Notes under the pieces: model-generated
Databases searched by the model: none
The model's input: the letters and a program-made list of their open reading frames with translations, nothing else
What the model was told of the DNA's origin: nothing
Position numbers and translations under genes: made by a program
Origin: Caldifarciminota bacterium
GTDB taxonomy: Bacteria; Hydrothermota; Tepidihabitantia; SM23-42; JAOAFX01
Length of the DNA: 34,289 nt
Direction: 5' to 3'
NCBI GenBank assembly: GCA_026416055.1
Contig: JAOAFX010000014.1
Coordinates: 1 to 34,289, forward strand
In this document: positions 1 to 34,289 of the stretch, in pieces
How the letters are laid out: each line of letters begins with the position of its first letter
Position numbering within the stretch: position 1 is the first letter of the stretch

Positions 1-19
1 AGATGTGTATAAGAGACAG
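1..19. other. Tn5/Nextera mosaic-end adapter remnant
   Basis: The first 19 bases are AGATGTGTATAAGAGACAG, exactly the synthetic hybrid mosaic end used in transposase-based library preparation. It is neither natural IS50 outside end nor inside end. Genuine sequence therefore starts at about base 20. The protease frame reads through it, so the last six apparent residues of that gene are adapter-derived. Confidence 0.97.
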
Positions 20-1752
20 TTACAATCTGGAGTCACTACTTCATAGATGCGTGCGGCAACAAAATTTTTCTTCAGGGTATCATCCTGGCGGATAGTATCT
101 GTAGCAAGGTTTGCAATCCCGAATGCTGTATAATGATTACCGCAGACACCGACTGTGAAGTTATCAAATGTGATTACAGTGTCCCGGTTCTGCGGTAATG
201 AGCTGATTGTACGATTACTTGTGTAGATGATAGTTGTACCCCTTCTTATCTGGCAGACAACCGGGATGTTATTTTCATCAAATGTTCCGGCATTCTTAAA
301 ACGCACCTGAGGCTGGATTACAGTATATTCACGCTCCCGTGTTGAAGGGACGACTATACTCTGGACGCGAATATTATGATGCGGAGTTGGCGGAGGGGTT
401 TGTTGTAACGCCCGATATAGATTTATCCTGCCCCAGCCATAATTATTATTGGGGTATGGTGCACCCCCTGATGGTTGGTCGCAGGTTGAAATAAAGATTT
501 CGTATAACTGATTCGGAGTAAGATTCGGATTCTTTTCAAGGAGTAGGGCGCATCCACCGGTCACGTGGGGTGAAGCCATAGAGGTTCCACTTAGGGTAGT
601 ATAACCACCGTTATTGTAAGAAGACCTGACCGCCACACCAGGTGCGGAAACATCAGGTTTTAAACGATTCCAGGTTGGATAGTACCAGTACTGAGGGTCA
701 TTTATCGGACTTATATTTGGTGCTGGTCCGCGGGAAGAAAAATTGGCAATGACATCAAGTGAATCTGTGGCGCCAACGCCAATGGTCAATGGATAGCTTG
801 CTGGAGAACCTACAGTCCCGGAGTTTGGTCCACTATTGCCATTTGAAAATACCGGAAAAACATCAAGATTTTTCCAGTTCAGAATTATATCCCACCAGTG
901 TAAATCACTACCATTGGTGCTTCCCCATGAATTACCAATCGCACGGATATTAACACCCTGTGATTTTAATCTTGCGAGGTATTGCATACAGGTGTCTATC
1001 CAGGCATATTGTCCTGAACCACCTGAATTAAATCCTTTAGTTGGGATATACCGTGCATCATATGCCACACCAACATCATTGACAAACGGTCCTGGACCAT
1101 CACCACCTAAAAATGTGCCGGTACAATGAGTTCCATGACCATTGTCGTCGTAAGGAGAAGCCTGGCCGTTTACACCATCAATCCAGTAAGGTGACAACCA
1201 TTTCCCGGCCAGTGCCTCATGGGTTGTCAGAACGCCCGTATCAACTATCCCCAGAATAACCCCTGAGCCGCTATAGCCTGCAGCCCAGCAGGAATCGGCC
1301 TTTACTTTTTTAACATTCCATTCCGGTGCACGACCGGTGATTTCGGGTTCAGGAGCAAACTCATAATGGAGTTGGACTGTAGCATTATAACATATGAACC
1401 ATATATCATCCCGTTTTGCAAGTTCCTGGATTATATCTTTTGTGGCAATTAAATGAAAACCATTGAATATCCAGTACTGACCACCGAGCGTGACTTTTTC
1501 CTTGGGAAGCGATTTCAGATACTCAATGACCGGAGCCTGAGAATTCATCGCAATACTTTCAAAAACCCGACACTTTTCTTCAGGCTTCATACCACGGAGT
1601 TGTTCATAAGGATATTCAGCAGCCATATGGACAATTACAAAAATCTTTTCACTCTCTGAGGCATTATTTAATATTTCAACAAGTTCCGGAGTAATCTTTC
1701 CCGGAACTGCGGGTCTAACTGTAAGCAAAAGACTGAGCATTAATCCAAACAT
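1..1752 (-). CDS. Secreted subtilisin-like (S8) serine protease, C-terminus cut off
   Basis: The frame is open from an ATG at 1752 to the left edge (584 codons, the last few in adapter), with no stop. A short hydrophobic N-terminus (MFGLMLSLLLTV) looks like a signal sequence. The first ~115 residues resemble an inhibitor-type propeptide. The catalytic triad is visible: Asp171 in GIVDTGV, His206 in GHGTHCTG and Ser391 in GTSMASPHVTGG. The oxyanion Asn306 lies in SNGNSGP. These are the classic S8 subtilase motifs in the correct order, so an extracellular endopeptidase role is well supported. After ~residue 430 a beta-rich region continues and probably leads to a sorting domain beyond the contig end. 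The start is fixed by a strong AAAGGAGG ribosome site 5 bases upstream. Confidence 0.95.
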   Translation of the reverse strand, partial: MFGLMLSLLLTVRPAVPGKITPELVEILNNASESEKIFVIVHMAAEYPYEQLRGMKPEEKCRVFESIAMNSQAPVIEYLKSLPKEKVTLGGQYWIFNGFHLIATKDIIQELAKRDDIWFICYNATVQLHYEFAPEPEITGRAPEWNVKKVKADSCWAAGYSGSGVILGIVDTGVLTTHEALAGKWLSPYWIDGVNGQASPYDDNGHGTHCTGTFLGGDGPGPFVNDVGVAYDARYIPTKGFNSGGSGQYAWIDTCMQYLARLKSQGVNIRAIGNSWGSTNGSDLHWWDIILNWKNLDVFPVFSNGNSGPNSGTVGSPASYPLTIGVGATDSLDVIANFSSRGPAPNISPINDPQYWYYPTWNRLKPDVSAPGVAVRSSYNNGGYTTLSGTSMASPHVTGGCALLLEKNPNLTPNQLYEIFISTCDQPSGGAPYPNNNYGWGRINLYRALQQTPPPTPHHNIRVQSIVVPSTREREYTVIQPQVRFKNAGTFDENNIPVVCQIRRGTTIIYTSNRTISSLPQNRDTVITFDNFTVGVCGNHYTAFGIANLATDTIRQDDTLKKNFVAARIYEVVTPDCNCLLYTS

Positions 1753-1833
1753 AGAAACCTCCTTTCTATTTTTTTATTCTTTTGTCTCCCCTTATTATCA
1801 GATTATCTTTCTGTTCTCACCTCCTCTTAGAAA

Positions 1834-1861
1834 AATATATATATAATATTCCCTTTGTCAA
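1834..1861 (-). promoter_or_regulatory. Candidate promoter of the S8 protease
   Basis: On the minus strand a consensus -35 TTGACA (1856-1861) is followed after 16 bases by TATATT (1834-1839), giving a leader of roughly 75 bases before the protease ATG. The AT alternation around the -10 leaves its exact register uncertain. Confidence 0.55.
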
Positions 1862-1871
1862 TAGTATTGTA

Positions 1872-1899
1872 CCCTGGGATGCCGATGGGCACCCCAGGG
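1872..1899. repeat. 12-bp-arm hairpin, GGGATGCC-type palindrome
   Basis: CCCTGGGATGCC (1872-1883) and GGCACCCCAGGG (1888-1899) pair at 11 of 12 positions around a GATG loop. There is no T-run on either side, so it is not a normal intrinsic terminator. The core resembles the hairpin at 2599-2618. It lies just upstream of the protease -35 box. Confidence 0.7.
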
Positions 1900-2245
1900 G
1901 GCCGGAAAGGGGGTTTTATGTTAAGTTCCTATTCCCAAACACCAATAACCAATATCCAAAATTTAAGAACACCAATCGCAAGTTGTTGCTATCCTTAATA
2001 GTGCCACTAAAGAAATGTCCAGACTGATTGTTACTTGTGAGAAATCCGGTTTTTTCCTTAAATACTTTGATTGTATAACCAGTAAGCCAGTTAATAATTG
2101 CGCCAATATACATTACTATTATATGCGATTACTGTGTCTCATATTGGAAATAGGCCAACGAGAATTCATCGTAAATTCCGCTTCAGGCGAGATATCTTAC
2201 ATTCATTTTCAAATTTTTCATTTTTGTGCTCATATTACCGCGAAT

Positions 2246-2580
2246 TTATAACAACAGTACTTTCAACCGGCAATTCCAGGTGCTTGAGTCATTATGCCAC
2301 CTCATTTTAACAACGCGCAGAGTTAACGTACTTTTATCCCCAGGCACAATAAAATAGACTCCTGCGGGTAATTCGCGACCAGAATTATCGTAACCAGACC
2401 AGACGAGACCTGATTCAAGATACAAGATGCTGGATTGAATGACATAACCAGCTGCCCTGCAATATCGTAAATTGCAAGGCTAAAACCTTGCCCTAAATTT
2501 GTTTCTGATTTTTCTGTAGAGGCGGTTTCTAACAGCGATTTTTTTGATTCAGGATTCTGGATACTTGATACTGGATATGA
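2246..2580 (-). pseudogene. Decayed C-terminal sorting domain of a secreted protein
   Basis: Two minus-strand frames together spell a C-terminal secretion/sorting domain like those ending the genes at 2955-5372 and 8709-10031. The first frame reads SLAIYDIAGQLVMSF. A second frame, entered between about 2410 and 2440, reads VWSGYDNSGRELPAGVYF and then ends RVVKMR before running on to TAA at 2246. No start, ribosome site or mature domain is left upstream, only low-complexity DNA and a palindrome. One frameshift and loss of the 5' part make this a gene remnant. The sorting-domain assignment rests on pattern similarity within the window. Confidence 0.7.
2474..2491. repeat. 18-nt palindrome, GCAA...TTGC family
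   Basis: GCAAGGCTAAAACCTTGC: 6-bp arms around CTAAAA. It is the exact reverse complement of the palindrome at 10576-10593, so the same element occurs twice in the window, here inside the decayed sorting domain. Confidence 0.75.
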
Positions 2581-2598
2581 GAAAGAGAAAAATCCTCC

Positions 2599-2618
2599 GG
2601 GATGCCCGCAGACATCCC
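2599..2618. repeat. 20-nt GGGATG...CATCCC hairpin
   Basis: GGGATG (2599-2604) and CATCCC (2613-2618) flank CCCGCAGA. The left half GGGATGCC is shared with the hairpin at 1872-1899. Confidence 0.6.
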
Positions 2619-2623
2619 TAATT

Positions 2624-2652
2624 AAAAAAACAACGCAACAGCAAGCTGTTGC
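2624..2652 (-). terminator. Intrinsic terminator after the MshEN-like gene
   Basis: On the minus strand GCAACAGC and GCTGTTGC pair around a very short centre (2635-2652) and are followed by GTTG and then seven T (2624-2630). This is a rho-independent terminator for the 5372-2741 transcript. The stem is also a member of the 18-nt palindrome family. Confidence 0.75.
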
Positions 2653-2706
2653 ACTCCTTAATCACGCTGTTGCACTCTTTAAATATGCTGTTGCATTCCT
2701 TATCCA
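2643..2706. repeat. Three tandem copies of a terminator-arm repeat
   Basis: GCTGTTGCACTCCTTAA and two variants (GCTGTTGCACTCTTTAA, GCTGTTGCATTCCTTAT) follow one another with a 22-24 base period. Each copy is one arm of the terminator hairpin plus a short tail, so the array looks like iterated copying of half of the palindrome. Confidence 0.75.
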
Positions 2707-2740
2707 ACATAATAAGCGTCCTGCACCATTTGCAACATCA

Positions 2741-2950
2741 TTAGACTCCATTTTCTCTCAAATCTCTTTGCAAACTTAAGGCACGATTCAGGTCTTCTTC
2801 GGTAATATATCCCAGTTCAATCATTATCTCACCCAGACGTTTGCTACTACCACTATACTTATTCATCTGCACCCACCTTGCCTCAACAACTTCTTTATGA
2901 GTTATCACGCCAAGGGTTATTAAAATTTCACCGATAAGAGTGCGTTTCAA
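2741..2950 (-). CDS. Small stand-alone MshEN (GspE N-terminal)-type protein
   Basis: A 69-residue protein consisting only of two copies of the ~24-residue motif of MshEN / type II secretion ATPase N-terminal domains. Copy one (residues ~5-28) contains IGEILITLGVIT; copy two (~38-60) contains RLGEIMIELGYIT followed by LNRALSLQ. In characterised MshEN domains the tandem RLGxxL..xGxIt..xLxxALxxQ motifs bind cyclic di-GMP. Copy one lacks the leading Arg and the LxxAL part is altered, so binding is only a possibility. No ATPase domain follows. The apparent start is TTG at 2950, 4 bases after the stop of the propeller gene, with no good ribosome site; translational coupling is likely. A terminator follows at 2624-2652. 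Confidence 0.75.
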   Translation of the reverse strand: MKRTLIGEILITLGVITHKEVVEARWVQMNKYSGSSKRLGEIMIELGYITEEDLNRALSLQRDLRENGV

Positions 2951-2954
2951 TCTA

Positions 2955-5372
2955 TTATTTTATCTTGACAGCACGCATTGGCTTAATATTTTCGTTTTGT
3001 GGTTTGATAAAGTAAACCCCTGCTGGTAAACCATCACAGAGCCGGTTTCCTTTGAATATCCCCATTTTTCTGCCTGAAGTATCATAAATCTCAAAGTCTT
3101 TTTCTTGACCACCAGTGATAGATGTATAAGAGACAAAAGGATTTGGTGCTATCTTCGTTTCCGATTGTTTCACACCAAAAATCATTTCATCTTCTTCTAC
3201 GACGGTCATTTCATCAGCGAGTACTGAAATATAACAATCTTGAACATTTCCCACATAAACCCGATTATGTGTAGAATTCCAACATAAAGGCTGAGGACGG
3301 GTTCCTACTCTAATGTGAGCCACAACATTATCTGTAGCACCATGAATCACCCGAACATAACCCTGGTCATATTCAGCAAGATAGAGTTTGTTATTTATTG
3401 AATTATAAAGTAAACACGCTGGTCCATTGGGAGTTCCAGGGGATAGGGTAGTTATTATATTGTCATTGCTGCTGTTTATGACTGTCAGAGCGTGGTTTCC
3501 GTAGTTCCCCCAGTTATAACTGTAAATCTTATTGTTGACCGGATTATAGGCAAGTGCATGGCAACGGCGCCCACTTAATGAAATATTAGTAATTATGCTA
3601 TTTGTGGTACCATTAATTACGCTAACATGGCCACCCAGAGTTCCACAGTAGATTTTATTATTAGTCGGATTGTAAACAAAAACAACAGGGCTTTGTGAAG
3701 GCATTGATAAGGTAGCGATAAGGCTATCGTTTGAACCATCAATAATTGTCACCATCTGATTACCCCAGTGGCTAACATAGATTTTATTGTTCAAGGAGTT
3801 ATAACATAGTCCGCGAGGACTAGCATTTGTTCCTAAATTGATAGTTTTTCTCACAGTGTCGCCCTGTACATCTATTACACTTACACTATTCCCCCCTTCA
3901 TTGCTACAATAAATCTTATTATTTGCAGAATTAAAAACTAAATCGTAAGGATAATCACCTACAGGAATCGTAGCGACTATGCTATTGTTTGAACAATTCA
4001 TTACTACTACATTATCGGCATTGCGATTGACACAATATAATTTGTTGGCAGAAGAAATATATAACAGTTTTTGGGGGTTGAAATTAAAACCAAGGGGTAC
4101 CATTGTCTCAACATAATTAGTAATGCCATTTATTACTGCAATTTGATCGGAAACATAGTATCGATTTCCGGGAGTAACGGCACAATAGATTTTGTTATTG
4201 TTTGGGTTGTAATCAAAGGCTAAGGGGCTAAATGAATATAGCGGAATTCTTGTAACAAGATTGTTTGTTGCTCCGTTGATCACTGCAACTTCTGTGCCCC
4301 AGGCAATTGAGTATATTTTATTATTCACCGAATTATAAACCAGACCACCTCGGTTAAGTGTAGGCATTGGTATGTTCGCTATCACCTGGTCTGTGGCACC
4401 ATTTATGATAGATACTCGGGTAGTATCACCCGCATAAAAAAGATGGCAATTACAATAAATTTTGTTATTGGCTGGGTTGTAGCACAGATTAATTGCACCA
4501 CCTTGATTCGGGATTGTTGTTATTACCGCATTGGTAGCACCGTTAATTACAGTAATTGTATTCGCTGTCGAACTAGCTGCATAGATTTTATTATTAATAG
4601 AATTATAAATCAGGTCGTCAACCTGGCCGCCGATTGAGATATTGGTAATAACGGCATCTGTCGTGCCATTTATTATAGTTACCTGCTGAGAATTACCACA
4701 ATAAATTTTATTATTAACAGGATTATAAGCTAAAAGACGAGGAACTGTACCAACCGAGATAGTGGTAATTACAGTATTGGTGGCGGCATTTATTACCGTT
4801 ACAGAACTGCCAAGATAGTTTGAACAGTATACTTTATTATTGGTAGAATTATAACAGAGATATTGCGGTCCATCACCAACACCAATTGTGGCAATCACCG
4901 AATCGGTTGCGCCGTCAATCACACTTACTATATCACCCCCATAATGAGCACAATAGATTCGGTTATTAGCAGGTACATATAGAACATACCAGGGAGATGG
5001 GGCTACTCTTATATTTTTAATCACGTTATTAGTTACACCGTCAATTACAAATAAAACACTATCTGTTGCAGAAGGACAATATATTTTATTATTCTGGGAA
5101 TTCCAGCAGAGTGATCGGACTTCAGAACCCACTTTAATCCTCTTAATCTTCTGGTCTGTTGCACCATCAATTACGATAATGCAATCACCGTTGTATCCCG
5201 CAACATAGATTCTATTATTTATTGGATTATAGACACTTGCCTGAGGTTCCAAAACCCCGTGCAAGGAATCCGGGATATAAATTTCACCTTCAAGCCATTG
5301 CCCTTTCACCAGCGTTGCAGGGAGCAGCAAAAAGATAAAGATTAATATTAGAGCATTCTGAAATGTTTTCAT
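2955..5372 (-). CDS. Secreted YVTN-type beta-propeller repeat protein with sorting domain
   Basis: 805 residues. A signal peptide (residues 1-25, hydrophobic core ALILIFIFLLL) is followed by 16 copies of a ~43-residue repeat with the signature 'YN..NNKIYC......V.VI.GATN.VI.TI..G'. This is the YVTN/NHL-like beta-propeller pattern found in surface proteins. Sixteen blades would make two propellers. Residues ~740-805 form a C-terminal sorting-type domain: APNPF, then IYDTSGRKMG, LPAGVYF and the terminal MRAVKIK. The protein is probably exported and anchored or released by a type IX-like route (inference). The start ATG at 5372 has AAGGAGG upstream. The gene lies directly downstream of the STAND/SARP regulator and has its own promoter with 12-bp repeats (5391-5432). 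The ligand is unknown. Confidence 0.9.
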   Translation of the reverse strand: MKTFQNALILIFIFLLLPATLVKGQWLEGEIYIPDSLHGVLEPQASVYNPINNRIYVAGYNGDCIIVIDGATDQKIKRIKVGSEVRSLCWNSQNNKIYCPSATDSVLFVIDGVTNNVIKNIRVAPSPWYVLYVPANNRIYCAHYGGDIVSVIDGATDSVIATIGVGDGPQYLCYNSTNNKVYCSNYLGSSVTVINAATNTVITTISVGTVPRLLAYNPVNNKIYCGNSQQVTIINGTTDAVITNISIGGQVDDLIYNSINNKIYAASSTANTITVINGATNAVITTIPNQGGAINLCYNPANNKIYCNCHLFYAGDTTRVSIINGATDQVIANIPMPTLNRGGLVYNSVNNKIYSIAWGTEVAVINGATNNLVTRIPLYSFSPLAFDYNPNNNKIYCAVTPGNRYYVSDQIAVINGITNYVETMVPLGFNFNPQKLLYISSANKLYCVNRNADNVVVMNCSNNSIVATIPVGDYPYDLVFNSANNKIYCSNEGGNSVSVIDVQGDTVRKTINLGTNASPRGLCYNSLNNKIYVSHWGNQMVTIIDGSNDSLIATLSMPSQSPVVFVYNPTNNKIYCGTLGGHVSVINGTTNSIITNISLSGRRCHALAYNPVNNKIYSYNWGNYGNHALTVINSSNDNIITTLSPGTPNGPACLLYNSINNKLYLAEYDQGYVRVIHGATDNVVAHIRVGTRPQPLCWNSTHNRVYVGNVQDCYISVLADEMTVVEEDEMIFGVKQSETKIAPNPFVSYTSITGGQEKDFEIYDTSGRKMGIFKGNRLCDGLPAGVYFIKPQNENIKPMRAVKIK

Positions 5373-5390
5373 ATTGCCTCCTTCAATGAT

Positions 5391-5440
5391 ATTATATTTA
5401 TGGGTGTCTAAAAAAGTGTCAAAAAAAATGTCAAAAATGG
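5391..5440 (-). promoter_or_regulatory. Promoter and three 12-bp direct repeats (putative SARP operator)
   Basis: Read on the minus strand, three T-rich blocks ending in GACA follow one another with an exact 12-base period: TTTTTGACATTT, TTTTTGACACTT, TTTTAGACACCC. The GACA cores are at 5429-5432, 5417-5420 and 5405-5408. Exactly 8 bases after the last core is a perfect -10, TATAAT (5391-5396). No -35 at normal spacing is present: the nearest TTGACA is 20 bases away. Activator-dependent promoters of the SARP family have direct repeats ending about 8 bp before the -10. The upstream gene encodes a SARP-type regulator, so it is the obvious candidate to bind here. Confidence 0.7.
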
Positions 5441-5443
5441 TGT

Positions 5444-8400
5444 TTATCTGGTACTTGTCAGCCTCTTGAACAGAACCTGGGTTTCTGGTTCAGGCTCTTT
5501 ATTAAACTCATTAGCTAACAATTTCTCTAATCTTGCGTAAGTATGTTTTATGTTTTGAAATTTTCTCATACGGGAATAAGCAACCATTAAATTACGATAA
5601 TGTTCTTCATTAAATGGATCAATTTTTATGATTTCTTCATAAATATCAATATACTGACCTAAACGACTTTTCCTGGCATATATTTGGGCAAGTGAAAGCA
5701 GAATATTAAGATATTTTTCTTCATATTGTCTTCTCAAATCGTCCACCCATGAATCATACCAGCCTTCACAAAGTGATCCCTGGTAAAGCATTTTTGCTCT
5801 ATTAATCAAAATTGCAGAATTCCTGCTTATTTTTTTATCCGCAAGTTGGCTTATAAGGTTGTCAAATTCTCGGGCATCAACCCATAAGGAGATATTTTCC
5901 TTGAGTTGATAGCCTTTGTTACTGTAAATAATAACATCACCGAGTGCCTTTCTCAAATAATATAATGCAGTGCGAAGATTTTTCCCACCTTTTGGAGGTT
6001 CTGTATCAGGCCAGAAGATTTCAATAAGTTCTTCTCTTGAGAATCTTTTATCGGGATGTAAGGCAAAAAGGACAAAGAGTTTTGCGGCTTTTTCAACGAA
6101 TAAATCCTTGATACCTATTTCAATTTTACCTTTGTAAATTCTTGGTTTGCCAAAAACAAATAATTTTATGGCTTCACTAATAGCGGACATATCAGATAAT
6201 TTTTTAATGAGTCCAGATAGATAATTGGCATCCGACGATTTCAAATTACCCTGTTCAAGTAATAACTGGGATAGTTCAAATAAATGCGGGATTCTTTTTA
6301 AAGCGCGCGATAAAATACCTCCGTAACCGTATTTTCTTGCTACTTGAATATTTTGCTTTAACAGCTGCACTCCTTTATCGATTTTGCCAGTAGAAGCCAT
6401 TATTGCTGCCCGTAGTAGAAAGGTTTCAAACATTTTGCTTTTTGAATTAATTCTTTTTGCTAAGTTCAAACAACGGACTGATGTTCTTTTTGCCTTATTG
6501 TATGTACCGGCAAGTAATTCCAGCAAACATGTTTCAATGAGTAAAGAAACATAAAATATATCATCGGATTTACCTTTATAATTGTATGCCTGTGATAGAT
6601 AATATTCCGCTTCTTTTTGATTTTTTTGACAATTTTTTAAAGTGGCGTAATAGAGGTAGGTGAGTCCAGTATATCTATTTATACCAAGTTTCAAATATTT
6701 TTGAAGTGCCTCTTTTAAATAGCCTTCAGCTTTATTCCACTCTTGTTTTTCAATATATACCAGACTTGATGCCAGATTGAGTGCGGCGAGTGAGTGCGGG
6801 TCATTGTAATCCTTGCATAGGGTATATCCATTGTTTAAAATTTTTTCAGCACCGTCAATATCTCCATAGTCAAGTACTATCCTGACTGCGTTTAAAAAGA
6901 GCGTTCCTCGACCATATGAGTAATGTGTTCCTATTTTCGCAATCAATAAATGAAAAGAGTTGAATGCTTTTGAAATATTGCCGAGCTCGTAGTCCACCAT
7001 TGCCAGATTTGCTTCAATTGTGAGATGTTCGTGGAAGTCGGATAATTTCTTTATCAAATTTTGCGCCTTTAAAAGATAGTGCTTAGCCTGTTTCACACCG
7101 ATACAGTCCCATACCGTTAATCCAATAAGGTTGTAAATTCGTTCTTTTAGCTTGATTTGAGAAGCGGGACAGATTCTAATTGCCTTTTTCAAAGATATGA
7201 GTGCCTCTTTATACCTGTTACATCGCCAGTGAATTACGCCCTGTTCATAAAAAATTTGGGTAAGTCCTGTTTTATCTTTCTGATTCAGTAAATAACTTTC
7301 AATCTGATTTAATAAATTTAAAGCTTTATCAAACTTACCATCATTATGGTAAATTATACTTTGCAACCAGAGCAATCGTGGGTAGTGGTCAAAAACATAA
7401 TCCGGTATTTGATTTAGCCATTTTTCAAGAATAAAAAATTTAGCCTGTTCAATCAACATTTCACCATATTGAGATATTAGTTCGCCAGCCCTTTCATAAT
7501 TTTCAGCTTTAACATAATAATCGATTGCTTGCTCAAAAAATTTTTTTTCTCGATAGTACTCTGCTGCCTTAAAATATAGATTTCTTTTAAGTGCAGGGTC
7601 TAATTTATTTAACAGGAAATGTCGGAAAAGAGGATGGTATCTATACTGGTTAGATCCTAAAATTGAAATAAAGATATTGCGCTTTTGAATATCTCTGAGA
7701 ATTTTTCTTGCTTCTTTTACTTCCATTACCGCATCACAGATTTCAGGCGTAACAACTTCCAAGACTGAACTTTTTTTGAGAAAATCCTGTATTATTAACG
7801 GCTCATTAGACATAAGTTCGCTGGTAAAATAGTCAAACAACGACTGTTCTTGTTCCATAATGTCGATCAGTTTTTCTTTTATGGCTCCTTTAGCCCGGCT
7901 TGCATACTGTAATATCAACTGAATGCCGGTGATCCAACCTTCAGTCTGGTTGGCTATTATTTTAAGTTCCTCTAAAGTTAGTGTAAGATTATAGATATTT
8001 TCAAGAAGAGCCTTTATTTCGTGTTCGTTAAACTTAAGGTCTTCTCGCGATAACTCAAATAAGTATTGTTTGAGTTTCCATCGGGCAATTGAAGGAATCG
8101 GGGGAATAGTCCGTGTTGCAATAATAACATGAATGTTATCTGGTAAATATTCAATGAAATATTCCAATGCTTTATGAACTCTGCTGTCTTCCGAAAGAAT
8201 ATGATAATCATCGATAACAATAAATAATTCTCCTCGCCTCTTTTCTATAAATTCATTAATCAAAGTTCCAAACATAAATTCATAATTACTCACTAATTTA
8301 CCATTCTGGACCAACATCTTTTCTGTTTGCACACCTAAATCTTCTTGAACCTGTTTAAACCCAAAAATCAGATGGGATATAAAGACTGATAAATCACCGT

Positions 8401-8614
8401 CGTTTTTATCTAATTTATAGAAAACACAAGGTAAGTTTTCTTCTTTAATGAGCTGGACTAAAGCGGTGGTTTTGCCATAACCGGCGTCAGCACATATTAA
8501 AATAAGTTTTTTATCAAGATTCTCTTTAAGTATCTTCAATAATCTTTCCCGGTGTAAGATTTTTCCCTTTAATTGTGGTGGTTGAAGCTTGGTTTGCAAC
8601 ACCAAATTCTGCAT
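5444..8614 (-). CDS. MalT-like STAND ATPase fused to SARP winged helix and BTAD
   Basis: 1056 residues. The N-terminal NTPase has Walker A ADAGYGKTT (42-50), close to the MalT form, and Walker B IVIDDYH (~131-137). A long TPR-like helical region spans ~340-800. Near residue 815 a new domain begins with 'LFVFGKPRI', an OmpR-type winged helix (FSREELIEIFWPD, then LRTALYYLRKALGD). Residues ~905-1056 form a bacterial transcriptional activator domain (LYQGSL...W, R.QYEEKYL, then helices). The architecture is that of large STAND/SARP activators in which ligand and ATP control oligomerisation and DNA binding. The DNA-binding module is SARP-type, not the LuxR helix-turn-helix of MalT. The likely target is the adjacent propeller promoter. 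The ATG at 8614 lies just 6 bases after a -10 box with no ribosome site, so the mRNA is probably leaderless. Confidence 0.9.
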   Translation of the reverse strand: MQNLVLQTKLQPPQLKGKILHRERLLKILKENLDKKLILICADAGYGKTTALVQLIKEENLPCVFYKLDKNDGDLSVFISHLIFGFKQVQEDLGVQTEKMLVQNGKLVSNYEFMFGTLINEFIEKRRGELFIVIDDYHILSEDSRVHKALEYFIEYLPDNIHVIIATRTIPPIPSIARWKLKQYLFELSREDLKFNEHEIKALLENIYNLTLTLEELKIIANQTEGWITGIQLILQYASRAKGAIKEKLIDIMEQEQSLFDYFTSELMSNEPLIIQDFLKKSSVLEVVTPEICDAVMEVKEARKILRDIQKRNIFISILGSNQYRYHPLFRHFLLNKLDPALKRNLYFKAAEYYREKKFFEQAIDYYVKAENYERAGELISQYGEMLIEQAKFFILEKWLNQIPDYVFDHYPRLLWLQSIIYHNDGKFDKALNLLNQIESYLLNQKDKTGLTQIFYEQGVIHWRCNRYKEALISLKKAIRICPASQIKLKERIYNLIGLTVWDCIGVKQAKHYLLKAQNLIKKLSDFHEHLTIEANLAMVDYELGNISKAFNSFHLLIAKIGTHYSYGRGTLFLNAVRIVLDYGDIDGAEKILNNGYTLCKDYNDPHSLAALNLASSLVYIEKQEWNKAEGYLKEALQKYLKLGINRYTGLTYLYYATLKNCQKNQKEAEYYLSQAYNYKGKSDDIFYVSLLIETCLLELLAGTYNKAKRTSVRCLNLAKRINSKSKMFETFLLRAAIMASTGKIDKGVQLLKQNIQVARKYGYGGILSRALKRIPHLFELSQLLLEQGNLKSSDANYLSGLIKKLSDMSAISEAIKLFVFGKPRIYKGKIEIGIKDLFVEKAAKLFVLFALHPDKRFSREELIEIFWPDTEPPKGGKNLRTALYYLRKALGDVIIYSNKGYQLKENISLWVDAREFDNLISQLADKKISRNSAILINRAKMLYQGSLCEGWYDSWVDDLRRQYEEKYLNILLSLAQIYARKSRLGQYIDIYEEIIKIDPFNEEHYRNLMVAYSRMRKFQNIKHTYARLEKLLANEFNKEPEPETQVLFKRLTSTR

Positions 8615-8620
8615 AAATAA

Positions 8621-8648
8621 ATTCTATTAAATTAATGCAGTAAGTCAA
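8621..8648 (-). promoter_or_regulatory. Promoter of the STAND/SARP regulator, apparently leaderless
   Basis: The minus strand has TTGACT (8643-8648), a 16-base spacer and TAGAAT (8621-8626). The regulator ATG follows 6 bases later and no Shine-Dalgarno sequence is present. Confidence 0.65.
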
Positions 8649-8708
8649 CACTCAGATACTTAATAAAGAAGATTGCTTTTGTATTTTAAATCAATGTGTA
8701 ACCTGCTT

Positions 8709-9716
8709 TTATTTTATTTTGACAATCTTCACAGGTTTGAGTCTTCTGTTTTCAGTTATTAAAAAATAGACCCCAGCTTTTAAATCCCATCCAATACAAT
8801 CACCCTTGTATTCTTTTACCATTTTCCCCATAGCATCATAAACCCTGAATAAATTATTCTCAAGACCGTTCAATCGTAAAAAAGAACTAAAATGGGTAGA
8901 GAATTTTGGTAGTCCGTAATTGGAAATAGATTTTCTTGCATTATAATCTTCCTCAATACCTATGTTCCAATCAATGTTCCCTGCAATATCATATTTTCTA
9001 TTACCTGCAAAGTTTTCGCTCCAGGCAATAAAATAACGGCCGTTGAATCCTGAAATTATATCACACCCGTACTGGGCACGATTAGAATTAGATATTCTAA
9101 AAGCAGGACCAATCGGATTTCCTGTCGTGGTATACTTCCTCATATATATGCGTCCACTGTCCGAATAGGTAACACAATAGTGTATCCCATCAAAACAAAG
9201 TCCTAATGAATACCTGTCCAACTGATATGAAGACGCAATTGTAAATGTATTTCCAATGGGTGCTCCAGTCCCGCTGGAAACGAGACAACCTTTTAGAACT
9301 TGTATATCTTCAACCCAGACTACTAAAATATTCGTTCCATCAAAGGCCATTCTGATCTGACGCGGAGTTACGAGCGAAGTCGCTATTACTGTGCTACTAC
9401 TCATTGAACCATTTGCCCATACAAACCTACCGACTATTTGCGAGCCACCTGATGATGCAACAAAAAACTTTGAACCAACAAAAATTACTGATGGATAGAA
9501 AAAAAAGGGGTATTGCGCAATAATGAAAGCGGTATCTATTATGGTACCAGAGGGCGCTACCCGTGCACCCTTGCAAACATATTGTGACGAATTGGACCAA
9601 ACTACGAGACTTATCCCATCACCAAAAGCAACATCTGGAAAAGCTTCTAAGGAAGGACCGGTGGAGATAATTATTGTATTGATTGTATCACACTGGGGAG
9701 TAACCCGTACTCCCAT
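8709..9716 (-). CDS. Secreted repeat protein, C-terminal part after an in-frame TGA
   Basis: 335 residues in the same frame as the 9732-10031 part, separated from it only by TGA 9732-9734. The sequence consists of ~50-residue units ending in the pattern 'V.V.W......I.G..V...G..I', typical of secreted beta-sheet or propeller proteins. Near the C-terminus lies 'FRVYDAMGKMVKEYKGD...LKAGVYFL' ending VKIVKIK, a sorting domain matching that of the 805-residue propeller protein. The ATG at 9716 is internal and lacks a ribosome site, so this is probably not an independent gene. It is either the broken half of a pseudogene or the readthrough part of a full 440-residue protein. No enzymatic motif was seen. 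Confidence 0.75.
   Translation of the reverse strand: MGVRVTPQCDTINTIIISTGPSLEAFPDVAFGDGISLVVWSNSSQYVCKGARVAPSGTIIDTAFIIAQYPFFFYPSVIFVGSKFFVASSGGSQIVGRFVWANGSMSSSTVIATSLVTPRQIRMAFDGTNILVVWVEDIQVLKGCLVSSGTGAPIGNTFTIASSYQLDRYSLGLCFDGIHYCVTYSDSGRIYMRKYTTTGNPIGPAFRISNSNRAQYGCDIISGFNGRYFIAWSENFAGNRKYDIAGNIDWNIGIEEDYNARKSISNYGLPKFSTHFSSFLRLNGLENNLFRVYDAMGKMVKEYKGDCIGWDLKAGVYFLITENRRLKPVKIVKIK
9696..9714 (-). other. Perfect hairpin 17 bases downstream of the in-frame TGA
   Basis: Minus strand GGGAGTA and TACTCCC pair around CGGGT. The apical loop begins 24 bases after the TGA, within the spacing reported for bacterial SECIS elements. It is coding sequence and may be chance. Confidence 0.4.
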
Positions 9717-9731
9717 AATATCACCAGCACT

Positions 9732-10031
9732 TCAACATCCGTGGCGAAATACGACTAAAAAATTCGTTCCGTCATAAACCACCCTGGGAGAATGTTCACG
9801 GGGTGAGTGTCCTACCGAAGAATCACGATGAAGCATTTTGCCATTAGGGTCAATTACCACACCGTTATTGCTCACCCGTGCCCCATAAATTGTCTCCAGT
9901 TCTCCCATGTAACGTTTGTCCCACCAGAAAACATAATATTGATTATTCGCTTTTATTACACAAGGGTCAACCTGGTCTGAATCCGCTGAACAAACCACAA
10001 AATCTGCACAAAACATTAAAATTAACAACAT
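9732..10031 (-). CDS. Secreted repeat protein, N-terminal part ending at an in-frame TGA
   Basis: 99 residues: signal peptide MLLILMFCADFVVCSA, then a repeat unit containing YYVFWWDKR and IYGARVSNNG, and the start of another (YDGTNFLVVFRHGC). It ends at TGA. The ATG at 10031 has a strong AAGGAGG ribosome site, so this is the true start of the gene whose remainder is 8709-9716. After the stop the same frame continues SAGDIMGVRVTP, exactly what the repeat should contain. A CGA-to-TGA change (Arg to stop) would explain the break and fits the 'RSG..DI.G.RV' style of such repeats. Confidence 0.75.
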   Translation of the reverse strand: MLLILMFCADFVVCSADSDQVDPCVIKANNQYYVFWWDKRYMGELETIYGARVSNNGVVIDPNGKMLHRDSSVGHSPREHSPRVVYDGTNFLVVFRHGC

Positions 10032-10272
10032 TTTGACCTCCTTGTTCAGTTGCTAATTGAGCGATATATATTTTCACTTATGTAATCATAATCGTTACTA
10101 TGTCCAATTTTTAAAAAAGGTACACTCTCCAGCATCGGCTCTATCAATTATTGGCGTGATCATTCAGTCAATGTTTGTGAATTCCAAAATTAAATATGCA
10201 TTTTACTGCAAACATATAACAAATAATCATCTTATAAAAGTTCAAAAAATACTGTAAAGGACAGGGGAATGA

Positions 10273-10530
10273 GAATTTGCAAGAAAAGAATATTTACAGG
10301 CATTTAAGTTATTCCGTGGTGAGCCATTCAAAAAGAATTTTGATAACTGGTCAGTGGATATGAGATTTAAAATATTGACCCAGTTTGAAACTGAAGCAAT
10401 AAATTTTGCAAAGAGTTGTATTGAACATAAAAATCTTGCGGATGCCCGAAAAATTTTACAGAAAGTTTTAAAGATTATTCCGGATTCAGAAGAAGCAAAA
10501 AGATTGCTGGATGGTTTAATTGCAATGTAG
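10273..10530 (+). pseudogene. Remnant of a second BTAD (SARP-type) regulator
   Basis: A + strand frame of 85 codons without a proper start runs to TAG at 10528. It reads EFARKEYLQAFKLFRGEPF, then NFDNWSVDMR, and ends in a TPR-like helix pair (ADARKILQKVLKIIPDSEEAKRLL). It aligns with the BTAD end of the 5444-8614 regulator (LYQGSL...WYDSWVDDLR...; IYEEIIKIDPFNEEHYRNLM). A TGA lies just upstream in frame, and no winged helix or ATPase is recognisable before it. I read it as the surviving 3' end of a deleted paralogue on the opposite strand. Confidence 0.65.
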
Positions 10531-10531
10531 G

Positions 10532-10549
10532 GCAAACCTTCGGGTTTGC
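10532..10549 (+). terminator. UUCG-capped hairpin after the BTAD remnant
   Basis: GCAAACC-TTCG-GGTTTGC is a perfect 7-bp stem with a TTCG tetraloop immediately after the TAG at 10528. It is followed only by ATTTAATT, so termination may be weak. It is one of the 18-nt GCA...TGC palindromes. Confidence 0.5.
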
Positions 10550-10564
10550 ATTTAATTCAAAATC

Positions 10565-10597
10565 AAATAAAAAGGGCAAGGTTTTAGCCTTGCCCTT
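10565..10597 (-). terminator. Intrinsic terminator of the polysaccharide operon
   Basis: AAGGGCAAGG (10572-10581) pairs with CCTTGCCCTT (10588-10597) around a 6-base loop. On the minus strand the stem is followed by TTTTTATTT. It lies just beyond the YfiM-like gene at 10620. Its core 10576-10593 is the same 18-nt palindrome as 2474-2491. Confidence 0.8.
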
Positions 10598-10619
10598 CAT
10601 AAATCTAAAGTTTAGGTAG

Positions 10620-11045
10620 TTAATACTTATGAACAAACGCGAAGTAGCCCATCACCAATCCTGCTCCATCCCAGCATAGATCTTTCCAGGAAAAAAACCC
10701 TTTTTTCTTTTTATCATAAATTTCTTTCCCAAGTCCAACGAATGCAGTAAACGATATTGAAAAGATTTTGCTTTGATTTTCATCGTGATTCAAACGATTG
10801 GCAAGAGTATGATAACTGAGTCCAACGATTGAAGCACAAAAATAAAAATGCAGAAACTTATCCTGAGCAAACCATTTATCGCCTGGATATTTAATTGCTG
10901 ATTTAACTTCGGGATGAACATCTAATCGGGATTTTATGGTATCAGAGAGAGAATCTTGCTTTTGTGATACTCCGATTGTGATAAGAGAAAAGATTAGAAA
11001 AAGAATTTTATAGACGAGACAATCAAAATATTTTAAAGAACTCAT
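10620..11045 (-). CDS. YfiM-like (DUF2279-type) small membrane protein
   Basis: 141 residues. A hydrophobic N-terminal segment (~13-27) acts as a signal or anchor. After residue ~60 come the conserved features of the YfiM / VanZ-like superfamily: DKFLHF, a central hydrophobic helix, GLGKEIYDKKKKG, then FSWKDLCWDGAGLVMGY. Members are small envelope proteins of unknown biochemical role. The ATG overlaps the UbiA stop by 4 bases (ATGA), implying coupled translation. It is the last gene before the 10565-10597 terminator, so it belongs to the polysaccharide operon. The family assignment is from motif recall; a specific function cannot be given. Confidence 0.7.
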   Translation of the reverse strand: MSSLKYFDCLVYKILFLIFSLITIGVSQKQDSLSDTIKSRLDVHPEVKSAIKYPGDKWFAQDKFLHFYFCASIVGLSYHTLANRLNHDENQSKIFSISFTAFVGLGKEIYDKKKKGFFSWKDLCWDGAGLVMGYFAFVHKY

Positions 11046-11953
11046 AGTGAGGGATAATTAATTCCGAACCTATTTTTATAATAAATGCGGAGAAACAGAA
11101 AGATTGATAAAACGATGAAAAGGAAATGAGGAAAAATTATTCCCACCACCAGTATGAGCAATGGTCCACCTATCCTGATTGACAGCTTTATAAATTTCTC
11201 ATCACCTTGGATACCAGCGGCTAAAAATAATGGGAAGGAAATGACTGCCGGGATGAGGCATAGATAATCTTTTACAATAAACGATGATATTATGCAGAGT
11301 GTGATCAATAACAGACCAAGACGAGCAGAATTCTTTTTACCGAGTAATACTCCTGTAGTAATATATCCACAATTTTTATCACCATCAACATCAAGGATTG
11401 TAGTATTAACAAATATAGCGCTAACTGCAAAGAAATATGGAATTGAGGCGATGATAGTCTGGATGGAAAAGTGATTTGTAGTTACCCAGCCCAAAGAGAA
11501 GTTCAAAATTCCATAGCCTGTTCCATTGATGAGGAAATCCAGAAAGGGGACTGCTTTAAGTTTGAGCGGAGGGAAAGAATAAAAAATCCCCGAGAAAAAA
11601 GAAAAAACCATTAATATTATTGAAGTTACTGGCAGTTTGAATGAGAATATTATAGTTATAAGCAACAATACCAGTATTGTGATAAATGCCGAACGGAGTG
11701 ATATTATTTTTTCAGCGATGAGTAGATGTTTTTGATTTATGGCATCAGTCTTTCTATCCGCGATTTGATTCAGAATATAAAGGATTGATATCAATGAAGT
11801 GTAGGCAATCGCTGTATGGACAAAGATTTTGCTAAAAGAAAATCGCTCACCACCTGCCTTTAAATATCCGATTAAAAAAAATGCCCAGACTGGAATAAGC
11901 AGAATTGGTCGGACAAGAAAGATGTAGTCCCAGATTGTATTTTTATAACGCAT
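11042..11953 (-). CDS. UbiA-family prenyltransferase
   Basis: 303 residues, mostly hydrophobic, consistent with eight or nine membrane helices. The first Asp-rich motif, NQIADRKTD (62-70), matches NxxxDxxxD. The second, LDVDGDKN (~186-193), matches the second DxxxD site. These bind Mg and the prenyl diphosphate in UbiA enzymes. The acceptor cannot be read from sequence: aromatic precursors (quinones, haem) are usual, but the superfamily also contains the decaprenyl-phosphate phosphoribosyl transferase of mycobacterial wall synthesis. The position between a Wzi-like barrel and a YfiM-like protein in a polysaccharide operon favours an envelope lipid role (inference). The stop overlaps the next gene by 4 bases; the start lies 9 bases after the preceding stop. 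Confidence 0.88.
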   Translation of the reverse strand: MRYKNTIWDYIFLVRPILLIPVWAFFLIGYLKAGGERFSFSKIFVHTAIAYTSLISILYILNQIADRKTDAINQKHLLIAEKIISLRSAFITILVLLLITIIFSFKLPVTSIILMVFSFFSGIFYSFPPLKLKAVPFLDFLINGTGYGILNFSLGWVTTNHFSIQTIIASIPYFFAVSAIFVNTTILDVDGDKNCGYITTGVLLGKKNSARLGLLLITLCIISSFIVKDYLCLIPAVISFPLFLAAGIQGDEKFIKLSIRIGGPLLILVVGIIFPHFLFIVLSIFLFLRIYYKNRFGINYPSL

Positions 11954-11962
11954 ATAATTGAT

Positions 11963-13363
11963 TTAAAGGTGCAAAAAACCGACCTGTATCCGCAGGAGAA
12001 TGGAATTCTTCTTGGCATACCTGGTATGATTATAATTATTAATATTCAAATAACCAAGTGATGATTCAAAAAAGAGAAGATTTCTATAAAATAACCTTAT
12101 TCCAGTAGTGAGGCACACTGCATTCTGGGTAACACCGGACAGATAGTTGTCTTCAGGAAAAAATGTTCCCGGCACACGCGGGTTTTCAGGTATGGGCCAG
12201 ATAGAATTTACATTATTTTCGCCTTTGCGTGAATAAGAGCCAGTGAAGAAGATATCAAAATTTTCATTAAAATGGTGAATATATTTGGCGTATAGCTCAT
12301 CGCAATCAGGACCATATGGAAAACCGATTGGATATCCATAATACATGTATCTCTGATATGGTGCATATATGCAATATATCCATCGCGATAGAAGATGATA
12401 TTCTATTATGAGAAAATTATTAGATACCAGAAAGTCAGCAAACTCGGCACCAAAATTTACTCCATAGTGATTGGGCTCACCATTGGGGTCGGGTTCAAGT
12501 TGATAATCGTCGATTAATAATGCTGAATATAATGTAGAATTTTTTAAAAAAATTTTTGCATCAAGATGGAAGAATAAATCTGCGTCCTTATTCCAGTTAT
12601 GTTGAAGAGTGTGAATAAAAACAAGGGGATTGAAATGATAAGGCATCAAAGCGTAATTTTCTCCACCCTGGGTTGCGGCTTCAGAAAAACTGCAAGTAAA
12701 CCAGTTTACAGGTGTAAATTCAAGTCTTTTTATGATTAAATATCGTCGAGCATTTATTAATGTAGTAATCGTATCCCCTATATACTCCACTGGTTTACAA
12801 TACATATCATCAAGCCGGCTCAAAAAATATGTTAGTTGAATATTTTTTGCAGTTAGTCGATAATGGAACCAATCAAGAGGTGGCCCATAGCCAGAAAGTA
12901 GCATATTATATCTTGGTGATGGACCTATGGAAAATCTTTCCCTGCCGATAAAAATTCCGAAGTTATCTTTATCATATCGTGCGTAAACTCTCTCATAATC
13001 AGCAGAGAAAAGATTTTTGAATACTTTATTTGGCGGTAAGCTGTCAGTACCAAATTTGACATCGGGCTGCAAATAAAGGAAAAAATTTGAGAATTTATAA
13101 TTAACCATCGGCTTGAATCGGCCAACCTTCACTGTATCAATTTTTATATTTAATGAAAGGTTGGGTAACCATAGGCGATTATATAGCAATTTTGCATTAT
13201 GATCCGTGCAGCTCCACTTTGCTATGGAATCATATATGAATGAATATGGCTTAACACCCTGAAATTTTGTGTGAATACAACCTCTTACCTGGAGTTCCTC
13301 AAGAATTTCATTCTGCCAGGAATCGATAGGATATATGATGAGAAAAATGGATAAAGCGATCAT
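11963..13363 (-). CDS. Wzi-like capsule-assembly outer-membrane beta-barrel
   Basis: 466 residues. A short signal sequence (IALSIFLIIYP) is followed by alternating hydrophobic/polar strands typical of an outer-membrane barrel. The middle contains GRERFSIGPSPRYNMLLSGYGPPLD-type sequence (~residues 140-165), the landmark of the Cap_assemb_Wzi family: a 'GR....GPS....L.S....P.D' segment followed by short barrel strands. Wzi proteins attach capsule polysaccharide to the outer surface. The C-terminus ends in an amphipathic strand (ILLRIQVGFLHL), as expected for a barrel. It lies 97 bases after the sugar transferase and 9 bases before UbiA, within the polysaccharide operon. No ribosome site precedes the ATG at 13363. 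Confidence 0.75.
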   Translation of the reverse strand: MIALSIFLIIYPIDSWQNEILEELQVRGCIHTKFQGVKPYSFIYDSIAKWSCTDHNAKLLYNRLWLPNLSLNIKIDTVKVGRFKPMVNYKFSNFFLYLQPDVKFGTDSLPPNKVFKNLFSADYERVYARYDKDNFGIFIGRERFSIGPSPRYNMLLSGYGPPLDWFHYRLTAKNIQLTYFLSRLDDMYCKPVEYIGDTITTLINARRYLIIKRLEFTPVNWFTCSFSEAATQGGENYALMPYHFNPLVFIHTLQHNWNKDADLFFHLDAKIFLKNSTLYSALLIDDYQLEPDPNGEPNHYGVNFGAEFADFLVSNNFLIIEYHLLSRWIYCIYAPYQRYMYYGYPIGFPYGPDCDELYAKYIHHFNENFDIFFTGSYSRKGENNVNSIWPIPENPRVPGTFFPEDNYLSGVTQNAVCLTTGIRLFYRNLLFFESSLGYLNINNYNHTRYAKKNSILLRIQVGFLHL

Positions 13364-13460
13364 AAAAAATATTTTATCACATAATTCGAGGATGAAATAC
13401 TACAGTTAAGTAATTGTATATTTATACTAAGCAACCAAGAGTATCCACTATAAACATCTA

Positions 13461-14786
13461 TTAATAAGCGCCTTTTCCTAACAATACTGCAGGGATTGTC
13501 TGGAAAAGTAATTTTATATCAAGGGTCAGAGAACGATTCAGAACGTATATCAGGTCTAAAAATATCGATGAGTCACAGGGCATACTGCCCCGACCATAAA
13601 CCTGCCAGAGACCACTTATCCCCGGCTTAATTTTAAGTCTATCTTTGTGCCAGTCTTTATAATATTTTACTTCATAAGGTATAGGCGGTCGGGGACCGAT
13701 CAGTGTCATATCTCCTTTCAACACATTCAAAAACTGCGGGAATTCATCGATCGAAGTGCGGCGCAAAATTTTGCCTACCCTTGTGACTTCTGAGTAATTT
13801 ATAATCTTGCCTTTAGATGTTTTATTCTCAATGAACGATTTGAATTCTTCTTCTCTTTCTTTCTGGGAGGTGTTATAATACATTGAGCGGAATTTATACA
13901 GTGTAAACTCTTTTCCATCTTTTCCACACCTTTTTTGTTTGTATATTACTGGACCTCTTGAATCTAACTTGATTGCCAGAGCAATGATTATAAAGAATGG
14001 CAGAAAGATAAGAAGAAATAATAGGGAGATAATAACATCAATAACCCTGCGTACAACTGCCTGCCACTTCCTTTCCAGGTTGAATTTTAGTGACATAACT
14101 GGCAGATTATCAATCTTGCACCATTCCCATTTCAATGGAAGATCATTGAGCAGGCTGGCTGCCACATGGATTCTTTGCCCCGGTGCTGCATATTCATGGA
14201 TTTTTTTGTATAATTCGCCAAAATCATTCACCTCGCAATGCAAAAATACATCTTTTGACTTTGAGCAAATTTCCTTACAACTGGAATTGATTAAATTTAT
14301 TCCCACAGTGTTGTTCTCGTTAAAAAACTGACTGAACTGGACAAATTTTTCTTGCGGACCCACATATTTAAAAATAATCCTCTGCGCCGGGTTTGAGAAA
14401 TATATAGAAAGGAACCTTGGAATTATGAATAAACGCAGGAATGAAATGATTAAAGGATAGGTAATGAAGAAGAAGTAAAATATAAATCCACGGCTGTTTA
14501 TAAGAAAATAAAACTTGGTCAAAAAGCCAATAAGTACATAACTGATGAAAGAAATTATCCAGACATTTACCAGCTTAAAAAATACCCTTCCGGACTGGAT
14601 ATAGTAGTAATGATTGTAGAGGTCATGGAAATATGCAATCAGAATGATGGTTAGGATAAGGAATATCAAAGTAGGCAACTGATTGGGTATGAAGTGAATG
14701 CCTCCATGATAGCGCAGAAATTTGGCAAGTAAAAAAGATAAAATGATCGCAACGATGTCGGTTATTAAGAAAAATATTTTCAGCAT
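13461..14786 (-). CDS. Initiating polyprenyl-phosphate sugar phosphotransferase (WbaP/CpsE type)
   Basis: 441 residues. The N-terminal half has four to five membrane helices and a Rossmann-like soluble part (~150-225). At ~245 a re-entrant helix (RRVIDVIISLLFLLIFLPFF) begins the catalytic bac_transf domain: GPVIYKQKRCGKDGKEF, LYKFRSM, LRRTSIDEFPQ with the catalytic Asp-Glu, GDMTLIGPRP and KPGISGLWQVYGR. These enzymes transfer a sugar-1-phosphate from a nucleotide sugar to undecaprenyl phosphate at the inner membrane, the first step of repeat-unit assembly. AGGG precedes the ATG. The gene starts 12 bases after the aminotransferase stop. The sugar is unknown, but the three preceding enzymes make an amino-uronic acid. 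Confidence 0.93.
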   Translation of the reverse strand: MLKIFFLITDIVAIILSFLLAKFLRYHGGIHFIPNQLPTLIFLILTIILIAYFHDLYNHYYYIQSGRVFFKLVNVWIISFISYVLIGFLTKFYFLINSRGFIFYFFFITYPLIISFLRLFIIPRFLSIYFSNPAQRIIFKYVGPQEKFVQFSQFFNENNTVGINLINSSCKEICSKSKDVFLHCEVNDFGELYKKIHEYAAPGQRIHVAASLLNDLPLKWEWCKIDNLPVMSLKFNLERKWQAVVRRVIDVIISLLFLLIFLPFFIIIALAIKLDSRGPVIYKQKRCGKDGKEFTLYKFRSMYYNTSQKEREEEFKSFIENKTSKGKIINYSEVTRVGKILRRTSIDEFPQFLNVLKGDMTLIGPRPPIPYEVKYYKDWHKDRLKIKPGISGLWQVYGRGSMPCDSSIFLDLIYVLNRSLTLDIKLLFQTIPAVLLGKGAY

Positions 14787-14798
14787 TTGACCCTGCGT

Positions 14799-15962
14799 TT
14801 ATGATTGAACCGCCCAATCCTTTATCTGCTCACATACATACTCAATCTCTTTTTTTGTAAGTTCCGGAAACATCGGCAAGGAAACGATTTCACGTGCACA
14901 TTTCTCTGAAATCGGGAAATCACCTTCTTTATAGCCAAGATGATTATAAGCCTTTTGTAGGTGAAGCGGTTTTGGATAATGGATACCGGTTCCGATGCCT
15001 CTTTCTTTCAAAAAGTTCTGGAATTTTTCCCGGTCTGGAACTCTAACTGCGTAAAGATGGTAAATATGTTTACCATAATCCATTTCCTTTGGGGTTATGA
15101 TTTTTTCTGTATTATTGAGGAGCTGGTTATAGTAATATGCATTCTGTCTGCGGTCTTCATTCCAGTCATCGAGGTAATTCAATTTGACATTCAATATTGC
15201 AGCCTGGAATCCATCCATTTTGAAATTCCAGCCTTCAAATTCATGAAGGTATCTTTCCTTCTGTCCATGGTCAATCAACATCCTCACCTTTTCTGCCAAC
15301 CCTTCATCATTTGTCAGAACCATACCGCCCTGACCATAGGCACCCAGATTCTTACTCGGGTAAAAACTGAAGGCACTTAAGAGCCCAATGGAACCTGCTT
15401 TTTTATTCTTATAAAGCGCACCGTGTGCCTGGGCAGCATCTTCTATCACTGCAAGATTGTATTCCTGAGCAATCTTTAATATTTCATCCATATCCGCAGT
15501 CTGACCATAAAGGTGTACCGGTATTATTGCCCGAACATTCAATTTTCTCTCCCGATCTCTTAAGATCCCTTTCTTTTCAATCCACTCGCATTTATTTTCA
15601 ATATATTCTTTAACTTTTTCCGGATCTATGGTATATGAATCCTCTTTGATATCAACAAAAATGGGAGTCGCACCGGTAAAACTTATTGCTTCAGCAGTAG
15701 CAATAAAAGTGTATGGTACAGTAATTACTGCATCATGACGGCCGATGTCGAGTGCCTTTAATGCGGCATAAATGGCACTTGTGCCTGAAGATATGGCAAT
15801 TCCATATTTCGTCCCACAATAAGAAGCAAAATTCTTTTCGAATTCCTTAACCATCTCACCAGCCACAAAGGCGCAGGATTCAATAGTCTTTTTGATTGCC
15901 TCATCAATTTCGTCTTTAATCATTTCATACTGTCTTTTTAAATCCATAAACGGAACCTGCAA
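14799..15962 (-). CDS. DegT/DnrJ/EryC1/StrS sugar aminotransferase (WlbC/WbpE-like)
   Basis: 387 residues, usual length for this PLP-dependent family. It opens QVPFMDLKRQYE; SSGTSAIYAAL binds PLP phosphate; IEDAAQAHGA contributes the Asp that pairs with the pyridine; and FYPSKNLGAYGQGG carries the Schiff-base Lys204. With the adjacent dehydrogenase and acetyltransferase it fits the 3-amination step on UDP-2-acetamido-3-oxo-glucuronate as in WlbC/WbpE. The start is TTG at 15962, preferred because GGAGG lies 5 bases upstream and no in-frame ATG exists before FMDL. Eighty bases separate it from the acetyltransferase. Confidence 0.93.
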   Translation of the reverse strand: MQVPFMDLKRQYEMIKDEIDEAIKKTIESCAFVAGEMVKEFEKNFASYCGTKYGIAISSGTSAIYAALKALDIGRHDAVITVPYTFIATAEAISFTGATPIFVDIKEDSYTIDPEKVKEYIENKCEWIEKKGILRDRERKLNVRAIIPVHLYGQTADMDEILKIAQEYNLAVIEDAAQAHGALYKNKKAGSIGLLSAFSFYPSKNLGAYGQGGMVLTNDEGLAEKVRMLIDHGQKERYLHEFEGWNFKMDGFQAAILNVKLNYLDDWNEDRRQNAYYYNQLLNNTEKIITPKEMDYGKHIYHLYAVRVPDREKFQNFLKERGIGTGIHYPKPLHLQKAYNHLGYKEGDFPISEKCAREIVSLPMFPELTKKEIEYVCEQIKDWAVQS

Positions 15963-16042
15963 CTAATCCTCCTTTTTTAGGGATATGACGGTAAAAGATC
16001 TGCAATTAATGGAAAGGAGTTGCCTGTAAGATTTTATCATTT

Positions 16043-16540
16043 TCATTTACTGGTTAACTTTCTGATAACTTTAGCTGGAACCCCGGCAACTATTGTATTA
16101 TCAGGAACATCCTTCGTTACCACGCTTCCAGCACCGACGATAGCATTTTCTCCTATCGTCACTCCACATAGAATCGTTGCACTCGAACCAATGGAAGCAC
16201 CTTTTTTTACGAGTGTGGGTATTACTTTCCAGTCAGCATCTGTCTGCATAGAGCCATCCGGATTCGTTGCCCTGGGATATTTATCATTTATAAAAGTAAC
16301 ATTGTGCCCGATGAAAACATTATCTTCAATCGTAACTCCCTCGCAAATAAAGGTGTGAGTAGAAATTTTACAGTTTTTACCAATCTTTGCATTTTTTTGG
16401 ATTTCAACGAAGGCACCGATTTTAGTGTTATCACCGATTTCACAGCCATAGAGGTTCACAAAACCAAAAATTTTTACATTTTCACCTAATTTCACATCCT
16501 TTATAATCTGATGACTATCAACTTTATTTACTTTTTTCAT
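16043..16540 (-). CDS. Left-handed beta-helix sugar N-acetyltransferase (WlbB/WbpD-like)
   Basis: About 165 residues of hexapeptide repeats (LGENVKIFGFVNLYGCEIGDNTKIG-type, written here only by its start) forming a left-handed parallel beta-helix. A His-containing loop (IGHNVTFINDKYPRA) supplies the likely catalytic base, and IVAGVPAKVIRK gives the typical acyl-CoA-binding end. WlbB/WbpD acetylate the 3-amino group made by WlbC/WbpE; this order and size match. The chosen ATG (16540) overlaps the dehydrogenase stop as ATGA. A longer frame starting at 16558 would overlap by 22 bases and adds CCRVK, which is not family-like. Confidence 0.92.
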   Translation of the reverse strand: MKKVNKVDSHQIIKDVKLGENVKIFGFVNLYGCEIGDNTKIGAFVEIQKNAKIGKNCKISTHTFICEGVTIEDNVFIGHNVTFINDKYPRATNPDGSMQTDADWKVIPTLVKKGASIGSSATILCGVTIGENAIVGAGSVVTKDVPDNTIVAGVPAKVIRKLTSK

Positions 16541-17538
16541 TTTAACTCTACAACACAACCACTATTTTTTAAAGATTTTTGGGCTGCATTAAGGATTTTA
16601 ACTATTTCTAACCCCACTGTTCCATTAGAGAGAGGTTCGGTTCCGTTTTTTATAGTTTCAATGAATTCATTGATCAAAACGGCAAGGGGTTCGGTGGTGT
16701 CAAATTTGGGAGCATACATATCACCGGTGCGATATTCAATAAGGGTTTTATATATACCCTCTTTGGTTTTGATTTCAACGCCTTTGTCATAAACCTTAAT
16801 CTTTTCTATAGTCTCCATATCGTCATAGACAACCATCTTTTGAGAGCCACCTATCAAAATTCTTCTGACTTTCACAGGTGCAAGCCAGTTGACATGGAAA
16901 TGGGCAATGCAATTGTTTTCAAAGAACAGGGTTAAATAGGCAATATCTTCTATTGTATTATAATGCCCCACACCGATGGCGGATACTGCTCGCGGATTTT
17001 TGTTTAAAAGATAAAGCATTATTGAGATATCATGGGTAGCAAGGTCATAAAGTACATTGACATCATGCTGGAAAAGTCCGAGGTTTATGCGTACCGCATC
17101 AAAATAGAGGATTTCTCCTATTTCCCCAGACTCTATAATCTCTTTTATTTTACGGACTGCACCATTATACATGAAGATGTGATCAACTAGTAGCTTTACA
17201 CCTTTTTTCTGCGCAAGTTCAATAAGGGTCTCAGCTTCATGGACGGTTAAAGTGAAAGGTTTTTCAACAAGCACATGCTTATCATACTGGATTGCCATCT
17301 TTGCTAACGGAAAATGAGTACTTGCCGGGGTGGCGATGCAGATACCATTTATCTTAGGGTTTTTCAGAATATCCTCATAACTATCCACCAGTTTTACCGC
17401 ATGAAATTGCTGTTTTATATTATGCAATCTTTTTGCATCAATATCAAAGCAATAGACTTCGCTTACCGATTTATTATTCAAAAGATTCCGGACTAAGTTT
17501 GGTCCCCAATAACCAACACCAATAACCGCCACCTTCAT
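16537..17538 (-). CDS. Gfo/Idh/MocA sugar dehydrogenase (WlbA/WbpB-like)
   Basis: 333 residues from the chosen ATG. The Rossmann start is VIGVGYWGPNLVRN, then CIATPASTHFPLA and VEKPFTLT (Lys93) of the NAD-binding and catalytic EKP motif. YDLATHDISIM (~residues 163-173) carries the His/Asp of the active site. The neighbours suggest oxidation of C3 of UDP-N-acetylglucosamine-uronate, as by WlbA/WbpB. The frame is open to TTG 17553, but the promoter -10 at 17563-17568 puts transcription near 17556, so TTG would have almost no leader; ATG 17538 (or 17541) behind AAAGAG is preferred. First gene of the second polysaccharide transcription unit. Confidence 0.92.
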   Translation of the reverse strand: MKVAVIGVGYWGPNLVRNLLNNKSVSEVYCFDIDAKRLHNIKQQFHAVKLVDSYEDILKNPKINGICIATPASTHFPLAKMAIQYDKHVLVEKPFTLTVHEAETLIELAQKKGVKLLVDHIFMYNGAVRKIKEIIESGEIGEILYFDAVRINLGLFQHDVNVLYDLATHDISIMLYLLNKNPRAVSAIGVGHYNTIEDIAYLTLFFENNCIAHFHVNWLAPVKVRRILIGGSQKMVVYDDMETIEKIKVYDKGVEIKTKEGIYKTLIEYRTGDMYAPKFDTTEPLAVLINEFIETIKNGTEPLSNGTVGLEIVKILNAAQKSLKNSGCVVELK

Positions 17539-17562
17539 CATCTCTCTTTTCAACCTGATTTT

Positions 17563-17590
17563 ATTATATCAAAAGAGAATATAAAGTCAA
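17563..17590 (-). promoter_or_regulatory. Strong promoter of the 17.5-10.6 kb operon
   Basis: On the minus strand, TTGACT (17585-17590), a 16-base spacer and a perfect TATAAT (17563-17568). Expected start near 17556. It would drive seven co-directional genes ending at the terminator at 10565-10597. Confidence 0.8.
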
Positions 17591-17660
17591 GAATTTATTT
17601 TTTATTTCATGGCTAATATAATCATAGTCACTTGACAAACAGGAATTTGTATTCTGTGCA

Positions 17661-18794
17661 TTATTTTAGAATTGAATCATACACTTTCTCAGTCCTAATG
17701 ACTATATCGTTCCAATTGTATTCAATTTTAATTCTCTCTTTTGCTTTTTTTCCGAGTTCGGCAAGATATGTTTGATTTTCTAATGCATATAAAATCTTAT
17801 TGCTGAGATCATCAATGTTTTTATTCTGAAAAGAGATTCCTACACCCTCCGCTGCCTCAGAGTTTTCAGGAATGTCTGAATAGATTACACATCTGCCATA
17901 ACTCATTGCTTCTAATAAAGTCAAAGCCAGTCCTTCTATTTCTGAAGGCACTATACAGCAATAGGCATTTGCATAAAGCCAGTGAAGCTCCTCCCCATAA
18001 CGGTAGCCAAGCCAAATGATTGATGGACTTGATTGTTTTTTCAATTTCTCAACATATGCATCTGTGTAAGAACTACCACCTGCGATAACCAGATTTTTAT
18101 CTAGATTACATTTTTTTTCAAGATTATTCCAGGCTTTGACCAGGATATCTACACCTTTAGTAGGCAAGATTCTTCCTACGTATAAAAAATAAGAATCTTT
18201 TTTGAGTGTTATGTCTATTTGCCCAAGATTAAAAGTTTTTTCAAAAGATAGATTATTTATATCCGGTATGTTAACGCCATTAGGGATGTAATAAACATCG
18301 CATTTATATTTTTCTTCGTAATACTTCTTCAACGTTTTAGACACGGCAATTCGTGCATTGGGGATAGTTGTGTAAAAATGTTCAGCAAGACAGGAAAAAG
18401 ATTTTGCAATTGGACCCCATTTTTCTCTTCTATATGCCTGACCATGTGAGGTAACTACCACTTTTGTTTTCATTCTTGGGATGAATGCAAGAATTGCAGG
18501 GTCAACACTATGGATATGAACAATATCAATATTCTTATCAAGTAATTCAAGACAAGAAAAAAGTGTATGAGAAATCATCTCGGTGTGCTTTTGTGGGATT
18601 GCGGGAAGATTAATCACCTTCATTTTTTTATAATAGCCATGAAAGTTATTATAGGTTCGTCGCGAATATACAAAAATTGAATGTCCTCTGTTTGCAAGAA
18701 GTTCTCCAAGTATCTCAACGTGCTTTTCGACTCCACCATAAGTAGCAGGGATACCCTTTTGTCCAACAAAAGCTATTTTATATCTGGACATCAA
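17661..18794 (-). CDS. GT4 glycosyltransferase with DUF1972-type N-terminus
   Basis: 377 residues, GT-B fold. The N-terminus IAFVGQKGIPATYGGVEKHVE is the glycine-rich acceptor loop seen in DUF1972/rhamnosyltransferase-like GT4 enzymes (first 20 residues shown by landmarks GIPATYGG and VEKHVE). The C-terminal domain has LYVGRILPTKGVDIL, an IAGGSS strand, and EIEGLALTLLEAMSYG, the E-x7-E donor-binding motif. It transfers a sugar from a nucleotide donor during repeat-unit assembly on the cytoplasmic face. It overlaps the radical SAM gene by 17 bases, so the two are translated together. It is the last gene of the upstream polysaccharide unit. Confidence 0.92.
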   Translation of the reverse strand: MMSRYKIAFVGQKGIPATYGGVEKHVEILGELLANRGHSIFVYSRRTYNNFHGYYKKMKVINLPAIPQKHTEMISHTLFSCLELLDKNIDIVHIHSVDPAILAFIPRMKTKVVVTSHGQAYRREKWGPIAKSFSCLAEHFYTTIPNARIAVSKTLKKYYEEKYKCDVYYIPNGVNIPDINNLSFEKTFNLGQIDITLKKDSYFLYVGRILPTKGVDILVKAWNNLEKKCNLDKNLVIAGGSSYTDAYVEKLKKQSSPSIIWLGYRYGEELHWLYANAYCCIVPSEIEGLALTLLEAMSYGRCVIYSDIPENSEAAEGVGISFQNKNIDDLSNKILYALENQTYLAELGKKAKERIKIEYNWNDIVIRTEKVYDSILK

Positions 18795-19776
18795 TCGGCC
18801 TGTTGAGCAATAATCTAATTTTATTTTTTAAAACCCAGTAAAAGGGTTGAATAATATTCTTTCGCATTGCTGGAACAGAAGAACCAGTCATCCAGCAATT
18901 GCGTTTGCAATTTTTTACAAGTTCCCTGACTTTTGAGGCCTCTACACTATGCCATACTTCATCAAAATCCTGGGTGTTTAAATCTCCCATTACCCATGGA
19001 CTTTCCGATCCGTTACAGGCAAGGATTCTTCCCCATGGGTCAACGAAAAAAGATTCGGTCCCGGCATAGCAGGGAATTGCTCTTTCTTTCCCATTCATAT
19101 ACCTGATTAACCCGGCATTGATGTATGCCCTAAACCAATCTTTTATTCTCAGTTTAACATTTTTTCTTTTTGATAACAATAATTGTTTTATAAAATCCTC
19201 CATTTTTTCGTTGATTATTTTCAAATCCTCAATTTTATTATCGTGTTTAAAGAAATAAAAAGAATTGTGCATCGTTGATTGAGAAAATTCAAGGCCTAAT
19301 GAACAACATAATTGATAGAGATAAAGAAGGTCATAGATATTTTTATCAGAAATCACTATGGCAAAGCCGATGTCTTTTAAACCCAGTGCCTTTAGTTCCA
19401 ATATGCTTCTTAAGGCATGATCAAAACCATTTTTAATACCACGAAGTTCATCATTCAATTTTGGCAAGCCCTCAACACTTATTCTTATTCTTATATCGGG
19501 AAATCTCTTCCCGATGTCTACAAGAATTTTTGTAAAATAGCCATTAGTGCTCAATTCAAGTTTTTTTGCCTTTGTGTTCAAAATTTCCAGGATTTCTATT
19601 ATATCCTTACGCAGTGTCGGTTCACCACCGGTTACATTCAATCTGACCATTCCTTCGGGAATCTTTTTTAAAATCTCAGGACGGAATTCTTCTTCAGGTT
19701 TTGTCGGATTAGCCCAGCTATAGCACATCTTACAACGGGCATTACACCGATAGGTTGTTATTACTGCACATTCCAT
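18778..19776 (-). CDS. Radical SAM/SPASM-type protein in the polysaccharide locus
   Basis: 332 residues. The cluster motif CNARCKMC (Cys11, 15, 18) is the CxxxCxxC of radical SAM enzymes; LNVTGGEPTLR is the GGEP SAM-binding motif; LELSTNGYF follows. The C-terminal part has CYAGTESFFVDPWGRILAC (landmarks CYAG and DPWGRILAC) and then C..NCW, consistent with a SPASM or twitch domain holding an auxiliary iron-sulfur cluster. Such proteins modify peptides, sugars or lipids. No peptide precursor was seen nearby, and the gene is coupled by a 17-base overlap to a glycosyltransferase, so a sugar or lipid substrate is more likely (inference). Confidence 0.9.
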   Translation of the reverse strand: MECAVITTYRCNARCKMCYSWANPTKPEEEFRPEILKKIPEGMVRLNVTGGEPTLRKDIIEILEILNTKAKKLELSTNGYFTKILVDIGKRFPDIRIRISVEGLPKLNDELRGIKNGFDHALRSILELKALGLKDIGFAIVISDKNIYDLLYLYQLCCSLGLEFSQSTMHNSFYFFKHDNKIEDLKIINEKMEDFIKQLLLSKRKNVKLRIKDWFRAYINAGLIRYMNGKERAIPCYAGTESFFVDPWGRILACNGSESPWVMGDLNTQDFDEVWHSVEASKVRELVKNCKRNCWMTGSSVPAMRKNIIQPFYWVLKNKIRLLLNRPIDVQI

Positions 19777-19821
19777 TCTTAAACCATTTATCTTATATTA
19801 GAATTTGAGAAATTTCATTTT

Positions 19822-20877
19822 TCATTTACTAATCGAATCGAGAATTTTTTTCAAGTTACAGATATATTGCCTCTCTGTATGATTTAGTAAAATGCTATTA
19901 CGTGCTTCAATGCCCATTTGCCGTGCTTTTTCTAAATTTTCGAGCAAAGCTTGAATCGCTGTCGATAACCCAACAACATCTTTCATTTCAACAAGAATGC
20001 CGTTTTTACCTGAGATTATATAATTTTCAGTGGCTGGTGTTCGTGTTGCTATAACAGCTTTCCCCATAAGCATTGCATTTGTAAGAACAATAAGTCCTGA
20101 AGTAACAAGGGTATTCAATGTTAAAACTACAATCTTGCACTGCTTCATTTTATCGTAAAAGAAATCATACGGTGTATCAAAATAAACAATTACATTTTCT
20201 GGAACTTTATTGGGTCGAAAGAATTTTCTTCTTGCTATCACAATGAACGAAGTCCTAGGGTTGATCTTAGCTACATCAATAAGAGTATCCCAATCACGAG
20301 ATGCCTCGCCGCCACTAAATACGTCGTATGGCTCAGTCCCCTTGGAGCCTACATAATCAAAAGAATTAGATTCAACAACATCAGTCAAAATTGCTATTTT
20401 GCTCACCGGTATTTCAAACTCATTTTTATATTTATCAACAAGATATTCAGAATTTATTGTAACGATGTCAGCTCGCTTTAATGAAAATCGGTAGCAAATC
20501 CGTCTAAGATAGTTATGAATTGGGTGCTTTTGAAGTGCAATTAGATTCAACAATAATATTTTAGGTTTGTGGAGAGATAGAATTCTCGAAAGCATCGCGA
20601 CAAAAATTCCCGTTACTGCATTCCAGGCGAGTATATAATCGTACGATTTGTTTCTCAAACAACAGACACGAAGTGCTTGGACAAAATACTTTAACCATAA
20701 TATCAGTTTACGCCATTTCACCGTTCTATCCTTCATTGTATAATTGGGTATATCTAGTAGCCTAACATGATAACCTAATTTCAGAAGTTCTCTTTCTAGC
20801 CAAAATTGCGTCTCCTTAGGCTGTTTCCAATCGACTAATAAGATTATTTTGCCAAAGAGATTTCGATTTATAGTCAT
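19822..20877 (-). CDS. GT4-like glycosyltransferase
   Basis: 351 residues with a GT-B shape. The N-terminal domain starts KIILLVDWKQP and has a basic, aromatic membrane-association stretch (KWRKLILWLKYFVQALRVC). The C-terminal domain has FSGGEASRDWDTLIDVAK (a GG..+D...LI variant of the donor-domain start), NTLVTSGLIVLTNAMLMGKAVIAT and TENYI...NGILVE. The usual acidic E-x7-E is replaced by TSGLIVLTNAM, so the donor site is unusual, but the loop and the following helix are recognisable. Acceptor and donor are unknown. It is 47 bases after the preceding transferase and co-directional. Confidence 0.85.
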   Translation of the reverse strand: MTINRNLFGKIILLVDWKQPKETQFWLERELLKLGYHVRLLDIPNYTMKDRTVKWRKLILWLKYFVQALRVCCLRNKSYDYILAWNAVTGIFVAMLSRILSLHKPKILLLNLIALQKHPIHNYLRRICYRFSLKRADIVTINSEYLVDKYKNEFEIPVSKIAILTDVVESNSFDYVGSKGTEPYDVFSGGEASRDWDTLIDVAKINPRTSFIVIARRKFFRPNKVPENVIVYFDTPYDFFYDKMKQCKIVVLTLNTLVTSGLIVLTNAMLMGKAVIATRTPATENYIISGKNGILVEMKDVVGLSTAIQALLENLEKARQMGIEARNSILLNHTERQYICNLKKILDSISK

Positions 20878-20924
20878 TTTATCAGAGATTCAAATATTCA
20901 TCCCGCCGTAATCAGGCAATTAAA

Positions 20925-22166
20925 CTAAGCTGTATTTTTCTTATTAATAGCCATTTCATAAACCGTATACAATCTTGTATAGTGAATTTCTTCACTGTGT
21001 TCCTGAAGTGCATAGTTGTATGCATTTTCACCTAATTCTCTTGCTTTAGACTCATTAGTCAATATCCAGAGCATCGCATCAGCCAACGCCTTGGAATCTC
21101 CTGGTGGCACAAGAATACCCCTTTCGTTTATCCCGACGAGTTCCGCTATACCGCCGAGATTGGAGGCGATGGTTGGTTTGGCATGAGCGAATGCTTCGAG
21201 TATACAAAATGGCTGATTTTCATAACATAGAGACGGTAGTATGACGGCTTTTGCTTTTGAAATTAGCCCGTGGATTTTCTCTCTGCTTTGAGGTCCCACA
21301 TATTTAACATTCGGTGGCAAATTTGCTAACAAGGTATTTTTATATTCTTTATTTCCATCACCAGCAATTATGAGTTGAAAATCAGGATTGGTTCTGCATG
21401 CTTCAATTAGAATGTCAATACCTTTTATTTTAGAAAGTCTACCGAGGTAAAGAAAATAATTGCTGCTATCTATGGATTTTTTAAAATAATGTTTAGGTAT
21501 AAAATGTGGAATATGCAATACTTTTTTTTTATCGAATCCATATTCTAAAAGTTTTTCTTTCAAAAATAAACTCGGTGAAATGAAGTAATCAACTTTATTT
21601 CGTACGCCAAGTATCCTGTGAATATATGCTTCCAGGGTTATAATCATACTTGCTAAATAAGAGTTTTTCTTGCATCTTTTGATAAATGATTTATAATACC
21701 TATTTGATTTGCAGGCTTCACATACCGTTTCTGCATTATCAACTAAGAAATGAGTATTGGGACATAGTAATTTGAAATCATGTAATGTCCAGACCACGGG
21801 TAATTTCAATTTTTCGGCTTCAAAGATTATAGACGGCGTAATGTGATGGTGAATACTGTTTAAATGAATAATATCCGTCTTTGCCCTGATGAGCAACTTT
21901 CGAAATTTTTTTCTGGCTTCCAATGAGTAAACTGAGCGATACATAACAGTCAGTCCGGTCAAGAGGTTTTTACGCTGATTCAATTCATGATAGTCTATAT
22001 TACTTACGAATAAGTCAACATTTGGATCTTCCAAGTCCTCTTTATACTTCATCGCAAATATAGAAACATCATGTTTTTTTTCTTGCAGTAATTTAAAGAG
22101 GTTATATGTGTATGTACAATCACCACCTCCGGCAAAATGGTAAGTATTGACGAGTGTAACTCGCAT
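20925..22166 (-). CDS. GT4 glycosyltransferase
   Basis: 413 residues, GT-B fold. VNTYHFAGGGDCTYTYNL is the acceptor-domain glycine loop. THFLVDN...CEACK is a cysteine pair frequently inserted in this GT4 subgroup (LCPN...C..C). The donor domain has YFLYLGRLSKIKGIDILIE, LIIAGDG and NQPFCILEAFAHAKPTIAS, with the final Glu of the E-x7-E motif in LEAFA (the first is in CYENQPFC). It transfers a sugar from a nucleotide donor to the growing lipid-linked glycan. Gap of 13 bases to the preceding gene, hence the same transcript. Confidence 0.92.
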   Translation of the reverse strand: MRVTLVNTYHFAGGGDCTYTYNLFKLLQEKKHDVSIFAMKYKEDLEDPNVDLFVSNIDYHELNQRKNLLTGLTVMYRSVYSLEARKKFRKLLIRAKTDIIHLNSIHHHITPSIIFEAEKLKLPVVWTLHDFKLLCPNTHFLVDNAETVCEACKSNRYYKSFIKRCKKNSYLASMIITLEAYIHRILGVRNKVDYFISPSLFLKEKLLEYGFDKKKVLHIPHFIPKHYFKKSIDSSNYFLYLGRLSKIKGIDILIEACRTNPDFQLIIAGDGNKEYKNTLLANLPPNVKYVGPQSREKIHGLISKAKAVILPSLCYENQPFCILEAFAHAKPTIASNLGGIAELVGINERGILVPPGDSKALADAMLWILTNESKARELGENAYNYALQEHSEEIHYTRLYTVYEMAINKKNTA

Positions 22167-22179
22167 AAATACTTTCTAC

Positions 22180-23319
22180 TTATAGATTCTCAAGAAAGAT
22201 GCTAAAATTGTGAGCAATTCTATCCCATGAAAATGCTTCAGCCACTATTTTTCTACCTTCCTTACCCCATTCGGACAATTTTCGCCTATTTTGGTAAGCA
22301 TAGATAATAGCGTCTGCGATTGTCTCGGGTTTATTATTGGGTATAAAAATGGCGCATTTTTTCTTTTTGGTAATTCTTTCAAACACACGCAGTGTAGTTA
22401 AAATGATTACCTTCTCCATAGCCATGTATTCCAGCAATTTAAGTGGAACATTTACTTCCCAGTAATTTAAAGCAGGATATGCCATCAAACAGACATCAGC
22501 CGTAGCAATCAATTCAGGAATACGCTGGTAGGAACATCTGCCAAAAAATTTAACATAATCATAAAAATGTTGCTTACAAACATAATCTTTAAGGTTTTGC
22601 ACAATATCGCCATCACCTACCAAATGAAGCACAGCAGGAATATTTTTTTCCTTCAAAATCTGCATGGCAAGTATAGATTCAACAAGCCCCCTATTTGATG
22701 TCATCTCACCATGAAAGAAGATTATAAACTTCTCATTTTCATTCTTTCTGTATTTACGTGGATTAAAAAATGTTGTGTTAACACCAGAAGGCCATATATG
22801 ACAATTTTTATTGAATTTCAAGTTAAATTTTCGTTGTAAAGAATCACGAAGCTCGTCAGAAATAAATGTGATACCATTATGTTTTCTCTGATTGAATTTC
22901 AATGCTAATTTGGTCCATAACTGTTCTAAAATATCTCTTGGTTTGTTTGTATTTGTATTAACATTGAAAACATAGGTCCTCAAATCCATAATGAATTTAG
23001 GTAGTTTAACACCTTGTGGGATCAAAAGCGGGAAGAAAAAAGACCATATATCAGTAATTACAATATCAAATTTCGTTTTGTAAAACAATTGTAGAAACTT
23101 AATTGACGTCATGAATATTCCGTAGATTCGCTTGAGATACGGTATTTTAATATAGTATCTCACGAAAGTTATATTCTGGCAAAAACCCTCTTTTTTTCTT
23201 TCACAAGGGAAAATAAAATGTATATCATGTAAGTTTTTTAGGTGGTTATACATTTCCATCCATGTTGTAATGTGTGTTTCCGTATCTACACATACATTAT
23301 AAATCCATAATATCTTCAT
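22180..23319 (-). CDS. GT4-like glycosyltransferase
   Basis: 379 residues. The N-terminal GT-B domain contains FDIVITDIWSFFFPLL and TFISDELRDSL. The C-terminal domain has FIIFFHGEMTSNRGLVESI (start of the donor domain), HLVGDGD, KFFGRCSYQRIPELIATADVCL, and VPLKLLEYMAMEKVII. The last segment corresponds to the P.K.LEYMA form of the donor-binding helix common in transferases of this superfamily. No membrane segment apart from a hydrophobic patch. Gap of 11 bases to the upstream gene and 13 to the downstream one. The sugar transferred cannot be inferred. Confidence 0.9.
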   Translation of the reverse strand: MKILWIYNVCVDTETHITTWMEMYNHLKNLHDIHFIFPCERKKEGFCQNITFVRYYIKIPYLKRIYGIFMTSIKFLQLFYKTKFDIVITDIWSFFFPLLIPQGVKLPKFIMDLRTYVFNVNTNTNKPRDILEQLWTKLALKFNQRKHNGITFISDELRDSLQRKFNLKFNKNCHIWPSGVNTTFFNPRKYRKNENEKFIIFFHGEMTSNRGLVESILAMQILKEKNIPAVLHLVGDGDIVQNLKDYVCKQHFYDYVKFFGRCSYQRIPELIATADVCLMAYPALNYWEVNVPLKLLEYMAMEKVIILTTLRVFERITKKKKCAIFIPNNKPETIADAIIYAYQNRRKLSEWGKEGRKIVAEAFSWDRIAHNFSIFLENL

Positions 23320-23330
23320 TTTTATTTTAT

Positions 23331-24161
23331 CTACTTTTCTAATGGCCTATTATTATTTATATCATAAGGTCTTCCCCTATATTTATATTCTTTTTTGATG
23401 CGTTCTGATTTTCGTATTAGTGATGGATCGTGGCATATTTCAATTAACTTCGTAAACTTTGTGAGTATCCAGTTCTTCCGTCCTATATCTTTCACATAAG
23501 GTTCATCATAATATTTTCCAAATATGTACAATCCGTTACTTCCGTATCTGGCCAGATAGCGTTTTGTCATATATTCTTCGGGATTTATACCCTTCGGTAC
23601 AGGATAGAATTCCTTGAGGATTGCTGTTCTGCCTAAATGTGGATTGAAAGACCACATTTGTGATACAATCATATCTATGCCATTAACCTTCACCTGTTCG
23701 CCTGGTAATAAATGTAGTTCATTTTTAGCTTTATATTTTTTAATTACGGATTCAGGGATGGGAATTAACTTTTCCTTACTAAATCTAATTTGGTTTATAT
23801 AAGGAATTCTGGCAAAGATGTTAAGCAAAAAATCTAAATCAACTTTTCTCTTAAAAATCCAATCATCCTCGAGGTGAAAATAAAAAGGAGTTTTAATTTT
23901 GCGGTAGACATAATTGATGGCATTGGCGAAATCGTTTTCCCCGAAGTTAATATGGTAGTCAGCGACACCTATCGTTTTCAAAAAGTTCAGAAGTGCCGGT
24001 AAATTTCTTCTGTTTTTTTTCAAAACATCAATGTGAATAATAAAGTGAAATTCTCCAGAATAAGTAACGTTTTCTTTAAAACTTCTATAGGTCGTGTAGA
24101 AATGTGGTCGACAGATTGAAGTTACAATTACATCGAGCTTCCTTAATATACTATTATTCAT
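23331..24161 (-). CDS. GT-A-type glycosyltransferase (GT2-like)
   Basis: 276 residues. The opening DVIVTSICRPHFYTTYRSF resembles the nucleotide-binding start of GT-A enzymes. YVYRKIKTPFYFHLEDDWIF contains an EDDW variant of the metal-binding DxD at the expected position (~residue 98). The remaining C-terminal half (LARYGSNGLYIFGKYYDEPYV) is not recognised. A single-domain, soluble transferase using a nucleotide sugar is the best reading. I am less sure of the exact family than for the GT4 genes. A 117-base spacer with no recognised signal separates it from the flippase gene upstream. Confidence 0.75.
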   Translation of the reverse strand: MNNSILRKLDVIVTSICRPHFYTTYRSFKENVTYSGEFHFIIHIDVLKKNRRNLPALLNFLKTIGVADYHINFGENDFANAINYVYRKIKTPFYFHLEDDWIFKRKVDLDFLLNIFARIPYINQIRFSKEKLIPIPESVIKKYKAKNELHLLPGEQVKVNGIDMIVSQMWSFNPHLGRTAILKEFYPVPKGINPEEYMTKRYLARYGSNGLYIFGKYYDEPYVKDIGRKNWILTKFTKLIEICHDPSLIRKSERIKKEYKYRGRPYDINNNRPLEK

Positions 24162-24278
24162 TTCGTGTTTGAGAACTTGAACGACTTATAAAATTATATC
24201 CATTACCGCACGGAAAATAAAGATTATAGATAACAATACCGGCGCTAATTCAAGATGAAGATACAAAAATCTATATTT

Positions 24279-25274
24279 TTAATTAGTAAATATGTTTAGA
24301 ACCTTATCTTTAAGCTGGAGAAAAGTTTTTCGGTCAATAAAATAATATGATAATAAATAAACAACGAAGGGGACAAAAACAATGCATAGTAAAGAAATTA
24401 AGTCATAGCGATTTAAAAAAAGCAATTTAGTACAGATGATGCCGCAAACTGCCATAACAAGCGTGGCAAATAAAGGCTTGGAATAAATCATCATAATTTC
24501 TAAAATACCTACTTTAATTTCTTTAATTTCAAAGTAAGTATTCACAACTGCAAATACAAATGTAGTTAATAGGCGAGATATCAAAAAAAACTTTAGGCCG
24601 TATTGAATAGCAAATAACCAAATAGGAAGGCTAATAAGCACATTAATAAAAGTGATTTTTGTATCAATGTTTGGTTTGCCTAATGACTTAAAGAATCCGC
24701 TAATTAAAGCCCATAAATGTATTAGTCCTGCAAGAGAAAGGTAGGTAATTGCAAAACTAATATCCTTCCACTTCGCTCCTAAGATTAAAATTTCTACAAA
24801 TGGGGAGATATTAACTAACAAGACTATGAGAGGAAATACAAAAAATGATAAAATTCTTTTTGCATTTAGGTAGAAATCTATTTTGTCATTTCTGCTGGTA
24901 AATTGGCATGATCTTGCATAGTAGACTGGTAAAATCGGAAAGATAAGGAACAAAAAAACACGTGTAACTAATGTAAGTGCTGTATTATATATACCCAAAT
25001 CCCTTATTGCCAGCCACTTTCCAACCAAGAAATTATCAAATTGTGTTAACATCCAATTCAGCAGCAGTGTAATGGTAACATATCCTCCGAATTGCATCAG
25101 GCGCTTTTGTTTTGAGAAATCCAGGTTAAATTTAGGTTTCCAAGGGCACTTAATCCACAGAATAATTGAGGCAAGAATTTCAGATACAATTTTGCCTATA
25201 ACAAGTGCCCATACTTGCAAGCCAATGTGAGCTAGAGGTAATGTAATGACAATCTGCGAGATACATGGTGTCAA
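24279..25274 (-). CDS. Wzx-type flippase, C-terminal part (after frameshift)
   Basis: 331 residues of hydrophobic protein with about ten membrane helices (for example WMLTQFDNFLVGKWLAIRDLG, shown by landmarks FDNFLVGKW and LGIYNTA). It is the middle and C-terminal part of a MVF-superfamily oligosaccharide flippase. The nominal TTG start at 25274 is artificial: the frame extends upstream to the A10 tract and joins the 149-residue part. Together the pieces would give ~480 residues, the normal Wzx length. Wzx moves undecaprenyl-diphosphate-linked repeat units across the inner membrane. See the N-terminal part for the frameshift. Confidence 0.85.
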   Translation of the reverse strand: MTPCISQIVITLPLAHIGLQVWALVIGKIVSEILASIILWIKCPWKPKFNLDFSKQKRLMQFGGYVTITLLLNWMLTQFDNFLVGKWLAIRDLGIYNTALTLVTRVFLFLIFPILPVYYARSCQFTSRNDKIDFYLNAKRILSFFVFPLIVLLVNISPFVEILILGAKWKDISFAITYLSLAGLIHLWALISGFFKSLGKPNIDTKITFINVLISLPIWLFAIQYGLKFFLISRLLTTFVFAVVNTYFEIKEIKVGILEIMMIYSKPLFATLVMAVCGIICTKLLFLNRYDLISLLCIVFVPFVVYLLSYYFIDRKTFLQLKDKVLNIFTN

Positions 25275-25720
25275 TTGACGGTAGAAAACAGCTTTAAAAT
25301 CAATTTTTTTTTTAAGAGTGCTAATTGCACAGCTCCGAAGGCATTAATAATAATAACTAACGAAAAAACTATTATTATATCTTTTGCTTCCGGATTGTTG
25401 AAAAAAAGCGCGATATAAGGTGATAGTATAAAAAGTACCAGATAAAATAAAACACTTATAATCAAATTAAATGTAAAAATAAAGTTTGCTGCAGCTTCTA
25501 TTTCATGATCTGTGCCCTGTTGCTGGATTAAAGCTGTTGTGAGCCCGCCTGAAAAAAATTCTTGTAAAAAATAAATAAAAATACCGGCAAGGGCAACTAA
25601 TCCATAGTCTGCAGGCGCAAGTAACCGTGCTATGTATATAGATACAAAAAAATTGATGATCTGAGGCAGATTAGAGCCTAAGATAGACCACTTTAGTGCT
25701 GAAAGAGTTTTACTTATCAT
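25271..25720 (-). CDS. Wzx-type flippase, N-terminal part (before frameshift)
   Basis: 149 residues: ALKWSILGSNLPQIINFFVS and LAPADYGLVALAGIF are the hallmark first helices of Wzx/MVF flippases (VxxxxLxPxDYGxxA). The last residues, ILKLFSTVN, are out of frame: after the ten A (25304-25313 on the + strand as T10) the expected continuation 'IDFKAVFYRQ' lies in the -1 frame. One extra A, or a -1 ribosomal slip on the A-run, restores a full-length flippase with C-terminal part 24279-25274. The gene is therefore either expressed by slippage, broken, or a victim of an assembly error. Confidence 0.85.
   Translation of the reverse strand: MISKTLSALKWSILGSNLPQIINFFVSIYIARLLAPADYGLVALAGIFIYFLQEFFSGGLTTALIQQQGTDHEIEAAANFIFTFNLIISVLFYLVLFILSPYIALFFNNPEAKDIIIVFSLVIIINAFGAVQLALLKKKLILKLFSTVN
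25304..25313 (-). other. A10 slippery tract / frameshift site in the flippase gene
   Basis: Ten consecutive A on the coding strand, ending before TTG. Reading changes from the 0 to the -1 frame are needed here to join the two flippase parts. Confidence 0.75.
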
Positions 25721-25753
25721 TTACATTGATAAGAGATAACAACACGATTATTT

Positions 25754-27310
25754 TTATCTTTTATTTAAAATTGAATTATTTGAGGAGTTGATAGTGAAAT
25801 ACAATTTTTGCGACAATAATACAAGTCCAAAAATGAGCCAAGCGTACTGCGAGAAGTACGCTGTACGTAAATACTCTATCTTAAATTCATCTATCAAGAA
25901 AATCGCAAGTGCCGATAATGATACGCTTATTAACATCCTTTTTGTATAAGACGTATGTTGTTCAAAATATTTAACTAATAATAAAATTACTATAGATATC
26001 ATGAATCCAATGAATGAAAACAAACCCAAAAAACCGGTTTGAAAAATTAAAGTTAAATAGAGCGAATGCAGACTACCGATACTATATGTCGGCGTTGGCC
26101 TACCAGTTCCTAAGAAAGAATATTGCAGGAAGCGATGAAAGAAGGCTTCCCAAATCTGCTGTCGATTTATAACTGCAGTAAAAGTGCTTCCCTCTTGATA
26201 CTGGGCATATGCATAGACAAATCTATCTAATATTTCAAGATAGAAATCTTTGAATAGCATGCTGATTATTATCCATCCTGTAAATAAAACAACTATAAAT
26301 ACGGCAGCATATCTAATTTTGGAGATAACCGACTTGCTCGGGAAAAGCAGAAACAGAGGAATTAGACCAAGTATCAAGCTCACAAATGCACCTCGAGTTT
26401 TCGTAACAGTAATACCAACTAGCAACAAAATTATCAAGATTGTTCCGTATGCCTTTGTTTTTGAATTCCACAGAAACCAAAAAGCGAATGGTATAAATAT
26501 TGCAAACCATTCAGCAAGTAATTCATAGTCATCGACAATTCCACCTGGTCTTGTACTTGTGGTTAACAATTCCCCTGTTCGGGTTCTGAAAATTTCTGGT
26601 ATAGCAAAGTCTGGATTAAGAGCCATTGTTATACATACGAATACTTGTATGATTAGTGCAATACCAATGACAATAAGTATTAATTCGTACTCTTTTATGG
26701 TTTTTACATTTGATACAATTATAAAGAATAACATTACAGATGACAGAAATCCTAGATAGTGTCTTAGATTTACTATCAATTCTTCTCCTCGAAGGTTAAA
26801 TAAGGAAGCTGTATTTGCGACAAAAAAGAGAGTCAAAAATAACAGGGCTATCTTGCCACAACTTGTAAAACTTATTTCTTTTTTGATTAAATTGATAAAA
26901 AAAAGTGTTATTATGAGCATGGTAGTAATCGTAAAAGCATCTCTATTCATCAGTTTTATATGAATAGGCAGAGGAATGGTGAATATAACAAAACATAGCA
27001 CTAGTAGCCTGTTGATTCTATAAAATAAAAATAGGAGCCCTATTGCCCAAATAGCGATGGTTGTTTTTATAGGATCTTCAGGTTTAATTTCAATCGTAAA
27101 GAATACAAGAAATATTAAGGCTAGTAAGATTAGAATAATGTAAATTGACGTATTTTTAAAAATTTTTTGAATATCAACTTTTATAATTTTGTCTTTAACT
27201 ATTTGATTTAGATTAAAAATCATTGCTAAAATATTCCTTTCGGGTGATTCTCGCTCTTCTACAAAATTTTTTCTTGTTTCCCTCTGTTTGTCTAATAGAA
27301 AAAATTTCAT
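25754..27310 (-). CDS. O-antigen polymerase/ligase-type membrane protein (Wzy/WaaL family)
   Basis: 518 residues with about 11-12 membrane helices and one large periplasmic loop. TVTKTRGAFVSLILGL is the 'TGSRGA' motif of the O-antigen ligase/polymerase (Wzy_C) family, and SLHSLYLTLIFQTGFLGL is the conserved H..YL....G..G helix near the C-terminus. In the same locus as a Wzx flippase the protein is more likely the repeat-unit polymerase, but a ligase cannot be excluded. The first ~29 residues are charged and not family-like; the ATG at residue 30 (near 27223) is a plausible alternative start, preceded by AAAGGA at long spacing. First gene of the upstream polysaccharide unit. Confidence 0.88.
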   Translation of the reverse strand: MKFFLLDKQRETRKNFVEERESPERNILAMIFNLNQIVKDKIIKVDIQKIFKNTSIYIILILLALIFLVFFTIEIKPEDPIKTTIAIWAIGLLFLFYRINRLLVLCFVIFTIPLPIHIKLMNRDAFTITTMLIITLFFINLIKKEISFTSCGKIALLFLTLFFVANTASLFNLRGEELIVNLRHYLGFLSSVMLFFIIVSNVKTIKEYELILIVIGIALIIQVFVCITMALNPDFAIPEIFRTRTGELLTTSTRPGGIVDDYELLAEWFAIFIPFAFWFLWNSKTKAYGTILIILLLVGITVTKTRGAFVSLILGLIPLFLLFPSKSVISKIRYAAVFIVVLFTGWIIISMLFKDFYLEILDRFVYAYAQYQEGSTFTAVINRQQIWEAFFHRFLQYSFLGTGRPTPTYSIGSLHSLYLTLIFQTGFLGLFSFIGFMISIVILLLVKYFEQHTSYTKRMLISVSLSALAIFLIDEFKIEYLRTAYFSQYAWLIFGLVLLSQKLYFTINSSNNSILNKR

Positions 27311-27657
27311 AAAGAGATTTAGCCAATTACTCTAACTATTTCTTTTTTCAACTTCATATAAGTTTTAGTTAAACCATCATCACCTATTCCATGCTCTATC
27401 TTTTTGCTCTCGGGAGAAACGCCATGTCAATCCTGCCCTGTTTTCGTATGGATTTTTTTAATCTTTGCCAGCTCGTCAATTCAAATGAAATAAACTTTTG
27501 TTATTGCCATACTTGTAAGTATTTCTATTTTTTAGGTTTCATCAAAAATGTACTCCATATTAGGATGACAGCTGCTGCTACCTCTGGTAAATTTTCATTG
27601 TTTCTCATCGAATGAGATAAGAACTGTGATTTCGACAATTTCTTGCTTAAGGAAAAT
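27311..27657. other. Intergenic region between the polymerase and the receiver-PAS gene
   Basis: 347 bases without a convincing gene. On the minus strand one frame reads DELAKIKKIHTKTGQD, stop, HGVSPESKKIEHGIGDDG and runs to TAA at 27319. Three stop codons break it and I recognise no family. No clear promoter or terminator was found, although a promoter for the downstream polysaccharide unit should be here. Confidence 0.4.
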
Positions 27658-28767
27658 TTATAATTTTTCCCCGGTTACTAAAAATAATTCCAGAAATTGG
27701 AAATTGCCGACCTCAACCGGATTGGCATAAATTTCCACTTCTATCTCTTTGAAATTTCGATCTAGTAGTTTGGATTTCACGATCGCCCTTCCGGCGGTGA
27801 TTTGATTCAGGATTTCTTTAATCGTTACCTCACGCACATCACGGGCGAAGATGTTTTCCCAGTCCATATCCACAAGATTTTCCGGGTCATACTTTAATAA
27901 TTTTAATGCTGATTGATTAGCATCGGTGATTTTATAATCTTCAGCGCTGACAACAACGATAGGGATTATTCCATCATCAAATAACCGTTCATATTTCGCC
28001 ATTATCTGGGCTTCCTGTTCAGTTGTAGCAATCGGTTCATGTAGGTAATGGACAAGACCCCCGCCATCGGCAAAGACCTGTGGATAGACACTGCAGGTCA
28101 TCCGTTTTTTTATACCCTTAAATGATAGAGTATCGGTCACCGGTTCACCACTATCCCGTGCTTTTTTGCCCGGACAATCAGGAACTGGCTCGTTTGCACA
28201 GTGGAGCAATTCATAACATTTCTTACCAATCACTTCATAAACGCCCTTGCCGAGCATTTGAAAGGTTGCGAGATTTGCACGTAAAATCTTATAATCAAAA
28301 TCGGTTACAAATATCGGGTCTTCTATCGCGTCCACCGTTGCTTCCCATTCTTTCTTCGCTGCGGTCACGGTCAACAGCAACCGGCGGTTTTCTTTCAACA
28401 ATTCCAGTTGCCTCAGGGCACGATTTAATGTCAATTTTAATCGCTCTGCATTCAATGGTAAGATGAGAAAATTATTTAACTGATATGCTTCTAATTTTAC
28501 CAGAGCCTCAGGAACAGTATGGCCAGTAATAAGGATTATTTCACTTTCGGTACAAACTTTTTTTAAATCAGGAATCAAAAGATTAAAAGGAAGCGTTGGA
28601 ATATGAGTATCAACAAAAATAATATCAAAATGCTCTGACTTGCACAGATTTAAACAACTATCAGCAGTATTTACAGATTTTATCACATGGCCGGTCCCCT
28701 CAAGGATATTTTTGATCTCCTTAACGATTTCACTGTCCGGGCTGACAACCAAAATTTTTGCTTTCAT
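27658..28767 (-). CDS. Response-regulator receiver with two PAS domains
   Basis: 369 residues. Residues 1-120 form a CheY-like receiver with phosphoacceptor Asp53 (FVDTHIP). The acidic pair at the N-terminus is reduced to Asp11 (SPDSE), and the conserved Lys of strand 5 is missing: the usual K-P is ILPL here. Phosphorylation may thus be weak or non-canonical. A helix links to PAS 1 (~145-245), which contains GKKCYELLHCANEPVPDCPG with three cysteines (landmarks CYELLHC and PDCPG). PAS 2 (~260-360) follows. No kinase, DNA-binding or GGDEF output domain is present, so it probably signals through a partner. AAGGCGGTG precedes the ATG, with a ~100-base leader able to fold. Confidence 0.88.
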   Translation of the reverse strand: MKAKILVVSPDSEIVKEIKNILEGTGHVIKSVNTADSCLNLCKSEHFDIIFVDTHIPTLPFNLLIPDLKKVCTESEIILITGHTVPEALVKLEAYQLNNFLILPLNAERLKLTLNRALRQLELLKENRRLLLTVTAAKKEWEATVDAIEDPIFVTDFDYKILRANLATFQMLGKGVYEVIGKKCYELLHCANEPVPDCPGKKARDSGEPVTDTLSFKGIKKRMTCSVYPQVFADGGGLVHYLHEPIATTEQEAQIMAKYERLFDDGIIPIVVVSAEDYKITDANQSALKLLKYDPENLVDMDWENIFARDVREVTIKEILNQITAGRAIVKSKLLDRNFKEIEVEIYANPVEVGNFQFLELFLVTGEKL

Positions 28768-28868
28768 TTCTCACCGCCTTTTTACCCCCTTTAATATCTT
28801 TAAAAAAACGAAAAGGCTACCGCCATTGTCAGTTACATCAAACTGACTAAAATACCCATGATTCTAAC
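28768..28868 (-). promoter_or_regulatory. Structured 5' leader of the receiver-PAS gene
   Basis: In minus-strand order: hairpin GTCAGTT-TGATGT-AACTGAC (28828-28847), a short GGC-GGTA-GCC stem, TTTTCG and T7. The segment GCCTTTT (28811-28817) is complementary to AAAAGGC covering the ribosome site (28776-28782). Two mutually exclusive folds could hide or free the ribosome site. No known riboswitch class was recognised. Confidence 0.4.
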
Positions 28869-28874
28869 ATTTAT

Positions 28875-28902
28875 ATTTTACTCAATCTGTTTTGCTTGTC
28901 AA
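28875..28902 (-). promoter_or_regulatory. Promoter of the receiver-PAS gene
   Basis: Minus strand TTGACA (28897-28902), 16-base spacer, TAAAAT (28875-28880). Confidence 0.65.
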
Positions 28903-28931
28903 GAAGTCGATTTAACTATCTTTATTCGTTC

Positions 28932-28959
28932 TTGATTTATCATAAGTTTTTTATATAAT
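28932..28959 (+). promoter_or_regulatory. Promoter of the NUDIX-SbcD-SbcC-like operon, apparently leaderless
   Basis: TTGATT (28932-28937), 16-base spacer and a perfect TATAAT (28954-28959). The ATG at 28965 is 5 bases beyond the -10, at the expected transcription start. There is no ribosome site, so the transcript is predicted to begin at or next to the start codon. Confidence 0.75.
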
Positions 28960-28964
28960 TTTTC

Positions 28965-29366
28965 ATGGACTATAAAAATCCCCTGCCCACAGTTGATATC
29001 ATCATTGAAGTTGAGGGAGGGATAATTCTCATAAAAAGAAAAAATCCACCTTATGGCTGGGCAATACCAGGGGGGTTTATTGAATATGGAGAATCAGCCG
29101 AATCTGCTGCAATCCGGGAGGCAAAAGAAGAAACCAACCTTGAGATTTCAGACCTGAAACAGTTCCATGTTTATTCAGATCCAGAAAGGGATCCCAGATT
29201 CCACACTATCAGCGTCGTATTCACCGCTCGTGGCAAAGGAACGCCAAAACCAAAAGATGATGCAATTGAGATTGGTATTTTTAACAGGAATAATCTGCCA
29301 GAAGATATTGCCTTTGACCATCGTAGAATCCTGAATGATTATTTTGACAAAAAATATTTATGCTGA
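28965..29366 (+). CDS. NUDIX hydrolase
   Basis: 133 residues. The complete NUDIX box is present: Gly37, Glu43, Arg51-Glu52 and Glu55-Glu56 (G-x5-E-x7-RE-x2-EE) in [19 protein letters not shown] (landmarks). [10 protein letters not shown] precedes it as usual. Such enzymes hydrolyse nucleoside diphosphates linked to another group (ADP-ribose, oxidised nucleotides, nucleotide sugars); the size and the PGG.-E.GES form resemble ADP-ribose-pyrophosphatase-like or MutT-like members, but substrate cannot be fixed. It overlaps the following metallophosphatase by 7 bases, so it is co-translated with the DNA-repair-like pair. Confidence 0.95.
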
Positions 29367-30400
29367 TTCTACACACTGCAGATTTGCATTTGACCAGCAA
29401 AGACCGTTCAAGAATCGAGATACTTGAATGGATAATAAACAAAGGAAATGAAAAAAAGGTTGATATGCTTGTTATTGCTGGAGACCTTTTTGATTCAGAT
29501 ACTGAATCCACAATTCTACGTCCAGAGGTGAGAAGGATTTTTGAAAAATCGCGGGCTAAAATATTTCTGCTTCCAGGAAATCATGATGCGGAATCTTACG
29601 GTCTAAATTATGACTACGGTGAGAATGTAAAACAGCTGACCGAAAAACCATACACTCAATTAACATTGGATGATATTAAGATTGTTGCGGTTCCCTATCA
29701 GAAGGCAAAATTTTCTGAATGCATATTGGAGTTAGCAGGAAATATTGATATTTTGATCGCTCACGGCACAATTTATGATATTTCAATTCTCCCGGTTTTG
29801 AATGAAGAAGACACAGAATACATGCCGATCTATCCTGCAGAGATAGAAAACTTTGCTCGTTGCATCCTTATGGGTCATATCCATTCTGAATATATTGGTT
29901 TGACTTTCAAAAATACAAAGGTGGTATATGCAGGAGCGCCAGCTGCACTCAACACGAAATGTCGTTCACCAAGAAAGGTAGCAATGATAGAAGTTGACAG
30001 AAAAAAAGTTGAAATAGTTCCCGTAGAGATTGATATTGCACCTTACTGGCAGAGATTGAGTTATTATGTATTTCCAGGAAATGAAGAGAAAATTTTAGAT
30101 CGACTCGAACAGGATATCAGAAGTAAATTTACCAGAGATATCCTGCTTGATATAAATATCACGGGTTATATTGAAGGAGATGAAAACGAATTTAAAAATA
30201 GAATCAGACAAATAGTGGCAAAATATAAAGGCAAATTTTCGACAATTTCCGTGGATTACAACTATATACATTCCTGGGATAGATTGTTGAAAAATTCTTT
30301 TGTAAAAAAATTTATAGAAAAAACTGCCCAGCTTGACGACAGGTTGAGGATGAAAATTTATGAATTGACATTTCCACATTTAGATGAACTCTTAAAGTGA
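29360..30400 (+). CDS. SbcD/Mre11/YhaO-like metallophosphoesterase
   Basis: 346 residues. The five phosphoesterase motifs are in order: HTADLHL (Asp8, His10), [22 protein letters not shown] and MGHIHSE. These ligate two metal ions in Mre11-type nucleases. After ~residue 235 comes a capping region ([14 protein letters not shown]), as in SbcD/YhaO. Together with the next gene it forms a nuclease-ATPase pair resembling SbcCD/Mre11-Rad50 and, more closely because of the membrane hairpin of the partner, the YhaO-YhaN pair of Firmicutes. The stop overlaps the GTG start of the ATPase by 4 bases (GTGA), a strong sign of a complex. Confidence 0.92.
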
Positions 30401-32472
30401 AGATAAAGAGCATAAAATTAAAAGATTACGGACCAATAAGAAACCTTAGTCTCGAACTTAGTTCTTTTAATGTTGTTTTCGGCAGAAATGAAACCGGTAA
30501 GACAACGCTGGTGGAGGCGCTGATTTCTTCATTATTTAAAACCCGGACAAGGTATGGAAAGCCTGCTGAGATTACAATTGAGCTAATCAAAGATAAAAAA
30601 ACAATCATTCTGCCATCATCGAGACCGATTTCTGTTCTCCCAAGAACCGAGATAGCATCCTTGCTTTATATTCCGGCTTCGGAATCAGAACTATACGAAA
30701 AAACTGAATCACAGATGAAATTCTGGGATAGTTTAAAACTTATGCTCAGCCAGACCGGTACTCAGATTCCCTTTGCGATTTTAATCAAAAAATTAAGGGA
30801 AGGCATTGGTTATCAGCCCAAAGAAGATAACTGGAAAGCAGATAAAAGAAGATTGATAGAAAATGATAAAAACCGTCTCGAGCAGTTGCATGACTTTATT
30901 AAAGAAATTGGGGAGGTTGAGAATAAGAAAAAAATTCTGAAAAAATTAATTGAAACTCATACTCGAAGGGTCGAAGAACTGGATGAGATAGAGAAGTTTA
31001 AGAAGTTCAAACTGTATCAGCATTTAAGAAATCTTTACAATGATTATATTGACAGAAAAAATAGTTTACTTCTTTATGAGATTTACACTGAGGATGACCT
31101 TAATAGATGGCAGGAACTGGTTCTGAAAAAGAAAAGTATTGAAAATCAGGAAAAGGAGAAAGCAGAAGTAGAAAATGAGATAAAAAAATTGAATGAAGAA
31201 TATAATAATGTATTAGAAAAGCTTAAATTTGTTGAGAAATACAATGTAAAAGAAAAACTTTTCCAATATAAGGATATTGAAAAAGAACCTGATTACTTTT
31301 ATCCGGTGATTATATTTTTAATCGGATTTATCGTCCTGATTTTAAGTTTCCGTCTGAACTTTTCTATAGCAATTCCGCTTTCAATATTTCTTTTAAGCAT
31401 CATTAGCACAACTATTATTGCAATCAAAAAAACACAAATCAAAATAAAGAAAATAAGGAAAGAAGAATTTTTGAATGATGTGAAACTTTTTCTACCGGAG
31501 ATTGAAAAATTTTCAGAGATTGAAAAGAGAATTCAGTATTTTGAAAATGAAAAAATCAGAATAGAATCAGTAATAGGCGCAAAAAAAGAACGTCTGGTAA
31601 GTCTGAGTTCCCCATCCATGGCTGAAGAGATTGATAAAGAGATTGAAAAATTACGAAAAAAGACTGGTTGCATTGAACCCGAGCAACTAAAGAAAAAGAT
31701 TGGCGAAAAAAACCGGCTTGAAAATGAGAAGCGAGGTCTTGGGGCTGAAATCAGTAGATTGCTCGGTGAGCAGAATGATTCGAAATGGCAGAGGTTGATC
31801 GATGAGAAGAAGACACCGCCACCACTCAAAGAAATTGACTTGAGCAATGTTGATGAAATAGAAAATGAACTCCGAGATTTAAAGAAACAGATCGAAAAAA
31901 TACAGAGTGATATAAAGATATTTGAAGAAGTCAAAAAAAAGCAATACAATATTAGTGAAGAGAAAAAAGTCTTGCGAGAAATTGCCGAAATTGAGGGTCG
32001 CTTGAAAAACTACTCTATGGAACTTGAGGCAGTAAAAAAAGCTGAGGAAATTTTAAATCAAATGAGTAATGAACTGGATAATTTTATTGAGAATTTGATT
32101 CACGGTACGGATAGCCTAAGTGAATATTATTTTTTTGTTACACGAAAATATAATAAAGTTAAGATCGAAAATCAAAATTTCATTGCAGTTGATGAGGAGG
32201 GGAATGAGTATCCATTGGAGAAACTATCAAGTGGTGCGAAAGACCAGTTATTGATTTGTTTCAGATTATCAGCTTTAAAAAAACTCTTTCCTGAAGGCAC
32301 TTTTTTAATCCTTGATGATGCATTTATCTTCGCGGATTGGGAGCGGCGTTGCAGACTTGTTGAGTTATTAAAAAGATTTATTGACGATGGCAATCAGGTG
32401 ATTTATTTTACATCTGATGAACACAGTCGAGATTTACTCGCCCAGTATGGCGCTGAAGTAGTTACGCTTTAA
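30397..32472 (+). CDS. Membrane-anchored SbcC/Rad50/YhaN-like ATPase
   Basis: 691 residues. SIKLKDYGPIRNLSLEL is the typical SMC/Rad50 opening; Walker A is GRNETGKTT (29-37); the ABC signature is LSSGAKDQL (~610-618); Walker B is FLILDDAF (~636-643, Asp640-Asp641). Between the heads are two coiled-coil arms (~150-295 and ~350-590). Where Rad50 has a zinc hook (CxxC), two hydrophobic membrane segments (~303-322 and ~325-345) lie back to back. No CxxC is present. This is the arrangement of YhaN-type proteins; the protein is also shorter than most Rad50/SbcC. It probably anchors the nuclease complex to the membrane (inference). Starts at GTG. Confidence 0.92.
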   Translation: MKIKSIKLKDYGPIRNLSLELSSFNVVFGRNETGKTTLVEALISSLFKTRTRYGKPAEITIELIKDKKTIILPSSRPISVLPRTEIASLLYIPASESELYEKTESQMKFWDSLKLMLSQTGTQIPFAILIKKLREGIGYQPKEDNWKADKRRLIENDKNRLEQLHDFIKEIGEVENKKKILKKLIETHTRRVEELDEIEKFKKFKLYQHLRNLYNDYIDRKNSLLLYEIYTEDDLNRWQELVLKKKSIENQEKEKAEVENEIKKLNEEYNNVLEKLKFVEKYNVKEKLFQYKDIEKEPDYFYPVIIFLIGFIVLILSFRLNFSIAIPLSIFLLSIISTTIIAIKKTQIKIKKIRKEEFLNDVKLFLPEIEKFSEIEKRIQYFENEKIRIESVIGAKKERLVSLSSPSMAEEIDKEIEKLRKKTGCIEPEQLKKKIGEKNRLENEKRGLGAEISRLLGEQNDSKWQRLIDEKKTPPPLKEIDLSNVDEIENELRDLKKQIEKIQSDIKIFEEVKKKQYNISEEKKVLREIAEIEGRLKNYSMELEAVKKAEEILNQMSNELDNFIENLIHGTDSLSEYYFFVTRKYNKVKIENQNFIAVDEEGNEYPLEKLSSGAKDQLLICFRLSALKKLFPEGTFLILDDAFIFADWERRCRLVELLKRFIDDGNQVIYFTSDEHSRDLLAQYGAEVVTL

Positions 32473-32494
32473 TTTAAAAAAACAGCCTTCTTTC

Positions 32495-32513
32495 TGCTTC
32501 TTAATTAGAAGCA
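32495..32513 (+). terminator. Weak hairpin after the SbcC-like gene
   Basis: TGCTTCT (32495-32501) and AGAAGCA (32507-32513) pair around TAATT, 23 bases after the stop, without a T-run. Possibly a rho-dependent end or an RNA-stability hairpin. Confidence 0.35.
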
Positions 32514-32872
32514 TCTTCCCGAGGTAATACTACAGGTAATTCCCTCCTCAATATTGCAACGGTAGTATTGCATACCTGCAACAATTTCATGAAAAGCATC
32601 AAAGTCCGATACCAAAAACTTATGAAATTTCAGAGATTTTTGAATATCTGCCGCAAAAAATCCTTGGCACAAAATTTGCATAATATAGCGATATCAACCT
32701 AACCTATATATTTCCTCTCCCTTGAAGGGAGATGAAATAGGTGAGGGTGAAATAATAAAAAATGCGCGGTTCTAACACTAGAGCCGTCTGGTCTTTGACA
32801 ACTTATTTGTAGGCTTAGATAAAAACAAGGGGGTGTATCAAAATAAAGAAACAAACAGAGTTAAAATGGAAT

Positions 32873-32890
32873 GCATTAGCTTGCTAATGC
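32873..32890. repeat. 18-nt palindrome, GCA...TGC family
   Basis: GCATTAGCTTGCTAATGC is a complete palindrome. Its core AGCTTGCT and the preceding GGAAT are shared with the palindrome and tandem repeat at 2635-2706. Confidence 0.7.
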
Positions 32891-33128
32891 AATAACAAAG
32901 AAAAAATTAGCGGAATGATGCAGCACTTTGTTTCCAAATCATCCGCCACTCTGTCTGGCGGACCTGTAAGAATTGAGTAAAATGGGCTTTCCAGATTGTC
33001 TGTCCTGTCTCATTCTGTATATAGGAAGACAACCTGAGATGTTGGATAAAAGATACAATAAATGTATCCTTTAATCAGAAAAAGCCCGTGTGAATCAATT
33101 ATTTTAATTCATAAAAAAGGAGGCCAAA

Positions 33129-33458
33129 ATGAATAAAAAAATGATATATATATCACTGATTCTTAGCATCGCATTTCTATTGGCGGATGCTGAAGAAATG
33201 GATACAAAAATAAAAAAAGATTTAAAAAGCACGGTTTATGACGCAGGTACTGGTAAGCCCTATGGTGGATTGTCAGAATATGAACAACAGAAAATAAATA
33301 CGTTGAATTTGCAAGGGAATATCGTAAATGAATTCAGAATGGAAAATAAGAAAGAAATTGGGTTCTTCACAGATGCGTCTGGAGGTAAAAAATATTCAGG
33401 ACTTTCCGAAACTGAAGTAAATAAATTAAATGAGAGTCACTCAGTAGATAAGCAATGA
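33129..33458 (+). CDS. Small secreted protein with duplicated DAxxGKxYxGLSE motif
   Basis: 109 residues. A signal peptide (residues 1-21, core YISLILSIAFLL) precedes a charged mature part. The motif DAxxGKxYxGLSE occurs at 38-50 and again at 82-94, 44 residues apart, so the mature protein is two copies of one unit. Each is followed by a basic/acidic helix (EQQKINTLN; EVNKLNES). No family was recognised. AAAAAAGGAGG lies just upstream of the ATG. The next gene starts 44 bases downstream in the same direction, a likely two-gene unit, so the protein could be an accessory of that large surface protein (inference). Confidence 0.8.
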   Translation: MNKKMIYISLILSIAFLLADAEEMDTKIKKDLKSTVYDAGTGKPYGGLSEYEQQKINTLNLQGNIVNEFRMENKKEIGFFTDASGGKKYSGLSETEVNKLNESHSVDKQ

Positions 33459-33502
33459 CTTAGAAAGAATTGTTGATTCAAATTACATAACAGGAGGAAA
33501 AA

Positions 33503-34289
33503 ATGAGTAAGATATGCAAATTTCCATTAAAAAAAGTCATTCCTCCATTTCTCTTCTTACCATATCTGATTTGGGGCATACCTGAGCTTACTGATGATGT
33601 GGCAACGACGATTTCCAATAATACTAATTTTAAATACAATCAAACCGCGGCATATTGGGCAGTAGTTGGAGTTCGTTCAACTTCAGATTGGGATATTGAG
33701 CTTTATACTGATACTCTTTTCAACAATCTTGTGGCTGGTTCTTCTGGTACGGACTTGGTCGATTTTGTGGTTGGTGATTATAATCATTCACCGCTGGGCT
33801 GGGAAGGTGTTAAGGTTTATCGTTATAGTGGTACTGCCTCTGCGACGGTAGAATATGAAGATAATACTGAGGTACTAAGTGTAGGGAGCAATACTGGTTA
33901 TACTTGGCCTGCAGGTGATGTCGTTGAAATTTGGGATGTCTATCTCAATCCAGGGAGTTATACTTTTACTATTGATATAACATCCGGTACTGTGGATGTG
34001 GGCATGGCGCTTTTTGCATCTAATGGTGCAGCTTACTATGCAGGAAGGTATTATGCTGTAGCCTCAGCTGATGCCTATGGAAATGGTGGTGATGAAAGCT
34101 TTAGTTATACAATCTCTAATACCGACTGGTACGGAATCGTGGTTTGGGCTAACAACGGCAATAGCGGAGGATTTAATATATACATATCCACTGGAGGAGG
34201 TTCTCCATTAGTTGAGCTTACTGATGATGTGGCAACGACGATTTCCAATAATACTAATTTTAAATACAATCAAACCGCGGCATATTGGG
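33503..34289 (+). CDS. Large surface protein with 210-residue tandem repeats, C-terminus cut off
   Basis: The frame is open from ATG 33503 to the right edge (262 complete codons). The N-terminus (residues ~1-25, PFLFLPYLIWG) is a signal sequence. The mature part is beta-rich and polar: ELTDDVATTISNN, AYWAVVGVRSTSDWDIELY, then strands with W and G. Toward the end SYTISNTDWYGIVVWANN repeats the style of the start, suggesting pre-peptidase C-terminal (PPC)-like beta-sandwich modules. At residue ~238 the first unit begins again: nucleotides 34213-34289 are identical to 33583-33659, 630 bases (210 residues) apart. The protein is probably a long repeat adhesin. AGGAGG precedes the ATG. Confidence 0.85.
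   Translation, partial: MSKICKFPLKKVIPPFLFLPYLIWGIPELTDDVATTISNNTNFKYNQTAAYWAVVGVRSTSDWDIELYTDTLFNNLVAGSSGTDLVDFVVGDYNHSPLGWEGVKVYRYSGTASATVEYEDNTEVLSVGSNTGYTWPAGDVVEIWDVYLNPGSYTFTIDITSGTVDVGMALFASNGAAYYAGRYYAVASADAYGNGGDESFSYTISNTDWYGIVVWANNGNSGGFNIYISTGGGSPLVELTDDVATTISNNTNFKYNQTAAYW
33583..33659 (+). repeat. 77-base exact direct repeat, copy 1
   Basis: Identical over 77 bases to 34213-34289 and different at the base before (C versus T). It encodes the start of the 210-residue unit. Confidence 0.97.
34213..34289 (+). repeat. 77-base exact direct repeat, copy 2, at contig end
   Basis: Exact copy of 33583-33659 ending with the last base of the window. The length of exactly 77 suggests that the assembly stopped on a repeated 77-mer node. 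Confidence 0.97.

Follow-up and report, generated by a model that had tools for sequence, protein, structure and literature searches.

The window, a 34,289-nucleotide stretch from a Caldifarciminota bacterium, contains a gene for a putatively secreted beta-propeller protein whose -10 element has no properly spaced -35 partner and which lies 71 bp downstream of a gene for a STAND ATPase, raising the question of what switches the propeller gene on. The original prediction was that three direct repeats ahead of the propeller gene form the operator of a SARP-type activator encoded by the upstream gene. The sequence evidence indicates that the regulator most likely does switch on its neighbour, since relatives keep the layout with a different repeat word for each pair. 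The window is one case of STAND–SARP regulators that occur phylum-wide beside secreted-protein genes, each with its own repeat word. At the very end of the contig, positions 1–19 of the window (AGATGTGTATAAGAGACAG) match the Nextera mosaic-end adapter exactly and are a sequencing artefact.

The repeat array ahead of the propeller gene

The following features were assigned, the repeats and the ribosome-binding site by reading the sequence, the -10 element additionally by a consensus scan, and the propeller by its TIGR02276 match (2e-72).

5429–5440, minus strand: direct repeat 1, ccatttttGACA
5417–5428, minus strand: direct repeat 2, ttttttttGACA
5405–5416, minus strand: direct repeat 3, cttttttaGACA, proximal and imperfect
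5391–5396, minus strand: -10 element TATAAT, 8 bp past repeat 3, with no -35 at 16–18 bp
5377–5383, minus strand: ribosome-binding site AAGGAGG
2955–5372, minus strand: putative target gene, a YVTN beta-propeller protein with 16 blades and a sorting-like C-terminal tail

On the minus strand, AGATAA, which holds the regulator stop, is followed by ACACCATTTTTGACATTTTTTTTGACACTTTTTTAGACACCCATAAATATAATATCATTGAAGGAGGCAATATG up to the start of the propeller gene, whose ATG lies at 5372. The repeats begin 3 nt past the stop codon (5446–5444) and occupy most of the gap. Their units are T-rich, each ending in GACA, and follow one another with a period of exactly 12 bp; the third copy is imperfect (TTTAGACA vs. 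TTTTGACA) and is separated from TATAAT by the 8-nt spacer CCCATAAA. Direct reading of the minus strand therefore bears out the predicted GACA blocks, their exact 12-base period and their distance of 8 bases from TATAAT. If the transcription start is placed from the -10 element, the propeller mRNA is predicted to have a leader of only about 12 nt. The predicted 16-blade propeller is confirmed by 16 NKIY-type blade motifs together with TIGR02276; its N-terminus is hydrophobic, and the Por_Secre_tail model TIGR04183 scores 20.1 bits against a cut-off of 23.

An ordinary sigma-70 promoter for the propeller gene was considered and rejected. The closest TTGACA (5422–5417) sits 20 bp from TATAAT, too far to be usable as a sigma-70 -35, and the consensus scan found no sigma-70 promoter on the minus strand at the gap, as the prediction of a missing -35 had it. 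The T-runs do directly follow the regulator stop codon and were likewise considered as a terminator of that gene or as an RNA element in the leader of the propeller mRNA, but this reading was rejected: no stem is formed and the folding is weaker than that of most shuffles (z +1.5). The repeats also lie upstream of the -10 element, no minus-strand terminator was found by a scan at the gap and no Rfam match was obtained there, so that this reading has next to no probability.

The array was compared with 3000 shuffles of the 71-bp gap in which dinucleotides were kept. Its triple-repeat score was matched in 0.3% of them at period 11 or 12 and in 1.4% when all periods of 8–16 were allowed. In DNA this rich in T, the window array exceeds chance only moderately when taken alone, and the strong evidence for the repeats is comparative. 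TTGACA is, moreover, also the -35 consensus. These points, together with the occurrence of the regulator–propeller pair in one genome only, speak for a coincidence in which AT-rich T-runs happen to lie beside a sigma-70 promoter with a poor -35 while the regulator acts elsewhere. However, the 20-bp spacing and the empty promoter scan run against it, dozens of homologous regulators show the same arrangement with unrelated words, and propeller relatives without a regulator neighbour mostly have plain TTGACA-N17-TATAAT promoters; such a coincidence is considered unlikely.

Pattern searches of the 2.1 Mb genome found the three-copy pattern once, the other three-copy matches (3 mismatches) being the same array moved by one unit, and a looser pattern of two copies plus the -10 element likewise occurred a single time. 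Across 61 genomes, a loose GACA pattern was no commoner than its reversed control, giving no sign of a genome-wide GACA regulon. The GACA word thus seems to serve one gene.

A SARP module on a MalT-like sensor

The features of the regulator are as follows; the module was delimited by model, Foldseek and profile search, and the recognition helix is the third helix of the winged helix-turn-helix (wHTH) in the model.

5444–8614, minus strand: regulator gene, 1056 aa, with an N-terminal STAND/MalT-like ATPase, MalT-type TPRs and a C-terminal winged helix and BTAD
5447–6169, minus strand: SARP module, residues 816–1056 of the regulator
5942–5998, minus strand: recognition helix alpha-3, PKGGKNLRTALYYLRKALG, residues 873–891 (module residues 58–76)
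8621–8648, minus strand: putative promoter of the regulator, TTGACT (8648–8643), 16 bp, TAGAAT (8626–8621)

Pfam matches to the regulator are PF17874 (6e-15), PF03704 BTAD (3e-14) and PF13401 AAA, and the winged helix is weak in Pfam, PF00486 reaching 25.1 bits, slightly below the cut-off of 26.2. Residues 6–806 correspond to the STAND ATPase and TPR region of NCBIfam MalT (1e-76), and the regulator matches the MalT structure 8bob at 2e-34. The Walker A motif GYGKTT (residues 45–50) is invariant in 13 homologs, and the protein carries the NOD ATPase and TPR sensor of MalT-type STAND regulators. NCBIfam AfsR matches residues 852–1052 (5e-10). The BTAD comprises residues 912–1051, and the winged helix lies between it and the TPR region, giving the SARP order of an OmpR-type winged helix directly followed by a BTAD.

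An AlphaFold2 model of the C-terminal 241 residues, built with an alignment of 46 sequences, has a pLDDT of 96.0 and a pTM of 0.89. Its best PDB matches by Foldseek are the AfsR structures 8k60 and 8hvr, in which AfsR is part of transcription initiation complexes (E 2e-11 to 6e-11, TM 0.76–0.79), and EmbR 2fez (E 5e-9). A profile search with the module reached AfsR at 3e-30 across the full module length. Since MalT matches N-terminally and the AfsR fold and profile C-terminally, the regulator is a C-terminal SARP module on a MalT-like sensor, and Pfam, NCBIfam, 8bob, AlphaFold2 and Foldseek all agree with the predicted STAND ATPase with SARP winged helix and BTAD.

The regulator itself looks to be transcribed from an ordinary promoter (8648–8621). 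On the opposite strand, at 10273–10527 (+), a BTAD remnant (E 7e-8) lies outside any intact gene; it is what is left of a second SARP gene that has decayed close to the intact one.

Tandem repeats beside homologous regulators

Regulator homologs were found in 58 of the 100 genomes compared, often several in each, and BTAD was matched in all 29 nearest homologs. The named matches come from WOR-3, Stahlbacteria and TA06 MAGs, followed by Acidobacteria, Chloroflexi (Anaerolineae) and a small number of Bacillus-type genomes. About 80 loci were sampled for the family test. The first set comprised 45 gaps following regulators; in it, near-perfect 7-mer repeats peaked at period 11 alone (27/43 vs. 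24/132 control gaps), and a repeat together with a -10 element at a plausible distance was present in 21/43 vs. 4/134 (P 8e-12). In a larger set from the WOR-3 phylum, a period-11 repeat plus -10 was present in 29/65 gaps downstream of regulators, in 3/57 of those upstream and in 5/123 control gaps, and period 11 was again the only one with a peak. For other phyla, a repeat plus -10 was found in 6/24 downstream, 5/37 upstream and 2/164 control gaps. When only regulators below 50% identity were kept, period 11 was retained (13/34 vs. 5/123, P 1e-6), and none of the other periods reached P 0.05 in that set. About half of the homologous pairs fall below the joint threshold of repeat plus -10, and some homologous regulators have no recognisable repeats downstream.

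The search of relatives suggested by the original prediction was thus rewarded, tandem repeats before a -10 element being far commoner after homologous regulators than in control gaps. The exact regulator–propeller pair had no ortholog in two congeners or in one other family member, and because no second genome has this pair, the window operator is without a phylogenetic footprint. For the predicted regulator–target pair, it is the link of such regulators to repeats before a -10 that stands on direct comparison, and from it we infer that the window regulator binds the window repeats and activates.

Several homologous loci have distinctive layouts. L065, L070 (G000 contig C128) and L085 are genus-level paralogs in which the BTAD ends early; L065 and L070 encode proteins of about 975 aa, and L065 keeps perfect TTTCACA repeats ahead of the following gene despite the early BTAD end. 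At L066, L068, L072, L073 and L076, two such regulator genes form a tandem pair. Downstream of the second gene, L066, L068 and L072 have a promoter with TGTGAG repeats and then a gene with a carboxypeptidase-regulatory-like N-terminal segment, probably a TonB-linked receptor, and in L066 and L072 an unusual period-10 repeat lies upstream of the first regulator gene.

The repeat word varies between pairs: TTTCACA, TTGCACA, TGTTATG/TGTTGTG, TGTAACA, TGTGAG, TGGTAAG, TTTTTTAACG, TTTTAGG and CTGTAATG were found, and the word of the window pair is TTTTTGACA. In G002, of the window's own genus, at least three words are in use among the pairs (TTTCACA, TTTTTTAACG and TGGTAAG), and the three species of the genus compared all retain the TGGTAAG pair (L071, L127, L128). 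Regulators with similar words also tend to be similar in alpha-3 (r 0.47), with a partial r of 0.31 after correction for BTAD similarity; neither value was matched in any of 5000 permutations. Computation thus shows that the repeat word follows the recognition helix alpha-3 between pairs. The window module is the sister branch of a large TTTCACA clade, on a long branch with a support of only 90, and its word is one letter off that of the clade (TTTTTGACA vs. TTTTTCACA). Counted from the -10 element, the second copy ends 20 bp before it in the window and in the clade alike; only the proximal copy of the window is shifted, by one base.

In PhoB boxes, too, direct repeats of 11 bp, with a TGTCA core, take the place of the -35, and the window repeats could be the box of an OmpR/PhoB-type response regulator, or of a second SARP regulator, rather than of the neighbour. 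The genome has paralogous regulators of its own, some TTTCACA sites lie far from any regulator, and the site at afsS that PhoP and AfsR share (PMC10972967) provides a precedent. However, the repeats are tied to adjacency with BTAD regulators, the words track the helix of the adjacent regulator, and the GACA array occurs only at the window locus in its genome, which makes a box for another protein quite improbable.

The geometry of the TTTCACA class was examined by seeking TTTCAC-N5-TTTCAC, without using the -10, in nine genomes with regulators. There, 56 sites were found vs. 2 for the reversed pattern, and 20 genomes of that class lacking regulator matches gave 7 vs. 6; this word is frequent only in genomes with these regulators. 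Thirty distinct sites were inspected; in 20 of them TA...T lies exactly 10 bp further downstream, the only distance at which the mean match to TATAAT shows a peak. A longer pattern including the -10 occurred 70 times vs. 1 for its control in 15 genomes. Contig C1 of G018 (a 2.4 Mb genome) holds 24 sites vs. none reversed, suggesting a sizeable regulon. TTTCACA repeat promoters also precede propeller genes in G005 (L227/L248) and G020 (L228/L244) with no regulator gene in the DNA examined, and are possible remote targets, the L227 and L228 propellers probable ones. Some of the regulators thus appear to have regulons.

The targets appear to be mostly secreted, often with T9SS sorting tails. A hydrophobic N-terminus, called by a simple window score, was found in 37/45 genes beside repeat-bearing gaps vs. 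47/123 other genes (P 3e-7). The T9SS type A sorting tail TIGR04183 was present in 14 of 29 scanned target proteins at E <= 0.001, and its Pfam equivalent in 11 of 29. Families among the targets include propellers, Kelch, BNR, LVIVD, TonB-receptor, subtilase and peptidase C25.

SARP repeats have a period of 11 or 22 bp and the wider family of homologous regulators follows period 11, whereas the window has 12. The original prediction had called this unusual. It does depart from the family rule, but period 12 recurs in three or four other pairs, namely L056 (TGTCAACA), L084 (GGTGAAG), L035 (TGATAAC, next to one of the closest regulator homologs) and, by eye, L086, where CTAATAG at period 12 is followed by 8 bp and TATAAT. 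The 12-bp class is without significant enrichment (3/34 vs. 3/123, P 0.12). That period 12 is the property of a clade was rejected, since the 12-bp pairs are scattered over the regulator tree with at least 5 changes; the window module itself is a long lone branch there. Period 12 tends to coincide with an aromatic residue at one position of alpha-3 (5/7 vs. 7/50, P 0.003), which is a lead only, because the position was chosen after inspection of the helix and the count includes weak calls (L135, L132, L204). The secondary operator of PimR has 10-bp units, a precedent for variation by one base (PMC5930380). The 12-bp spacing may be treated as a tolerated or adapted variant of the family period of 11.

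Proposed activation and known systems

Taking together the computed repeats, geometry, module fold, family link to period-11 repeats before a -10 element and word–helix link, a signal-gated SARP-type activator with a private operator and one propeller output is very probable as a whole. The winged helix and BTAD modules would bind side by side, one per GACA repeat, and, positioned 8 bp upstream of the -10 element, would substitute for the missing -35 by holding RNA polymerase via sigma region 4, in the way that AfsR acts on the promoter of afsS. The STAND ATPase and TPRs presumably keep the module off until inducer and ATP are present, as in MalT and AfsR. The output would be one secreted 16-blade propeller, with an operator private to this regulator–propeller pair. 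The gating by ATP and inducer, the tolerance of the 12-bp spacing and the reason for private operators are likewise parts that we infer. The regulator could instead bind the repeats and repress, or act without contacting sigma, given that binding just upstream of a -10 element can in principle hinder polymerase; this is very unlikely, as the missing -35, the spacing of 8–10 bp fixed across the family and the AfsR precedent (PMC10936776) fit activation.

Most of what is known of SARP activation comes from the control of antibiotics in Streptomyces. The same promoter logic is seen here in an uncultured phylum of Gram-negative type, with signs of it in Chloroflexi and Acidobacteria, and is coupled to a MalT-like sensor and, in most cases, to secreted proteins; no study of C-terminal BTAD/STAND regulators outside actinomycetes was found in the open-licence literature. 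A tentative extension, put forward with clear reservation, is that STAND–SARP regulators have multiplied into insulated cassettes, one word and one secreted neighbour each, in which alpha-3 sets the word and partly the spacing (12 rather than 11 bp with an aromatic residue). If true, such cassettes would let the cell switch its surface proteins individually by separate signals. Because each regulator adjoins its operator, dozens of regulator–operator pairs can be read from genomes. Such a collection provides data on the winged-helix recognition code and allows operators to be predicted in unculturable organisms, and it also yields a testable idea of how large surface proteins are switched on in these bacteria.

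The system can be classed as a variant of SARP-type activation, with a C-terminal module, a non-actinobacterial host, private operators and surface-protein targets. Its closest known counterparts include AfsR and the other large SARPs of Streptomyces (SARP domain, NOD and TPR, with the afs box at afsS), with which it shares the wHTH and BTAD fold and the gate of a STAND-type ATPase and TPRs. The AfsR box has a period of 11 bp and lies 8 bp from the -10 element; in the complex, each repeat is occupied by one of the adjacent protomers, whose alpha-3 enters the major groove, sigma region 4 is held in place of the -35, and ATP binding lifts the inhibition by the NOD and TPR parts (PMC10936776). 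The window array has the same direct repeats with the 3' copy 8 bp from the -10 element, in place of a working -35. However, the SARP module is C-terminal here (816–1056 of 1056) and N-terminal in the large SARPs of Streptomyces (PMC10972967). The window regulator also differs from AfsR in its MalT-related ATPase, its non-actinobacterial host, its period of 12 and its target, a putatively secreted surface-type protein instead of an antibiotic pathway regulator; in place of secondary-metabolite control in actinomycetes, the relatives are WOR-3/Stahlbacteria and the target is a propeller. PimR, a SARP-LAL whose operator has three heptamers with 4-nt spacers, shares the three tandem repeats, one monomer for each, and the target next door, with units of 11 bp (10 bp in the secondary operator, PMC5930380) against 12 bp in the window. 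MalT, the STAND activator of E. coli, shares an N-terminal STAND ATPase, an arm and a TPR sensor, which span residues 6–806 of the window regulator, but ends in a LuxR-type HTH, where the window regulator has the wHTH and BTAD. EmbR of Mycobacterium tuberculosis, in turn, shares the wHTH and BTAD module, and has an FHA domain in contrast to the STAND ATPase and TPR sensor of the window regulator.
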